DNA from: Lachnospiraceae bacterium
GTDB taxonomy: Bacteria; Bacillota; Clostridia; Lachnospirales; Lachnospiraceae
Length of the DNA: 64,000 bases
Direction of reading: 5' to 3'
Assembly: GCA_024690605.1 (NCBI GenBank)
Contig: JAILOV010000032.1
Coordinates: forward strand, 1-64,000
Shown in pieces: positions 1-64,000 of the stretch. A program made the position numbers and the translations under genes. Below the pieces are notes generated by a model. That model searched no databases, was not told where the DNA came from, and saw only the letters and a program-made list of their open reading frames with translations. Every line of letters starts with the position of its first letter. The first letter of the stretch is position 1.

Positions 1-377
1 TTTCTCACACCGATGACCAGAAGAGCGGTCGCCTTGCAGAGACCGTAAAAGAGAAGGCAGATCGGAAAACCGACCGGTCGGTAGCCGGTCAGGACGGCGA
101 TCAGTGAAAGGCCGGCAATGATCAAAAACTCGGCAAGCGGTTCCGTAATGGGAATCCTGCTCCCGCAGAATCGGCACTTTCCTCCGCGGAGGATATACGA
201 AATGAGCGGGATCTGATCACGCAGCGGAATGCGGGAGTTGCAGATTGGACAACGACAGACCGGATCAGCGACAGAAACAGTCCCTTTTACAGTCAGACGC
301 AGGATGTCCGTGGTCGCGTAGGCGCCGATCACAAAAAAGGAAAGATGCAGAAACAGATGTACCAACTGAAGTCTCAT
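1..377 (-). CDS. Prepilin peptidase (A24 family), N-terminal part, cut by left edge
   Basis: The leftward frame from ATG at 377 stays open to the window edge (125 codons). After a hydrophobic N-terminus it shows two CxxC pairs about 27 residues apart (CRCPIC and CRFCG), separated by IPLRDQIPLISYILRGG. This is the layout of the cytoplasmic zinc-binding N-terminal domain of bifunctional type IV prepilin leader peptidases, which cleave and N-methylate prepilins at the membrane. More hydrophobic sequence follows. The catalytic aspartates would lie beyond the window, so activity cannot be judged. The gene is divergent from the VWA/FHA gene at 416. No Shine-Dalgarno precedes the ATG, and a TGn-extended -10 lies only 8 bases upstream, so the mRNA is probably leaderless. 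Confidence 0.82.
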   Translation of the reverse strand, partial: MRLQLVHLFLHLSFFVIGAYATTDILRLTVKGTVSVADPVCRCPICNSRIPLRDQIPLISYILRGGKCRFCGSRIPITEPLAEFLIIAGLSLIAVLTGYRPVGFPICLLFYGLCKATALLVIGVR

Positions 378-385
378 CAATCTGA

Positions 386-394
386 AGTATAACA
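386..394 (-). promoter_or_regulatory. Extended -10 promoter element for the prepilin peptidase gene
   Basis: On the minus strand the bases read TGTTATACT, a TGn-extended -10 box. The gap from the end of TATACT to the ATG at 377 is 8 bases, so initiation about 7 bases downstream would leave a 0-2 base leader. No convincing -35 box is seen, which extended -10 promoters can tolerate. Confidence 0.45.
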
Positions 395-415
395 CGAAAA
401 CAGGGGAGGAAAAAG

Positions 416-2035
416 ATGATTCCGCAAAAAAAGGAAAGATGGATCTGCCGTTTTCTGTCGATCGCAGCGATCGCTTTTCTGTCGGTCACGGTCACGGCGG
501 CGGAAAAGCCCGTTCTGTTATCGAGCGTATGTGACGGTGAGAACATCCGTCTCTATGTGAAGAACGCCGCAGTCGAAAACAATGCGCAGTATCAGATCGG
601 CAACACACAGGTGGACATCTCCTCCGTTCATACGGTATCGGAGGACAGTGCGCCGATCCGGACGCTGATCATGCTGGACAACTCACTTTCCATCCCGTCG
701 GCAAACCGCGGCGAGGTGCTGGAACTCATTACAGGGATCTGCGAAAAGGCCGGTGAGAAGAATGCGATCCGTCTGGCCTCGTTTCGCGATGAGATCGAAT
801 ACCTGACCGACTATTCCACCGATGTCGCCGCGCTGAAGCAGAAGGCCGGAGAGATCGAATTCCTGAATCAGGACACCTATCTGACGGATGTTCTTTATGA
901 TGTACTGAACAATCTGGAAGACGAGCCCTATATGGGATTTCAGCGCATCATCGTGATATCTGACGGTGTGGACAACAAGCCGATCGGGATCACGCGGGAC
1001 GAAGTTGCCCAGAAACTCGCCGAATCGCCGCTCCCTGTCTACACGATCGGCATCGACACGAAGAATAATTCCGACAAGCTGGAAAACATGTTTTCGCTTT
1101 CCCGCGCCACGCAGGCATCCTGGTGGGTCTACGCGGACAAGGAGCATGACGCGATCATCGACACCCTGGAGGAAGACCGGAACGTCGCTGTTTTTGAGGC
1201 GGTCCTGCCGGAGGCGCTCCGCGCCGGCGGAAGTGCCGACAGTCAGCTGACACTCGCGGACGGAACAAAGATCCGATGCGGATTGAGATTACCCTTCGGT
1301 GACGCGCACCCGTTAGAAGAAGTTAAGGAAGAACCGGCGCCCGAACCGGAACCCGTTCCCGAGCCCGAGCCGGAACCGGAACCTGAACCGGAGCCTGAGC
1401 CCGAGCCGGAACCGGAGCCTGAACCGGCGCCTGAACCGAAGCCTGCTTCCTCCGGGCTTTCTCCGCGGATGATCCTGATCTTCGGTGCTGTCATCGCACT
1501 GATCGGCGTCCTCGTCTATTCGGTCATCAGTGATAAAAAGAAGAAAAAAGCGCAGGCGGCACCCGTGATCCCTCCGGCCGAACCCGCAGAACCCTCCGGG
1601 CCGATCGTCCAGGCTCCTCCGGTGAATATGAATCCCAACCCGAATCCCGGTAACGGATCCGGTCTGCGCGAGCTGAAATATGATGATGAGCAGACCGTTA
1701 TCGTCGGCGGTTTCACCGGATCCGGCAGTGCGGCAGGCGGGCAGGTTCTGCTCACGGATCTTGAACGTTCGGGGCAGATCTTCCGTCTGCCGTCACTTGA
1801 TGAAGTCGTGATCGGCAGAAGTGCTTCCCATGCGGATATCGTGATCGACTACAACGAGAGTGTTTCCAGAAAACACTGCGTGGTCACACGTTCCGGCGGC
1901 CACTTCTACGTGACCGATCTCGGATCGTCCAATCACACCCGTGTCAACGGTGTCATGGTCATGGCGCCCCAGGAGATCCGGAGCGGAGATATTCTGCAGA
2001 TCGGCAATGTGAAGCTGCAGGTGGAGATCGGGTAG
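416..2035 (+). CDS. Membrane protein with extracellular VWA domain, Pro-Glu spacer and cytoplasmic FHA domain
   Basis: The 539-residue protein has a cleavable-looking signal peptide (about residues 1-29). A von Willebrand factor A domain (about 82-265) carries an intact MIDAS motif, DNSLS at 88-92. Next come a Pro-Glu dipeptide tract (306-343), one transmembrane helix (about 352-373), a KKKKK stop-transfer patch, and a C-terminal FHA domain (about 460-530) with IGRS, SRKHC and [12 protein letters not shown] motifs. FHA domains bind phosphothreonine; VWA domains bind protein partners through a metal ion. The predicted topology puts VWA outside and FHA inside, with the stiff spacer crossing part of the wall. 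It heads a block containing two Ser/Thr kinases, whose phosphosites are plausible FHA ligands. The start has a good Shine-Dalgarno (GGGGAGG). Confidence 0.9.
1331..1444 (+). repeat. In-frame Glu-Pro hexanucleotide repeat tract
   Basis: Tandem near-copies of a six-base unit (GAACCG, GAGCCC and GAGCCT variants) encode alternating Glu-Pro in the VWA/FHA protein. The codons vary, so selection seems to act on the peptide. Slippage in six-base steps would change spacer length without a frameshift. Confidence 0.85.
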
Positions 2036-2104
2036 TCCGGAACATCGCTTCGAAGAAAGAAATGAACCGGATCATATTAACCGTATAAGGGGTGAATGAA
2101 TAAG

Positions 2105-3115
2105 ATGGAACAACCAAGGGAAAACGAAGAAAAGAATAACAATGGAAAAAAACCGAACCTGAAGACAAAGAAGCACCTGCCCGTATGGCTCCCGATCACA
2201 GCCGCGGCGGTGGTCATCATCGCCATCATCGCCGGTGTCACGATCTATTCCCGATCGCCCGCGCAGCTGGCAAAGAAGCAGATCTCTCTCGGAGAGCGCT
2301 ATCTTACGGAATTAAACTACGAACAGGCCGTTGCAGCGTTTAAAGAAGCGCTGGAGATCGATCCAAAGAATCCCGACGCAAAGACTGCTTTATCAGAAGC
2401 TTATCTCGCCTGGGGAACCTCCCTCATGGATTCGGAGGACCGCGACCGTGCACTCGAGGTCTTCGGCGAGGGCTTTGCGCTTACCTCGGATGAACAGCTC
2501 GGACAACAGATCGAGAACATCGAGGAGTTGATCCGGCAGGAGGAAGAAGCGGAGAAACTGAAAAAGGAGGAGGAAGAAAGGATCCGCGCCGAAAAAGAAG
2601 CAGAAGAGAAACGCAAAGCCGAAGAGGAGGAACGACTGAAGGCCGAGGAAGAAGAAAAACAAAAAGCTGAGGAAGAGGCCAAAAAGAAGGAAGAGGAAGA
2701 GAAAAAAGCGGAAGAAGAGAAAAAGGCCGCGGAGGAGAAAAAAACTGCAGCATCCGCAGCCTCGCTGGATACTTCCACGGATGTCGGTGCGCTTGCTCAG
2801 TATGCTTCCTCTCTGGGCTATAATGTGTTCCTTTATGACGGCAAGTTTATGTGCACCTACGGTGCCACTTCATCCGGCAAGATCTTCCGGTCTCAGGCCG
2901 AAGTTCAGGCGGATACCACGGATACGGAAACCTTTTACTATGTCGGCGTTTACTTTACTTCCTCCGACGGCGTCACGATCTCGGAAGAGGAAGCCTCTGT
3001 TGTCAATTATTTCGATCCCGCGCACATGTTCACGACGATCGCGGCCAAGCGTCCCTATGCGGGTCTGGACAGCTCCCGCAGGCTGCTCGAAGAAGCGAAA
3101 ACGCATTTTCAGTGA
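2105..3115 (+). CDS. TPR-stem membrane protein 1: K/E-rich helix and ASSLGYN-type C-terminal domain
   Basis: First of five tandem paralogues. It has a short basic cytoplasmic tail, one transmembrane helix (LPVWLPITAAAVVIIAIIAG region), then the shared stem SPAQLAKKQISLGERYLTEL and a TPR unit ending in IDPKN. Next is a highly charged Lys/Glu segment (about 145-220), likely a long single helix or coiled coil, and a C-terminal domain of about 110 residues beginning near ASSLGYN. Basic residues before the helix predict that the C-terminal bulk is outside the cell. The C-terminal domain is homologous to that of the fourth paralogue (5408-6361); I do not recognise its function. Start: ATG 2105 lies 9 bases after TAAGGGGTGA. 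ATG 2096 is in frame but almost touches that site. Confidence 0.8.
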   Translation: MEQPRENEEKNNNGKKPNLKTKKHLPVWLPITAAAVVIIAIIAGVTIYSRSPAQLAKKQISLGERYLTELNYEQAVAAFKEALEIDPKNPDAKTALSEAYLAWGTSLMDSEDRDRALEVFGEGFALTSDEQLGQQIENIEELIRQEEEAEKLKKEEEERIRAEKEAEEKRKAEEEERLKAEEEEKQKAEEEAKKKEEEEKKAEEEKKAAEEKKTAASAASLDTSTDVGALAQYASSLGYNVFLYDGKFMCTYGATSSGKIFRSQAEVQADTTDTETFYYVGVYFTSSDGVTISEEEASVVNYFDPAHMFTTIAAKRPYAGLDSSRRLLEEAKTHFQ

Positions 3116-3121
3116 GGCCGC

Positions 3122-4138
3122 ATGGAACTCAAAGATAAGAAAAAGTTCCCCCTGTGGCTGCCTGTTGCGATCGCTGCGGCGCTCATCATCGCGATCATCG
3201 CCGGCGTCACGATCTATTCCCGTTCGCCGGCACAGCAGGCAAAGAAGCAGATCTCTCTCGGCGAGCGGTTTCTGACGGAATTAAACTATGAGCAGGCTGT
3301 TGCGGCATTCTCCGAAGCATTGAAGATCGATCCGAAGAATGCGGATGCCGGGGAAGCGCTGGTTCAGGCTTATCTTTCCTGGGCGGATGCTCTCGCAGAT
3401 GCCGGAGACACGGAGCAGGCGATCACAATTCTGGAACAGGGAATCGGACAGATCACGGACGCAAGGCTCACGGATAAGCTTGCTTCCATGAAAGAACGGC
3501 TGGCGAAAGAACCGGAGTCGGCCGCATCGGAACAGACAGCCGTTGATCAGGAGGATGCGGACACCTCTTCCGGCAGTTCCGATACGGACAGGTTTCATGC
3601 CGCTCAGGAGGCCATCCTGGAAATGGGACAGTATCCCGTCATGGGGAAGCCCTTTATTGACTGGGAGATCGATACCTATATCGACTTTATCCGCGCCAAC
3701 GGCGAATCCACGAACACCGGCGCACCGACGGAGATTGAAAGCTATTTTCTGAACGGCATGTCCGCGGACATCCACACAGCAGACAATATTGCCGAGGTGT
3801 TCGATCCGGATGAAAGCGCCTACAGCCAGATGCAGGAGGACTGGTTTCGATGCCTGCATCACTACGGCGATCAGCCCTCCGCCAAGTATCCCGCTCTTGG
3901 CATGCGGATGGAGGATTTCTTCGCACAGTTCGACATCACCATGGACGAGGTCAACACGGTTGCCTCTTCGGACAACAAAGTGGCTGCCGGCGACGGCTGG
4001 TATCTCTTTATCGATCCCGGTCATCCCGGATACCTTGTGGAGACCTTTGATCGTGAACATGGGAAGTCGATCCGTTTTGCCACCGAAGACGGGATCATTC
4101 AGACGATCATGATCGAAAAGGCCAACAGGGCGGAATGA
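3122..4138 (+). CDS. TPR-stem membrane protein 2 with unrecognised C-terminal domain
   Basis: The second paralogue starts 7 bases after the stop of the first. A very short basic tail (MELKDKKKF) precedes the transmembrane helix and the stem, with a TPR pair to about residue 130. A Ser/Asp-rich linker (about 130-155) leads to a unique domain of roughly 180 residues with no relative among the other paralogues. That domain is rich in acidic and aromatic residues, contains DPGHPGYLVETF near its end, and does not match a family I know. Predicted location is membrane-anchored with the TPR and C-terminal domain outside. The Shine-Dalgarno is weak (GAGG), which fits translational coupling to the preceding gene. 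Confidence 0.8.
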   Translation: MELKDKKKFPLWLPVAIAAALIIAIIAGVTIYSRSPAQQAKKQISLGERFLTELNYEQAVAAFSEALKIDPKNADAGEALVQAYLSWADALADAGDTEQAITILEQGIGQITDARLTDKLASMKERLAKEPESAASEQTAVDQEDADTSSGSSDTDRFHAAQEAILEMGQYPVMGKPFIDWEIDTYIDFIRANGESTNTGAPTEIESYFLNGMSADIHTADNIAEVFDPDESAYSQMQEDWFRCLHHYGDQPSAKYPALGMRMEDFFAQFDITMDEVNTVASSDNKVAAGDGWYLFIDPGHPGYLVETFDREHGKSIRFATEDGIIQTIMIEKANRAE

Positions 4139-4179
4139 TCATTATTCCAATGATCTGAAGGGAACAATCAAGGGACGAA

Positions 4180-5361
4180 ATGGATAATTCGAACAAGAAT
4201 ACGGAACAGAATATAACGAATGAACAGCTGCATCTGAAAGAAAAAAAGAAGATCCCTCTCTGGCTTCCGGTCGCTTTCGCTGCGGTGATCCTCATCGCCG
4301 TTCTTGCCGGCGTCACGATCTATTCCCGTTCGCCGGCACAGCTGGCGAAGAAGCAGGTCTCGCTCGGTGAGCGTTATCTGACGGAATTAAACTACGAACA
4401 GGCAGTCGCGGCATTTAAAAACGCTTTAACGATCGATCCGAAGAATGCGGGTGCGAGAGAGGCGCTGGTACAGACTTATCTTTCCTGGGCGGATGCTCTT
4501 GTTAACGGCGGCGATCCGGACGGCGCGATCCGTATTTTGACCGATGCCGGATCAACGGTTGAAGATGAACGACTAATAGCAAAGCTGAAAGAAATTCAGG
4601 CTCTGCAGCTTGCTGATGCGACGACGGATATAGATGACTCGTCGGAAAACAGTACGGAATCCGAAACAGAGGATTCCGATATTATTGATATCAACGGCCT
4701 GCAGCTCAAACCCGAGGAACCTCCCGTACTTGATGAAATGATCACAGCTGTTGCGTCCGGCGATTATCTTGCCGTGAATTCGATCATCGAGAAAAACTCA
4801 CACATGTTCGATTCCATCGAGAGCAGGATGCGACATCTGGATAAGGAAAAACCCGGAAATCATTACATCTACGGAGACGGCGACATCCGTTTTGGATTCT
4901 ACCTGATGCGGCCCAACCTCGGCGACCCTGAAGCCCGGGTACTTTATGGTTATATCGGTCCTTATGCCGGTGACAGCAGACATGGAGAGGGCTTATGGTA
5001 CAGTCTGTATTATTCTCATCTGGTCATGGAATACTGGAAAGGTAAGTGGGAAAATGATATGCCCAACGGGGAGTTTTTAAGGTATGAACAATATGATAAT
5101 TCTGTTGAAACCTATACCGGAAATGTCGTCAACGGTCTGTGGGATCAGGCCGTCGTCCGGACCATCACAAGAAACGGCGAAACCGATGCTCTGACCGGTC
5201 AGTTCAGCGAAGGGGTTCTAAAGCCCGGCGATTATGGAGGGGATGCGCCCACTCCCTATGCGTTTCTAAATGATGATGGGGTAGTTTCGCCCTACTTTGA
5301 TGAGATGGCAGAGAATACTTACGGTCTTCCCGGATATCGATTGGCAAAAAATGAACGGTAA
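4180..5361 (+). CDS. TPR-stem membrane protein 3 with MORN-like C-terminal repeats
   Basis: The third paralogue (393 residues) has a polar Asn-rich cytoplasmic tail, transmembrane helix, stem and TPR unit, then an acidic Ser/Asp/Glu linker (about 150-175). The C-terminal half has MORN-like repeats, for example HGEGLWYS, YWKGKWENDMPNGEFLRYEQ and YTGNVVNGLWDQ. These beta-hairpin repeats usually mediate protein or lipid contacts; no catalytic motif is visible. A good Shine-Dalgarno (AAGGGA) supports ATG 4180. The start of the ORF tail is unlike its neighbours, while the stem DNA is close to copies 1, 2 and 4. Confidence 0.8.
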   Translation: MDNSNKNTEQNITNEQLHLKEKKKIPLWLPVAFAAVILIAVLAGVTIYSRSPAQLAKKQVSLGERYLTELNYEQAVAAFKNALTIDPKNAGAREALVQTYLSWADALVNGGDPDGAIRILTDAGSTVEDERLIAKLKEIQALQLADATTDIDDSSENSTESETEDSDIIDINGLQLKPEEPPVLDEMITAVASGDYLAVNSIIEKNSHMFDSIESRMRHLDKEKPGNHYIYGDGDIRFGFYLMRPNLGDPEARVLYGYIGPYAGDSRHGEGLWYSLYYSHLVMEYWKGKWENDMPNGEFLRYEQYDNSVETYTGNVVNGLWDQAVVRTITRNGETDALTGQFSEGVLKPGDYGGDAPTPYAFLNDDGVVSPYFDEMAENTYGLPGYRLAKNER

Positions 5362-5407
5362 AAAAAAACTGTAATCCGATCCTGAAAATTTAAAAAAGGA
5401 AGAGAAT

Positions 5408-6361
5408 ATGGATAATCCGAATAACAGGCAGAAACCAGATAACACAGAGGAAGCCGTCAACCTGAAGGCGAAGAAACGCTTACCCCTCTGGCTCCCCGTC
5501 TCGATCGCGGTGTTTTTGATCATCGTCATCATCACCGGTATCACGATCTATTCCCGCTCGCCCGCGCAGCTGGCGAAGAAACAGATCTCGCTCGGTGAGC
5601 GGTATCTGACGGAACTGGATTATGAGCAGGCTGTTGCTGCGTTTAAGGAGGCGCTGGCGATCGATCCTAAGAATCCGGCCGCGCAGGCAGCGTTATCCGA
5701 GGCATGCAAAGCCTGGGGAGAATCCCTGATGGAATCGGGAGACCGTGAACGGGCGCTGGAAGTTTTCGATGAATGCTATGCGCTTACCGAAGATGCACAG
5801 GTAAAACAGCAGATTGACAGCATCGAAGAGACGATCCGGCAGGAAGAAGAGGCCGAGCGGCTGAAGAAGGAAGAAGAGGAACGGATCCGTGCGGAAAAGG
5901 AAGCGGAGGAGAAGCGCAAGGCCGAAGAGGAGCGCCTGAAGGCCGAGGAGGAAGAGAAGAAAAAAGCCGAGGAAGAAGCCAAAAAGAAGGCCATCCCGGC
6001 GAATGTGTCCGAGGAGGTCGCAGAGATCGCTTTATACGCTTCTTCCCTCGGTTACAATGTGCACATGTACTTAAACCCGGACAATATGCTGGTTTTTCAA
6101 TGCTTTTACGGTGAGACAACCTCGGGACTCATCTTTTCAAACAGCGAGGACGCCTATAATGACACAACAGATACCTCGCTCGATAACATGCTGGTCAACT
6201 TCACCACACCGGATCTGAAAACGATCCTGCGGGAGGGCGCATTCCGTGTAAACTACTACGATTTCAACAATCCGATCATTCCTTTTGCGGAGACGCGGGA
6301 TTATACCGGCGTAGAAACCGCCAAAAAGCTTCTGGAAGACGCAAAGGCGGCTTTCCAGTAG
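5408..6361 (+). CDS. TPR-stem membrane protein 4: K/E-rich helix and ASSLGYN-type C-terminal domain
   Basis: The fourth paralogue (317 residues) is the closest relative of the first. After tail, membrane helix, stem and TPR (to about residue 130) it has a Lys/Glu-rich helix (about 137-195) nearly identical in register to that of copy 1 but shorter. A C-terminal domain of about 110 residues follows, with ASSLGYNVHMY, TTSGLIFSN and a terminal KKLLEDAKAAFQ, matching copy 1 segment by segment. The charge pattern, blocks of Glu then Lys, is typical of stable single alpha helices and would act as a rigid extension. AAGGAAGAGA upstream is the Shine-Dalgarno. The C-terminal function is unknown. Confidence 0.8.
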   Translation: MDNPNNRQKPDNTEEAVNLKAKKRLPLWLPVSIAVFLIIVIITGITIYSRSPAQLAKKQISLGERYLTELDYEQAVAAFKEALAIDPKNPAAQAALSEACKAWGESLMESGDRERALEVFDECYALTEDAQVKQQIDSIEETIRQEEEAERLKKEEEERIRAEKEAEEKRKAEEERLKAEEEEKKKAEEEAKKKAIPANVSEEVAEIALYASSLGYNVHMYLNPDNMLVFQCFYGETTSGLIFSNSEDAYNDTTDTSLDNMLVNFTTPDLKTILREGAFRVNYYDFNNPIIPFAETRDYTGVETAKKLLEDAKAAFQ

Positions 6362-6449
6362 GTGTTCCCGACCGGCGTTTTCAGATCTGTGAAAGTGGTT
6401 TATCGCATCATCAAATATCTGTTACAGAAAGGACAAGACAAAATATAAC

Positions 6450-7739
6450 ATGGATGATCTGAACAAAGACTTGGATATAAATTATTCTGAACAGAATAAC
6501 ACGGAACTGAATCACACGGAACTGAATGATAAGATTCAGCAGCCGAAACTGAAAGTAAGGAAGAAACTCCCCCTGTGGCTTCCGATCGCGGCTGTCGCTG
6601 CGATCATCATCGCCATACTCGCCGGAATGAACGCGTATTCGAGTTCCCCCGCGCAGAAAATGAAAAAACAGCTCTCTCTCGGCGAGCGGTATCTGACCGA
6701 ATTAAACTTTGAACAGGCGGTCGCTGCCTATACCGAGGCGCTGAAGATCGATCCGGACAACACGGATGCCAAAGAAGCGCTTGTGCAGACTTATCTCGCC
6801 TGGGCGGAAAGCCTTGGCGCTGCCGGCGACACGGAACGGGCGATCGATGTGCTGGAACAGGGGATCGAAAAGACGGACGACGCTCGTCTGAAAGAGAAGC
6901 TCGACGATCTTAAGAAGGAAATTGCTTCCGCTGATACCGGCAGCCTCTTTGAACAGGCGCAGGCTCTTCTGGATGAAGAGAAATATCAGGACGCGATCGA
7001 TGTCTATCAGGCCATCCTGGCGATCGACCCGGTCAATGCGGATGCCTATCTCGGTATCGTAGAGTGCTATATCGGCATGGGCAAACTCGATGAGGCACTC
7101 CAATGGGCCAAAGAAGGCTTTGACAAAACAGGAGATCAGCGCCTCAAAGAAAAGATCGAGATGCTGGAGAGCGACACGGTGACCGACAACAAGGGCCGAC
7201 CGGTCAAATCCACGCATTATGACGCAAACGGCACCATGATCTGGTACTCGATCAACGGTCTCGGAGACGAGGGCATCCGAACGACCACGAATTATGATCC
7301 GTCGGGCGCCGTCGTCGCGGAGTATCAGAATGAATTTGATGAGGAGGGCCGTATCATCGTTTCCTACAGCGTGCTGAGTGACTCCGGAAAACTCGCCAAC
7401 CGGAATATCATGACCTATGAAAACGGTCTCAACGTCAGAAGGGATGCCTATTCCGTGGAAACGGGCGATTTGGTCTGCTATGAGCTGATGCAGTATGATG
7501 CCGATGGGAAGAACATCCGGACGGATACTTATAACTGTATATCGCCTGGGTACGAAAACCATAATTACTATCTCTATCAGTTTGATGAAAACGGCCGTGT
7601 GTGCCGCTACGACTGCTACGATGATGACGGGACGCTGAAGTTCTATCAGATCGACGAGCGGGACGAAAACGGCAAACCTGTGAAATCCGTCGTCTACGAA
7701 GCCGACGGCTCCGTCCGATCGACGATCGTTCATGAATAG
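6450..7739 (+). CDS. TPR-stem membrane protein 5 with extra TPRs and YD-like repeats
   Basis: The fifth paralogue (429 residues) has the most diverged stem (GMNAYSSSPAQKMKKQLSLG). The cytoplasmic tail contains a tandem NTELN-HTELN duplication encoded by an exact 14-base direct repeat (6499-6512, 6514-6527). TPR units span about 70-160 and 165-230. The C-terminal half has repeats of the form YDxxGxxxxYxxxxYDExGR, resembling secreted Tyr-Asp repeat modules that form beta sheets. The cytoplasmic threonines in the tail are possible kinase targets, by inference only. The stop codon lies 9 bases before the kinase start. Confidence 0.8.
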   Translation: MDDLNKDLDINYSEQNNTELNHTELNDKIQQPKLKVRKKLPLWLPIAAVAAIIIAILAGMNAYSSSPAQKMKKQLSLGERYLTELNFEQAVAAYTEALKIDPDNTDAKEALVQTYLAWAESLGAAGDTERAIDVLEQGIEKTDDARLKEKLDDLKKEIASADTGSLFEQAQALLDEEKYQDAIDVYQAILAIDPVNADAYLGIVECYIGMGKLDEALQWAKEGFDKTGDQRLKEKIEMLESDTVTDNKGRPVKSTHYDANGTMIWYSINGLGDEGIRTTTNYDPSGAVVAEYQNEFDEEGRIIVSYSVLSDSGKLANRNIMTYENGLNVRRDAYSVETGDLVCYELMQYDADGKNIRTDTYNCISPGYENHNYYLYQFDENGRVCRYDCYDDDGTLKFYQIDERDENGKPVKSVVYEADGSVRSTIVHE

Positions 7740-7748
7740 GTGATAAAC

Positions 7749-9836
7749 ATGTCTACGGAAGAAACACCTTTGTCCATTCCCGCCGACGTGCTCGGCGATG
7801 ACCTGATCAATGTCAGGCCGCTCGGCGCATCCGGCGGTTTCAGCAATCTGTTCCTCGCCCACAAGACCGGTCTGGATGTCGATGTCGTCATCAAGCGCGT
7901 GAAGCCCGACAAAAAAGGTCGGATCAACGAGCAGAAGGAAGCGCGTATCATGACGGCGCTCAGACACCAATATCTCCCGCGCATCTTCGATCAGAAACTC
8001 GGGAGTGACGGGTATCGCTACACCGTGATGGAGTATATTCCCGGGGAAACGCTCAAGAGTTATGTCAGTAAAAGAGGCTCGCTCGATCAGAGGCAGACCT
8101 TTCACTGGGTGCGTCAACTTCTGCAGGTGACCGCCTATATGCACGGCCTGAAGCCAAAGGCGATCATACACAGCGACTTAAAGCCCGACAACGTGATGAT
8201 CACCCCCGCCGGTGACATCTGTGTGATCGACTTCAATGCCTCACTGGAGATGGAGGACCGCGAGGAGGAGATGACGGCGATCGGCGCGACAGCCGGTTTC
8301 GCAGCACCGGAACAGTATCATTTCCCGCTGAAGAATTATCAGCCGACCCATCCGCTTTACAACTACATCCGCGCTGCACAGAACGCCGGCAGTGTCAGCC
8401 CCCGCACGGATATCTATGCGATCGGCGCACTTGCCTATTACATGATCACGGGATATGTCCCCCGCATGTGGACAGACGGCGTGATCCCGCTGGAACGCTA
8501 TGATATCCGGCTGGGGGATGCCTTCCGGAGCGTGATCGAAAAAGCGATGCAGCCGGATCAGAAAAACCGTTATGCCGATGCCCGTTCCATGCTTCATGCG
8601 CTGGAACACCTTCCTGTTCTGGATACCCGCTATAAAAAGCTCATGCGGGCGGAAAGGATCACGGCTCTTATCATCGGACTCGGTCTTGCCGCCAGCGTAT
8701 TTCTGATCACCCTCGGGATCCGTGATGTGAGGAAAGATGACTCCCGTGCTTATCTCTCCCTGGTATCTCAGGCTGAGGATCTTCGAGATCAGGGTCTTTA
8801 TGAGGACAGTCTGGAACTCCTCACGCAGGCGATCGCAATGAATGACCGTCGTGCGGAGGCTTATCTGAGTGCCGCGGCGATCCTCTATGAGAGAGGGGAA
8901 TATCGTCAGGCGATCGATCTTCTGGAAAACACCGATGTGGCGGCCGGGATCGGTGCAGACAAAGCTGCGTTTGAAGAATCGCAGGGACAGCTCTTCTATA
9001 TTCTCGCAAGTTGCTACTATAAAGAGCAGGATTATTCGAGCGCACTCACCAACTATCAGCTTGCTGCGGAGCTTCTGCCGGAAGAGACGGCCTACATCCG
9101 CGATCTTGCCATCTGTCACGCCCGATGCGGGAACGAGGAGATGGCAGGGGACGCCGCAGACAGACTGGAAGCGCTCGGTGCACCCGCTTCGGACCTCAGC
9201 GCCGTGCGCGGAGAGATCGCTTTTGCCTCCGGTGATTATGAAAACGCCAGGGACCGGCTTCTGGAAGCAGCCCGCAGCGCATCGGATACGGAAGGTTCCG
9301 CACGTGCCTATGAACAGGCTGCCATGAGTTGTCAGATGCTCGGATCGGAGACCCTTTCCGCACAGAAGGAGATCCTGCGGGAGGCGACGGATCGTTTCCC
9401 GGTATCCGGCGAGACCATCGGCGTGTACAGGCAATACGCACAGACCTGTCTTGCACTTTACGACAAAGAAGAGGATAATAGCAGTCTGGAAGACGCGCTC
9501 CCCGTTTTTGAAAGGATCCGCAGTGCCGCTCTCTTTACGCTCGATGACGGACTCGATGAGGCACGCTTCCTGCAGGAGCTCCGCAGGTTTTCACAGGCTG
9601 AGGAGAAGCTCCTGGAACTGAAGGACCGCTATCCGAACAATTATCGGATCCCTATGCGTCTCGCCCTTCTGACCGCTTATGCGGAGGGGGAAAAGGAAAG
9701 TTCGCAGAGAGACTATCGGAAGACCGGTGCATACTGGAGAGACGCCGAGGCGCTCTATAACGGCACACCGGACACCGAGATGGACCAGCTGAACGTGCTT
9801 GTCGGAGAACTGCAGGCAGGCGGCTGGGATCTTTAA
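7749..9836 (+). CDS. Transmembrane Ser/Thr protein kinase with extracellular TPR domain and DFN motif
   Basis: The 695-residue protein has an N-terminal Hanks-type kinase domain (about 20-295). It has a Gly-rich loop (LGASGGFSN), the ATP lysine K49, HSDLKPDN as the catalytic loop (D143, K145, N148), and an APE-like AAPEQY. A transmembrane helix (about 304-324) and an external region of TPR-like helices follow. Two departures from consensus are visible: HSD for HRD, and DFN (161-163) in place of DFG. The metal-binding Asp is kept, so activity is likely but not certain. Start: ATG 7749 is 5 bases after AGGTGA; an in-frame GTG at 7740 lacks room for a ribosome site. It follows the five TPR-stem genes and likely phosphorylates proteins of this locus. 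Confidence 0.88.
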   Translation: MSTEETPLSIPADVLGDDLINVRPLGASGGFSNLFLAHKTGLDVDVVIKRVKPDKKGRINEQKEARIMTALRHQYLPRIFDQKLGSDGYRYTVMEYIPGETLKSYVSKRGSLDQRQTFHWVRQLLQVTAYMHGLKPKAIIHSDLKPDNVMITPAGDICVIDFNASLEMEDREEEMTAIGATAGFAAPEQYHFPLKNYQPTHPLYNYIRAAQNAGSVSPRTDIYAIGALAYYMITGYVPRMWTDGVIPLERYDIRLGDAFRSVIEKAMQPDQKNRYADARSMLHALEHLPVLDTRYKKLMRAERITALIIGLGLAASVFLITLGIRDVRKDDSRAYLSLVSQAEDLRDQGLYEDSLELLTQAIAMNDRRAEAYLSAAAILYERGEYRQAIDLLENTDVAAGIGADKAAFEESQGQLFYILASCYYKEQDYSSALTNYQLAAELLPEETAYIRDLAICHARCGNEEMAGDAADRLEALGAPASDLSAVRGEIAFASGDYENARDRLLEAARSASDTEGSARAYEQAAMSCQMLGSETLSAQKEILREATDRFPVSGETIGVYRQYAQTCLALYDKEEDNSSLEDALPVFERIRSAALFTLDDGLDEARFLQELRRFSQAEEKLLELKDRYPNNYRIPMRLALLTAYAEGEKESSQRDYRKTGAYWRDAEALYNGTPDTEMDQLNVLVGELQAGGWDL

Positions 9837-9858
9837 GAACGGAAAGGATTGAAGTATC

Positions 9859-10014
9859 GTGCCGGAAGGTTTGTTTACAAATCCGTATCTGATCACGGGC
9901 ACATGCGGCCTCATTTTATTCGCTCTCATCGGTATTGTCTGTGCCGCCGTTTTTCATGGGAAGCGCAGGAAACTGGAGCGCGAGATCAACGCCGCTTATG
10001 ACGACAGATCATGA
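9859..10014 (+). CDS. Small single-span membrane protein (51 aa)
   Basis: A GTG start at 9859 opens a 51-codon frame ending at TGA 10014. It fits between the kinase stop at 9836 and the next gene. The product has a polar N-terminus (MPEGLFTNPYLITG), one strong transmembrane helix (CGLILFALIGIVCAAVF) and a basic-acidic tail (HGKRRKLEREINAAYDDRS). GGAAAGGA at 9841-9848 is a usable Shine-Dalgarno at slightly long spacing. Without this gene there would be a gap of about 195 bases in a block that otherwise has almost none. The function is unknown; position between a kinase and a zinc-ribbon membrane protein suggests a small partner of the complex. Confidence 0.6.
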   Translation: MPEGLFTNPYLITGTCGLILFALIGIVCAAVFHGKRRKLEREINAAYDDRS

Positions 10015-10031
10015 GAGCAGGAGGGGAAACG

Positions 10032-10643
10032 TTGAATAAGAAATCTCCAAAAGGCTGGATCGCACTGGCTGTGGTTGATCTCATCGTGATCGGCTACACG
10101 TGCATCGCCTTTTTTCTTCACAGAGGAATGAATACCTATTTTCTGAGCATTCGCATGGGAGCTGTCTTTGCTCGTTCCTGGCAGCCGGCGGCGCTGGTAT
10201 CCCTTTTGCTGATCCTCGTCACAGTCATTCTCGTCACGCACGCGATCAACAGAAGGCAAACCAAGTCGAAACTCGTGCTGACGGATGACATGCAGCTGAC
10301 GGAAACGGGAAAGATCAAAACCGCGACGGCATCTGTACTGCCGTCGGAAGCGGATAATGCATCCGACAGTGCAGCCAATGATCTCGACAGCGAAAAGAAC
10401 AGGGATGATGAGAGAACGATCGCCGTATCGACGTCTGCAGAAGGTGCCGGAAAGATCGCGCCCGCATCTCCTGTGACTGATGAGCCTCAGGAAAAGATCG
10501 CTCCGGCCGCACCGCAGGAATCCGTTTCCGATGACGGCAGGGCGCCGGTTCTGATCCGATACTGCGGCAAATGCGGCGAAAAGGTGGACGGGGATTCGGT
10601 TTTCTGCGCCAACTGCGGAGCCAGATTGGAGGGTGAAGCATGA
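10032..10643 (+). CDS. Two-span membrane protein with C-terminal zinc ribbon
   Basis: The product has two predicted transmembrane helices (about residues 8-28 and 45-68), a long low-complexity Ala/Ser/Asp/Glu linker, and a C-terminal zinc ribbon (YCGKCGEKVDGDSVFCANCG) with two CxxC knuckles. With both termini inside, the zinc ribbon is cytoplasmic. Start: TTG 10032 sits 5 bases after a near-perfect AGGAGGGG. The in-frame ATG at 10011 overlaps the previous stop but lies upstream of that ribosome site, so TTG is preferred. The same zinc-ribbon module is at the N-terminus of three later proteins in this block. The last codons overlap the next gene by ATGA. Exact role unknown. Confidence 0.75.
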   Translation: MNKKSPKGWIALAVVDLIVIGYTCIAFFLHRGMNTYFLSIRMGAVFARSWQPAALVSLLLILVTVILVTHAINRRQTKSKLVLTDDMQLTETGKIKTATASVLPSEADNASDSAANDLDSEKNRDDERTIAVSTSAEGAGKIAPASPVTDEPQEKIAPAAPQESVSDDGRAPVLIRYCGKCGEKVDGDSVFCANCGARLEGEA

Positions 10644-13402
10644 ACCTCTTTGGCGCGATCGTTCTTGCGGCCGGTGTTCTTCTGATCCTTGCCGCGTTCC
10701 TGTTGAAAAGCAAGACAACACTTGCGGTCCGGATCTCATTGGCGGCCGCGGGAGTTCTTCTCGGTGCCGTCAGTGCGCTGATCCTGATCACGGAGGCCGG
10801 CCGTCGGGCAGAGGATCAGGTCAATACGCTCGTTGCGCTTCGATATCTGGAGGAGGGAAATCCGGACAGCGCCCGTTACTATCTGAAGGAAGTGGAGCAC
10901 GCGGACTTCGTGGCAAAATGCACGGAAGTCGTCTTTGAATACATGCGCGGCAATGAGACGCTCGGTCAGCTCAAACAGAACGGACTTGCCGCAACGGCAA
11001 AGAAAAAGCGCGAAAAGACCATGGTTTCCTGGCTCTCCGACATCGACCCCGGGAATCTGTCCACGCAGCAGGAGGTGGCAGAGAAACTCACGGACCGGGG
11101 CGGCTACTCCGATAAAAGGATCCGTCAGGCTGAAGCACAGTACGCGATCGAAAACGGTAACTGGGACGAATCCTCCGAGAAATACCGCGATTCGCTGAAG
11201 GAAACGGAACGGATCCGTCTCGATATCAATGCGGAAATGAATCGTCAGAATTACCGTTCCGCCGTTCATCACGCGGCAACGCTGGTGTCTGAAAAACCCT
11301 CGTCGGACAACCGTCTGCTCCTGGCCGAAACGATCGCCGATTCCACCTATCACGGAGACGAACTCGAGGAGAGTGATTTTATCGTCAGCGGTGAGCAGAC
11401 AGAGGACAGGACCAGAGAGATCGCAAAACTCAGTGATTCCCTGGATGCCGTGAACATCGATATCGAGCAGCTGCAGGAAAAAGCGGAACGTCTGGATGAA
11501 CCGGATGATGCGCTGACGAAGAAAATGAAGAAGCTCCTCGACAGACAGGAAAAGCTCTCATCTCAGATCCAGTATCTTTACTGCTATCGCGCGCTGAACA
11601 GTATTGCGGACATCTATTCGTTCGAAGCACAGATCGTGCGCGCAAGACTCTATTTCGCCATGAACCGGTACGGTGACGCCGTTGATCTGCTTGCAAAGGC
11701 TTCGGCGTCTCCGGTCACGCGGCTGACCGCCAGGACCGACGTCAGGAATGCCATGCAGGTCTTTCATGATGCCAAAAAAGAAGGAACGAACTACGCGGCT
11801 TCCCAGTCGCCGGAATTTATCGACGCGATGGCAACCCTGGTTTCCTCTGCACATCCCGCCATGAGCAGTGTGGCGACCGGTGAACTGACCAGAGCGTTTT
11901 CCGTTTATATCAGTAACGACATGAAGACCTATGGCCGGAATCTTTACGCGTCCAATATCGATACATCGAAATTCCCCGAGATCGTCGTGACGGTCAACGG
12001 CAAGGATACGATCCTGGATGAGATCAGACAGAAGAGCGCCAAACTCGTGCTGAAAGACACGGGGGAGGCGATCGCGGATTACGAAGTGATCCTGCCTGAC
12101 GGCACGGACGGTCTGAGCAATATCTGCTGCGTCGTCGACCGGAGCGGCAGCATGGGCGGCAAACCCATTGAGGATCTGAAATCCGCGCTGGACGGTTTTG
12201 TCGGTGCATTGGGTGATCACGCTCAGCTGGGGATCGTTGCCTTTGAGAGTTCGGCGGAGACCGTTCTCCCCATGACAACGGACAGGATCAGCGCCAGACA
12301 GACGATCGAGTCGCTGAATGCCGGCGGGGGAACAGACATCACTGCCGGTATCCGGGAGGCGGTCGATCATTGTGACAGCACGGTGGGGGTCGCCACGATC
12401 CTGCTGATGACCGACGGCCAGAGCAGTATCGATATGAACGTTGTGGAGGAAGCCGCTGATGCGGGCTATGTGATCAACACGATCGGTTTTGGAGATGTCA
12501 ACGACGAGCTGCTCCGTGAGATCGCCGAAATGACCGGCGGGCAGTACATCCGTGCAGAAGAATCCTCGGAACTGATCAATGTGTACCTGAGTCTTGCCGG
12601 GATCGTCGGAAATGCCGTGCAGATCCGCTATCACGCCGGAAACACCGACGAAACCGTAAACCGGTATTTCTTCCTGCATACGGATGACAGTGCGATGAGT
12701 CTCCGGCGCCCTTATTCCCTGACGCAGCCGGAGAAGGCGATCACGGTCACCAATGTCCAGCCTGCGCTTTTGGATGTCAACGGATTTACCGGTGATACCA
12801 GGATCGTGCTCGAAGGGGATAACCTCTCCGGATTCACGAAGGCAAGGATCGGCGGTCAGGATGCTGTGATCGAAAACGCGGATGCCAATGCGGATCGTCT
12901 GGAGATCCTGCTGTCCGCACCTTTAAAAGGCGGATTTCAGGATATCGAACTCTCGAACGATGAGGGCGCTGTTCTGATACTTCCCGAACGGATCTGTGTC
13001 GGCGAGATGCATTATGGTTGCAACTTTACGCTGGGCGCGCTCACTTTCCGTCCCGACCGGTATCTGGTCCTTCCGGACAACACGCTGGTCTTCGGAAACG
13101 CCGTCAATCTTGTCTGTGAGAAGGAGGAGAACAAAAAAACCTTCTCCGCACGTGCGGAGGGGATCCTGTCCTTTGCCGCCGATGCGGCCGTGATCCGTCA
13201 GATCGATGAGGATCCAAACGGTTACCGGGGCGGCGCGATCTCCTGCGGATCCTCCGGAACGCTCACCGGCCGCGGCAGGATCACCCTGAACGGCGATGAT
13301 CCCGACTATGACAATCAGGGAAGGAACCGTATCGCTGTCGGTGATTATGAGCTTTCCTGCGATCAGGATCAGATCCGGATCATCCTTAAGGAAAACGAGT
13401 GA
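10640..13402 (+). CDS. Large membrane-anchored VWA-domain protein with IPT/TIG-like region
   Basis: The 920-residue protein begins with two transmembrane helices (about 4-22 and 31-52) joined by a short basic loop, which puts the remaining part outside. Residues 60-440 are largely helical with TPR-like and coiled-coil character. A VWA domain follows (about 490-670) with intact MIDAS DRSGS at 500-504 and GGGTDI as the metal-contacting threonine loop. After it a segment resembling an IPT/TIG fold (ALLDVNGFTGDTRIVLEG onwards) and a beta-rich C-terminus complete the protein. VWA proteins of this kind bind partners through a divalent metal. The start overlaps the previous stop (ATGA), implying coupled translation with the zinc-ribbon protein. 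Confidence 0.85.
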   Translation: MNLFGAIVLAAGVLLILAAFLLKSKTTLAVRISLAAAGVLLGAVSALILITEAGRRAEDQVNTLVALRYLEEGNPDSARYYLKEVEHADFVAKCTEVVFEYMRGNETLGQLKQNGLAATAKKKREKTMVSWLSDIDPGNLSTQQEVAEKLTDRGGYSDKRIRQAEAQYAIENGNWDESSEKYRDSLKETERIRLDINAEMNRQNYRSAVHHAATLVSEKPSSDNRLLLAETIADSTYHGDELEESDFIVSGEQTEDRTREIAKLSDSLDAVNIDIEQLQEKAERLDEPDDALTKKMKKLLDRQEKLSSQIQYLYCYRALNSIADIYSFEAQIVRARLYFAMNRYGDAVDLLAKASASPVTRLTARTDVRNAMQVFHDAKKEGTNYAASQSPEFIDAMATLVSSAHPAMSSVATGELTRAFSVYISNDMKTYGRNLYASNIDTSKFPEIVVTVNGKDTILDEIRQKSAKLVLKDTGEAIADYEVILPDGTDGLSNICCVVDRSGSMGGKPIEDLKSALDGFVGALGDHAQLGIVAFESSAETVLPMTTDRISARQTIESLNAGGGTDITAGIREAVDHCDSTVGVATILLMTDGQSSIDMNVVEEAADAGYVINTIGFGDVNDELLREIAEMTGGQYIRAEESSELINVYLSLAGIVGNAVQIRYHAGNTDETVNRYFFLHTDDSAMSLRRPYSLTQPEKAITVTNVQPALLDVNGFTGDTRIVLEGDNLSGFTKARIGGQDAVIENADANADRLEILLSAPLKGGFQDIELSNDEGAVLILPERICVGEMHYGCNFTLGALTFRPDRYLVLPDNTLVFGNAVNLVCEKEENKKTFSARAEGILSFAADAAVIRQIDEDPNGYRGGAISCGSSGTLTGRGRITLNGDDPDYDNQGRNRIAVGDYELSCDQDQIRIILKENE

Positions 13403-13411
13403 GGCAAGACC

Positions 13412-14794
13412 ATGGAAAAGATCAGAGAACACAAATGGCATATTCTTTTTCCGATCATTCTGGCGATCGCGGTGTTATTGCTGAGCATTCCCGTCAGCGG
13501 GATCCTGCGGACGGACACGCCATCACGACACATCTCGCTCGGTAAACAGTACCTTGTCGATCAGAATTATGCCGGTGCCGTCATGGAATTCACGGATGCG
13601 GTCTCCATGGATCCCGGTGACCGGACCGCCCGGTTTTCCCTTGCGGAAGCCTATCAGGGGATGGGGGATTTTTCCTCTGCCGAGAACACGCTTTTGGGGA
13701 TGACCAGTGCTGACCATCCGGACGAAGAGGTGGCCGGCAGGCTGATCCGCTTTTATGAGGAACAGGGCAATCCGGTCCGGGCGCTGCAGACTGTCCAGAG
13801 CATGATCGATTATACCGACGGCGATGATTATTACAGCCGGAAAGCAGAGCTTCTGAAGCAGATCTTTGATACGGATCATCCCTATTCCGAAGGGACTTCC
13901 CATGCGCTTGCCGTTTCCGGCGGCAAGGTGAACGGCCGCGGAAGCAACACATTGGGTCAGCTGGGCACGTCGCAGGGACTTTTTGCACAGGATCAGGCTT
14001 CGGATGCCTGGTCCGATGCCGCATTTTCCGGTTCTCCCAAAAAAGTTTACGCGATCGCCAACAGCAGCTATGTCATTGATGATACCGGCAATCTCTGGGG
14101 CGCCGGCGCAAACCGGAGCGGAGAGTTCGCTCTTTTATACGGCAGCGGCACGGCAGAGAGCGGATGGAAGCAGATCACGACAGGCGCTGATGTGCTTGCC
14201 GTTTCCGGCAACAGCGGCAATCTTTATGTCCTGATGAGTGACGGATCCCTGTGGCATTCCGGCGGCGGCTTCACACAGGAGCTGACCAGGGTAGACCGTT
14301 TTTCTTCCGCTGTTTCGACATCAAACTGCGGCAGATCGGTCTATGTCCTCACGGAAAACGGCGATCTGTATATCAATGTACCCGATCGTTATGACACGCT
14401 GGCAGAGGAACGTTTCACGCGGATCGCTTCCGATGTGACTGCCTATGCCCCCGACGGACAGGGAGGCGCCTGTTATGTGGATGCATCCGGTGTGATCAGA
14501 AGCAGCAATTCTTATCTTCCGCAGCATCCCGCCGATTGGGAGGATACGGATAACGGCGGTGTCCGGCCCGATTTCAGCGTGAACGGCATCGCATGCAACG
14601 GTGACAGGATCCTCTTGACCGATCCGGACGGCAGTCTGTATACCTGGAGCAACAGAGGAGATTTCCGGGAAGCGGGGCATCTTGCCGAAAACGGCGCGAT
14701 CTACAGTGAGCAGGATCTGGCTGTCGCCGAAATGGATGACGGAACGGTGTCCGTGTGGCGAAGGGAAGCTTCTTCCCCGGAAACCGTCAGGTAA
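13412..14794 (+). CDS. Membrane-anchored TPR protein with RCC1-type repeats
   Basis: After a basic tail (MEKIREHK) and a membrane helix (about 10-30) comes SRHISLGKQYLVDQNYAGAV, which aligns with the stem of the five paralogues at 2105-7739. TPR units continue to about residue 155. The remainder (about 160-460) consists of RCC1-type beta-propeller repeats with recurring patterns such as DDTGNLWGAGANRSGE, SDGSLWHSGG and DPDGSLYTWSNRGDF. Such propellers are protein-interaction platforms. Predicted location of the propeller is extracellular. I regard the protein as a diverged sixth stem member with yet another C-terminal module. It sits 9 bases after the VWA gene and just upstream of the second kinase. 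Confidence 0.83.
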   Translation: MEKIREHKWHILFPIILAIAVLLLSIPVSGILRTDTPSRHISLGKQYLVDQNYAGAVMEFTDAVSMDPGDRTARFSLAEAYQGMGDFSSAENTLLGMTSADHPDEEVAGRLIRFYEEQGNPVRALQTVQSMIDYTDGDDYYSRKAELLKQIFDTDHPYSEGTSHALAVSGGKVNGRGSNTLGQLGTSQGLFAQDQASDAWSDAAFSGSPKKVYAIANSSYVIDDTGNLWGAGANRSGEFALLYGSGTAESGWKQITTGADVLAVSGNSGNLYVLMSDGSLWHSGGGFTQELTRVDRFSSAVSTSNCGRSVYVLTENGDLYINVPDRYDTLAEERFTRIASDVTAYAPDGQGGACYVDASGVIRSSNSYLPQHPADWEDTDNGGVRPDFSVNGIACNGDRILLTDPDGSLYTWSNRGDFREAGHLAENGAIYSEQDLAVAEMDDGTVSVWRREASSPETVR

Positions 14795-14809
14795 CGGGAT
14801 CTCTCCGTC

Positions 14810-16441
14810 ATGCAGGATGGAATGCGCTTATGTCCCGGTTGTATGCAGTGGGTGCCCACTGCATCCTCTGTCTGTCCCGCCTGCGGCTATGATCAGGATG
14901 CGACGGCGGTGTCCAGCCGCGTGTTGCGTCCCGGTACGGTGTTGAACGACAAGTATCTGGTCGGCCGGACGCTTGGCGAAGGCGGCTTTGGCATCACCTA
15001 TCTTGCCTGGGACACCAACATGCAGTCCCGCATCGCGATCAAGGAATTCTTTCCGGGTTATCTCGCATCCCGCGATGTTACGGTGAGCGGCAGCAATGAT
15101 CTGACCCTTATTTCCCAGTCGCAGGAAAGAGATTATCAGTCCGGGCTCGAACGGTTTGTCAGGGAGGCCGGTATCCTTGCCCGCTATTCCGATCTGCCGG
15201 GTGTCGTGTCGGTCCGCGATTTCTTTTATGAAAATCAGACCGCCTATCTGGTCATGGAATACATCGACGGGATCTCACTCAAGGAATATCTGAAAGAGCG
15301 CGGCGGCCGCATTCCCTGTGACGAAGTGCTGCGGATCATGGAACCGGTCGTGCGGGCACTCATCGCCGTACACAGCGACAATCTGCTCCATCGCGACATC
15401 AGTCCGGACAATATCATGATCGACCGCAGCGGCAATGTCCGTCTGATCGACTTTGGCGCCGCACGGTATTACGGCACGGATGAAGAACTGAGCATGACGG
15501 TCATGCTCAAGCACGGTTACGCACCGCTGGAACAGTATTCCCGCAGAGGCGATCACGGTGCCTGGACAGACGTCTACAGCCTGAGCGCAACGATCTATCA
15601 CATGATCACGGGGGAAGTGCCGACGGATGCCGTGGACCGACAGGTCAGCGACCGTCTCGCGCCCATGCGTTCCTTCCGCGGTGTCAAGGTCTCCGGATAT
15701 ATCGATTCCGTGATCCGGCGCGGCATGTCGTTGCTGCCGGAAAAACGTCAGCAGAGCATGCAGGAGTTTTACGATGAGCTTTACATATCCAGGGAAGAAC
15801 TGCGTGCCGTACGGAAGAATAAGCTGAAAAGAGATGTTCTGCTCGTCGTCCTCCTTTCCCTGATCGTTCTGTCTTGTCTTCTGATCTTCGGCATGATGCG
15901 GGCCGGAAAAAAAGATGCCGCATCCGATGAAGCATCCATTGTCAGTGAACAGAACGAAAAGAATGGGGAGACAGACAAGAAAGACAGCGATAAGAACAGC
16001 GCAAATGCATCCGACAACAAAAATGACCATGCAAGCGATTCTGCGGACAAGAAATCTCCGATCACAGACAGATCGGAGCAGAATACCGCCATCGACTCTG
16101 CAGAGATCAATAAGAGCACGGAAAAGACGACACAGGAGAGCGAAGCGATTTCCTATGCCATTATGGTGGTCCGTGAGGGGACTTTTGATACCTCGCCGAA
16201 CGGCAGGACAGTCGGCGAGATCTTTGATGCGTATTGCGACGATCCCGGCAGCTGGAGCGGCGAGGAACTCGGAAACGGCACGGTCCGCGTGATCTATGCC
16301 GGCATAAAGGACGCCGTCCCGTTTACGATCGAATTTGAAGTGATCGATACGCGCTTTTCCATCACCGGCGTGACGCAGAACGGCAGTCCCATGCGGCAGT
16401 ACACGGCATTTGTTCAGGGAATTCTCGGAGAGGAAGGTTGA
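14810..16441 (+). CDS. Zinc-ribbon transmembrane Ser/Thr protein kinase
   Basis: The 543-residue kinase opens with a zinc ribbon (C8, C11, C22, C25), then a complete Hanks-type domain (about 42-325). It has LGEGGFGITY as Gly-rich loop, K78, HRDISPDN (H194-D196, N201), a canonical DFG (IDFGAAR) and an APLEQ-type activation segment. A transmembrane helix (about 342-365) precedes a Ser/Asp/Lys-rich low-complexity linker and a small external domain (about 450-543) with SYAIMVVREGTFDTSPNGRT. Unlike the first kinase all catalytic motifs are standard. This architecture is common in clostridia. It overlaps the next gene's upstream region closely and sits among the VWA and zinc-ribbon proteins that are its likely substrates or partners. 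Confidence 0.9.
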   Translation: MQDGMRLCPGCMQWVPTASSVCPACGYDQDATAVSSRVLRPGTVLNDKYLVGRTLGEGGFGITYLAWDTNMQSRIAIKEFFPGYLASRDVTVSGSNDLTLISQSQERDYQSGLERFVREAGILARYSDLPGVVSVRDFFYENQTAYLVMEYIDGISLKEYLKERGGRIPCDEVLRIMEPVVRALIAVHSDNLLHRDISPDNIMIDRSGNVRLIDFGAARYYGTDEELSMTVMLKHGYAPLEQYSRRGDHGAWTDVYSLSATIYHMITGEVPTDAVDRQVSDRLAPMRSFRGVKVSGYIDSVIRRGMSLLPEKRQQSMQEFYDELYISREELRAVRKNKLKRDVLLVVLLSLIVLSCLLIFGMMRAGKKDAASDEASIVSEQNEKNGETDKKDSDKNSANASDNKNDHASDSADKKSPITDRSEQNTAIDSAEINKSTEKTTQESEAISYAIMVVREGTFDTSPNGRTVGEIFDAYCDDPGSWSGEELGNGTVRVIYAGIKDAVPFTIEFEVIDTRFSITGVTQNGSPMRQYTAFVQGILGEEG

Positions 16442-16443
16442 TC

Positions 16444-18345
16444 ATGTTTTGCAGCAAGTGCGGAAGTAAGCTTCCCGATAATGCGAAATTCTGTCAGAAA
16501 TGCGGAGCGCCGGTTTCGGCCGGCCCGCAACAGTCGTCCGATGAAACAACGCAGATCCTGCCCCCTGACGCCGGAGCGCCCGTTCCCGTCGTGACAGGTG
16601 TTACCGGGAGTTCAGCCAGCAACCAGCCTGTCATAACTTCGCCGGCACCAAAAAAGAAAGAAAAAGCCGGAAAGAAGAGCCCGATCGTTATCATCCTTCT
16701 CGTTCTCGCCCTCATCGCCGTGCTGCTCGTCGGTGTCGTCGGCGGAATGTTCCTTGTCGGCAGCGGCGGTTTTGCCGAAGCGCGCGAGATCCTTAAGGAT
16801 GAGGGGATCTCCGGCGTTTTTGATGTGATCACCGGCCACTACCGCGAGAATCCGCATATCGGCGGTCACTTTGTCGATGATGATGACGATGAAGAAGAGG
16901 AAGACGACGACAGGGAAGAAGCCGAAGAAGCGGATGCCGGTGAAGGAGAACAACCCGAAACGACACCTGCCGTAGAACCGGAGGAGAAAAACCCTGTTAC
17001 GATCACCGTCCGTCAGGTCGACAACGCAAACTTCCCACATGTCACCTTCTATGCCACGGTCTGTGATGAGAACGGAGAGGTCGTCAAAAACCTGCAAAAG
17101 GACGACTTCTCCGTCAATGAGATCATGAGCGACGGCAGTCTCATGCAGGTCGGCGTTGACCGCGTCTACCAGGTAATGGATTCGGGAAAGATCAACATCG
17201 ATATGGTCATGGACAAGAGCGGCAGCATGTCCGGATCATCCAGAATGGACAAGGCCAAAGCAGCCGCGAACGCATTTATCAACACGGTCGCCGCAGGCGA
17301 TCAGATGGAGATCATTTCCTTTGACAGCTTTGTCTATCTGGAGCAGGGTTTCTCCAGCAACTTATTTGACGCGGAGCGGGCCGTGAACGGTCTGACTCCC
17401 TCCGGTCAGACCGCCCTGTTTGACGCCCTCTATGCCGCGCTCCTGGATACCTTTGAACAGGAGGGCGCCAAGTGCGTCATCGCCTTTACAGACGGAGAGG
17501 AGAATTCGTCGAACCACAGCTATCAGGATGTCTTGGATCTCGCCGTGAGCACCGGTATTCCTGTCTTCCTGATCGGCTTTGGCGAAGCCTACCACTATGA
17601 CGTGCTGCAGCGGCTTGCCGAAGCATGTTCCGGGGAATTTTACTCCGTCGACGAGGTCAACATGGAGACGCTGATGGAGGAGATCTACACGACGATCTAC
17701 CGGGAGCAGCAGAATTATTATGTGTTCGATTACACTTCAAAGGATTCGGTCAACATCGACAGCGCCCGCACGATCGAACTGACCATGTCCGAAAACAGCA
17801 GATTCACCGGCAGCTATCGCAAAGCCTATGAACCGGTACCTGATATCTACGGCGGCTTTTCCGCGGAATACTGGGATATGGACTATATGATCCCGGATTC
17901 CGACGTCAGAGAGGTGACGGAAGCCGATCTTTCCGGCATGAGTCTGGCGCAGCTGCGCATCGCAAGGAATGAGGTGTTTGCCCGTCACGGCAGGCAGTTT
18001 AAGGACAACAAGCTCAATGAATGGTTCTATTCAAAGAACTGGTATCTGTCCCTTTCGGAGAAATACACGCCCGCCGACTTCGACGCCATCAAGCCTTCGC
18101 CGCTGTCCAAGCTGGAGATCGCGAACGTCACCTTCATCAAAAACTATGAGGACGATCTGATGGCAACATCGCTCATCTATCCCGATGCTTCACGGATCAA
18201 GCTCACGGAATATGATCTGGCGCTGTCCAAACCGGTACTCAAAAAAGCCCTGGAACAGATGAAGACGATGACGGACACCTCGATCCTGCAGTCCAATATG
18301 ACACTTGTGGAAACTGCGATCAATGCACAGGATATCACTTACTGA
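16444..18345 (+). CDS. Zinc-ribbon, transmembrane, VWA and YARHG domain protein
   Basis: The order is zinc ribbon (C3, C6, C17, C20), Pro-rich linker, transmembrane helix (about 78-104), a strongly acidic Asp/Glu stretch (about 140-175), a VWA domain (about 245-440) with MIDAS DKSGS at 257-261, and a YARHG domain (about 492-575) with [16 protein letters not shown] and [13 protein letters not shown] domains are extracellular modules of bacterial surface proteins, thought to bind wall or host components. Start: ATG 16444 is 6 bases after AGGAAGG; an in-frame TTG at 16438 overlaps the kinase stop but lies inside the ribosome site. The zinc ribbon is predicted cytoplasmic and VWA-YARHG external. 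Confidence 0.88.
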
Positions 18346-18346
18346 C

Positions 18347-19324
18347 ATGAACGGAAAAAAACTGATCCTCATCCCGATCCTCGTTGCCGTGCTCCTGATA
18401 GGGCTGTCAGCAGGTGCGGCTCTCATGATGCTTCGCTCTCATACGCAACAGCCGGGGGAGAGCGCCGTTTCCGATGAGAATAACAGCATGGAAGCGGAGG
18501 AAAGCACTTCGGAGGAAAATTCCGCGACCGATGCCGCTATTCATGATATAATGGATAACGATGCTTCTGATGTTTCGGTCGATGCTGCGACAAATGCGGC
18601 AGGAACCGTCGTGAACGGAACGGATGAACCCGACACGGAGACGTCCCTGACAACGGAAAAAGCGAAGCTCATCGTGATCGATGCCGGGCATCAGGCAAAG
18701 GGAAATAACGAACAGGAACCCGTCGGCCCGGGGGCAAAAAAAACAAAGCCCAAAGTATCCTCCGGTACGTCCGGTAAAGCCAGCGGACTCGCGGAACATG
18801 AGCTCACCCTGCAGGTGTCATTGAAGCTTGAGAAAGCGCTCCGTGATAAAGGCTATGATGTGATCATGACCCGCACGACCGATGATGTGAACATCAGCAA
18901 CAGTGAACGGGCGGCGGTCGCCAATGAAGCCCATGCGGATGCCTTTCTACGGATCCATGCGAACGGGAGTGATGATCCGTCCGTCAACGGCGCCATGACA
19001 CTGTGCCCGACAAAAGACAATCCCTACTGTCCGGAGATCTATGAATCCAGCAGGCTGCTGGCAGACTGCATTCTGGACAGTTTCACCGGAGTGACAGGTG
19101 CCCGTTACGAAAGAGTCTGGGAAACGGACACGATGAGCGGCATCAACTGGAGCAAGGTGCCGGTAACGATCCTCGAGATGGGCTACATGACCAATGCCGA
19201 GGAGGATCTGAAAATGGCATCCGAAGATTATCAGGATCTGATGGTACAGGGGATCCTGCAGGGACTTGCCGAATATTTTGACAAAAAAGAGGAGGATGGA
19301 AATGGAGCAGATGATCTTTTGTAA
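18347..19324 (+). CDS. Membrane-anchored N-acetylmuramoyl-L-alanine amidase (Amidase_3)
   Basis: The 325-residue protein has an N-terminal signal anchor (about 5-25), a Ser/Glu/Asp-rich linker (about 35-95) and an Amidase_3 domain (about 105-320). The zinc ligands and catalytic residue are visible: the His of IDAGHQ, the Glu of [11 protein letters not shown], the His of LRIHANGS and the catalytic Glu of [11 protein letters not shown]. These zinc enzymes cleave the bond between N-acetylmuramic acid and L-Ala in peptidoglycan. ATG 18347 follows the previous stop by 1 base; GTG 18305 in frame would overlap the YARHG gene and place the signal segment too far in. It gives the locus a wall-cutting enzyme on the extracellular side. 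Confidence 0.9.
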
Positions 19325-21563
19325 TCAATGCGGTGCACAGCTGGAGGCAGATGCGATGTTCTGTCCGGAATGCGGCGCCCGGGTTGTGAGAGAGGAAGGC
19401 TCTTCAGGCGAGCAGCAGGCTCCGTCTTCCGAACCCGTGCAGACCGGATCGGAACCGGTGGCGGATCCCGTGCCCATGCCGGCGGACGATGCTTCCGGTG
19501 CGGCTTCTGCCGAGGATACGTGGGCTCCCAAATGGAAGCTTCCCCTTCTGATCGCGACCGCCGCGATCCTCGGCATCCTCGCGCTTTTCCTTGTCGTGAC
19601 CCTGATCCGCGGCATGCTGAACAGAAATGTCGGGCTGTCAGAAGATCAGCTCGTCTACCTGCGCAACGGCACGGTCTATTATATGGACAATATCGCCGCA
19701 AAATCTCCGGAGGCGATCGAGATCCTCGATATGGATAATATCGAACTGACCTATCCGGCCCTTGTCGGATTTCCCGGTGACGGTTCCTATCTTTATTACT
19801 TCAGCAAGCTGACCGCAAACGGCACGAAGGGCAATCTCTGCCGCGTTCCGGTATCGAAGCTCAAAAGCGGCGAAGACAAGCTTGACCGCTATGTCGAAGA
19901 GATCGATTCCAAGCTGAGTTCTTCCGCACTCTACGGCGACAGCGGCATTTACGTGATGAAGAACAATCATCTCCTCTATATCCGCGATGACGACAGACTG
20001 TATTACTATAACGGCAAAGACAGCGAGGAGATCGACAAGGGCGTGACCGGCTTTACGGTCTCCGAGGATGAGAAGGGTCTGTATTACTTCAAAGAAAATA
20101 AAAAAGACGATGCAAAGATCGACATCTATTACGCGACACTGAAGAAGCTTACCGAAGCAGACAAAGTGGAGACGGGGGTTGATGTCATTTACTACGGTTC
20201 CGGAGATCTCTGCATCTTCGGCAAGGAAGCAGGCAAGGACACCTATGACCTCTTCTATACGGAAAACGGCAAGGAGCCGGTGGACATTGAGGAGGATGTT
20301 CTGACGGTCAACAATATCGACTATGAGAACAAAAAGTTCTACTTTACCAAAGGCAATTCCGTGAAAGCCAACCTCTATGATCTTGTCTACGACCCGCTCG
20401 CGGAGGATGAGGATGGCATGCAGGAGCCTTCGTTAAAGAGCTTCCTTCAGGAGATCCCGATCGACGATGCGCTCGATGATTCCAAGCGGCAGTATATCAC
20501 CCGCAATTACAACGGCCGCACGGCAGACTATATCAAAGATCGCTACTACATCGACAGTCAGATCGGCATGTACGGATTCTACAGCGAGAATCTCGGTGAC
20601 TACGCCTTCTACGACGACAACACGCAGAGATTCTATAAGATCGACCGGGATGCCTATCAGCAGGCACAGGAGAACTGGTCCAAAGCAGTACGGCGGGTCC
20701 GTCTGCGCGAAGAATTGAAGAAAGAAGATTTCAAGCTGGAGACAAAGGATCTGTATGTTTACGACAACGGAAAATCGGAAAAGATTTCCGAAAACATCCT
20801 CGCACCGCAGTACTATGACGGCTTCATCATGTATCTGCGCGCCGATGATGAAAACCTACATGATCTGGTCAACATCGAAAACATAAACGGCGTGAATTCC
20901 ATGAAATCCAGCCTTGCCTACAGTTTTTCCCAGATCGCCTCCGAGGACGGCGAACATGTGAGCTTCTATCGGATCGGTGAAGGCGAGGAACAGAAGATCA
21001 CTTATGAGAATGAATGGGGTTACCTGCGTCTTTCCGAGGACAAAAAGACTGCTTTCCGGAAGTATCACGACGAAGAGGAGGATGCCGACATTCTCATGGC
21101 CTATAAAGTCACGGGCGGTGCCCTGGAAGAGGATGCCGAGATCTCCAATGACTGCTACAGCTACCAGATCGACGGGAATGCCGTTTACTACACCGAGGAC
21201 TATGACAACGGCGAGGGGGATCTCTACTGCTGGAAAAACGGCAAGGCCGAGACCATTGCCAAAAATGTCGGCCGTGTTTATATTTTTGATGACAATGCGG
21301 TCTTTGCCCTCTCCGACGGTGAATACGATAAGGATGTGGAGCAGAATGTCTGGGAGCTCTATTCCTACAACAGTAAAGGGGAGAAGGAACGCATCGCCAG
21401 CGATACCTATAGCTTTTCCTATGCCTCCGGCAAACGGATCCTTTATGTCAAAGACGAGAACCTCTATCTTTACAAAGGCTCCGGAGATCCGGTGCGGATC
21501 GCGAGAGGCGTGGATCATTACTGGTATCCGGCTGCCAAAGCGCCGGAGGTGACCACCCCGTAA
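19302..21563 (+). CDS. Zinc-ribbon membrane protein with large beta-propeller-like extracellular domain
   Basis: The 753-residue product has an N-terminal zinc ribbon (FCNQCG and FCPECG), a Pro/Ala-rich linker, a transmembrane helix (about 78-102) and about 640 external residues. The external part has repeated short blocks such as [26 protein letters not shown] and [13 protein letters not shown]. This Tyr-rich pattern is typical of propeller domains in clostridial surface proteins (DUF5050-like). No catalytic motif is visible. Start: ATG 19302 lies 6 bases after GAGGAGG (19289-19295). The frame continues upstream to TTG 19266 but without a ribosome site. It overlaps the amidase gene by 23 bases and closes the block. 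Confidence 0.8.
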
Positions 21564-21594
21564 ACACCGTACCGTCATTCCACCGCCGGTGCAT

Positions 21595-21623
21595 TTGACA
21601 GAAAACGGCAAAAAAACTAGAAT
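21595..21623 (+). promoter_or_regulatory. Strong sigma-A-type promoter for tyrS
   Basis: TTGACA (21595-21600) and TAGAAT (21618-21623) are separated by exactly 17 bases. The predicted transcription start near 21630 coincides with the AGGAGG ribosome site (21630-21635), so the leader would be only about 15 bases. Confidence 0.85.
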
Positions 21624-21644
21624 GCGGACAGGAGGTATTGTTCC

Positions 21645-22877
21645 ATGCAGGTTTTTGAAGAATTACAGACAAGAGGTCTGCTCGCACAGCTGACCGATGA
21701 GGCGGAGATCCGGGATCTCGTGAACCGTGGCGGCGCCACCTTTTACATCGGCTTTGATCCGACTGCGGATTCGCTTCATGTCGGACATTTCATGGCTTTG
21801 TGTCTGATGAAGAGACTCCAGATGGCCGGCAACAAACCCATCGCTCTGGTGGGCGGCGGAACCGGCATGATCGGAGACCCAACCGGCCGCAGTGATCTCC
21901 GGCAGGTGCTCACCGAGGAGACGATCCGGCATAACTGCGATTGCTTCAAGGAGCAGATGAGCCGGTTTATCGAATTCGGTGACGACAAGGCGATCATGGT
22001 CAACAACGCGGACTGGCTTCTGAACCTCAATTACATGGAGTTCATCCGCGATATCGGTCCGTGTTTCTCCGTCAACAACATGCTGCGCGCGGAATGCTAC
22101 AAACAGCGCATGGAGAAGGGCCTGACCTTCCTTGAATTCAACTACATGCTGCTGCAGAGCTATGATTTCCTGATGCTCTACGAAAAATACGGCTGCCAGA
22201 TGCAGTTCGGCGGCGACGATCAGTGGAGCAACATGCTGGGCGGCACGGAACTCATCCGCAAGAAGCTGGGCAAGGATGCCTATGCGATGACGATCACGCT
22301 CCTCTTAAACGCCGAGGGGAAGAAGATGGGCAAGACCGCGAGCGGTGCGGTGTGGCTCGATCCGAAGAAGACATCGCCCTACGACTTTTACCAGTACTGG
22401 CGCAATGTCGATGACGCCGATGTCATGAAATGCCTGAAGATGCTGACCTTCCTGCCGATCGAAGAGATCCTGGCGATGGAGAAATGGGAGGATTCCCGGA
22501 TCAACGAGAAGAAAGAGATCCTTGCGTTTGAGCTCACAAAGCTGGTGCATGGCGAGGAGGAAGCAAAGAAGGCCGAGGCCGGTGCCAAAGCGCTGTTTTC
22601 CGGCGGTGGTGATTCCGCTAACATCCCGGCTGTCACACTGGCATCCGAAGATTTTAACGAGGACGGAACGATCGGTATCCTGACCGTTCTGGTGAAAGCC
22701 GGTCTTGTTCCTTCCAACAGCGAGGCACGAAGAGCCGTCGAACAGGGCGGTGTGACCTTTGGAGATGACAAAGTCACGGACAGCAGGGCGGTATTTGCCA
22801 AAGATGTTTTTGCCGGAGAAGGTGTCGTCGTGCGACGCGGCAAGAAGAACTTCAAGAGAGTGACCGCGCAGGCTTAG
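21645..22877 (+). CDS. tyrS: Tyrosyl-tRNA synthetase
   Basis: The 410-residue enzyme joins tyrosine to tRNA-Tyr in two ATP-dependent steps in the cytoplasm. The class I signature HVGH is at 45-48, in place of HIGH, and the KMSKS-type loop reads KMGKT (227-231), as is usual for Firmicutes TyrS. The DDQWSN tyrosine-site motif is present and a C-terminal S4 RNA-binding domain follows (about 345-410). Length and domain order are standard. AGGAGG lies 9 bases before ATG. The promoter is so close that the transcript has no room for the T-box leader that often controls tyrS in Firmicutes. The next gene begins 45 bases downstream and may share the transcript. Confidence 0.97.
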   Translation: MQVFEELQTRGLLAQLTDEAEIRDLVNRGGATFYIGFDPTADSLHVGHFMALCLMKRLQMAGNKPIALVGGGTGMIGDPTGRSDLRQVLTEETIRHNCDCFKEQMSRFIEFGDDKAIMVNNADWLLNLNYMEFIRDIGPCFSVNNMLRAECYKQRMEKGLTFLEFNYMLLQSYDFLMLYEKYGCQMQFGGDDQWSNMLGGTELIRKKLGKDAYAMTITLLLNAEGKKMGKTASGAVWLDPKKTSPYDFYQYWRNVDDADVMKCLKMLTFLPIEEILAMEKWEDSRINEKKEILAFELTKLVHGEEEAKKAEAGAKALFSGGGDSANIPAVTLASEDFNEDGTIGILTVLVKAGLVPSNSEARRAVEQGGVTFGDDKVTDSRAVFAKDVFAGEGVVVRRGKKNFKRVTAQA

Positions 22878-22922
22878 ACCGCAGGCGCTCTTTCCGATCT
22901 GCAGCGTTAAAGGGTGCTCATC

Positions 22923-24839
22923 ATGCAGAAAGCAGATATTTTTGTCGCCCAGATGATGCTTGACTTCGTCGGTCACAGGACAGGCGAGATCAGCCGGGTG
23001 GATTACAGGCCGCAGAAGCCGGCATATCGCAGGGACTCCGCTAACGAGACGCATTTTGAACGCTCGTCGCCGGAGTCCTGCGGCATTTCATCGGCCTGGC
23101 TCACGCATCTCTTCCGGCGTCTGGCCGCGGAACCGGAGAGCGGACTGCATCGGATCATGGTCCTCAGGGGAAACAGGGTGATCGGGGAGACATCGTTCGC
23201 ACCATTTCCCAGAGATGAATGGCATGTTTCCCATTCGCTTGCCAAAAGTGTGACCGCCATGGCCATCGGTCTCCTGATCGGAGAGGGCAGGCTTTCCCTG
23301 GATGACCGTCTGGTGGATATCTTCCGGGATCGCAGCATTCTTGCCATGATGATGCTCCGGGACACCCTTACGATCCGCCATTTGCTGCAGATGTCCAGCG
23401 GTGTCAAATTCAACGAGGCGGGCGCTATCTCCGGTAACAACTGGAAAAAAGACTATATGGAGGCCGGCTGCAGTTTCGAGCCGGGCACAGCTTTTGAATA
23501 CAACAGCATGAACTCCTATATGCTCTCCGCCGTGGTGACAAAACTCACCGGCGAGACCATGATGGAATATCTGCGTCCCAGACTCTGGGAGCCGCTCGGT
23601 ATTGACCGTGTCTTCTGGGAGATGAGCCCCGAATCGATCACAAAGGGCGGCTGGGGTCTTTTTATCCGCACCGAGGACATGGCCAAACTCGGCAGGCTCT
23701 ATCTGCAGGGCGGAAAATGGGAGGACAGGCAGATCCTTCCTCCGGATTTTGTCAGGGAATCCACAAAAGTGCAGATCCACACCGGAATGGAACGGTGCGA
23801 ACTCTACGGATTCCATCTCTGGATCAATGATGACCGCGGCGTCTACGCTTATTCCTTTAACGGCATGCTCGGTCAGAATGTATTCTGCTATCCGGATCTG
23901 GATATGGTGATCTGCACGAGTGCCGGAAACGGTGAGATCTTCCAGCAGGGCAAAATGAGCGGGATCATCCGCGAAGAGATGAAGACGCTTCAGGCAGTCG
24001 AACTGCCTTTACCGGAAAACACTCCAGCTCTGAACGAACTGAAGATGCTCTGCCGGCGTCTTTCCGGACGGACACCGGCCTTCAGCGGGATCTCGTCCGG
24101 CGGCTGGCAGAACACAGCCGCGAAGCTGACGGTCGGCAGCCGGGGCACGATCCGCTCATCCAAAACAAGGCACAGGACAAGGCTTGCCGGTAATGCCTCC
24201 GCCTGGATCAGGCAAAAAGAACACCTGCGGAGGGAACTGCTCAAACGCTTAAACGGTGCCGTCTATGATCTCGACAACCGGAGTGTGGGCGTTTTTCCCC
24301 TTCTGATGCAGGTGGTTCACAATAATTTTACCGACGGCATATCCTCCATCGGTTTCAGAAGAAAACGGGACGGTACCTTTCTCATCAATCTTTATGAGGG
24401 GAACGCCATCTATGTGATCACCTGCGGCTTTTACGGAAGCGTCGCGACCGGGCAGATCGACATGCACGGAGAGATCTATGACATTGCCGTGCGGTCCGAT
24501 TTCACCACCGACGAAAATGACCGGCCAGTCCTGAAAAATGAGATCTTCTATGTGGAGGAAGCAGCAACCAGGATCCTCAATATCTATCTGGAACCCTCGG
24601 ATCTGATGTCTCCGGACGCACCGGAAAAGATCGAAGTCCGGCTGGACGAGACGCCGGGATCCGCAATGATCGTTCCCAGTCTCAAGATGATCACCACGGA
24701 GAAGGCGGGAAACGGTCTGGATGGTTTCTTCCTCAAACAGTTTTCTGATATCGGCGGCATGAATGCCGTGAATATGCTGGCTTACGCAACGATCCGTCCG
24801 ACAGTTTTCGGGTCATTGAGAAAGGAGGTCTCCTCATGA
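22923..24839 (+). CDS. Serine beta-lactamase-fold hydrolase with long C-terminal extension
   Basis: The 638-residue protein has a class C beta-lactamase/esterase fold (about 50-370). The SxxK motif is SLAK (S105-K108), and a Tyr motif YNSMN (from Y193) sits in FEYNSMNSYML. No signal peptide is seen, so it is probably a cytoplasmic serine esterase or peptidase, not a resistance enzyme. About 250 further residues, with a recurring basic then beta-rich region, make it almost twice the usual family length; I do not recognise that part. ATG 22923 lies 6 bases after AAAGGGTG; GTG 22914 is inside that site. It overlaps the purine nucleoside phosphorylase gene by ATGA, so the two are co-translated. 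Confidence 0.83.
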   Translation: MQKADIFVAQMMLDFVGHRTGEISRVDYRPQKPAYRRDSANETHFERSSPESCGISSAWLTHLFRRLAAEPESGLHRIMVLRGNRVIGETSFAPFPRDEWHVSHSLAKSVTAMAIGLLIGEGRLSLDDRLVDIFRDRSILAMMMLRDTLTIRHLLQMSSGVKFNEAGAISGNNWKKDYMEAGCSFEPGTAFEYNSMNSYMLSAVVTKLTGETMMEYLRPRLWEPLGIDRVFWEMSPESITKGGWGLFIRTEDMAKLGRLYLQGGKWEDRQILPPDFVRESTKVQIHTGMERCELYGFHLWINDDRGVYAYSFNGMLGQNVFCYPDLDMVICTSAGNGEIFQQGKMSGIIREEMKTLQAVELPLPENTPALNELKMLCRRLSGRTPAFSGISSGGWQNTAAKLTVGSRGTIRSSKTRHRTRLAGNASAWIRQKEHLRRELLKRLNGAVYDLDNRSVGVFPLLMQVVHNNFTDGISSIGFRRKRDGTFLINLYEGNAIYVITCGFYGSVATGQIDMHGEIYDIAVRSDFTTDENDRPVLKNEIFYVEEAATRILNIYLEPSDLMSPDAPEKIEVRLDETPGSAMIVPSLKMITTEKAGNGLDGFFLKQFSDIGGMNAVNMLAYATIRPTVFGSLRKEVSS

Positions 24840-25696
24840 ACAGAATGGCGGAAATCGCAGATCCTTATGCACGCAGGATCGACACAGCAGTCCGGTTCAT
24901 CAGAAGCAGAACCGACTTCGTCCCACTGGTCGCGCTGACACTCGGCAGCGGTCTCGGAGAGTATGCCGCGGAGCTGACGGTCGAAGAGGAGATCCCCTAT
25001 AATGAGATCCCCGATTTCCCGATCTCCACGGCCCCGGGGCACGACGGGCGTTTCATCTTCGGCACGCTGGACCGGGTGCCGGTCCTCTGCATGAAAGGCC
25101 GCATGCATCTCTATGAGGGGTATGAGCCCTGGGATGTGGTGATGCCGCTTCGCGTGATGAAGGAGCTCGGCGCAAAGGCTCTGTTTCTCACCAATGCGTC
25201 CGGCGGGATCAATTTCGGCTTTATGGCGGGCGATCTGATGCTGATCACCGATCATCTGTCCTGCTTTGTTCCGAATCCGCTCATCGGGCCGAATTTTGAG
25301 CGTTACGGCACGCGTTTCCCCGATATGACGCATGTCTACGACGAGGAGCTCTGCGACCAGATCAGAGAAGCGGCGCATGAAGAAAAGGTGCCCCTCCAGG
25401 AGGGGGTCTATGTGCAGCTGACCGGGCCGTCCTTTGAGACGCCCGCGGAGATCAGGATGCTGCGTCAGCTGGGTGCCGATGCCGTCGGGATGAGCACGGT
25501 CATCGAGGCGATCGCCGCGCATCATGCCGGACTTCGTGTCGTCGGCGTTTCCTGCATCTCCAACGCGGCTGCCGGCATGACCAAGGAACTGCTTTCTGGA
25601 GACGATGTCAATCTGACCGCCAACGAGACGGCGCCGCTGTTCTCACGACTTGTCACATCATCGATCATCAGGATGGGAAAGGTGCTTGAAAAATGA
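24836..25696 (+). CDS. Purine-nucleoside phosphorylase (trimeric type)
   Basis: The 286-residue enzyme splits inosine or guanosine with phosphate into the free base and ribose 1-phosphate for purine salvage. Family motifs are clear: GSGLGEYA, APGHDG, the phosphate-site GRMHLYEGY, TNASGGIN, PSFETPAE with the purine-binding Glu, and SCISNAAAG with the purine-binding Asn. Length matches the low-molecular-mass trimeric class (PunA/DeoD-like). The start overlaps the hydrolase stop and the end overlaps the deaminase start, both as ATGA. Adjacent deamination and phosphorolysis genes suggest combined handling of nucleosides, including those from the methionine cycle. Confidence 0.93.
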   Translation: MNRMAEIADPYARRIDTAVRFIRSRTDFVPLVALTLGSGLGEYAAELTVEEEIPYNEIPDFPISTAPGHDGRFIFGTLDRVPVLCMKGRMHLYEGYEPWDVVMPLRVMKELGAKALFLTNASGGINFGFMAGDLMLITDHLSCFVPNPLIGPNFERYGTRFPDMTHVYDEELCDQIREAAHEEKVPLQEGVYVQLTGPSFETPAEIRMLRQLGADAVGMSTVIEAIAAHHAGLRVVGVSCISNAAAGMTKELLSGDDVNLTANETAPLFSRLVTSSIIRMGKVLEK

Positions 25697-27021
25697 AAGA
25701 GATGACAACGAGATTCTATAACGCAAAGATCCTCACGATGTCGGATGACGGCGATCCGTTCGACGGCGAGCTGTGGACGGAAGGAGCCAGGATCGCTTTT
25801 GTCGGCACGGCGGATGAAGCGGAACGGAAGAAACGGGAATCTGCTTTGCAGGACGGCATCCGTTTTGCCGATGAGATCGACTGTGAAGGAAATCTTCTGA
25901 TGCCGGGATTCAAAAATGCGCACACACATTCCGCGATGACGTTGCTGCGATCCCGTGCGGATGACCTGCCGCTCGATCAATGGCTGAACGAGCAGATCTT
26001 CCCGGTGGAAGCGAGACTTACCGAGGAGGACATTTATCATCTGACGAAGCTCGCATTCCTTGAATACCTGACAAGCGGGATCACCGCCTGCTTTGACATG
26101 TATCTGACCCCGCGCTCGATCGCTCGTGCCGCGTCCGATGCCGGTTTCCGCATGGTCCAGGTGGGCGCGGTCAACAATTTCTCGCAGTCTCCGGAGCTCG
26201 TGGAGGAAATGTACCGGGAATTGAACGGTAAAGATGCTTACAATTCCTATGTCATCGGCTTTCACGCCGAATATACCTGCTCCAGGGAACTCCTGGAAAA
26301 GATCGCGGCACTCGCCGACAGACTGAAAGCGCCGGTCTTTACCCACATCTCGGAAACAAAAGGCGAGGTGGCCGGCTGCAAAGAACGCTACGGCATGACA
26401 CCGGTCGCTTTTCTGGATTCCCTCGGAATGTTCGCGCACGGAGGCGGGGGCTATCATCTGGTACATGTGACCGATGAGGACATCCGGATCCTGAAAGACC
26501 GCGGGATGTTCGTCGTGACGAATCCCGGTTCCAATACAAAGCTTGCCAGCGGTATCGCGCCGATCTCAAAGTATCTGGCGGCAGGGGTGCCCGTCGCCAT
26601 CGGAACGGACGGTCCCGCATCCAACAACGCGCTGGATATGTTCCGCGAGATGTTCCTGGTGACCGGTCTCGCGAAACTAAAGGATGACAGCGCGTCCAGC
26701 GTTGACGCTTCAGAAGTCCTGAAAATGGCGACGGTGAACGGCGCAAGGGCCATGGGACTGAATGACTGCGATGTGCTCGCTGAGGGAAAGAAGGCGGATC
26801 TCATCCTGATCGATCTGCATGCGCCAAACATGCAGCCGGTCAATAACATCCGCAAGAATCTTGTCTACAGCGGATCCAAGAGCAATGTGAAACTGACGAT
26901 GATCGAGGGCAAGGTCAAATACAGAGACGGCAGCTTCTTCATCGGCGGATCACCGGATGACATCTATGCCAAAGCCACGGAGATCAAAGAGCGCATCGAT
27001 CGGGAGATGGCCGGCGCATGA
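25693..27021 (+). CDS. Amidohydrolase, 5'-methylthioadenosine/S-adenosylhomocysteine deaminase type
   Basis: The 442-residue metal-dependent hydrolase has the HxH metal pair in NAHTHSAM (H77, H79), a further metal or substrate His in FHAEYT and THISETKGE, and the catalytic Asp in GTDGPASNN. These match the ATZ/TRZ and MtaD branch of amidohydrolases, which deaminate adenosine-type substrates such as methylthioadenosine or S-adenosylhomocysteine to inosine analogues. Guanine or other aminohydrolase activity cannot be excluded. The upstream neighbour phosphorylase could cleave the inosine products. Both ends overlap neighbours by ATGA. An alternative start at ATG 25702 would remove three residues. 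Confidence 0.87.
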   Translation: MKEMTTRFYNAKILTMSDDGDPFDGELWTEGARIAFVGTADEAERKKRESALQDGIRFADEIDCEGNLLMPGFKNAHTHSAMTLLRSRADDLPLDQWLNEQIFPVEARLTEEDIYHLTKLAFLEYLTSGITACFDMYLTPRSIARAASDAGFRMVQVGAVNNFSQSPELVEEMYRELNGKDAYNSYVIGFHAEYTCSRELLEKIAALADRLKAPVFTHISETKGEVAGCKERYGMTPVAFLDSLGMFAHGGGGYHLVHVTDEDIRILKDRGMFVVTNPGSNTKLASGIAPISKYLAAGVPVAIGTDGPASNNALDMFREMFLVTGLAKLKDDSASSVDASEVLKMATVNGARAMGLNDCDVLAEGKKADLILIDLHAPNMQPVNNIRKNLVYSGSKSNVKLTMIEGKVKYRDGSFFIGGSPDDIYAKATEIKERIDREMAGA

Positions 27022-28757
27022 ATGACCTTTCCCTGTTTTTTGTGATCTTTATCGGTTTTTTCGTGCTGGTTTCCTTACTGGGGGTCATCAATGCCAGAAG
27101 GGACGAGCAGGCTTTTCGTCAGAAGCTGGCACGGTCGTTCGGGCTGCTCCCGGACAGGATCTATGAACCGGAGCGGATCGCACGCATTCCCCGCTTCTTC
27201 GAAAAGCATACCTCCGGTTTTGTCATCGATGACATCACGGCCAACGATCTGGATGTCTGGCAGCTGTTCGCAAGGGTCAGCTACTGCCAATCGGCGGCGG
27301 GGGAGGAGGTGCTCTATCACCTGCTGCGAACGCCCTGCTTTGACACTGACGTCCTCGACGCACGCGAACGGATGATCCGGGTCCTGACCTCCGATCCGTC
27401 CGTGCGCGTCGACCTGCAGACTGCGTTCCATCGTCTCGGCGGCTCCGGGAAGTATTCCGTCTATGATTATCTGGACACTCTGAAACTGGTCAGACAGAAG
27501 AGCAATCTGCCGCATTATCTCGGGATCGCGGCACTGATCGCTTCGGCTGTGCTGCTCATCTTTTCCTTTACGACCGGCTTTCTCTGCCTTCTTTGCTGCG
27601 CCGTCTTTCAGATCGTCACCTATTTTCGCGGGAAAAAAGAGTGTGACGCCTATCTTGCCGTGTTTTCCTATGTCCTCCGGCTGATCTTCTGCGCGGAGCG
27701 CGTGGAAAAGATTCTTATGAGCGCAGATCCCGATGTGCGGGATGCTTTTCATTCGCATGCCGAAAGGCTTAAGGACAGTCGCACGGCATTGTCACAGTTC
27801 AGACGGGGATCCGGCGTCCTGATGAGTTCTTCCCGCATGGGCGGTTCCGGAAATCCCCTGGATATCTTCGCGGACTACATCCGGATCCTTACGCACATCG
27901 ATCTGATCAAGTTTGATCAGATGGTAAAAGAGGCCGGCAAACACGGAAAAGAGATCGACACGCTGATCGCGTCGCTGGGAGAGATCGAGGCATGGATCAG
28001 CGTTGCCTGCTTCCGCGCTTCCTTGCCGCATGATGCGGACGGATCGACGGGCTACTGTCTGCCGCATTTCAGCGATCCTTCAGACGATACGACCTTTTCC
28101 GTCATGGATCTTCGTCACGCACTGCTGGAAGAGGGAGCCGTATCCAATTCCATGACGGTGAAACGGCCTGTTCTCCTCACAGGCTCCAATGCATCCGGAA
28201 AATCCACCTGGTTGAAATCCATGGGCCTTGCCGCTCTCATGGCGCAGACGATCCATACCGTAACCGCAAAAGCTTACCGGGCACCTGCCTGCAGGATCTA
28301 TTCCTCCATGGCGCTCTCGGACAATCTGCAGAACGGCGAGAGCTACTATATCGTGGAGATCAGAGCCCTGTCCCGTGTTCTGCAGGCGGCCGGGTGCAAG
28401 GATGAACCCCCTGTGCTGTGCTTCATCGATGAGGTGCTCCGCGGGACCAACACGGTGGAGCGGATCGCCGCTTCCGCGCAGATCCTCAGTCATTTTTCCA
28501 CGCAAAATGTTCTTCTTTTTGCCGCTACGCATGATCTGGAACTGACGGAACTTCTCAAGGACCGTTTTGACAATTATCATTTTGAGGGGGAGCTCCTTGC
28601 GGATGATGTGCATTTTGACTATCTGCTGAAGGAAGGTCCCTCTGTAACGCGCAACGCGATCGGTCTGCTGAAACGTTTCTCCTATGACAGCTCGATCACC
28701 GGCAGGGCAGAGGAGATGGCCGCCCGGTTCATCGAGACGGGAGTGTGGTCCTTATGA
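27018..28757 (+). CDS. Membrane-anchored MutS-family ATPase
   Basis: The 579-residue protein has a transmembrane helix at its N-terminus (about 4-24) and a pair of hydrophobic segments (about 172-205). A helical MutS core-like region and a C-terminal MutS domain V ATPase follow. The Walker A motif is GSNASGKST, the Walker B is [13 protein letters not shown], and the ATHDLEL switch is present. It lacks the mismatch-reading N-terminal domain of MutS and the Smr domain of MutS2. Homologues are widespread in clostridia with no assigned role; a function in mismatch repair is doubtful given the membrane anchors. It overlaps the deaminase and the RNase H gene by ATGA. Confidence 0.85.
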
Positions 28758-29263
28758 TGCATGTGTCAGTATTTACCGACGGATCCGCAAGAGGCAATCC
28801 CGACGGCCCCGGCGGCTACGGCGCACTGGTGCAGTATACGGACAAGAACGGTACACTGCATGAGCGGGAATATTCGCAGGGCTATGACCGGACCACGAAC
28901 AACCGCATGGAACTGATGGGCGTCATTGTGGCACTCGAGCATCTGACGAAGCCCTGTGTCGTGGATCTGACGACGGATTCCCAGTATGTCGTCAACGCCA
29001 TGACAAAGGGGTGGCTGATGAACTGGCAGAAGAACGGATGGAAGACGAGTGCCAGGGAACCGGTAAAGAACAAGGCGCTCTGGCTCAGACTCTTGGAAGC
29101 GTGTGGCCCTCATGACATCCGCTGGCACTGGGTGAAGGGACATGCGGGACATCCGGAAAACGAGCGATGTGACCGACTTGCCACGACCGCGGCGGATGCC
29201 GATCCCGCAGAACTTCTTCATGATGACGGGAAAAGCGACCTGAAGGAAAATACCGGAGGGTGA
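28754..29263 (+). CDS. rnhA: Ribonuclease HI
   Basis: The 169-residue enzyme cuts the RNA strand of RNA-DNA hybrids in the cytoplasm. The four acidic active-site residues are present: Asp in [13 protein letters not shown], Glu in NNRMELMG, Asp in LTTDSQYV and Asp in NERCDRLA. The catalytic-loop His is seen in [14 protein letters not shown] 28754 overlaps the MutS-like stop by ATGA, matching the junction style of this operon; GTG 28745 is possible but lacks a ribosome site. About 20 extra acidic residues at the C-terminus exceed the E. coli length. It ends just before a new promoter at 29274. Confidence 0.95.
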
Positions 29264-29273
29264 AAAAACCTGT

Positions 29274-29301
29274 TTTACAATCGTTCCTGTTGTGATAAAA
29301 T
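29274..29301 (+). promoter_or_regulatory. Promoter for the leaderless xpaC-telA transcript
   Basis: TTTACA (29274-29279), a 16-base spacer and TAAAAT (29296-29301) preceded by TGA give an extended -10 promoter. The next gene's ATG begins 8 bases after the -10, at the expected transcription start, and no Shine-Dalgarno is present. Confidence 0.7.
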
Positions 29302-29308
29302 ACTGGCT

Positions 29309-30634
29309 ATGGGCAATATCAACGATCTTCTAAATGTCGGAAGCGGCATACTCAATGATGTGACACGCGCGATCGAGACCGGCAACTATGACGGCCTCGG
29401 TGAACGGACCAAAGAACGTGTGACCTACGCGGCAACGCAGTTTGCACAAACCGTACAGACGCAGACCCGCCAGACAGGCCAGGGCGTGCCGCCCGTTCAT
29501 CCGCAGGGTGGCCCGCAGTCCGCCCATCCGCAGATGCGCAATCAGACAGCAGCCATGCAGAGGCCCGGGTATGCACCCTATGCCTATACGCAGCCGCAGA
29601 ACAATTCCTTTTTCCTCGCAAGAAGACAAAAACCCGCCACGGGACTCGGACAGATCATCGGCGGAACCGTCGGTGCGCTGATCGGCGGCTTCGGTTCCCT
29701 CACCTGTTTCGGAACGGCTGTTGCCGCCAGCAGGATGAATGATGTCCTGGCGGCCGGCTTCGGCGTTGCCTCCGCAGGGGGCGGGATCTTTTTTGCCGCC
29801 CTGTTTTTCATATCTCTCGGCATCATGCGTTCCGGAATCAAGACCAAAAATCTGATCCGGCGTTACTACGAATACGGCGCCGCCATCGGCAACGCCGAGT
29901 ATTTCAACATTGCGAACCTCGCGGCCCGGGTCGGCCGTTCCACCAAAGAGCTGACCAGGGATCTGGAGCAGATGATCCGCAGGAATCTTCTTCCCGGAGC
30001 CAGAATGGACCGCAAGAAGACAACCCTGATGCTCACCGACCGCGCCTATGAACAGTATCAGGCGGCTGAAGCCTCCCGTGTGGAAAGAGAAGCCAAACAG
30101 CAGATGCGCGGTGAGCCAGCCGTGTCCGCAGGTGAGCAGATGGACGGCGATGTGAAGCGCATCATCGACGACGGCAACCGGGCGATCCTGCAGGTGCGGG
30201 CGATCAACGACGTGATCCCCGACACGCAGGTCATGTCAAACAAACTCTACCGGCTGGAGGAGATCATGAAGCGGATCTTCGAACAGGTGCGCAAGGATCC
30301 TTCCAGCGCTCCCGATCTCAGGCGGTTTATGGATTATTATCTTCCCACCACGACGAAACTCTTGTCCGCCTATGTGGAACTGGACAGACAGCCGGTGCAG
30401 GGCGATAACATCCGCAAGACCAAGGAGGAGATCGAGACCTCGCTCGACACGATCAACGATGCTTTCGAGCAGCTGCTGGACGGGATGTTCTCCGACATGG
30501 CCATGGACATCTCAACGGACATCTCCGTCATGAAGACCATGATGGCGCAGGACGGTCTTGCCAATGACAATTCGCTGTTTGACGCCATTCCAAACACGGA
30601 AGATACCGCTACCCCGGAGCTCAAGTTTCAATAA
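29309..30634 (+). CDS. xpaC: XpaC-like membrane protein (5-bromo-4-chloroindolyl phosphate hydrolysis family)
   Basis: The 441-residue protein has a helical N-terminus (MGNINDLLNVGSGILNDV), a Gln/Pro-rich low-complexity stretch (about 45-105), two membrane helices (about 112-135 and 143-170) and a long helical cytoplasmic C-terminus. In bacilli XpaC is encoded next to the TelA homologue YaaN, as here; the pair is linked to toxic anion and envelope-stress tolerance, but the biochemical role of XpaC is not settled. There is no ribosome site before ATG and the promoter leaves essentially no leader, so translation of the 5'-terminal AUG is expected. telA follows after 21 bases. Confidence 0.87.
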   Translation: MGNINDLLNVGSGILNDVTRAIETGNYDGLGERTKERVTYAATQFAQTVQTQTRQTGQGVPPVHPQGGPQSAHPQMRNQTAAMQRPGYAPYAYTQPQNNSFFLARRQKPATGLGQIIGGTVGALIGGFGSLTCFGTAVAASRMNDVLAAGFGVASAGGGIFFAALFFISLGIMRSGIKTKNLIRRYYEYGAAIGNAEYFNIANLAARVGRSTKELTRDLEQMIRRNLLPGARMDRKKTTLMLTDRAYEQYQAAEASRVEREAKQQMRGEPAVSAGEQMDGDVKRIIDDGNRAILQVRAINDVIPDTQVMSNKLYRLEEIMKRIFEQVRKDPSSAPDLRRFMDYYLPTTTKLLSAYVELDRQPVQGDNIRKTKEEIETSLDTINDAFEQLLDGMFSDMAMDISTDISVMKTMMAQDGLANDNSLFDAIPNTEDTATPELKFQ

Positions 30635-30655
30635 CATGCAATAAGGAGGATCATT

Positions 30656-31816
30656 ATGGCTGACAACGCATTTGAGGAATTCAAGGCAGAAGCACCGACG
30701 CTCACCTTTGACACGGCAGAGGAAGCGCAGGCAGAGCCCGCAAAAGCAACCGTTTCTTCGGAAGACAGGCAGGCCGGGATGGCCAAGGATGCCCAGCTGA
30801 CGCCCGAGGAAATGGCACAGGTCGATGCCTTTGTCGAACAGATCGATATCTCGAATTCACAGGCGATCATGAACTACGGCGTCGGCACGCAGAAGAAGAT
30901 GGCCGATTTTTCCGAAAAGGCGATCGACAATGTCCGCACCAAGGACATGGGGGAAGTCGGCGAAATGCTCTCCGGGCTCGTGACACAGCTCAAGGATTTT
31001 GATGTCGATGAGAACGAGAAAGGTCTGAAGGCAATCTTTAAAAAGGGCGGCAACAAGATCGTGGCGATGAAAGCCAAGTACGCCCGCGTGGAGACCAATG
31101 TCAACGCCGTCTCTGCCGAACTTGAGAAGCATCAGGTGCAGCTCATGAAGGATGTGGAGCTGCTCGATCGCATGTATGATCTGAACCTCAATTATTTCCG
31201 CGAGCTCACGATGTATATCATCGCCGGCAAGAAGCGTCTGGAAAAAGCCCGTAACGAAGAGCTCGTCGCACTGCAGAAGAAGGCAGAGCAGAGCGGTCTG
31301 CAGGAGGATGCCCAGGCAGCCAAGGATTTTGCGGCACAGATCGACCGCTTCGAAAAGAAATTGCATGATCTGGAACTGACGCGCACGATCGCCATGCAGA
31401 CGGGTCCTCAGATCCGCATGGTACAGAGTTCCGACACGGTGATGGCGGAGAAGATCCAGTCCACCATCGTGAACACGATCCCTCTGTGGAAGAACCAGAT
31501 GGTGATCGCCCTCGGCGTGGAGCATGCCGCACAGGCCGCCAAGGCCGAGCGCGAGGTCAATGACATGACCAACGAACTGCTGAAGAAAAACGCCGACAAG
31601 TTAAAGACCGCGACCATCGAGGCGGCCAAGGAGAGTGAGCGCGGCATCGTTGATATCGAGACCCTGCGGCACACCAACGAACAGCTGATCTCTACCATCG
31701 ACGAGGTCATGGCGATCCAGAAGGACGGCAGAGAGAAACGCGCGGCCGCGCAGCAGGAGCTGGTCGATATCGAGAACCAGTTAAAGGACAAGCTGCTGCA
31801 GGCGGCAAAGGCCTGA
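30656..31816 (+). CDS. telA: Toxic anion resistance protein TelA
   Basis: The 386-residue soluble protein is almost entirely helical and charged, matching the TelA/YaaN family in length and sequence (for example TGPQIRMVQSSDTVMAEKIQ and TLRHTNEQLISTIDEV). Family members are associated with tellurite resistance and with tolerance to agents that act on the envelope; the mechanism is unknown. A strong AAGGAGG lies 7 bases before the ATG. It forms a pair with xpaC upstream. Two small genes follow at very short spacing, a possible four-gene transcript. Confidence 0.92.
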   Translation: MADNAFEEFKAEAPTLTFDTAEEAQAEPAKATVSSEDRQAGMAKDAQLTPEEMAQVDAFVEQIDISNSQAIMNYGVGTQKKMADFSEKAIDNVRTKDMGEVGEMLSGLVTQLKDFDVDENEKGLKAIFKKGGNKIVAMKAKYARVETNVNAVSAELEKHQVQLMKDVELLDRMYDLNLNYFRELTMYIIAGKKRLEKARNEELVALQKKAEQSGLQEDAQAAKDFAAQIDRFEKKLHDLELTRTIAMQTGPQIRMVQSSDTVMAEKIQSTIVNTIPLWKNQMVIALGVEHAAQAAKAEREVNDMTNELLKKNADKLKTATIEAAKESERGIVDIETLRHTNEQLISTIDEVMAIQKDGREKRAAAQQELVDIENQLKDKLLQAAKA

Positions 31817-31826
31817 GGTGCGTGCC

Positions 31827-32132
31827 ATGGAAACGATCGAATTTCGCTATGATACACAGCTTCTGCTCGACAAATACGGTCTGGATGAGGATGAGGCCGA
31901 CGATCTGGTCGACGAGATCCGTGACCATATCATGAGCACGTTTACCGGTGATTGTCTGCTGGTCGCCGGCGACACCGGCGAGGATGCCGTGGGCGGTGAG
32001 AAAGCCACGATCAAGCTTCATTATCACACCAACGAGCCCTGGCTGGTTCTGGAGTACTGCCGGTCCGTCGGAGAGATCTATGATATCGTCGTGGAAGACA
32101 TGCAGCGGCAGACGAACGGGCTGAAGGGTTGA
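31827..32132 (+). CDS. Small acidic hypothetical protein
   Basis: The 101-residue protein is acidic, with LDEDEADDLVDEIRDHIM in its first third, a Gly/Asp-rich turn region (AGDTGEDAVGGEK) and a beta-rich C-terminal half (IKLHYHTNEPWLVLEYC). There is no signal peptide or membrane segment. I do not recognise the family. ATG 31827 lies 6 bases after GAGGTG; GTG 31818 sits inside that site. Its stop overlaps the TTG start of the metallophosphoesterase (TTGA), so the two are translationally coupled and may act together. Confidence 0.72.
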   Translation: METIEFRYDTQLLLDKYGLDEDEADDLVDEIRDHIMSTFTGDCLLVAGDTGEDAVGGEKATIKLHYHTNEPWLVLEYCRSVGEIYDIVVEDMQRQTNGLKG

Positions 32133-32854
32133 GGTTTTACATCGCCGACTGCCATTTCTTTCACGAGAGCCTGAATGTCCAGATGGACAATCGCGGCTTT
32201 CAGAATGTCGCGGACATGAATGCCCGTATGCTGGAGCGCTGGAATGACCGGGTGCGGGCCAAAGACGAAGTGGTGATCCTCGGGGATCTGTCACTGGGAA
32301 ATGCGGAAGAGACGAACGAGCTGCTTGCAAAGCTGCACGGGCGTCTCTTTTTGATCCGCGGAAACCATGACTATTACGGAAAGAAATCCGGATTTACCGC
32401 GGATCGGTTTGAATGGATCCGCGATTATGCGGAGCTTCATGACGAGAATCGCAAAGTAGTGCTCTGTCATTATCCGATCATGTTCTACAACAGACAGTAT
32501 CAATACCGGCAGCCGAAAACCGGCGGTCTGGACAGATTTCAGGACGGTCAATTGACTGACCGGGACAATCTGCCAAAACATACCTGGATGCTCTACGGAC
32601 ATGTGCACAACACGACGGATGAACTCCTGATGCGGCGGTTTATCTTTGAAACGCGAAACACCACGCGAACCGACAGGGAGGGCGTGCTTTATCACATTCC
32701 CTGCCAGATGATCAACTGCTTCTGCATGTTCTCGGATTATGTGCCGCTCACACTGACCGAATGGATCGAAAATGACAGAAAACGTCAGGAGCGGTATGAA
32801 AGTACCATGCGTACGATGCCTTCCGCATCGGAGGGAAGTTCTCCCGTGTTCTGA
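32129..32854 (+). CDS. Calcineurin-like metallophosphoesterase
   Basis: The 241-residue protein has the metallophosphoesterase signature in order: DxH at D7-H9 (ADCH), GDLSLGN, GNHDYYG, CHYP and GHVHN. These bind two metal ions and hydrolyse phosphate mono- or diesters; the substrate is not evident. The start must be TTG 32129 because the next Met is beyond the first metal motif. TTG overlaps the preceding stop as TTGA. The last 70 bases overlap the convergent carboxypeptidase gene, and the extra 20-30 residues there (after YVPLTLTEW) lie outside the catalytic core, so the tail is probably not essential. Confidence 0.88.
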   Translation: MRFYIADCHFFHESLNVQMDNRGFQNVADMNARMLERWNDRVRAKDEVVILGDLSLGNAEETNELLAKLHGRLFLIRGNHDYYGKKSGFTADRFEWIRDYAELHDENRKVVLCHYPIMFYNRQYQYRQPKTGGLDRFQDGQLTDRDNLPKHTWMLYGHVHNTTDELLMRRFIFETRNTTRTDREGVLYHIPCQMINCFCMFSDYVPLTLTEWIENDRKRQERYESTMRTMPSASEGSSPVF

Positions 32855-35034
32855 TCCTGCCCGTCATCCCCGCCCGAGAGCAATTCCTGTTTTGCGTACC
32901 TGAGAAGCACTTCGCCGGAAGTGAACCGCACGGTATTATCCTCGGCTCCCAGAACGATAGAGACCAGATCATGCGGTCCGCCTGCGCTCTCAATATGACA
33001 GGATTCCACGACACAGGCGCCCGCCATATTGGTGGTGCCGGTTTTGAGGCCCGTGGCGCCCTCCATATTGAACAGCAGAGCGTTCGTGTTCTTGATATCC
33101 ATCTTTAATGTCGGCAGCGCGGCGCTCTTTTTTGATGTGATCTCCGTGATCTGCGGATAGACGGAGAGCAGATAGGAAGAGAGCGTGAAAAGATCCGCGG
33201 CACTCATGTGATTCTGCATCTTTGCCGTGGATACGGAATCGGCAAAGACCGGCAGTCCGTTGCAGTTGTAAAAGGTCGTCGCATCGGAAAGCCCCAGTTC
33301 CACAGCCTTTGCTCTCATTCTCTCCACAAAGGCGGTTTCACTCCCAGCGACATGCTCCGCGAGCGCGAACGCGCACTCATTGCTCGAGGCGATGAGCATC
33401 CCCTGCAGGAGTTCCCGCACGTTGGTTACCTGCCCCTCGGTCATCGGGATCATGCGGTCGGGTCCCTGCGACAGATCGGCCGCTTCTTTCGAGATCGTCA
33501 CATCATCATTCAGTGTGATCTCACCGGCTGTCACGGCGTCCATGATCACGGCATAACTCATGAGCTTCGTCGTGCTCGCGATGGGGATGGCCAGATCCGC
33601 CCGCCAGCTGTCAAAGATCTCGCCGGTCGTGGCGTCGCCGCAGAGTCCCGACCGCATCTCATCATAAAATCCGGCCGCCCGAAGAGAGGCCATATCGATC
33701 TCCAGCGGTCTCGTGCTCGCATCAAGCATCAGAACACCGTCTTCCATCTGTGCATTCATGTCAAAGAGAAGACAGAAATCCATGAAATTGATGAAGCAGT
33801 CCGCTTTGCCCTCCGTGTTCTTTCCGAGAAAAGTAAAGTATTTGACATTTCTTTTGTCGATCGTGATGTCGTTGGCCTTGAGATCGCCTGCGGAGAAGAT
33901 ATCATCCCCCTCCGTATCAAAGGGGTCGTTCTCGCCGCCGGCCGGTTCATAGGTGCCGTTCGTTTCAATGATGATGCTGCTTCCCGAGATCGAAAGGGAG
34001 AACTCGCGTGCTGTTTCTTTGAGCGCGCCTGCAAGATCCCTGAGTGAGAGATAGCGATTGTTCCTGTAATCAAAGTGTATGGCCTTGACCGTGACCGCAT
34101 CCTCCGCACCGGTCTTTGCGGTCATGTTCTCGACGATACGGAAGTTTTTGGCATGGGCAGTCAGTTTTAGAGGATGTGCCCTGAAGAATCCCTTCAGGCT
34201 TCCCTGTTCGACAGGCTCTTCCTTTCCGGCGGCGGTTTTCCGGAAAAAGACCGCCGTCGCATCCGGTGCGGTATCAGCGCCGTAAAAGGGAAAGGCGCCA
34301 CCGGTGAGAGCCAGCACGTCACCGTTCAGGACATAGCCGCTCGAAGCGGAACCGTCCCAGATCAGGCGGCTGCCGTCAACATCCATGGAAAAACCGCCCT
34401 GACGGTCCGACTGCTGCAGATCAGAGAGCGGATCGATGAGTGCAGGGCCATAGATGGTCAGATATTCCTCGACGGAAAGCGCCGTTGCGCCGCGGAATGC
34501 CTCCTTTACGGCCTCGGGTGACGCATAGGCTTCATCCCTCCCAAGGGCAAGCTCCCGGCGGCCGATGAGCTCGACGAGCGCCCCGGCCAGAGCGGAAACG
34601 GCAGACGACTGCGCCTGCCGATAGGAGTCAGTATCAAGAGAGAGGGAAAACGCTCCGTTATCAGAAAGGGTAAGATCGCTGAACACTCTGAACTGTTCCC
34701 TGTCGCGGAAATGTTCGGACAATCGGATCTGACTTCCGAGAGCGGCGGTGCGCAGCCATTCCCCCGCACGCTCCGAAGCCGTGTCCGCAAGCTCCGTTCC
34801 CGTCCGCCAGGTGCCGATCAGATCCTTCTTCGGATGGGGGAGCTGCTGCCAGAGAAGAAAACAGGCAGCGATGAGCACCATGATCACGGGCACGAAAACA
34901 GCGACAGTGATACCGGCGCCGTGCCGTCTTCTTTTCCTGCGGCGTTTCCTGCCCGTCGGTCGTGCCGGTCGCTGTCTTTCAGCCGGGATCTGATCCCATG
35001 CCTCGCTGTAATTGTTCCGATAGCCTTTTGCCAT
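32785..35034 (-). CDS. D-alanyl-D-alanine carboxypeptidase (S11) with long N-terminal region
   Basis: The 749-residue protein has a basic cytoplasmic tail (GRKRRRKRRRHG), a signal anchor (about 42-64), about 380 residues resembling clostridial surface modules (copper-amine-oxidase-like region near 340-450) and a C-terminal S11 peptidase domain. The penicillin-binding motifs are intact: STTK (S487-K490), SSN (550-552) and KTG (664-666). Such enzymes trim the terminal D-Ala from peptidoglycan stem peptides outside the membrane. The protein is much longer than typical DacA. The gene runs against its neighbours and shares its last 70 bases with the metallophosphoesterase. The ATG is 6 bases after a TACAAT box, so the mRNA is probably leaderless. 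Confidence 0.9.
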   Translation of the reverse strand: MAKGYRNNYSEAWDQIPAERQRPARPTGRKRRRKRRRHGAGITVAVFVPVIMVLIAACFLLWQQLPHPKKDLIGTWRTGTELADTASERAGEWLRTAALGSQIRLSEHFRDREQFRVFSDLTLSDNGAFSLSLDTDSYRQAQSSAVSALAGALVELIGRRELALGRDEAYASPEAVKEAFRGATALSVEEYLTIYGPALIDPLSDLQQSDRQGGFSMDVDGSRLIWDGSASSGYVLNGDVLALTGGAFPFYGADTAPDATAVFFRKTAAGKEEPVEQGSLKGFFRAHPLKLTAHAKNFRIVENMTAKTGAEDAVTVKAIHFDYRNNRYLSLRDLAGALKETAREFSLSISGSSIIIETNGTYEPAGGENDPFDTEGDDIFSAGDLKANDITIDKRNVKYFTFLGKNTEGKADCFINFMDFCLLFDMNAQMEDGVLMLDASTRPLEIDMASLRAAGFYDEMRSGLCGDATTGEIFDSWRADLAIPIASTTKLMSYAVIMDAVTAGEITLNDDVTISKEAADLSQGPDRMIPMTEGQVTNVRELLQGMLIASSNECAFALAEHVAGSETAFVERMRAKAVELGLSDATTFYNCNGLPVFADSVSTAKMQNHMSAADLFTLSSYLLSVYPQITEITSKKSAALPTLKMDIKNTNALLFNMEGATGLKTGTTNMAGACVVESCHIESAGGPHDLVSIVLGAEDNTVRFTSGEVLLRYAKQELLSGGDDGQDQNTGELPSDAEGIVRMVLSYRS

Positions 35035-35040
35035 AGGTGT

Positions 35041-35070
35041 ATTGTAACAGCATGACTGTGTTCAGCGCAA
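35041..35070 (-). promoter_or_regulatory. Promoter for the leaderless carboxypeptidase transcript
   Basis: On the minus strand TTGCGC, an 18-base spacer and TACAAT preceded by TGT form an extended -10 promoter. TACAAT ends 6 bases before the ATG at 35034, so the expected start of transcription is the A of ATG. No Shine-Dalgarno is present. Confidence 0.65.
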
Positions 35071-35104
35071 CCGCCGATACAGTTGCTCACAGCCGCTGTT
35101 CCGT

Positions 35105-35133
35105 TTGCGTTTGACTGTGCTTTGTGATATGAT
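35105..35133 (+). promoter_or_regulatory. Promoter for the DUF1858-glycosidase-dUTPase genes
   Basis: TTGCGT (35105-35110), a 17-base spacer and TATGAT (35128-35133) preceded by TGA. The predicted start near 35140 gives a leader of about 35 bases containing the GGAGG ribosome site. It is back-to-back with the carboxypeptidase promoter. Confidence 0.6.
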
Positions 35134-35175
35134 ATTTGATTGTTTATGTAGTGAACCTGAATATCGGAGGATAAC

Positions 35176-35451
35176 ATGTCGATCAAAGATGTCCTATTCG
35201 GAAGTGAAGAGGAAAAGGCCGCCGACGAGGCAGCCGCGGAAAAAGCAAAGAACGGAACGGTTTCCAAGGATATGCTGGTCGGACAGATCATCATGGAGCA
35301 TCCGGCGGCAGCCGATTTTCTGATGAGCTGCGGCATGGGCTGCATTTTCTGTCCTTCCGCTCAGATGGAGTCGCTGGAGCAGGCCGCCATGGTACACGGA
35401 TTGGATGCGGATGACATCTGTGATGCGCTCAACGAGACCCTGGGAGGATGA
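35176..35451 (+). CDS. DUF1858 domain protein (redox-disulfide type)
   Basis: The 91-residue protein has a charged N-terminal third and a DUF1858 domain (about 30-90) with VSKDMLVGQIIMEHP, FLMSCGMGCIFC and DADDICDALNE. Three closely spaced cysteines (CGMGCIFC) are the hallmark of this family, which is found alone or attached to hybrid-cluster proteins and is thought to be redox-active. The N-terminal extension with an Ala/Glu/Lys bias is unusual. GGAGG precedes the ATG. It is followed after 3 bases by the glycosidase gene. Confidence 0.85.
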   Translation: MSIKDVLFGSEEEKAADEAAAEKAKNGTVSKDMLVGQIIMEHPAAADFLMSCGMGCIFCPSAQMESLEQAAMVHGLDADDICDALNETLGG

Positions 35452-35454
35452 CAC

Positions 35455-36762
35455 ATGTGGTATGACGAGAGTGTATTCTATCAGATCTATCCGCTCGGTT
35501 TTGTCGGTGCCCCCTATGAAAACGACGGGGTCCTCACCCACAGGATCACTTGTGTAAAGGACTGGATCCCGCATTTTCAAAAGCTCGGCGTAAACGCCGT
35601 GATCTTCAATCCGGTCTGGGAATCCGATACACACGGCTATAATGCCAGAGATTACCGAAAGATCGACTGCAGGCTCGGCACCAACGAAGATTTCGCCGAC
35701 GTGTGCAAAGCACTTCACGATGCCGGCATCCGTGTGGTGCTGGACGGTGTCTTCAATCATGCCGGCCGCGGTTTCTTCGCTTTTCAGGACGTGCTGAACA
35801 GACGATGGGAATCCGAATATAAGGACTGGTTCCACATCAACTTCGACGGCAATGACGGCTACAATGACGGCCTCTGGTATGAGGGGTGGGAAGGCAACTT
35901 TGATCTTGTGAAGCTGAACCTCCGAAATGAAGCGGTCGTGAACTATCTTCTGGAGAGTGTGAAATACTGGATCGACACCTTTGGCATCGACGGTCTCCGG
36001 CTCGATGTCGCCTACTGTGTGGACCGGGATTTTCTGAAGCGCCTCCGGAGCGCCGCCTGCGGATGGAAGGAGGATTTCTTCCTCTTCGGTGAGATGCTGC
36101 ACGGTGACTACAAGCAGGTGATGAATCCGGAAATGTGCCAGTCGGTCACCAATTACGAGTGCTACAAGGGGCTTTATTCCAGTTTTAACAGCGCCAATCT
36201 CTTTGAGATCGTGCATTCCCTGAAGCGTCAGTTCGGTCCGGAACCCTGGTGTCTCTATACCGGCATGCGGCTCATGAGTTTTGTGGATAATCACGATGTG
36301 ACGCGTGTCGCGAGCATCCTGCAGAACGAGAAGCATCTGCCGCTGATCTACGCGATGCTCTTCGGCATGCCCGGCATCCCCATCATCTATTACGGCAGCG
36401 AATGGGGCGCAAAAGGCGACAAATCATCGGGAGATCCGGCGCTCAGACCCTGCTTTGAAAAGCCGGAATGGAATGCGCTGACGGACCGGATCGCAGCGAT
36501 GATCAAAGCGAAGAAGGAAAGCGAGGCGCTCAACTACGGCAGCTTCCGGGATCTGGTGCTGCAGAACAGACATTGCGTGCTGGAGCGTGAGTCCGCCAAT
36601 GACCGCGTGATGATCGCGATCAATATGGAGGACAACGAGGTCGTCGCACATTTTGACGCCCGTGCGGGACGCGCGCATGACCTGATCACCGGGGAGACCA
36701 TCGATTTCGGCGGCGGGCTCAGGATCCCGGCGCAGACGGCTTACATTCTGAAGCCGTTCTGA
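35455..36762 (+). CDS. GH13 alpha-amylase-family glycosidase
   Basis: The 435-residue cytoplasmic protein has a complete GH13 barrel. Visible are the conserved region I DGVFNHAG, the nucleophile D184 in GLRLDVAYC, the acid/base E213 in FGEML, and N279-H280-D281 in [11 protein letters not shown] short C-terminal beta domain ends the protein. No signal peptide and no N-terminal carbohydrate-binding domain are present, so it most resembles small intracellular maltodextrin-hydrolysing enzymes (neopullulanase or cyclomaltodextrinase-like). The precise linkage cannot be read from motifs. GGGAGG lies 7 bases before the ATG. It is unclear why it lies between a redox protein and a dUTPase. Confidence 0.9.
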
Positions 36763-36796
36763 TCCGGGGGATCAAAAAGCAGAGAGGACACGGATC

Positions 36797-37234
36797 ATGT
36801 CTGAGAAGATCAGGATCAAGTATTTCAGCGATGCCATTGATCGTCTGGAATATATCGATAACAAAAGCGACTGGATCGATCTGCGCGCCGCAGAGGAGAT
36901 CGAATTCAAAAAAGGGGACTGGAAGCTGATCCCGCTGGGCGTTGCCATGCAGCTGCCGGAAGGATATGAAGCGCATATCGTCCCCAGAAGCTCTACCTTT
37001 AAGAATTTCGGAATCATCCAGACGAATCATATGGGCGTGATCGACGGTTCCTACTGCGGTGACAACGACCAGTGGTATTTCCCTGCGCTCGCGGTGCGGG
37101 ACACGGTGATCCACGTGAACGACCGGATCTGTCAGTTCCGTATCATGCAGAATCAGCCACGGATCGATTTTGAGGAATGTAAGCACCTTTCCGACACGGA
37201 TCGCGGAGGTTTCGGGAGCACCGGGATCAGCTGA
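36797..37234 (+). CDS. dut: dUTP diphosphatase
   Basis: The 145-residue protein hydrolyses dUTP to dUMP and pyrophosphate, which keeps uracil out of DNA and supplies thymidylate synthesis. All five trimeric dUTPase motifs can be followed: DLRAAEE (I), PRSST (II), [11 protein letters not shown] (III), RICQFRI (IV) and a C-terminal RGGFGSTG (V). Motif I has lost the usual Gly-x-Asp form, and Asp in motif III is intact. AGAGAGGA precedes ATG 36797. It appears to be the last gene of the transcript starting at 35140. Confidence 0.92.
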
Positions 37235-37327
37235 ACTTTTTTGAAAAAGACACAGTTTGAACACATTTGAGGAATAAAACAGAGGAGTATCTCAAAAACT
37301 GCCGTATCAAAGAGGAGGCGATTCAAG

Positions 37328-38401
37328 TTGATCGAAGTAAAAAACATCACGAAGCGCTACGGTGATCACACAGCGGTCGATAACCTGAGCTTCACCATGG
37401 AGAAGGGCAGGATCTATGGATTCCTGGGTCCGAACGGTGCCGGCAAATCCACGACCATGAACATCATGACAGGCTATATCGCTGCCAGTCAGGGAACCGT
37501 CACGATCGACGGGGTGGACATCGTCAAGAAACCGGAAAAAGCCAAGATGCACATCGGCTATCTTCCGGAGATCCCGCCGTTGTATCAGGACATGACCGTT
37601 AAGGAATACCTCACATTTGTAGCGGAATTGAAGCGGGTTCCCAAAGCGGATCGGCGCGATCAGATCGCGCGGGTCACAAAGATGACGATGCTTGGGGACT
37701 ATCAGGACCGTCTCATCCGCAATCTTTCCAAGGGCTATAAGCAGCGTGTCGGACTTGCGCAGGCACTGATCGGAGATCCCGAGGTCATCATCCTCGACGA
37801 GCCCACCGTCGGTCTCGACCCGCAGCAGATCATGGAGATCCGCGACCTCATCCGCTCCCTGAAGGCCGATCATATCGTCATGCTCAGTTCCCACATTCTT
37901 TCCGAGGTCAATGAGGTCTGTGACGAGGTGATGATCCTTTCCCACGGGAGGCTTGTCGCCAGCGGCACACCGGCCGAACTGGAAGCCGGCATGCAGAAGA
38001 CGATGACGCTTTCCCTTTCGGTTCTCGGAACGGAGACAGCTGTCCGGTCCGCGCTTTCCGGGACCGCTCATATCACCGGGATCACCTGCGGGGAACCCGG
38101 CGAAGACGGCGCGCTTGCCGTCACGATCGAGACGGATTCCGGAGAGGATATCCGACCGGATATCGCAAGGGCACTGGCTGCTTCAGCGATCCCCGTGATG
38201 TCCATGAACGCCGAGACCCAGTCACTGGAAGAGGTCTTCCTCGAACTCACGAGCCAAGAAGCGATCGCGATCTCGCAGGATGCAGGCTCCGATGACAGTA
38301 AGGAAGACACGCAAGCCCCGGACAATACAGACATCGATACGGAAGATCATCCGTCGGAGGATACACCCGCGGATGAAGCAGGAGAGGAGGCGGAGCAATG
38401 A
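37328..38401 (+). CDS. ABC transporter ATP-binding protein (GldA/NatA-like)
   Basis: The 357-residue ATPase has Walker A GPNGAGKST (34-42), signature LSKGYKQRVG, Walker B VIILDEPTVGLDP and the switch His in LSSHIL. It follows the NatA/GldA type of ABC-2 exporters. A C-terminal regulatory segment (about 215-315) ends in about 45 residues that are nearly all acidic or polar. TTG 37328 is the only reasonable start: it gives the standard MIEVKNITKRYG beginning and sits 9 bases after AGGAGG. It overlaps the permease gene as ATGA, and the two should form one exporter. The exported substrate is unknown. Confidence 0.93.
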   Translation: MIEVKNITKRYGDHTAVDNLSFTMEKGRIYGFLGPNGAGKSTTMNIMTGYIAASQGTVTIDGVDIVKKPEKAKMHIGYLPEIPPLYQDMTVKEYLTFVAELKRVPKADRRDQIARVTKMTMLGDYQDRLIRNLSKGYKQRVGLAQALIGDPEVIILDEPTVGLDPQQIMEIRDLIRSLKADHIVMLSSHILSEVNEVCDEVMILSHGRLVASGTPAELEAGMQKTMTLSLSVLGTETAVRSALSGTAHITGITCGEPGEDGALAVTIETDSGEDIRPDIARALAASAIPVMSMNAETQSLEEVFLELTSQEAIAISQDAGSDDSKEDTQAPDNTDIDTEDHPSEDTPADEAGEEAEQ

Positions 38402-40530
38402 GTGCGATATTCAGAAGGGAGTTCCGCTCCTTTTTTCAGACGATCATCGGTGAGGTCTTCATTGCCCTCAACATCCTGATCTTCGGTTATTTCTTTATCC
38501 GCTATAACCTGCTCGGAATTTCGGCGAACATCAACGGAGCGCTCTTCAACACGGCGTTCATCGGCCTGGTGTTCATGATCCCGTTACTGTGCATGCGCTC
38601 GTTTTCCGAAGAGAAGCGTCAGAAAACCGACCAGCTCATCATGACAGCCCCCGTATCGGTCGGCGGCATCGTGCTCGGGAAGTTTTTCGCCATCGCTGCC
38701 GTCTTCAGCATCCCGACCGCGGTGATCTGCGTTCTGCCGCCGCTCATGAGCCGCTTCGGTGACATCCCGTGGCTCTGGAATTACGCGGATATTCTGGATT
38801 ACTGGCTCTACGGCCTCATGATGATCGCAATCTGTATCTTCATCTCATCGCTCACGGAAAACGCGATCATCAGCGCCGTCATCTCGGTGATCGTTCTGTT
38901 TGCCTGCAATCTTCTGGGAGACACCTTTGACCGGATCCAGATCTCGTGGCTCAAGGATCTTTTGAACGCGACGATCAACTGGAACGGAAGACTGATGACG
39001 ATCTATCTCGGCAGTTTTGATCTGACCAGCATCATCTTCTTTATCTCCGTCACGGCGCTCTTCCTGTTCCTGACCGCACAGGTGATCTTCAAACGCCGCT
39101 ATACGGTCTCGCGCTCCAATCTCTCTCTGACTGCCTACAGCTCGGTGATGATCCTCGTGGTGATCGCCGCGGTCGTCGGCGTCAATTTCGCGGCGCTGCA
39201 GATCCCCGACAGATTCCGTGAGGTGGATCTGACGGAAGCGAGGATCTATTCGATCTCGGAGGATTCGAAAAAGGTGGCAGCCTCCATCACCGATGATGTG
39301 AAGCTCTATTTCCTCGCGCAGGAAAACGATGAGGCGTCCAGCACCAAGGATCAGACACTTGCCCGCGTCCTGCAGTGTTATGTATCTGCCGGACAGCACA
39401 TCACATTGGAATATGTCGATCCCGTTGCGAACACAAGGTTCTATCAGCGCTTTACGGACACCGATCCGGGGTATTCCAGCGTGATCGTCGAGGATGTGAC
39501 GAACGGCAGGAGCCGTGTCATTCCTTACGAAGACATGTATCAGACGGAATTCGATTACCAGACCTATTCGCAGCAGACGACCGGCTATGACATGGAAGGA
39601 CAGATCACCGGCGCCCTGCAGTATGTGACACTCACTGACGACGCCCTCATCAAGGCATGCACGACCAGCGGCCACGGAGAACAGGCTCTGGATGCCGGGT
39701 TTGCCAAGATCCTGGACAACGCCAACGTCGTCACGGAGGATCTTCAGCTGCTTACGGCGGAACGGGTCCCGGAGGGAACGGCGCTGCTCATTGTCAACGC
39801 GCCCACATCCGACTTTACCCCGAGTGAGGTGAAGCTCATCACCGACTATCTGTCCAACGGCGGCAATATCCTCATCACCTCGTCCGCGGAAGCGAAGATC
39901 AGCGCGATGCCGAATTTTGCCGAGCTTCTTGCCTGGTACGGACTCTCCCTCACCGACGGTGTGGTGCTTGATTACACGCCCGGAAACTATTACGCATCCT
40001 TCAATACCCCTGCCTATCTGCTGGCAAATCTCTCCTTTGATGACGAGATCACGGCAGATCTCTCAACGAGCGGTCTGCAGAGAGTTTTCCTTCCGGAAGC
40101 ACAGGGGATACAGATCACGGAAAATGATGAGATCTCCGTCACAAAGCTTCTCACCACATCGGAGGAGTCGTATCTTTCTGACGAGGGACAAAACGCCGCG
40201 CCCGCCAGTTACTGTGTGGGTGCGAGAGCGGAAAAGACGCTGGATTCCGGTGTTTCCACCGCTGTGATCTATACCTGCGGACTCATTTTCACCGATCAGG
40301 TCGACCAGTTGATCGCCGGCATGAACCAGCGGCTGTTTAACAACACGATCGACGCGCTGGTGACGTTGCAGACGGATTTTGTCACGATACCGGCCAAATC
40401 GACGGACAGTTATCTTTCGATCCCGATGACCGTCGGCAACTTCCTGACGGTGATCGGATTTATCTTCATCGCCGCGCTTGTTCTGGTCATCGCCGGCATC
40501 ATCATCTGGGCCCGGAGACGCAAGCGATAG
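38398..40530 (+). CDS. ABC-2 permease fused to GldG-like domain
   Basis: The 710-residue protein joins two parts normally encoded separately. Residues 1-240 hold six membrane helices of an ABC-2 type permease (SFSEEKRQKTDQLIMTAPVS is the family cytoplasmic loop). After a further membrane helix (about 252-272), residues 275-680 resemble the extracytoplasmic GldG/ABC auxiliary region, and a final helix (about 682-703) is followed by RRRKR. In gliding Bacteroidetes GldF and GldG are separate; clostridial versions are often adjacent genes. The partner ATPase overlaps upstream. Function is likely export or envelope organisation, with the substrate unknown. Confidence 0.85.
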   Translation: MSAIFRREFRSFFQTIIGEVFIALNILIFGYFFIRYNLLGISANINGALFNTAFIGLVFMIPLLCMRSFSEEKRQKTDQLIMTAPVSVGGIVLGKFFAIAAVFSIPTAVICVLPPLMSRFGDIPWLWNYADILDYWLYGLMMIAICIFISSLTENAIISAVISVIVLFACNLLGDTFDRIQISWLKDLLNATINWNGRLMTIYLGSFDLTSIIFFISVTALFLFLTAQVIFKRRYTVSRSNLSLTAYSSVMILVVIAAVVGVNFAALQIPDRFREVDLTEARIYSISEDSKKVAASITDDVKLYFLAQENDEASSTKDQTLARVLQCYVSAGQHITLEYVDPVANTRFYQRFTDTDPGYSSVIVEDVTNGRSRVIPYEDMYQTEFDYQTYSQQTTGYDMEGQITGALQYVTLTDDALIKACTTSGHGEQALDAGFAKILDNANVVTEDLQLLTAERVPEGTALLIVNAPTSDFTPSEVKLITDYLSNGGNILITSSAEAKISAMPNFAELLAWYGLSLTDGVVLDYTPGNYYASFNTPAYLLANLSFDDEITADLSTSGLQRVFLPEAQGIQITENDEISVTKLLTTSEESYLSDEGQNAAPASYCVGARAEKTLDSGVSTAVIYTCGLIFTDQVDQLIAGMNQRLFNNTIDALVTLQTDFVTIPAKSTDSYLSIPMTVGNFLTVIGFIFIAALVLVIAGIIIWARRRKR

Positions 40531-40563
40531 AGATTCGGAAAACGGCACGGAAAGGAGTATTCC

Positions 40564-41856
40564 ATGCGCATCGTCACCCTGACGAAAGAAACGAGGGCAG
40601 ATCTTCAGGACAGACTCTTAAAGAGAAGTCCCGTAAACTATTCGGAATATGAGTCTACGGTCGCGGATATCGTCGCGGCCGTCAGAGAACGAGGCGATGA
40701 AGCGGTCTTTTCCTACACGGAGAAGTTCGATCATTACGCACTTTCCGCCGATACGATCCGCGTGACCAAAGACGAGATCCGTGAGGCCTATGAGCGTCTT
40801 GACCCTTCGTTCATTGAGGTGATGAAGAAAAGTGCCGCGAACATCCGTGAATTTCACGAGAAACAGCGGCGGGAGAGCTGGTTTGAGACAAAGCCGGACG
40901 GCTCGATCCTCGGACAGCGTGTGACGCCGATCGCGATCTCCGGGGTTTATGTACCGGGCGGAAAAGCCGCCTATCCTTCCAGTGTTCTGATGAACATCGT
41001 TCCCGCCCGCGTAGCCGGTGTGGAGCGCATCATCATGTGCACGCCGCCGAATGCGGAGGGGAAGGTGAATCCCGGTACGCTTGCCGCCGCGGACATCGCC
41101 GGCGTGGATGAGGTCTACAAGGTCGGCGGCGCACAGGCGATCGCGGCCATGGCTTTCGGAACTGCCTCCGTACCCAAAGTGGACAAGATCACAGGTCCCG
41201 GCAACATCTTTGTGGCACTTGCCAAGAAGGCGGTGTTCGGCTATGTTTCCATCGATTCCATCGCCGGACCTTCCGAGATCCTCGTGCTGGCGGATGAGAC
41301 CGCAGATCCCCGTCATGTGGCAGCGGATCTTCTCTCGCAGGCGGAGCATGATGAGCTGGCAAGCGCGATCCTCATCACTACCTCACAGACACTGGCCGAA
41401 CAGGTTTCACGTGAGATCGACGGATTTCTCAAAACACTCGAACGGGCCGAGATCATCAAAAAATCGCTGGATAACTACGGCTATCTCTTCGTTGCGGATT
41501 CGGAGGAGGCCATGGTGGATGCCGCCAATGAGATCGCTTCGGAGCATATGGAGATCATCACCGGGGATCCCTGGTCCCTCATGACGAAGATCCGTCATGC
41601 CGGCGCGATCTTTCTGGGACCCTGGTCCTCGGAACCCCTGGGAGACTATTTCGCAGGTCCCAATCACATCCTGCCCACAAACCGCACGGCAAGATTCTTC
41701 TCACCGCTGTCCGTCGATGATTTTATCAAGAAGACCAGCGTGATCTGCTATTCCAGAGAAGCGCTGTTAAGAGATGCCCCGGATATCGAGCGCTTCGCAA
41801 AAGAAGAGGGGCTGACGGCCCACGCAAACAGCATCGCCGTGCGGCACGAAGGGTGA
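40564..41856 (+). CDS. hisD: Histidinol dehydrogenase
   Basis: The 430-residue enzyme oxidises L-histidinol to L-histidine in two NAD-dependent steps, the end of histidine synthesis. Family motifs are intact: GVYVPGGKAAYPSSVLMN, GPGNIFVALAKK, IAGPSEILVLAD and LLSQAEHDE, the last holding the zinc-binding Gln and His. Length is typical. AAAGGAG precedes ATG. It begins 33 bases after the ABC permease and is followed by hisB, so three his genes are grouped here while hisG, hisA, hisF, hisH and hisC are not in the window. Confidence 0.97.
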   Translation: MRIVTLTKETRADLQDRLLKRSPVNYSEYESTVADIVAAVRERGDEAVFSYTEKFDHYALSADTIRVTKDEIREAYERLDPSFIEVMKKSAANIREFHEKQRRESWFETKPDGSILGQRVTPIAISGVYVPGGKAAYPSSVLMNIVPARVAGVERIIMCTPPNAEGKVNPGTLAAADIAGVDEVYKVGGAQAIAAMAFGTASVPKVDKITGPGNIFVALAKKAVFGYVSIDSIAGPSEILVLADETADPRHVAADLLSQAEHDELASAILITTSQTLAEQVSREIDGFLKTLERAEIIKKSLDNYGYLFVADSEEAMVDAANEIASEHMEIITGDPWSLMTKIRHAGAIFLGPWSSEPLGDYFAGPNHILPTNRTARFFSPLSVDDFIKKTSVICYSREALLRDAPDIERFAKEEGLTAHANSIAVRHEG

Positions 41857-41876
41857 TACACAGGAAGGGGGAACTT

Positions 41877-42464
41877 ATGGCCAGAACAGCTGCGGTCCAC
41901 CGGAAAACCGGCGAGACGGACATCACGATCGAACTTAATCTGGACGGAAGCGGCAAGTCAAAGATCGAGACCGGTATCGGCTTCTTTGATCACATGCTGG
42001 ACGCGTTTGCCAGACACGGCTTCTTTGATATGACTGTCAAAGCTGCCGGAGATCTGCATGTTGACGGTCATCACACCGTGGAAGATACGGGCATCGTGCT
42101 TGGACAGGCGATCGCGGAGGCTCTCGGCGACAAGAAGGGGATCAGCCGCTACGGTGACTGCACCCTGCCGATGGACGAAACACTGGCACTCTGCGCGGTC
42201 GATCTGTGCGGCAGACCTTATTTCGTCATGGACGGCGATATCGCCGCTCCGATGGTCGGGGATCTTGACACGGAGCTTGTGCGCGAATTCTTTTATGCCG
42301 TGAGTTATTCCGCCATGATGAACCTGCATCTGCGGATCCTTACGGGGAGCAATGCGCACCATGAGATCGAAGCTCTGTTCAAAGCTTTTGCCAGGGCACT
42401 GGATCACGCGTGTTCGATCGATCCGCGTGTGGAAGGGATCCTGAGCACAAAAGGGAGTCTTTAA
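41877..42464 (+). CDS. hisB: Imidazoleglycerol-phosphate dehydratase
   Basis: The 195-residue enzyme removes water from imidazole glycerol phosphate to give imidazole acetol phosphate. The two metal-binding repeats are clear: FFDHMLDAFARHG with LHVDGHHTVED, and HLRILTGSNAHHEIE with FKAFARAL. It is the monofunctional form without the phosphatase domain. ATG 41877 lies just after AGGAAGGGGG; an upstream in-frame GTG at 41853 overlaps hisD but precedes that ribosome site. Confidence 0.96.
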   Translation: MARTAAVHRKTGETDITIELNLDGSGKSKIETGIGFFDHMLDAFARHGFFDMTVKAAGDLHVDGHHTVEDTGIVLGQAIAEALGDKKGISRYGDCTLPMDETLALCAVDLCGRPYFVMDGDIAAPMVGDLDTELVREFFYAVSYSAMMNLHLRILTGSNAHHEIEALFKAFARALDHACSIDPRVEGILSTKGSL

Positions 42465-42467
42465 GAC

Positions 42468-43607
42468 ATGAACCGGTCAAAGATCAAGATCCTGCGGCTG
42501 ACAGGTGCCGAACAGACCGATCCGCTGACGCAGAACGCGCTGCGTTCGGTGGATGACGGCGCGGAAGCGATCCTTGCCGTCGTGGATGCCGCCGATGATG
42601 CTTCACACGAAACCGCGCTCGATGCCCTCAAAGCGATCTGCGCGGTCATCGATGTCCCGGTGATCGGCACGGAGAAGATCCGCCGCATGGAAGATGTGAA
42701 AAAGCTTCTTTACGCGGGATGCAAAAGGGCGGCACTCGATGAAACATCCCTGTCCGATGAAGCACTGGTATCCGAGGTTACCGGAAAGTTCGGATGTGAC
42801 CGGCTGGCGGCCCTCCTGCAGACGCCCGGAAAGGAACCTGATGCTTCCGACAGCGCAAAGACGGCAGCCGGCGAACTGAAACGTCTGATCCCCGCAGATG
42901 ACAGCATTTCTCCGGCGTCAGTTTCAAACGAGGAGGCGGCTGTCGATTTCCTGCTGGATGAGGGGATCCTTCCTGCTGCGCTGCATGCTGCGATCCCGTG
43001 GGCGAATCTGAAGAAAGGACCGGACGGTCTGGTTCCTGTCGTCGTGCAGGATTTTCGCACCGATGAAGTGCTGATGGTCGCCTGGATGAACGAAGAAGCC
43101 TATGACAGAACGATCCGTACCGGTCGGATGACCTATTATTCCCGCAGCCGGCAGTCCCTCTGGATCAAAGGTGAGACCAGCGGTCATTACCAGTATGTCC
43201 GTTCCCTCACAGCCGACTGTGACCTCGATACGATCCTCGCCAAAGTGCGTCAGATCGGCGCTGCCTGTCACACGGGCAGCCGTTCCTGTTTCTTTAACGG
43301 GATCGCGGAACGCGAAGACACATTCAAGAATCCGCAGCAGGTGCTGAATGACGTCTATGCCGTGATCGCCGACCGTAAGGTTCACCCCAAAGAGGGCAGT
43401 TACACCAATTATCTGTTCGACAAGGGGATCGACAAGATTCTCAAGAAATGCGGCGAGGAAGCGACCGAGATCGTGATCGCCGCAAAGAATCCCGGCGATA
43501 ATGAGATCATCTATGAGATCTCCGATTTCCTCTATCATGTCATGGTACTGATGGTCGAAAAAGGCGTCACGTGGGAAGAGATCACGGACGAGCTGGCAAG
43601 GCGGTAA
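42468..43607 (+). CDS. hisIE: Phosphoribosyl-AMP cyclohydrolase / phosphoribosyl-ATP pyrophosphatase with extra N-terminal HisA/HisF-like domain
   Basis: The 379-residue protein catalyses the second and third steps of histidine synthesis. HisI (about 165-270) shows [29 protein letters not shown] and the zinc cysteines of CDLDTIL and CHTGSRSCF. HisE (about 285-379) shows [19 protein letters not shown]. Ahead of these are about 160 residues not found in ordinary HisIE. The first 110 resemble half of a HisA/HisF barrel ([11 protein letters not shown], then [19 protein letters not shown] and [10 protein letters not shown]). The phosphate-binding glycines of a working HisF are not all present, so this part is probably non-catalytic. 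It starts 4 bases after hisB. Confidence 0.92.
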
Positions 43608-43653
43608 AGGTGCGGCTTTTCTTTCGGCACAACCGGAATATCTTTCCTTTACC
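43603..43653. repeat. Inverted repeat after hisIE
   Basis: GGTAAAGG at 43603-43610 and CCTTTACC at 43646-43653 are perfect 8-base complements. A smaller GTGC/GCAC pair lies between them. The outer loop is long and no run of T follows closely, so it is not a convincing intrinsic terminator. Confidence 0.3.
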
Positions 43654-43676
43654 TTTCCGTAAAGCAGGTTCTGCCG

Positions 43677-45548
43677 ATGTTCGCGGCTGACCGGCTGGCG
43701 CTCTCCGACGAGCTTCTGCTCTCGGTAGAGAAGCCGGAACGTTATATCGGCGGCGAAGTCAACAGTGTCATCAAGGACATAAAGGCGGTCGATGTGCGAT
43801 TCGCCTTTTGTTTTCCCGATGTCTATGAGATCGGGATGAGTCATATCGGGATCCAGATCCTCTACGGTCTGTTCAACAGCTACCCCGACGTCTGGTGCGA
43901 GCGGGTCTATTCTCCCTGGCATGATCTGGACGGGGTTCTGCGGAAGAACCGGATCCCACTGTTCACACTGGAATCACAGGATCCGGTGCGTGATTTCGAT
44001 TTTCTCGGGTTCACCCTGCAGTATGAAATGTGCTACACCAACGTGCTGCAGGTCCTTGATCTCTCCGGCATTCCCCTGTTATCCGAAGACCGCACGGACG
44101 ATGATCCGATCGTGATCGGCGGCGGCCCCTGCACCTACAATCCCGAACCCATCGCGGATTTCTTTGATCTTTTCTACATCGGCGAAGGGGAGACGCAGTA
44201 CCGTCGTTTGTTCGATCTGTATAAAGCACACAGGGAAAAAGGCTTTCAACGGTCCGCCTTCCTCAGGGAATGTGCCCGGATCCCCGGCATCTATGTGCCG
44301 TCTCTTTATGAGACCGAATATCACGAGGACGGGATGCTTGCCGCGATGAAACCGCGCTTTCCCGATGTGCCTGCCGTCGTTCACCGCGAGATCGTGACAG
44401 ACCTTTCCCATGCCTATTATCCGGAATCCCCTCTGGTCCCCTTCATCAAGGTCACCCAGGACCGCGTGGCGCTGGAAGTCATGCGGGGATGCATCCGTGG
44501 CTGCCGTTTCTGTCAGGCCGGACAGCTCTACAAGCCGCTTCGGGAGAAAAGCCTGGAAGCCTGTAAGGAGAGTGCGCTCGCCATGTTAAGAAGCACCGGG
44601 CACGAGGAGATCTCATTAAGTTCCTTAAGTTCCAGCGACTATTCCCACCTGCCGGAACTCCTTGATTTTCTGATCGAGACAGCAGGCAGAGAGCATGTAA
44701 ATGTCTCACTGCCGTCTCTTCGTATCGACGCATTTTCCCTGGATGTCATGTCAAAGATACAGGATGTGAAGAAATCCAGCCTCACCTTTGCACCGGAAGC
44801 AGGCTCCCAGAGACTCCGGGATGTCATCAACAAGGGGCTCACCGAGGAGGACATCCTGCGCGGTGCGCATGAGGCGTTTCTCGGCGGCTGGCACAAGGTA
44901 AAGCTCTATTTCATGCTGGGACTGCCGACGGAAACTGAAGAGGACATCGCCGGGATCGGTGACATCGCCAACAAGATCGCAGTCGAATACTTCGACACCG
45001 TTCCGAAGGAGGAGCGGGGCGGTCAGTCGGTGGAGATCACGGCAAGCACCTCCTTTTTTGTCCCGAAGCCCTTTACGCCGTTCCAGTGGGCCGCCATGCA
45101 CACACAGGAGGATTTCCTGAACAGAGCAAAAATGACGAAGCAGGGGATCATGGCACAGCTGAATCAAAAACGCATCCGTTACAACTGGCACAATGCCGAT
45201 GAATCGGTCATGGAGGGTGTCTTCGCACGGGGTGACCGGAGGCTCTCCGCCGTGATCCTCGACGCCTACCGGGACGGCTGCATGTTTGACGCCTGGGGAG
45301 AGCAGTTCCATTTTGACCGCTGGATGGCCGCTTTTGAAAAGAACGGACTGGATCCCGCGTTTTATTATCTCAGAGAGCGATCCGATGATGAACTCTTCCC
45401 CTGGGATTTCATCGACATCGGTGTGACGAAAGCCTTTCTTCTGCGCGAGTGGAAGGAGGCTCTTGCCGGCAGAAAGAGCGCAAACTGCAGAGAACGCTGT
45501 CTCGGCTGCGGTGCGGCCCGTTTCGGTGTCGGAGTGTGTGTGCGATGA
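43677..45548 (+). CDS. B12-binding-type radical SAM protein (TIGR03960 family)
   Basis: The 623-residue protein has an N-terminal cobalamin-binding-like region (about 1-190; FCFPDVYEIGMSHIGIQIL) and a radical SAM domain with CxxxCxxC at C272, C276 and C279 (GCIRGCRFCQAG). LSSLSSSDYSHLPELLDFL and TFAPEAGSQRLRDVINKG are typical of TIGR03960. A TIGR03936-type partner normally follows directly; here it lies at 47613, separated by a membrane protein gene. The C-terminus has a Cys cluster (CRERCLGCG). Substrate is unknown, though the pair is often found near RNase G and ribosomal protein genes. The ribosome site is weak. Confidence 0.9.
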   Translation: MFAADRLALSDELLLSVEKPERYIGGEVNSVIKDIKAVDVRFAFCFPDVYEIGMSHIGIQILYGLFNSYPDVWCERVYSPWHDLDGVLRKNRIPLFTLESQDPVRDFDFLGFTLQYEMCYTNVLQVLDLSGIPLLSEDRTDDDPIVIGGGPCTYNPEPIADFFDLFYIGEGETQYRRLFDLYKAHREKGFQRSAFLRECARIPGIYVPSLYETEYHEDGMLAAMKPRFPDVPAVVHREIVTDLSHAYYPESPLVPFIKVTQDRVALEVMRGCIRGCRFCQAGQLYKPLREKSLEACKESALAMLRSTGHEEISLSSLSSSDYSHLPELLDFLIETAGREHVNVSLPSLRIDAFSLDVMSKIQDVKKSSLTFAPEAGSQRLRDVINKGLTEEDILRGAHEAFLGGWHKVKLYFMLGLPTETEEDIAGIGDIANKIAVEYFDTVPKEERGGQSVEITASTSFFVPKPFTPFQWAAMHTQEDFLNRAKMTKQGIMAQLNQKRIRYNWHNADESVMEGVFARGDRRLSAVILDAYRDGCMFDAWGEQFHFDRWMAAFEKNGLDPAFYYLRERSDDELFPWDFIDIGVTKAFLLREWKEALAGRKSANCRERCLGCGAARFGVGVCVR

Positions 45549-47608
45549 AACACCGTTCCTTCGCAAAAAGTCTGATCTGTCTCATCATCGTGGCATTTTC
45601 CGTTGAATTGCTGTACTTTAATCTGCCGTTCTGGGAATCCCTTCTGTTTGCCCATGACACCTCGTTTACGATGTCGATCGGAAACGGCCTCTCGTCGGAT
45701 GACGGTCATCTCTATACGGTCACCGACCGTCAGGAAGCATGGATCGAATTGAGCGATATCCATGCCGAGGTAAAGAATCTGTATCTTGATCTTTTTTCGG
45801 ATACGGAGTTCCTTCCTGCCCGCACGCTGATCCCGCTCACGATCGAGGCGACGGATGCGGCGCATGCGGACTATTTTTCTCTTCCGGAAACGGAGATCGT
45901 CCGCGGCATCTGGGAGAGCAGGTATCTTCGTGTGCATCTAGCCGGCGCATCAGACAGGATCCGGATCCGGATCGGCGATTACGCGCATCAGATCCGCATC
46001 GATCGGATCATGATCAACACGGTCCGTCCGTTCCGCTTTCACATCATGCGTTTCGTTCTGATCCTGCTGATCGGTTTTCTGATCATGCTGTTCAGACCCG
46101 GTTCGGTGATCTATACCATGAAACCGGATCTCCGGAACAGACGTCAGCTCGTCCTCTGCGTTCTCATCATGCTTCTGAACGCCGGCTTTCTTTTCGGCAT
46201 CGGATTTGTGTGCATGGACAAAAGATGGCAGGAAGGCCGGTGGCCGGCGGATCTGGAATACAACTATTATGCGGATGCGCTGATGGACGGTCATCTCTGG
46301 CTGTCCCCGGATCCGCCGGAAACACTTCTGAGAATGGAGAATCCCTATGATCCCGTTCTCCGGAACAGAATGCTTTCGGAAGCGGGAGAGGAGGCGCTCA
46401 ATGATTATTCCTGGTACCGGGGGCGGTATTACTGTTATTTCGGCATCACACCCGTGATCCTGTTCTATCTTCCTTATCAGTTCCTCACGGGAAGATGGCT
46501 GTGCACGGCTTACCCGGTCATCCTCTGCGCAGTCCTGCTCGTGCCGGTCTGTTTTCTTTTCCTGTATCGCATATCCGTGCGCTATTTTGCCGAAAAGCTT
46601 TCCCTCGGCATGATTCTGCTCTTGTCCTCCGTCCTCGTCTTTTCCTGCGGTGCTGTCTATTGTGTGCAGGTCCCGATGATCTATTCTCTTCCGATCATCA
46701 TGGGGCTGCTCCTGGACCTGATCGGGATCACCTGCTGGCTGTCCGCTTCGGGAAAAAACGGACTCTCTAAACCGTTACTCGTCGCAGGCGCCATTTGTAT
46801 CGCCCTGGTCGCCGGATGCAGGCCGCAGCTGGCGATCGCGGCGCTTCAGGCCTTTCCGATCTTTCAACGGGAGATCAGGGACCGGCAGTTCTTCAGTTTA
46901 CGCGGTCTCGGGAACACGCTGTGTGTCATCGTTCCGTTTTTGTCTTACGGGATCTTCCTGATGGTCTGCAATGTCCTGCGTTTTGACGCTCCGCTGGAAT
47001 TCGGTGCTTCCTATATGCTCACGGATGCCGATATGATGCACAGAAATCAGATGCTTTACAGAATCCCTCTCGGCATATTCGAATACCTCTTTCAACCTTT
47101 ACATTTCCTGCCGCAATTCCCGTATCTGCACGGGGTAGGCGACGGATGGTCGCTGCCATACGACCATCTGGAAGCTATCAATTCGGAACCTCTGCTCGGC
47201 GGCTTTTTTGCCTTTAATCTGATCGGATCATCCCTGTTCTTCATGGGGAGCATGAAAAAAAAGATGAAGGAAAACGGCACCTTTCTGATCAGCCTGTCCT
47301 TTATCCCGATCGCCGCCGTGATCATGCTCGTCGATCTGGCCGTTGCCGGTCTGACACTCCGATATCAGCAGGACTTTTCCCTCTTTCTGATGATCCCGGC
47401 TTTCCTTGTCATCATGACACGCATGAGCGCAGATGGTCCCGCACATCTGTCGGAAGGAAAGAGCGGCACCTTATCGATCGTGCTTGCCGCACTCTGCATC
47501 CTGACCAATGCCGCAGCCGTTTTCGCCGACGACCGCGTGGGAAATCTCCGTTCCGCAGCGCCGCAGCTGTTTTACACTGTTAAATATCTTTTCTTTGCGA
47601 TCAGGTGA
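45545..47608 (+). CDS. Polytopic membrane protein, possibly a GT-C-type glycosyltransferase
   Basis: The 687-residue protein has an N-terminal membrane helix, an external soluble domain (about 35-170), then about ten transmembrane helices. An aromatic external loop (about 235-320) contains EYNYYADALMDGHLWL and YSWYRGRYYCYFG. This layout and the acidic/aromatic external loop recall GT-C membrane glycosyltransferases, but I see no diagnostic signature, so the call is an inference. The ATG overlaps the upstream radical-SAM stop (ATGA), and the downstream partner gene begins 4 bases after its stop. Its position inside the radical-SAM pair suggests a recent insertion into the operon. Confidence 0.72.
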   Translation: MKHRSFAKSLICLIIVAFSVELLYFNLPFWESLLFAHDTSFTMSIGNGLSSDDGHLYTVTDRQEAWIELSDIHAEVKNLYLDLFSDTEFLPARTLIPLTIEATDAAHADYFSLPETEIVRGIWESRYLRVHLAGASDRIRIRIGDYAHQIRIDRIMINTVRPFRFHIMRFVLILLIGFLIMLFRPGSVIYTMKPDLRNRRQLVLCVLIMLLNAGFLFGIGFVCMDKRWQEGRWPADLEYNYYADALMDGHLWLSPDPPETLLRMENPYDPVLRNRMLSEAGEEALNDYSWYRGRYYCYFGITPVILFYLPYQFLTGRWLCTAYPVILCAVLLVPVCFLFLYRISVRYFAEKLSLGMILLLSSVLVFSCGAVYCVQVPMIYSLPIIMGLLLDLIGITCWLSASGKNGLSKPLLVAGAICIALVAGCRPQLAIAALQAFPIFQREIRDRQFFSLRGLGNTLCVIVPFLSYGIFLMVCNVLRFDAPLEFGASYMLTDADMMHRNQMLYRIPLGIFEYLFQPLHFLPQFPYLHGVGDGWSLPYDHLEAINSEPLLGGFFAFNLIGSSLFFMGSMKKKMKENGTFLISLSFIPIAAVIMLVDLAVAGLTLRYQQDFSLFLMIPAFLVIMTRMSADGPAHLSEGKSGTLSIVLAALCILTNAAAVFADDRVGNLRSAAPQLFYTVKYLFFAIR

Positions 47609-47612
47609 TGCC

Positions 47613-48362
47613 ATGTTTTATGATTATCGTCTAAAATTCTCAAAGAACGGTCCGATCCGGTTTGTGGGGCATCTGGATGTGATGCGCTACATGCAGAAGG
47701 CAAACCGCAGAGCGGGACTGCCCATGTGCTATTCCGAGGGATTCTCCCCGCATCAGATCCTGTCTCTGGCGCTGCCGTTGTCCGTCGGCGCGACCTCGGA
47801 CGGCGAATACCTCGACATGCGGCTTACGAAAGAAGTTCTCCCTGATGAGATCGTCAACCGCCTGAATGAGGTGATGCACGAAGGCATCCGCGCCGAAGCC
47901 TGCATCCTGCTGCCGGAACACGCGCCCAAAGCGATGACGCTGATCGCCGCGGCAAGATACCGGCTCACGCTGCGAGACGCTGCTTTCTCCGGCAATCCTG
48001 ACGGACGGATCTCTCATAATACGGATAAAGAACGTTCTTTAGCGGCAGAAGACCTCGCTGCCAGACTGCACACCTTCCTCTCTCAGGACAGGATCGCTGC
48101 CGTAAAGACAACAAAAAAAGGGGAGCAGACCATCGATCTGAAGCCGCTCATCCATGAATGGGAGGTTGCCGAAGACGGCGCGCTCACGGCGATCCTGCAT
48201 GCGGGAAGCAGGGATCATGTGAAACCGGCTCTTCTTTATGAGACCTTTTTCCGCAGCATCGACCGCGCTTTTTCACCCGCGTCTCTCGCCGTCCACCGGA
48301 TCGACCTCTATGAGGAGGTTCCCGGAGAAAACGGTGTTTTCCGTCCGTTGATCGAGATGTAA
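47613..48362 (+). CDS. TIGR03936 family radical-SAM-associated protein (DUF2344)
   Basis: The 249-residue protein begins MFYDYRLKFSKNGPIRFVGH and contains SEGFSPHQILSLALPLSVGATSD as two overlapping hallmarks of the DUF2344/TIGR03936 family. These proteins are nearly always encoded next to a TIGR03960 radical SAM protein, here the gene at 43677, and are sometimes fused to it. The upstream frame extends to 47508 but ATG 47613 matches the family start and follows AGGTGATG. It is the last gene before a new promoter at 48403. Confidence 0.88.
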   Translation: MFYDYRLKFSKNGPIRFVGHLDVMRYMQKANRRAGLPMCYSEGFSPHQILSLALPLSVGATSDGEYLDMRLTKEVLPDEIVNRLNEVMHEGIRAEACILLPEHAPKAMTLIAAARYRLTLRDAAFSGNPDGRISHNTDKERSLAAEDLAARLHTFLSQDRIAAVKTTKKGEQTIDLKPLIHEWEVAEDGALTAILHAGSRDHVKPALLYETFFRSIDRAFSPASLAVHRIDLYEEVPGENGVFRPLIEM

Positions 48363-48402
48363 GTCTGCTCAGACGCATGTGACCGATCAGGACAATTGTC
48401 TT

Positions 48403-48432
48403 TTGACCGCGATGATCATATCATGTTATGAT
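48403..48432 (+). promoter_or_regulatory. Promoter for the response regulator and hybrid kinase operon
   Basis: TTGACC (48403-48408), an 18-base spacer and TATGAT (48427-48432) with a TGT extension. Transcription starting near 48439 gives a leader of about 95 bases before ATG 48534. I saw no riboswitch fold in it by eye. Confidence 0.6.
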
Positions 48433-48533
48433 TATCACAGCGATTCCAAAGCAAACGCTAAATCTGTGTGCATCATGAGAAATAAGCAAAATTGACCTCG
48501 CTGACAAATCGAAGTTCTTCTTGGAGGAAAGCC

Positions 48534-49301
48534 ATGGCAAAGAACATTCTCTTTATCGCCAAAGCGGAAACCTTTATCGTGAAGGGGCTCGAAGCCAAAC
48601 TGAAGGGGATCGGCGCCGATCCGGTCTTTGCTCCCTTCCGGCTTCAGGAGATCGAAACGAAGAGTGCGGACACCGATCTGGTAATCCTGTACACGGACGA
48701 TGAGATTGCCGCGAACAATCAGACGCTTGTGTTTCTCAAGGATCTCTGCGCAGGCAGGAACATCCGGATCCTCACGGTCGGCGCCAAAGAAGAGTATGAT
48801 GTCGTGCGGAAATGGATCCCGCAGAGTGTTCTCCTTCCGCTCTGTGAGCGGCCTTTGGACATCGAAAAATTCCTGGACGCCGTGGAGGGCTATTTCGCGG
48901 ACGCGACACAGCAGGAACGAAAGAAGAGCATTCTGATCTGTGATGATGATGTACAGTACATGAGCATGATCATGGACTGGCTTAAGGACAGTTATCGCAT
49001 CTCCGTGGCCAACGGCGGCATGCAGGCAATCACCTGGCTGGCCACGAACCATGCGGATCTGATCCTGTTAGACTATGAAATGCCGATCACTTCGGGACCG
49101 CAGGTTCTGCAGATGATCAAGTCCGAGCCCAAGACCGCCGACATTCCGGTCTTCTTCCTCACCGGTAAAGGGGATAAGGAGAGCATCATGCAGGTGCTTG
49201 CCCTGAAACCGGCGGGTTATCTTCTAAAAACGATCGATAAGGCCGCTCTTCGCAAGACGCTGGAAGAGCATTTTCTGAAGCAGACGGCAAAGGGTCAGTA
49301 A
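48534..49301 (+). CDS. Response regulator with two receiver-like domains
   Basis: The 255-residue protein has an N-terminal domain (about 1-120) shaped like a receiver but without the usual aspartate cluster, and a C-terminal receiver (about 133-252). The latter has the acid pocket CDDD, phospho-acceptor D180 in LILLDYEMP, the Thr of FFLTGKGD and the Lys of GYLLKTI. No DNA-binding or enzymatic output domain exists, so it may act by protein contact or as a phosphate relay between kinases. GGAGG precedes ATG 48534. Two hybrid histidine kinases follow immediately. Confidence 0.87.
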   Translation: MAKNILFIAKAETFIVKGLEAKLKGIGADPVFAPFRLQEIETKSADTDLVILYTDDEIAANNQTLVFLKDLCAGRNIRILTVGAKEEYDVVRKWIPQSVLLPLCERPLDIEKFLDAVEGYFADATQQERKKSILICDDDVQYMSMIMDWLKDSYRISVANGGMQAITWLATNHADLILLDYEMPITSGPQVLQMIKSEPKTADIPVFFLTGKGDKESIMQVLALKPAGYLLKTIDKAALRKTLEEHFLKQTAKGQ

Positions 49302-49311
49302 GGAGAAGACT

Positions 49312-51354
49312 GTGAACGATATAACCAAAGAGAGGCTGATGCTCTTCATCATCACTATGTCCTGCTTCGGCTGCGTGGTCGAAAGTGTTTTCGGCAAGTG
49401 GGAATTCTGGGTCCCGCCGCTTCTTTTCCTCGGAATCGCCGTTCTCTGGTGGCTTCATTTTGCTCAGAAACTGACGCAGCGCGTCAGGTGTGATCTCTAT
49501 TTTGTCTATGCGGCTCTGCTCACCTTTTATCACGGCGTTCATGGCGACAGCTTCTTTGACATCGCGATCATCTGCATGCTCCTGATGGTCACCTTTGCCG
49601 TGCTGGACCTGGACCGTACAGCGCTCCTTCACCTGGTCCTTGTGGAGTATGCCGTCCTGACCGTCATACAGCTCTTTATCCTGCATCCCGGTGAGGGCGT
49701 GCTCAAAGATCCGGTCTCGATCATGCGTCTCGTCCTTCATTCGGGCACATTTTTCTGCATGTATTTCCTCTGTCGCATAGCCGTCGGGAGCAGGATCGCG
49801 TCAAACGCGAGAGTGGAGGAATGGAAGCAGGCTGTCCGCGAAAATGATCATGATATGGAGGACTTCCTTTCCAATATTTCGCATGAGCTGCGCACGCCCG
49901 TTAATGTGGTCAACGGCATGACGACGCTTATGCAGAAGGACAGCGACCGTCAGGAGCTCTCGGCGGTCCGGGATGCCGGGATCCGTCTGTCCCATCAGAT
50001 CGAGGATATCCAGGATTTTACTGAGATCAAGCGCGGCGAACTGATCCCGGAAGAGGAAAACTATATGTGTGTTTCCCTCGTCAACGATGTGGTCTCCTAC
50101 TTCAAGGCAAGCGACAAAAGCCGTGATCTGGAGCTGATCGTGGATCTTGCGCCCGAAACGCCGACCATGCTCAAGGGGGACATCCGCAAGCTTCACAAGA
50201 TCTTCCGTCATCTTCTTGATAACGCCATGAAGTTCACCAGACGCGGCGGCGTATACATCCGGGTGTTCTCGGAACCGCAGAAATACGGTGTCAACCTGAC
50301 GATCGAAGTGACGGATACCGGGATCGGCATGACGCGTGCCGCGATCGCACAGGTATCGAAAGGACTTTATCAGGCCAACAAAAAGAGAAACCGCAGCACG
50401 GGCGGCATCGGGATCGGACTGCCCATTGTTTACGGCATGGTCCACCAGATGAACGGCTTCGTGAACATCAAAAGCGCAAGGGGGAAGGGAACCACGGTTC
50501 ACATCTCCATACCCCAGCAGGTGGTGGATCCTTCCTGCTGTCTGTCCGTGAAGGATCAGATTAAGAGTGAGATCGTTTTCTACACGAAGCCCGAGAAATA
50601 TCTGATACCGGAACTCCGGGATTTCAACAAAGCGATGGCCGTACATCTCGCTTTAGGATTAAAGAAGCATCTCTATTCCGCCGGCACGAAGAGAGAACTG
50701 GAGCATCTCCGGGATGATCTCTCCGTCGGATATATCTTTACCGGTCAGGAGGAATACGAAGCAGAAGCCGGTATGTTTGACTACCTGGCAGGCGAAGGCA
50801 TCCGGGTGATCGTCTATGCGAACAGGAAGCTTTCGGTGGAACCGGCGGCCGGCGTCCTGGTGATCCCCAAACCGCTGTACGGTTTCCCTGTCGTGCGGAT
50901 CCTGAACGGCGAAACGAAAGACTTTGCGTGCACGAACGAACAGAAGCCGATATTCGAAGGCATACGAGCGCTTATCGTGGATGATGAACCCATGAATCTG
51001 GTGGTCGCCTCCGGCCTTCTCCGGGATTACAGGATGATACCGGATACGGCGGAAAGCGGAAAAGAGGCCATTGAGAAGTATACCTCCGGAGACTACGACA
51101 TCATCTTCATGGATCACATGATGCCGGAGATGGACGGTGTGGAGGCGATGAAACGCATCCGGCAGATTGCCATGGAAAGCCAGAGAACACCGGTGATCGT
51201 GGCACTCACGGCGAACGCGTTGAGCGGTGCCCGGGAAATGTTCCTAAAAGAGGGCTTTGACGGATTTATCGCAAAGCCGATCGATATCAGCGATTTCGAG
51301 CGTGTGATGAGACACGTCCTCCCGGATGAATCGGAAGAGAGGGGGGGTCTGTGA
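49312..51354 (+). CDS. Hybrid sensor histidine kinase with pseudo-receiver and receiver
   Basis: The 680-residue protein has about six membrane helices (about 8-165) without an obvious extracellular sensor domain. A HisKA domain with H191 (NISHELRTP) and a HATPase domain follow, with DNAMKF, DTGIGM and GIGIGLP. Next is a receiver-shaped domain (about 415-540) with no phospho-Asp, then a complete receiver (about 548-675) with D601 (IFMDHMMPEMDG) and a conserved Lys in FIAKPID. GTG 49312 is preceded by AAGGAG. The stop overlaps the next kinase as TGATG. Signal unknown. Confidence 0.9.
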   Translation: MNDITKERLMLFIITMSCFGCVVESVFGKWEFWVPPLLFLGIAVLWWLHFAQKLTQRVRCDLYFVYAALLTFYHGVHGDSFFDIAIICMLLMVTFAVLDLDRTALLHLVLVEYAVLTVIQLFILHPGEGVLKDPVSIMRLVLHSGTFFCMYFLCRIAVGSRIASNARVEEWKQAVRENDHDMEDFLSNISHELRTPVNVVNGMTTLMQKDSDRQELSAVRDAGIRLSHQIEDIQDFTEIKRGELIPEEENYMCVSLVNDVVSYFKASDKSRDLELIVDLAPETPTMLKGDIRKLHKIFRHLLDNAMKFTRRGGVYIRVFSEPQKYGVNLTIEVTDTGIGMTRAAIAQVSKGLYQANKKRNRSTGGIGIGLPIVYGMVHQMNGFVNIKSARGKGTTVHISIPQQVVDPSCCLSVKDQIKSEIVFYTKPEKYLIPELRDFNKAMAVHLALGLKKHLYSAGTKRELEHLRDDLSVGYIFTGQEEYEAEAGMFDYLAGEGIRVIVYANRKLSVEPAAGVLVIPKPLYGFPVVRILNGETKDFACTNEQKPIFEGIRALIVDDEPMNLVVASGLLRDYRMIPDTAESGKEAIEKYTSGDYDIIFMDHMMPEMDGVEAMKRIRQIAMESQRTPVIVALTANALSGAREMFLKEGFDGFIAKPIDISDFERVMRHVLPDESEERGGL

Positions 51355-54300
51355 TGAAAAAAACGCTCCGTCGCTTTATCACCGCCTTTGCGGATTATAT
51401 CTATGATCCCACAAAAAGCCTGAAGGACAGGTGCTTTGTTGTCTTTGCCTTCTGCATCGATCTGTCGCTGATCGTGAATCTGGTGAGCGGGATCGTCATG
51501 CATGACTCCCTGTTCTTCATTCTCGGCGTGCTGGCCGGCGGTATCCTGTATATCGCCTATGTGGCCTATGAAGTGACACATAACAAACTGTTCCGGGCAA
51601 GGCTCATTTCCACGCTACTCCTGATGTTCGTGTTGCTTCCCGTCATGTTTTTCCGCAGGGGCGGCATCTACGCGGGCATCCCCATCGCCATGCTCGTCGG
51701 CGGCTACTTTATCATCACGATCCTGGAAGGCAGACTTCAGCGCATCCTGTGCTCGTTGAACGGTCTGATCGTCCTTTCCTGTTTCGTCATCGCCTATTTC
51801 AGACCGGATCTCGTGACCGTCTACTCCACGGAGATGAATTATTTCAATCTCATCCTTCAATTTATCATGGCCGCTTTTGATCTGACGGTGATGATCGCTT
51901 TCAAGACAAAACTCATCCGGAAAGAATCGGAACTCGCCGAGGAAAAGGCCCGGGAGATGGAGGAGATGAACCGCTCACAGAACCGGTTTTTCTCCAGCAT
52001 GAGCCATGAGATCCGGACACCCATCAATACGGTCCTTGGTCTTAATGAGATCATCCTGCGTCAGGAGGACGCCTCGGAAGAGATCCGGAAGGACGCCAAG
52101 AACATCCAGGGTGCAGGCCGCATGCTTCTTGCTCTGATCAATGATATCCTCGATGTCAGCAAGATCGAAGCGGGCAAGATGGACATTGTTCCGGTCAATT
52201 ATCATGTGCCGTCCCTCCTGTCCGAGATTGTGAACATGATCTGGCTCAAGGCAAACGAAAAGGGGTTGGAATTCCAGGTGGATATCGATCCCAATGTGCC
52301 GGAAACGCTCTTTGGTGACGAGGTCCGGATCAAGCAGATCCTCATCAATCTTCTCAATAACGCCGTGAAATACACGCCGTCAGGTTCCGTCAGTCTTCAC
52401 ATGGAATGTGAGTTTCCCGGAGAGAGCGATGCGATCCTCAAACTGAGTGTCACGGATACCGGCATGGGGATCAAACCGGAGGCACTTCCGCATCTCTTTG
52501 ATTCCTTCCAGCGTGTGGACGAGGAGAAAAACCGTCATATCGAGGGCACCGGACTGGGCCTGTCCATCGTGAAGCAGCTGGTCGAACTGATGGGCGGCGA
52601 GATCTCGGTCAACAGCGTCTATACACAGGGATCCACCTTTGCCGTCACATTAAAACAGGGGATCGCTTCCGACAAGCGCGTCGGCGATCTGAACATCGCT
52701 GGCGGTGCCGGGGGAGATGCCGCGGAAAAATTCGAACACAGCTTCCATGCGCCCGAAGCGCGGATCCTCATCGTTGATGACAATGAGATGAATCTGCAGG
52801 TGGAGCAGAAGCTTCTTGCCGGCACCGAGATGGTGGTAGATCTCGCCATGAGCGGCGCGGATGCGCTTTCCCTCACGTTGCGCAACCGCTACGATGTGAT
52901 CTTCATGGATCATCTGATGCCGGGCATGGACGGGATCACCTGTTTCGAACAGATCCGTTCGCAGAAGGGCGGACTCAACTGCAATATTCCCGTCATCGTG
53001 CTTACAGCCAACGCAGGCGGTGAAAACATCGATCTGTACAACAAGACCGGCTTTGACGGATACCTCGTGAAGCCGGTTTCCGGGAAACAGCTGGAGGACA
53101 TGCTGCTCGCGCATCTCCCCGCGGACAAGGTGATGACAAGTGAGAGCAGTGAGCTCACCGGTTCGCAGATCAGCACAGCCAGCGGTTACGTCAAGAAACG
53201 TCCGGTCATCGTCGCCACCAGCAGCATGAGCGATCTGCCGGACAGCATCCTCAGCATGCTGCAGGTCGACACGATCCCTTACACCGTAACAACCGGCGAG
53301 GGGGTCTTCTTCGACAATGTCGATATTGATTCCGAGGAGCTGATCCGTTACATGGGTGATGAGCACCGCTTTGCGACCTCGGATCCGCCGTCTCAGGATG
53401 CTCTGGTGCGATTCTTCTCCGATGAGCTCAAGAAATCGCATCATCTGATCTATATCACGCTGTCGACCGGTAGCAGCAGAGAGTATGCGTTCGTGATGGA
53501 AGCGGCCAAAACCTTTGACAATGTTTCGGTCGTCAATTCCGAAAACATATCCAGTGCGGCCGGTATCCTTGTGATGATCGCGGCAAAACTGGTCCAGCAG
53601 AATCTTCCCGTGGACAGGATCCTTTCCGAGCTGGAGGAGGCAAAGAAGCGGATCCGCTGCAGCTTTGTGATAAAGAGCACGGATATCATGGCCCGACGTG
53701 GCCACATCAAGCCGCTGGTGAACAGCATCCTGACCACGCTGTGGTTAAGGCCCGTGCTCCGTGAGAAAAACGATAAGCTTGGCGTTGACCGGTTCTTTAT
53801 CGGAAGCGAGAAGAGCTGTTATGAAAAGTATATCCGCAGAGAGTTTTCCGGAAAGGTCCGTCCGGACACCTCCTTTGTGTTTATTACCTACGCCGGGATG
53901 TCGGAGGAGGATCTTCTCTGGATCGAAAAACTGGTCAGAGAGCGGGGAGGCTTCGAACACATCATCTTCCAGAAGGCTTCCGCCGGTATCACTTCCAATT
54001 GCGGCGACGGCACCTTCGGCTGCCTGTATCTGGAAGCGGGTGACCGCAACTACGGTCTCGCATCGATCTTTGCCAAGATCGAAGAAGATGAGGAACGCTA
54101 CGAATCCTCGCTGAGCATCCAGGAAGAAGATGACGACGGGGAGGATGCTGCCGTGGAACACGGTACGGTTGCCGTTCCGTCGGAAAGCATCGAACAGGAG
54201 AAGGCCGAAAAGAAATGGTATGAAGAGATCCCGGGGATCGATCCGGCCGCGGCACTCAAGAACAGCGGGTCCGAGGATGCATTTCTTTCGGTGCTGAAGA

Positions 54301-54782
54301 TCTATCACGATTCCTTTGAGACCAGATCAAAAGAGATCCGGGATTATTATGAAGCTGAGGACTGGGAGAACTACACTATCAAAGTGCACGCCCTAAAGAG
54401 CAGTTCACGTCTCGTCGGCGCCATTCGGATGGGAGAGGCCGCCGAAGCGCTGGAGATGGCCGGGAAGCGTTCGGATGTCGATTTTATCAGGGAGCATCAT
54501 GACGCGCTGATGAAGGATTACCGGACTATCCATGATGAACTTGCCGCACAGTACGGGCCCGGAGACGATCTGCCCGAGATCCCCGCGGACACTCTGGGGG
54601 AGGCCTATGCGGCAATTGAAGAGTTCTCGCAGGCCAAAGACTATGAACTGGCGAAAATGGTCATGGACTCCCTTAAGGAGTTCCGGCTTCCCGCAGCGGA
54701 TGACGAACGCATGCGCGGCATACAGGAAAAACTCGCAAAAATGGACTGGGACGGGATCCTGGACATTCTGAAGGGGAGTTGA
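51354..54782 (+). CDS. Hybrid histidine kinase with receiver, DegV lipid-binding domain and Hpt domain
   Basis: The 1142-residue protein has about six membrane helices (about 25-180), HisKA with H218 (SMSHEIRTP), HATPase (DTGMGI, GTGLGLSI) and a receiver with D519 (VIFMDHLMPGMDG). Residues about 613-900 then match a DegV/EDD fold: SDLPDSIL, VDIDSEEL, TSDPPSQD, TLSTGSSREYA, and a segment near RRGHIKPLVNSILTTLW. DegV-family proteins (FakB) bind fatty acids. An Hpt domain follows (about 955-1040) with H1012 in KVHALKSSSRLVGA. A C-terminal helical tail completes it. The first DegV motif reads TSS where DST is usual, but the Thr/Ser carboxylate-binding positions look retained. ATG 51354 overlaps the previous stop. 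Confidence 0.88.
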   Translation: MKKTLRRFITAFADYIYDPTKSLKDRCFVVFAFCIDLSLIVNLVSGIVMHDSLFFILGVLAGGILYIAYVAYEVTHNKLFRARLISTLLLMFVLLPVMFFRRGGIYAGIPIAMLVGGYFIITILEGRLQRILCSLNGLIVLSCFVIAYFRPDLVTVYSTEMNYFNLILQFIMAAFDLTVMIAFKTKLIRKESELAEEKAREMEEMNRSQNRFFSSMSHEIRTPINTVLGLNEIILRQEDASEEIRKDAKNIQGAGRMLLALINDILDVSKIEAGKMDIVPVNYHVPSLLSEIVNMIWLKANEKGLEFQVDIDPNVPETLFGDEVRIKQILINLLNNAVKYTPSGSVSLHMECEFPGESDAILKLSVTDTGMGIKPEALPHLFDSFQRVDEEKNRHIEGTGLGLSIVKQLVELMGGEISVNSVYTQGSTFAVTLKQGIASDKRVGDLNIAGGAGGDAAEKFEHSFHAPEARILIVDDNEMNLQVEQKLLAGTEMVVDLAMSGADALSLTLRNRYDVIFMDHLMPGMDGITCFEQIRSQKGGLNCNIPVIVLTANAGGENIDLYNKTGFDGYLVKPVSGKQLEDMLLAHLPADKVMTSESSELTGSQISTASGYVKKRPVIVATSSMSDLPDSILSMLQVDTIPYTVTTGEGVFFDNVDIDSEELIRYMGDEHRFATSDPPSQDALVRFFSDELKKSHHLIYITLSTGSSREYAFVMEAAKTFDNVSVVNSENISSAAGILVMIAAKLVQQNLPVDRILSELEEAKKRIRCSFVIKSTDIMARRGHIKPLVNSILTTLWLRPVLREKNDKLGVDRFFIGSEKSCYEKYIRREFSGKVRPDTSFVFITYAGMSEEDLLWIEKLVRERGGFEHIIFQKASAGITSNCGDGTFGCLYLEAGDRNYGLASIFAKIEEDEERYESSLSIQEEDDDGEDAAVEHGTVAVPSESIEQEKAEKKWYEEIPGIDPAAALKNSGSEDAFLSVLKIYHDSFETRSKEIRDYYEAEDWENYTIKVHALKSSSRLVGAIRMGEAAEALEMAGKRSDVDFIREHHDALMKDYRTIHDELAAQYGPGDDLPEIPADTLGEAYAAIEEFSQAKDYELAKMVMDSLKEFRLPAADDERMRGIQEKLAKMDWDGILDILKGS

Positions 54783-54807
54783 AAAAAAGGCGAAAAAGAG
54801 ATAGAAT
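54779..54807 (+). promoter_or_regulatory. Promoter for the chemotaxis receptor gene
   Basis: TTGAAA (54779-54784), a 17-base spacer and TAGAAT (54802-54807). The -35 overlaps the stop codon of the DegV-containing kinase. A leader of about 33 bases carries GGGAGGAG before ATG 54847. Confidence 0.7.
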
Positions 54808-54846
54808 AGCATCGTGTTTTTGTTATTTCAGGGAGGAGTCATCACG

Positions 54847-56856
54847 ATGAAAAAGAGAAAATCGCTCAAATGGTCACTGCTTTCAAAGATCATCATCTAT
54901 GTCGCGATCCTGATCGTGATCATCACGCAGATCAGCATCAAGCTGGCCGCGGATAACATCGAATCGCTGACCTATAACATTCTTGCCAGAGAATCGGCGA
55001 CTTATGCCGCGGAGATCCACAGCTGGTGGCAGAGCATTGAGGAACGGGTGGGGCAGACAGCGAATGTCATCAAGAATGCTCCGGAAATGTCCTATGACGA
55101 CACGCTGACGATGCTCCTTGCGCTCACCAAAGACGATCCGGACTCTCAGGACATCTATATAGCCTACGGCGATGATTCGGTGTTCCTGGACGGCTCCGGC
55201 TGGATCCCGGACGACACCTTTGTCTTTACCGACAGACCCTGGTATCAGGGCGCTCTGGCCAAAAAGGGAGAAATCTATTCTTCGGAGCCCTATGTGGATG
55301 CTTCGACAAGCAAGACATGCCTTGCCTGTGCCGTCATGTTGAGCGACAACGTGATCCTGAGCAGCGATATCAACTTTGACAAGGTCGCGGAAAAGGTGAA
55401 GGGCTTTTCCTCCATCTCACCGGATGCCAAATACTACATCATCAACAAAGAGACCAAGGATATCCTGATCAGCAATGTGCCTGCCAGTGTCGGGCAGACG
55501 CTGATCAACACCACGGATCCTGTTGCCTCCGGTCTTTCCTCCGTGTTTGATTCGCTGAACACCGCTGCAACCGCTGACGGGAGCAAGGTGAAGACCGTCA
55601 AGACGTCCGCCGGCTCCATGATGTTCACGGCCACTGACATTACGGACACCTCATGGGTCGTGGTGAGTGCCGTTCCTTCTTCGCTCCTCAGCGACAGTAT
55701 CGTCAAGGTTATGATCATCACCTTTGCCAGCGCGATCCTGCTGCTCATCCTGCTCTCCATTCTTCTGTTCTTCAGCATCAGCAGAGCGATCAATCCGGTG
55801 ACCACGGTCACGGAACGCATCACGGACATCAGCAAGGGTGACTTCACCGTGACGCTCGTGCCGGAGGGCAACAACGAGATCACGACGCTCAGCGAGAGCC
55901 TGAACGGCTATATCGAGAAGATGCGGTCGACGCTGAACAGCCTGTCCGGTATTTCCGGAGAGATGAACAGCAGGGCGGGAGAGTGCTTCGATATCTCCCA
56001 CACGCTCTCAGACGCCAACCAGAATCAGGGCGAATCCATCGAGAAGCTCAATGACACATTGAACGGCATGAACGAATCCATCGAAGATATCGCACGCGCC
56101 GCTTCGGAGCTCGCCGACACATCGAGCCAGCTGGCCGGCAGCGCTGCGGATGTCCGGAGCCTCTGCGACGAGACCATGGAGGCCTCCGGCAAGGGCAAGA
56201 GCGAGATGGAAGCCATGACCAGAAACGTGAACACATTGAACGACACCATCGGCGAGCTCACCGCACTGATCAAGGTCACCGCCAAATCCGTCGAGGAGAT
56301 CACCGGGATCACGGCTACCATCAATGCCATTTCCGCACAGACAAACCTGCTCTCGCTCAATGCTTCCATTGAGGCGGCAAGAGCCGGTGAGATGGGCAAA
56401 GGCTTTGCGGTCGTCGCGCAGGAGGTCGGCATCCTCGCCAATCAGTCCTCCGAAGCCACCGATACCATCCGCAAGCTGATCGATGAGATCACGCAGAACA
56501 TTGAAGACATCAACAAGAAAGCGGATATCTGCGTCACCGACATGGATGCCTGCATCAGCGGCGTCGAAGGCGCCAACGAATCCTTCCGCACGATCTATGA
56601 GGATGTTGCCAAGGCGACCGAGGGGATCGTTGCGATCGCGAGCGGCATCGAACGCATCAACGACGTCGCCTCCAGCAACGCGACCACTACGCAGGAACAG
56701 GCTTCCAGTATCAACGAGGTGCTGGGCTTAAGCGATCAGATCGTGTCCGAGAACAACAAGCTTCGTGAGGAGACCGCAAATATCACGAGCATTTCCGAAA
56801 ACCTCAACCGGTATTCGGATGAGATCAATTCCGACCTGTCGCAGTATACGCTGTGA
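54847..56856 (+). CDS. Methyl-accepting chemotaxis protein with Cache sensor
   Basis: The 669-residue receptor has an N-terminal membrane helix (about 12-34), an extracellular double-Cache-like domain (about 35-285; [17 protein letters not shown] is typical), a second helix (about 290-315), a HAMP domain, and a cytoplasmic signalling domain with the hairpin tip [20 protein letters not shown] and [15 protein letters not shown]. It transmits ligand binding to CheA-CheW, although no che genes are in the window. ATG 54847 is 8 bases after GGGAGGAG; the frame extends back to GTG 54814 without a ribosome site. The gene has its own promoter. Confidence 0.95.
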
Positions 56857-56902
56857 CCCCGGGATGCCCTTTACGAGAGAATACCGAACGGGAACATGAC
56901 GG

Positions 56903-57460
56903 ATGCGGACAGCTGCGTGTCTTCCGGATAACAGTTACACAGAGATCCGATTACGGCGATATCGCGATGCACTTACCATCAGCGGTGCCGCCGTGATCGC
57001 TTTTTCCGTGTGGGACGTGCTGAAGGTCTATATCGGCCTTTTCCTGGGGGAAAAGACGCTTTCGGACTACTTTACGGATCTTCTTCCAAAGATCCGGATT
57101 CCGGAAGGGGTCCCCGAGGAAACCATGCAGATCGTTCTCTGGGTGGTTCTTCTGGCCGGCGTGATCGGCGTGAGCATCTTTATCCTCCTGTATCATCTCT
57201 ATATCGGCCTCAATGCCATGCAGGAGGGGCACCGTACCGTCAAAAAGAAAAAGATCGTCTATCTGGTCTGTGACGTGTTGAGCATCCTTTCCTCGGCAAC
57301 CGTTCTTTTTCAGAGCATCCGTGTATATTTTGTGGGCGGAGAGGACGCACGTCAGATCGGTCTGGCCACCCTGCTCGTGGAGTCAGCCTCCTTTCTGAAC
57401 TATGTCTATCTTTTCTATGTCGTGTTGAAGATCAGGATAACGGAGAGAAGTGCGTCATGA
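56903..57460 (+). CDS. Four-span membrane protein of unknown function
   Basis: The 185-residue protein has four predicted membrane helices (about 24-46, 72-95, 112-132 and 148-172), with a short basic cytoplasmic loop (TVKKKKIVY) after the second. I recognise no family. Its ATG is 46 bases after the chemoreceptor and the ribosome site is poor. The stop overlaps the next membrane protein gene by ATGA, so the two are probably co-expressed and may work as a pair. Confidence 0.68.
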   Translation: MRTAACLPDNSYTEIRLRRYRDALTISGAAVIAFSVWDVLKVYIGLFLGEKTLSDYFTDLLPKIRIPEGVPEETMQIVLWVVLLAGVIGVSIFILLYHLYIGLNAMQEGHRTVKKKKIVYLVCDVLSILSSATVLFQSIRVYFVGGEDARQIGLATLLVESASFLNYVYLFYVVLKIRITERSAS

Positions 57461-57987
57461 CAATCAGGCAGAGATTCCAGCAGGTGTTTGTCGGCGTGCT
57501 CATGCTTGCCTTTGGCGCTGTCATGATCGCCTATGACGAGGAATCTTATCCGTTCATCATCGCTCTGTATTCCCTGGCGCTGGAGTTACAAGGGTTCCGT
57601 CTGATCTGGTATTTCTTCACCATGGCCCGTCTCATGGTGGGCGGCAAGAGCATCCTGTACCGCGGCATCCTGTTCATCGATTTCGGCGTTTTCACGGGTT
57701 CCCTGGTGTTCGTGCCGCAGATCTATATCCTCATCTATCTTTCGGGAACACTCGCGCTTTCCGCAATGATCGATCTGCTCCGTTCCAGAGAAGCCAGAGC
57801 GATCCACAGCCCCTGGAAGCTCAAGACCTTTCAGGGAGCGGTCGAGCTCATCACCGCAGTCATCTGCCTGGTGTTTCTGCATTCCACCGCCATGGTGGTG
57901 GACATCTTTTCCGCTGTCTTTATCTTTTCCGGCGTGATGCGCATCGTCTCAGCCTTCCGGCGCATGCCGGTCATAACGGTCAGTTAG
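57457..57987 (+). CDS. DUF308-like membrane protein
   Basis: The 176-residue protein has six membrane helices arranged in short pairs with Gly/Phe-rich turns (FVGVLMLAFGAVMIAYD, FDFGVFTGSLVF region, VVDIFSAVFIFSGVMRI). This matches HdeD/DUF308-type proteins, small membrane proteins of unsettled role, some linked to acid resistance. Assignment rests on overall pattern. The gene overlaps the preceding membrane protein gene as ATGA and lies 13 bases before the DUF6765 gene. Confidence 0.65.
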   Translation: MTIRQRFQQVFVGVLMLAFGAVMIAYDEESYPFIIALYSLALELQGFRLIWYFFTMARLMVGGKSILYRGILFIDFGVFTGSLVFVPQIYILIYLSGTLALSAMIDLLRSREARAIHSPWKLKTFQGAVELITAVICLVFLHSTAMVVDIFSAVFIFSGVMRIVSAFRRMPVITVS

Positions 57988-58000
57988 GGGGAGGATTGCG

Positions 58001-59137
58001 ATGCAGGGCGATTTTCATTATTATGCCACCTATTGCGCAGCGGTTCTGGCCGGCTACACGCACGATGAGAGCCTGTCGGTCTGTCATGCCGCGCAGCTCG
58101 TTGATCACTGCTCGCGCAGCTTTTTGAAAAAGGTCGGCGGACCGGACGCTGCCGCCACAACGCAGCTTCAGCTGGAGCTGATGGATGCAAGGACAGACCG
58201 ACTGGGTCTCTGCGATATCACCAGGATCTGGGCATCGTTTCATTTTCTGCCGCGGGATCTGTATGCACCCGTCAAAAAGGGGTCCAAAAATTACAAAGAC
58301 AAGTACCGGCTGATCTGCGGGCCGAACGGGGATCTGCTCGTCGAAACGGTGACCCTTGCCAAAGACAGAGGACTTGCTGCCGCCGGGATCGCCATGCACG
58401 TGCTCGCCGACACCTGGGCACACACCTATTTTGCTGGAACGCCTTCACTCGTGATCAACAACACCGGCTATCATTTCTATGAGCTGATGCCACAGGAAGG
58501 CGGCGGTTTTGCACGCAGAAGAGTGGCTTTTTCGCACAACCCTTCGGCAAAGGAGGATCCCGAAAAAGGCGTCTATGTCGGCAGCGTTTATCAGTCTACC
58601 GAGAATTCGATCATGAATCTCGGTCACGGCAGAGCAGGACATCTCCCGGATTACAGCTACATCCGGTATGCCTATCTGCCCGCCTGGGGCGGTTACCGGG
58701 AGATCATCAAGGACAACCCGTCGGATTATGAGCACGCCTTCGCACAGATGGTCTATGCACTGCACTGGCTGCGTGACGGCAAAGAAGCTTTTGCCGCGGA
58801 CACCTATGCGGAGGATGTGATCGAGCCGCACCTGGACACGATCCGCGGGATCATCGACAGGAGACAGACGGATGCCTCCGATGACTGGAGAACTTTCGGT
58901 GAGCGACTGACCGGCGACAAGATCCCGGATTTTGATATGGATGCCCATGTGGCGGAATACCGAAACGCAGGAAGCATGTCAAAGCCCGATACATTCCTCG
59001 GAACCTTTTTTGATGCCGCGCACAGGCAGAAGAGCATGGTGACCACCCGTATCATGGCGTCCGGCAGCCGCCTGGCCGGCATTCCGCCGCGGAAAATGAC
59101 AAAGTCAACCGTCCATGCGGTCGAAATAAACGACTGA
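58001..59137 (+). CDS. DUF6765 family protein
   Basis: The 378-residue soluble protein starts with MQGDFHYYATYCAAVLAGY, the characteristic opening of DUF6765 proteins. A conserved His/Asp set is visible (FHYY, LVDHCS, HVLADTWAHTYF), reminiscent of zinc-dependent phospholipase C-like helical folds, so metal binding is plausible. No enzymatic activity has been assigned to the family as far as I know. There is no signal peptide. GGGGGAGGA precedes ATG 58001. The MscS gene begins 20 bases downstream. Confidence 0.78.
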   Translation: MQGDFHYYATYCAAVLAGYTHDESLSVCHAAQLVDHCSRSFLKKVGGPDAAATTQLQLELMDARTDRLGLCDITRIWASFHFLPRDLYAPVKKGSKNYKDKYRLICGPNGDLLVETVTLAKDRGLAAAGIAMHVLADTWAHTYFAGTPSLVINNTGYHFYELMPQEGGGFARRRVAFSHNPSAKEDPEKGVYVGSVYQSTENSIMNLGHGRAGHLPDYSYIRYAYLPAWGGYREIIKDNPSDYEHAFAQMVYALHWLRDGKEAFAADTYAEDVIEPHLDTIRGIIDRRQTDASDDWRTFGERLTGDKIPDFDMDAHVAEYRNAGSMSKPDTFLGTFFDAAHRQKSMVTTRIMASGSRLAGIPPRKMTKSTVHAVEIND

Positions 59138-59157
59138 TCATAGTCAGAGGAGGATTT

Positions 59158-60057
59158 ATGCTCAGATCATTCGGCAAGCTGATCGAAACACATATACAGG
59201 ATATCTGGGATTTTCTTTATGCAAATCCTTCGGTGATCATTCCGTTTCTTCTTTTTGTTTTTTTCGCGACACTGATCATCATCGCATTTTACATTTTTTT
59301 AGCCTGGGCCTGCTTCAAGATCAGCGGCAGAATTTTCCGTTCCGTGGAAAAGAAGAGAGGAAAAACGCTCCTGATCCAGTTCACGCAATATATCATCAAT
59401 CTCGTGATCATCCTGTTGTTTGTTGTGATCCCTCTGGGGGGCGACAAGATCAGCCAGTCCATTCTGGGAAGTGCCGCGGTGCTGGCCGCCGTGATCGGTT
59501 TTGCGGCACAGGACGTGATCCGCGATGTTCTTGCCGGTCTCCAGATCAGTTTTCACAAACCCTTTGATATCGGAGACCGGATCGAGCTTGAGGATGGGAC
59601 TGCCGGCATCGTCAACAGCATCACCATGCGGCATGTGGTGCTGACATTGATCGATACCGTCAAACTGATCATTCCCAACAGCAAACTGAACTGTCAGACC
59701 ATCCGGAATCTCAGTTATGACTATGTACCGCGATCGGCGGAATTCAGTTTTCCGGTCGCCTATGATACGGATATCAAAAAGGCCAAATCGGTGATATTTG
59801 ACGCAGTAAAGAACTGTGACTTGTCAATCCCGGGAAAGAAGGACGCAAACGGGGAGATGATCTATGCGCCGGTCTATTTTATCTCCATCGCAGACAGTGC
59901 GTTGATCATGAAGGTGACGGTGTACTTTGATCACAAAACTCCCACCGAGGTGCTCAAAGACGGCATCAATACCGGCGTCTTTGAAGCCCTTGCACAAGCA
60001 GGCATTTCGATCCCTTACCCGCACACCACGGTCATCATGCAGCAGACAGCAAATTAG
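59158..60057 (+). CDS. MscS-type mechanosensitive ion channel
   Basis: The 299-residue protein has three membrane helices (about 22-50, 72-92 and 96-120), a pore-lining third helix with VLAAVIGFAAQDVIRDVLAG, then the beta domain (FDIGDRIELEDGTAGIVNSI) and C-terminal alpha/beta region typical of MscS. It opens under membrane tension to release solutes during hypo-osmotic shock. Length and domain order are standard. AGAGGAGG precedes the ATG. Confidence 0.93.
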   Translation: MLRSFGKLIETHIQDIWDFLYANPSVIIPFLLFVFFATLIIIAFYIFLAWACFKISGRIFRSVEKKRGKTLLIQFTQYIINLVIILLFVVIPLGGDKISQSILGSAAVLAAVIGFAAQDVIRDVLAGLQISFHKPFDIGDRIELEDGTAGIVNSITMRHVVLTLIDTVKLIIPNSKLNCQTIRNLSYDYVPRSAEFSFPVAYDTDIKKAKSVIFDAVKNCDLSIPGKKDANGEMIYAPVYFISIADSALIMKVTVYFDHKTPTEVLKDGINTGVFEALAQAGISIPYPHTTVIMQQTAN

Positions 60058-60099
60058 TTTTCAGATCATTCACGGATGATTCTTCGGAAAGGACGGCAT

Positions 60100-60927
60100 A
60101 TGCGCAAACGATCACTCAGAACCCTGATCTCTCTTTCATTTATGACCCTGCTCACCGGCACGCTTTTTCTGTCTCCGGCAGCCGCCCTTCATACGGAGGC
60201 GGCGGTTAAATCCGTCCGCATCTGCCTGGATCCCGGACACGGTGGGGACGGGGACAACAATCACGGCGTGGAGCGCGAATATGACGGCAAAATGGTCATG
60301 GAAAAGGAGATCACGCTTAAGCTCGCCGAGTTCCTCAAAGAGGAACTCGTAAATTATCAGGGCGTCAAGGTGAGCATGACCAGAAAGAGCGACCGGAAGC
60401 TTAGCATTTCCTCCCGGATCAGCACGGCAAAGAAGCAGAACGCGGATTACCTGATCTCCCTGCACATCAATTCCGCCAACGACAGCGCGGACGCGGATAA
60501 AGTGAAGGGCTGCATGGTCCTGCTGCCGGCCAGCCGCTATCAGCCGAAGGGAACTAAGAGCAAGAGCATCTATGACGACTGCACCCGCATCGGTTCGGCC
60601 GTCGTAGCCAATCTCACGAATCTGGGACTTACCCTTTCTTCGGATCTGGACGCCGACAAAACGGGAGGTCTTGTGCGCCGCCCCTACACGATCGAAGCCG
60701 GTGCCACGAAAAATGTCAAGTACCCCGACGGCAGTTACTCGGATTATTACGGTCTGCTGCGACAGGGGGTGGAGGCCGGGATCCCGACCCTCATCATCGA
60801 GCACGCCTATCTGAGCAACGAGAGCGACTACCGGTCCTATCTCAGCGACGACGCAGCTCTTCGCACCCTTGCCCACGCCGACGCACAGGCGCTGGTGGAT
60901 GCACTGGAACTGAAAAAGAGGAAATAA
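60100..60927 (+). CDS. Secreted N-acetylmuramoyl-L-alanine amidase (Amidase_3)
   Basis: The 275-residue protein has a cleavable signal peptide (about 1-33, ending near AALHTEAAV) and one Amidase_3 domain. Zinc and catalytic residues are visible: the His of LDPGHGGD, the Glu of MEKEITLKLAEF, the His of LISLHINSAND and the Glu of LIIEHAYLSN. It cleaves the MurNAc-L-Ala bond of peptidoglycan outside the membrane. ATG 60100 is 6 bases after AAAGGA; ATG 60076 is in frame but upstream of that site. It is the second Amidase_3 in the window; this one is secreted, without a membrane-anchor linker. Confidence 0.92.
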   Translation: MRKRSLRTLISLSFMTLLTGTLFLSPAAALHTEAAVKSVRICLDPGHGGDGDNNHGVEREYDGKMVMEKEITLKLAEFLKEELVNYQGVKVSMTRKSDRKLSISSRISTAKKQNADYLISLHINSANDSADADKVKGCMVLLPASRYQPKGTKSKSIYDDCTRIGSAVVANLTNLGLTLSSDLDADKTGGLVRRPYTIEAGATKNVKYPDGSYSDYYGLLRQGVEAGIPTLIIEHAYLSNESDYRSYLSDDAALRTLAHADAQALVDALELKKRK

Positions 60928-60937
60928 CGGAGGTCTT

Positions 60938-62128
60938 ATGGCAGAACTGAAATGTCCGCACTGCGGGCAGAATTTCACGGTGGACGACACGGAGCTTTCT
61001 TCGATCATCAAACAGATCCGGGACAGCGAGTTTGACCGCGATCTGCATGACCGGTTGAAAGAACTGCAGAGCGGCTGGGAAGAGAAGCAGAAAGTGCAGG
61101 CGGCACAGATCCGCCTGGAGGCGCAGGAAAACCATGACAAGGAAATGCGGGAATTAAAAGATGCGCTGGAGCAGGCAAGAAACGAGCTCAGCACACTTAA
61201 GGAACGTCTGGCCGGGAGCAGCAATGAGCAAAAACTGGCTGTTCTGGAAGCCGTAAACCGCGTGGAAGAAGAGAAGCGCGGTCTGGAAAAGGAGCTCGTC
61301 ACGCAGAAGGACCGCTATCAGATCCTGCTGGATGAAAAGGACAGAGAGGTGCAACTCTACAAAGACATGAAGACCCGCATGTCCACCAAGATGGTCGGTG
61401 AGTCGCTGGAGCAGCACTGTGAGATCGAGTTCAACCGTCTGCGGGCAACGGCTTTCCGCAATGCCTATTTTGAAAAGGACAACGACGCCCGCACCGGCAG
61501 CAAGGGGGACTACATCTACCGCGAAACGGACGAGAACGGCGTGGAGCTGATCTCCATCATGTTCGAGATGAAGAACGAGATGGACACGACTGCGACCAAG
61601 CACAAAAACGAGGATTTCTTTAAGGAACTGGATAAGGACCGGCAGGAAAAACACTGCGAATACGCGGTGCTGGTCTCTCTGCTGGAAGCCGATAACGATC
61701 TCTACAACGCCGGGATCGTGGATGTCTCCTGGCGGTATGACAAGATGTATGTCGTGCGTCCGCAGTGCTTCATTCCGATCATCACGGTCCTGAGAAACGC
61801 GGCGTTCGCCGCACTGGAATACAAGCAGGCGCTGGCGCTTGAGAAGAACCAGAACATCGACATCTCGCGGTTTGAGGAAAACCTGCTGAAGTTCAAGAAC
61901 GATTTCGGCAGGAACTATGAGATCGCGCACGGGCATTTTGACAAAGCGATCGAGGAGATCGACAAGACGATCCAGCATCTGGAAAAGGTGAAAAAGGAAC
62001 TTCTGGGCTCCGACAGACAATTGGGTATCGCCAACGGCAAGGTGGAGGACATCACCGTCCGGCGTCTGACAAAAGACAATCCGACCATGCAGGCGATGTT
62101 CGCTCAGCAGAAAGAGGAGGAAGGATAA
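60938..62128 (+). CDS. DUF2130 domain protein
   Basis: The 396-residue protein has a short CxxC N-terminus (ELKCPHCGQNFTVDD), a long coiled coil (about 30-145) and a DUF2130 domain (about 150-330) with GDYIYRETDENGVELISIMFEMKNE and KNEDFFKELDKDRQEKHCEYAV regions. The acidic-plus-Lys pattern (FEMKNE, and YAVLVSLLE) resembles a restriction-like nuclease core, an inference shared for the family. A short C-terminal helical tail follows. GGAGG precedes the ATG. The upstream amidase ends 10 bases earlier, so they may share a transcript. Confidence 0.87.
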   Translation: MAELKCPHCGQNFTVDDTELSSIIKQIRDSEFDRDLHDRLKELQSGWEEKQKVQAAQIRLEAQENHDKEMRELKDALEQARNELSTLKERLAGSSNEQKLAVLEAVNRVEEEKRGLEKELVTQKDRYQILLDEKDREVQLYKDMKTRMSTKMVGESLEQHCEIEFNRLRATAFRNAYFEKDNDARTGSKGDYIYRETDENGVELISIMFEMKNEMDTTATKHKNEDFFKELDKDRQEKHCEYAVLVSLLEADNDLYNAGIVDVSWRYDKMYVVRPQCFIPIITVLRNAAFAALEYKQALALEKNQNIDISRFEENLLKFKNDFGRNYEIAHGHFDKAIEEIDKTIQHLEKVKKELLGSDRQLGIANGKVEDITVRRLTKDNPTMQAMFAQQKEEEG

Positions 62129-62210
62129 CGGTATCCCGCATCAAAAAATGAGCAGGGACAGATGGTTTTTTGAACAGCCTGTTGGCCGATCCGCATATAT
62201 CATAGGGATC

Positions 62211-62243
62211 ATGAAGCTGACAGGCACCCATAACGACCGATGA
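62211..62243 (+). promoter_or_regulatory. Possible 10-codon upstream ORF coupled to the MATE gene
   Basis: ATG 62211 follows ATAGGG and opens MKLTGTHNDR followed by TGA at 62241-62243, which overlaps the MATE ATG at 62240 as ATGA. The MATE start itself has no Shine-Dalgarno. This could supply ribosomes by re-initiation, but such a short frame can arise by chance. Confidence 0.25.
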
Positions 62244-63616
62244 GCACACCGATGACCCGAAACCGCTATATGATGAACATGACCGAAGGAGCACCCGCCG
62301 GGCTGCTTCTTCGTTTTATGGTCCCGCTTCTGATCGGCAATATCTTCCAGCAGGTCTACAACATGGTGGACACGATGATCGTCGGACGCACGATCGGACC
62401 GGACGCACTGGCAGCTGTCGGAGCGACCGGCTCCCTGAATTTTCTGTTCTTTTCCCTCTGCGGCGGCCTTTCCATGGGCATCGGCATCCTGATCTCTCAG
62501 GCCTTCGGCGCGGGAAATCACGATATGGTCAAGAGGATCATCACCAACGCGATCTATATCATGACGGCGGCCGCTATGATCATGGGCTTACTCGGCTTTT
62601 TTCTGGCCCGCCGCGTTCTGGTCTTTCTTCATACACCGGAAAACATCGTTGACCGTTCCACGGTCTACATGCAGATCATGTGCCTCGGGATCCTCGCCGT
62701 TTCCCTCTATAACGGGATCGCGTCGATCCTGCGCGGGATCGGGGATTCAAAGACACCTTTGTATTTCCTTGTGATATCAAGCGTATTGAACATCTTTCTC
62801 GATCTCTTTTTCATTCTGGTCCTCGGGACCGACGTCGGAGGAGCGGCGGCAGCAACGGTGCTTTCCCAGCTGATCTCGGCTGTCGGGAGCATTCTCTTCG
62901 CCGTCACGAAGAATCCGATGTTCCGGCTGGAGCGTTCACACTGGAAACCGGATCCCATGCTGATGACCAAGTGCTGCATGATCGGTGTTCCCGTTGCCGC
63001 ACAGTCCTCGATGATCGCGGTTTCCCTGGTCATCCTCCAGGCGGTCGTCAACAGCTTCGGATCCACCGTGGGAGCCGCTTTTACCGCGACCAGCAGGATC
63101 GAGATCCTGGTACAGCAGCCATTCAATTCCCTGTTTGCCGCGCTTTCCACCTTTACCGGTCAGAACATCGGTGCCAACAGACAGGACCGCGTGCGGCAGG
63201 GCTTCCGGCAGTCAACGGTCATGATCCTCATCTTTTCCGCTGTCATGATCCCCGTGATGCAGTTCTTCGGCGATGATCTCATGGGATTCTTTGTTGACGC
63301 CAATGACAACGCCGATGTGATCGCCTACGGTGCACGGGGACTTCAGATCACCAGCATGTTCTTCGTGCCGCTCGGGATGATCAATGTCTTTCGCGGTGTC
63401 ATGAACGGCGCAGGGGACGGCACCTATTCCCTGATCAGCGGCACCAGCGAGATGGTCGGACGGATCGCCTTTCCCAAGCCGTTAACGATGCTGCCGTTTG
63501 TCGGCGTCTGGGGGATCTGGTGGGGGACCGCGCTCACCTGGGCGCTCGTGGCACTGGCCAGTTTTGCGAGGTATCGGAGCGGTGTATGGAAAACCTCGGG
63601 AAAGATCCGCGCCTGA
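62240..63616 (+). CDS. MATE family efflux transporter
   Basis: The 458-residue protein has twelve predicted membrane helices in two homologous halves, the MATE hallmark, with PLLIGNIFQQVYNMVDTMIVG, GPDALAAVGATGS and, in the second half, EILVQQPFNSLFAALSTFTGQN. These antiporters export drugs or metabolites using a sodium or proton gradient; the substrate cannot be read here. The N-terminus has several Met codons (62240, 62252, 62270) and no ribosome site; I kept the first because it overlaps a short upstream frame. The end is followed by a new promoter at 63622. Confidence 0.92.
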   Translation: MSTPMTRNRYMMNMTEGAPAGLLLRFMVPLLIGNIFQQVYNMVDTMIVGRTIGPDALAAVGATGSLNFLFFSLCGGLSMGIGILISQAFGAGNHDMVKRIITNAIYIMTAAAMIMGLLGFFLARRVLVFLHTPENIVDRSTVYMQIMCLGILAVSLYNGIASILRGIGDSKTPLYFLVISSVLNIFLDLFFILVLGTDVGGAAAATVLSQLISAVGSILFAVTKNPMFRLERSHWKPDPMLMTKCCMIGVPVAAQSSMIAVSLVILQAVVNSFGSTVGAAFTATSRIEILVQQPFNSLFAALSTFTGQNIGANRQDRVRQGFRQSTVMILIFSAVMIPVMQFFGDDLMGFFVDANDNADVIAYGARGLQITSMFFVPLGMINVFRGVMNGAGDGTYSLISGTSEMVGRIAFPKPLTMLPFVGVWGIWWGTALTWALVALASFARYRSGVWKTSGKIRA

Positions 63617-63621
63617 GCGCA

Positions 63622-63650
63622 TTTACCGATCGTTTTCCCGATGATATAAT
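63622..63650 (+). promoter_or_regulatory. Extended -10 promoter for the right-edge gene
   Basis: TTTACC (63622-63627), a 17-base spacer and a perfect TATAAT (63645-63650) preceded by TGA. The leader of about 35 bases contains AAAGGAGGAG before ATG 63692. Confidence 0.8.
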
Positions 63651-63691
63651 ACTTACAACGCAGTGGGGGATCCCGAAAGGAGGAGATGCAA

Positions 63692-64000
63692 ATGAACAGA
63701 CACTATCGTAACTTCCGGACCGTTGTCTACATCCCGGCGCAGGTCGCTTCGCGTTTTACACCGGAGAGTCTTGCTTCCGACCATGCCTTTCTGGAGAAAA
63801 CCATCGGGCTGGACAAGGTCTATCTGGAATCGCACCGTGACGGCTGCGATGTGGACAAAGAACAGCTCCTGATGATCAAATCCTTTCTGGAAGAAAAGGG
63901 TGTGACCGTCTCCGGCGGCATCACAACAACGATCGACGATTTTGAGGGCACCGAAAAGGGGAAGCGCCGGATCTTTCACACCTTCTGCTACACGGATCCC
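63692..64000 (+). CDS. Uncharacterised protein, N-terminal part, cut by right edge
   Basis: The frame from ATG 63692, 6 bases after AAAGGAGGAG, stays open to the window end (103 codons). The visible part, MNRHYRNFRTVVYIPAQVAS onward, contains VYLESHRDG, FLEEKGVTVSGGITTTIDD and FCYTDP. This alpha/beta pattern resembles the start of a TIM-barrel found in uncharacterised clostridial glycosidase-like proteins, in which SGGITTT and CYTDP recur; the assignment is from memory and tentative. There is no signal peptide. Confidence 0.7.
   Translation, partial: MNRHYRNFRTVVYIPAQVASRFTPESLASDHAFLEKTIGLDKVYLESHRDGCDVDKEQLLMIKSFLEEKGVTVSGGITTTIDDFEGTEKGKRRIFHTFCYTDP

Follow-up and report, generated by a model that had tools for sequence, protein, structure and literature searches.

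DegV domains in paired hybrid histidine kinases of Lachnospiraceae, putative lipid receptors with a possible link to c-di-GMP

A kinase pair with an embedded DegV domain

The window (the whole 64,000-nucleotide stretch analyzed here) comes from a Lachnospiraceae assembly of 2.76 Mb in 79 contigs, 95% complete. It carries an apparent operon on the plus strand, whose first gene (48492..49301) encodes a 269-aa response regulator with its receiver at residues 147–257 (Pfam Response_reg, 72 bits) and no output domain detectable by Pfam. Ten bases on begins the gene for a 680-aa hybrid kinase of HisKA-HATPase-REC order (49312..51354), in which Pfam found no Hpt domain; Pfam and the pairing rule described below mark it as the partner of the next gene product, a 1142-aa hybrid kinase with a DegV domain (51354..54782). 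The sequence-only reading had treated this last protein singly and had missed the partner. A promoter-like site at 48403–48432 precedes the response regulator gene, as a consensus match only, such sites being no more numerous than in shuffled sequence. Past the DegV kinase by 31 bases starts a chemotaxis receptor gene (54814–56856), possibly with its own promoter, given a promoter-like site (again only a consensus match) at 54779–54807. Response regulators of 251–269 aa with the receiver in the C-terminal half recur near kinase pairs (window 48492–49301; L014:5048–5815; L015:14204–14962; L011:7028–7783), and their ∼130–145 N-terminal residues have no Pfam match.

All five named domains of the 1142-residue frame exceed Pfam curated cutoffs, and their order is as the sequence-only reading gave it. 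An N-terminal region of about six helices (51354..51923), probably membrane-embedded according to AlphaFold2 secondary structure and its hydrophobic sequence, is followed by HisKA (residues 209–274, 51978..52175, 61.6 bits), HATPase_c with its N, G1 and G2 boxes present by pattern search (residues 321–435, 52314..52658, 99.1 bits), the receiver (residues 471–584, 52764..53105, 78.8 bits), DegV (residues 620–893, 53211..54032) and Hpt (residues 980–1046, 54291..54491). His218 (codon 52005–52007), Asp519 (52908–52910) and His1012 (54387–54389) were invariant across 57 aligned proteins (alignment A4); with His, Asp and Hpt His intact, the protein is by sequence a phosphorelay hybrid histidine kinase. 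Linkers predicted to be disordered flank DegV, at residues 597–614 on its N-terminal side and at residues 915–951 before Hpt (54096..54206, pLDDT < 50); the full-length model reached a pTM of 0.37, too low to fix the domain arrangement. An assembly chimera or chance domain match was rejected on Pfam scores, related proteins and the predicted fold. Residues 600–920 as protein query returned 171 proteins, the window's own included; among the matches listed, 118 of 120 were at least 1100 aa long, and the named sources were Lachnospiraceae, including one Butyrivibrio isolate.

The same genome has 11 DegV matches, four free-standing and seven inside hybrid kinases. Three of these kinases are of a long form (∼1140 aa, Hpt at the end), like the window protein, and four of a short form (∼890 aa, DegV at the end). 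Every one of the seven directly follows a hybrid kinase gene; by longest frames, six overlap the upstream kinase and one begins 13 bases on. Pfam found HATPase in all seven partner kinases; a pattern search, perhaps too narrow, found the G2 box in five and the N box in none. A weak EAL domain (35.7 bits) occurs in the protein encoded directly downstream of one of these DegV kinases (L014:6818–8518).

The DegV fold and its putative ligand site

Profile, predicted structure and fold search agree that the domain has the DegV fold, as had been proposed. The domain matched PF02645 at 121.5 bits (cutoff 27; profile positions 4–278 of 280) and TIGR00762 at 124.4 bits (cutoff 99.7). Its fold was predicted at very high confidence, and the top structures in a fold search were DegV/FakB proteins, many of them titled as fatty-acid-bound. 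Membership in the DegV family is thus confirmed by profile and fold.

In FakB1 the carboxylate network is described as Thr62, Ser95, Ser171 and His270; Arg173 is required in catalysis, Arg205 is the key FakA-binding residue, and the two arginines are described as fully conserved among FakB proteins (PMC8892158). We set these positions by motif and hand-counted spacing on pneumococcal FakB1 (6dke), without superposition, and placed His270 using a free-standing DegV from the same genome. By this alignment the window domain has Ser, Ser, Arg, His, Ile and Asn at Thr62, Ser95, Ser171, Arg173, Arg205 and His270, with Ser676 matched to Thr62, Ser708 to Ser95 and Asn882 to His270. An alternative alignment shifts the Thr62 match by one residue to Thr675, a hydroxyl either way. 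Of the network, then, the window domain keeps hydroxyls at 62 and 95 only, and it has neither of the FakB arginines. Among the window's relatives in the 57-protein alignment the two hydroxyl positions were invariant or almost so. For the FakB1 Ala121 and Ala158 positions, which bear on tunnel width, the alignment was too unsure to interpret.

Comparison of 47 kinase-linked DegV domains (30 short-form, 13 long-form and four free-standing beside kinases; the contig-cut L080 excluded) with 23 other DegV domains showed that the losses are clade-wide. Both hydroxyls were retained in 30 of the 47 versus all 23 others, Arg173 in 16/47 versus 23/23, Arg205 in 1/47 versus 21/23, and His270 in 1/47 versus 22/23. 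At the His270 position, 42 kinase-linked domains and none of the others had Asn, which thus marks the kinase-linked clade, free-standing members included. The idea that Thr/Ser positions holding the carboxylate in FakB are retained therefore stands for the hydroxyls Ser676 and Ser708, while His270, Arg173 and Arg205 have given way to Asn, His and Ile. Judged on these residues, the window domain looks like a putative binding protein severed from the FakA reaction. Residue 782 (53697–53699) corresponds to FakB1 Ser171, and 10 of the 13 long-form domains have Arg or Lys there; a positive charge at this point, near the carboxylate site, could replace lost contacts.

FakA does have one match in the genome, and receivers can be charged by small phosphodonors. 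With receiver and DegV neighbours in the chain, one might picture DegV holding a FakA-made fatty acyl-phosphate that phosphorylates the adjacent receiver Asp directly. The scarcity of the FakA-docking Arg205 (1/47) and of the catalytic Arg173 (16/47) in kinase-linked domains makes this highly improbable.

What the domains bind may differ between copies. Of the 13 long forms, 12 had both hydroxyls. Of the 30 short forms, only 14 had Ser or Thr at the Ser95 position, where the residues read S, E, A, G, D, R, C or V, so one carboxylate-binding mode cannot fit all. The most diverged of the genome's own copies, L011:4312–6975, has lost both the Ser at the Ser95 position and the Asn. The window DegV shares only 23–45% identity with the six other kinase DegV domains of its genome. 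Such divergence at the ligand end, next to a Ser708 that is invariant in the window's closer relatives, would suit DegV as a sensor of ligands other than free fatty acids, each paralogue recognizing a small or lipid-like molecule of its own in the manner of PAS domains. The fatty-acid-bound structures at the top of the fold search and the near-universal hydroxyls of the long forms speak against it, and we regard it as unlikely.

Kinase pairs, a single Hpt and neighbouring c-di-GMP genes

Pairing was surveyed in two sets of loci. The first was a non-random choice of 40 loci from other genomes, taken from high-scoring survey rows, including four free-standing DegVs, and annotated by profiles built from the own genome's domains. 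Together with the seven own kinases it gave 42 kinases with full HisKA-HATPase-REC-DegV order, and for 37 of them a partner hybrid kinase was in view (the exceptions were at L025, L028, L030, L035 and L046). In all 37 pairs just one of the two kinases had an Hpt match. The second set, 80 named loci picked by the peptide NCGPGTFG, followed the one-Hpt rule in 69 of 69 pairs, all short form. There, no partner was in view for 13 of 82 DegV frames: seven are cut by the edge of the stretch, four start no more than 1.9 kb from its end, and at the remaining two (L145, L150) a kinase lies in two frames. One DegV kinase (L061:6290–8878) had HATPase with neither HisKA nor receiver detected, and is perhaps a degenerate member.

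Over the 106 pairs, the Hpt histidine was on the DegV kinase in 12, on the partner in 91, on both in none and on neither in three. For L011, L053 and L114, the three pairs concerned, the Hpt match on the partner is degenerate; at L053 it scored only 14 bits, below the threshold used for the histidine count, and the own short-form partner L011:1865–4315 had no Pfam Hpt match at all. Each of the three has a REC-Hpt gene with the histidine just upstream (L011:859–1863; L053:9666–10640; L114:7369–8307). The own pair at L014 has a REC-Hpt gene plus a good Hpt on the partner, so the rule covers the two kinases, not all nearby Hpt domains. We take one Hpt per kinase pair, wherever located, as a testable sign that two hybrid kinases may work in one relay.

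This distribution bears on the sequence-only proposal that fatty-acid binding at DegV gates transfer from Asp519 to His1012 within one chain. The REC-DegV-Hpt order of the window protein and its DegV fold invited that proposal, and yet 30 of the 43 DegV kinases in the DegV tree have no Hpt after DegV; theirs is usually on the partner and seldom on a REC-Hpt protein. Long and short forms are separated by two changes on that tree, with short and free-standing forms basal. The predicted disordered linkers on either side of DegV also argue against a rigid gate. Same-chain gating would not be a conserved design, and we consider it improbable.

The regular pairing could instead mean that DegV is a ligand-free docking or dimerization module that joins the two kinases. 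Several FakB residues are lost, and free-standing DegVs beside kinases would need protein contact to act. A pure scaffold, however, would not need the near-invariant hydroxyls of the window's relatives, and the very-high-confidence fold matches liganded structures; we give this account little weight, somewhat less than paralogue-specific ligands.

Genes of c-di-GMP turnover are frequent neighbours of the pairs. By local profiles, the gene directly upstream of the pair (same strand, within 250 bases) was GGDEF or HD-GYP for 17 of 37 first-set pairs and for 49 of 69 second-set pairs, 66 of 106 in total. Ten larger neighbouring receiver proteins, picked by hand, all combined REC with GGDEF, HD-GYP or both by Pfam. 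By Pfam, neither a GGDEF nor an HD-GYP gene adjoins the window's own pair. Loci holding such a gene numbered 24/40, 57/80 and 3/6 own versus 1/20 controls, the controls being partly of other lineages and four of the 40 (L054–L057) having been chosen as free-standing DegVs. The genome itself is dense in these genes (42 GGDEF and 23 HD_5 matches in 2.76 Mb), so some nearness to kinase pairs is expected by chance; a rough hand estimate from own-genome density puts such a gene in about a quarter of 13-kb stretches.

A domain of fatty-acid-carrier fold without the hand-on contacts suggests a lipid sensor, one that may control c-di-GMP. On balance we think it probable, by no great degree, that the DegV kinase is half of a two-kinase phosphorelay unit with DegV as its lipid receptor, one of seven such units in this genome. 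DegV would bind an amphipathic ligand, in the likeliest case a fatty acid or comparable lipid from the membrane, and the ligand-bound state would change how active the kinase core is or how it pairs. Going by the domain anatomy, phosphate would pass from His218 to Asp519 and on to the Hpt of the kinase pair, His1012 in the window unit and, in almost every short-form unit, an Hpt of the partner kinase. From there it would reach the operon's receiver proteins; in the majority of relatives these carry GGDEF or HD-GYP, and gene order thus points to c-di-GMP level as the usual output, the window's neighbouring regulator being without an output domain. As a carrier fold turned receptor, DegV would not be expected to hand its ligand to FakA, because the FakA-docking and catalytic residues are lost. 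Alternatively, sensing could reside in the membrane region, with DegV in an accessory role.

Origin, distribution and relation to known systems

A tree built on 71 DegV domains united the 48 kinase-linked ones (the 47 plus L080) in one clade (SH-aLRT 99). At its base lie free-standing DegVs from L055, L056 and L057, each directly after a HisKA-HATPase-REC-Hpt kinase. A fourth free-standing DegV (L054) follows a kinase of DegV-kinase type whose frame stops before DegV, perhaps through a genuine split, perhaps through a sequencing error. In a kinase-core tree the 42 DegV kinases all fell to the same side of a branch with support of only 78, well away from their partners; the kinases beside free-standing DegVs were nearest the upstream kinases of L054, L051 and L052. 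Both trees were quick ones without bootstrap, and 32 of 68 and 35 of 92 inner branches were below 80. The topology fits an order of steps in which a DegV gene beside a kinase was fused to a second kinase and the Hpt then moved.

Kinase linkage as a general DegV trait was rejected: of 20 other high-scoring DegV loci examined, 17 had no HisKA or HATPase in the stretch covered. One was the contig-cut REC-DegV frame L080. Two others, L072:4789–7411 and L081:3286–6005, have a free-standing DegV directly after a classical histidine kinase and response regulator; these two DegVs form a sister pair (support 100) that falls outside the kinase-linked clade, and linkage of DegV to kinases may therefore have more than one origin.

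The sequence-only reading had proposed a taxonomic survey of DegV-kinase fusions as a check. DegV in frames of at least 800 aa occurred in 13 of 18 other genomes of the own genus and in none of 12 genomes from other families of the order. At 500 aa or more, at least 47 of 299 genomes in the family sample (own included) had such frames. Beyond the family they appeared in one genome of the order (G542; 246 drawn), in two of the class (G600 and G674; 291 drawn) and in none outside the family in a phylum sample of 299, these three surveys being run at E ≤ 1e-58, so that more distant fusions would escape. Among the best 80 of 352 named loci, goat, sheep, water buffalo, yak or water deer appear in 29 titles, another 39 have RUG or RUI codes, which denote rumen genomes, and 12 are other; by NCBI family, 44 belong to Lachnospiraceae, 15 to Oscillospiraceae and 4 to Eubacteriaceae, while 17 have no family given.

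A wider scenario is possible, though we hold it more tentatively than the receptor reading: fatty-acid carriers left the FakA pathway, served as free-standing partners of kinases, were fused to a second kinase and became widespread lipid receptors of gut Clostridia, in a two-kinase unit that sets c-di-GMP by membrane or dietary fatty acids through one shared, movable Hpt. If true, there would be a direct route from fatty acid to c-di-GMP-controlled behaviour in gut and rumen Clostridia, and the change from metabolic carrier to receptor could be followed step by step: a free-standing DegV next to a kinase, then a fusion, then amplification to seven copies. It would also bring what DegV kinases sense within reach of simple biochemistry, and warn against naming every DegV protein a fatty-acid carrier.

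No description of a DegV kinase was seen among the papers listed by the literature searches (in one search 25 of 251), which left most subscription papers outside; PMC3146951 and PMC12688256, in the parts drawn on, deal with other DegV proteins. Within that scope, the statement that no phosphorelay of this form was known stands for DegV kinases; RpfC is a known fatty-acid-sensing hybrid kinase of another build. Relative to FakB/DegV proteins (PF02645, TIGR00762), the domain here is part of a hybrid kinase and has lost Arg173, Arg205 and His270. DhaQ is a regulator with a metabolic fold, that of a dihydroxyacetone-kinase subunit, and its partner is a transcription factor rather than a histidine kinase. 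The best NCBIfam matches, kinases of BarA, TorS and LuxQ type, have the HisKA-HATPase-REC core in common with the DegV kinase, but their scores fall far under curated cutoffs, and among the matches listed the stretches these kinase models match best stop at residue 606 or earlier, short of DegV. RpfC/RpfG (PMC5391125) resembles the DegV kinase in the proposed signal: RpfC is a DSF (fatty-acid) sensing hybrid kinase with REC and Hpt that binds DSF via a 22-residue N-terminal segment, and its response regulator is HD-GYP. Like RpfC as so described, the DegV kinase is a hybrid kinase with hydrophobic helices, REC and Hpt, and REC-HD-GYP or REC-GGDEF genes often lie beside DegV kinases, though not beside the window pair. 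Unlike RpfC in that account, it has a DegV domain in place of the N-terminal segment, and two kinases with one Hpt between them.
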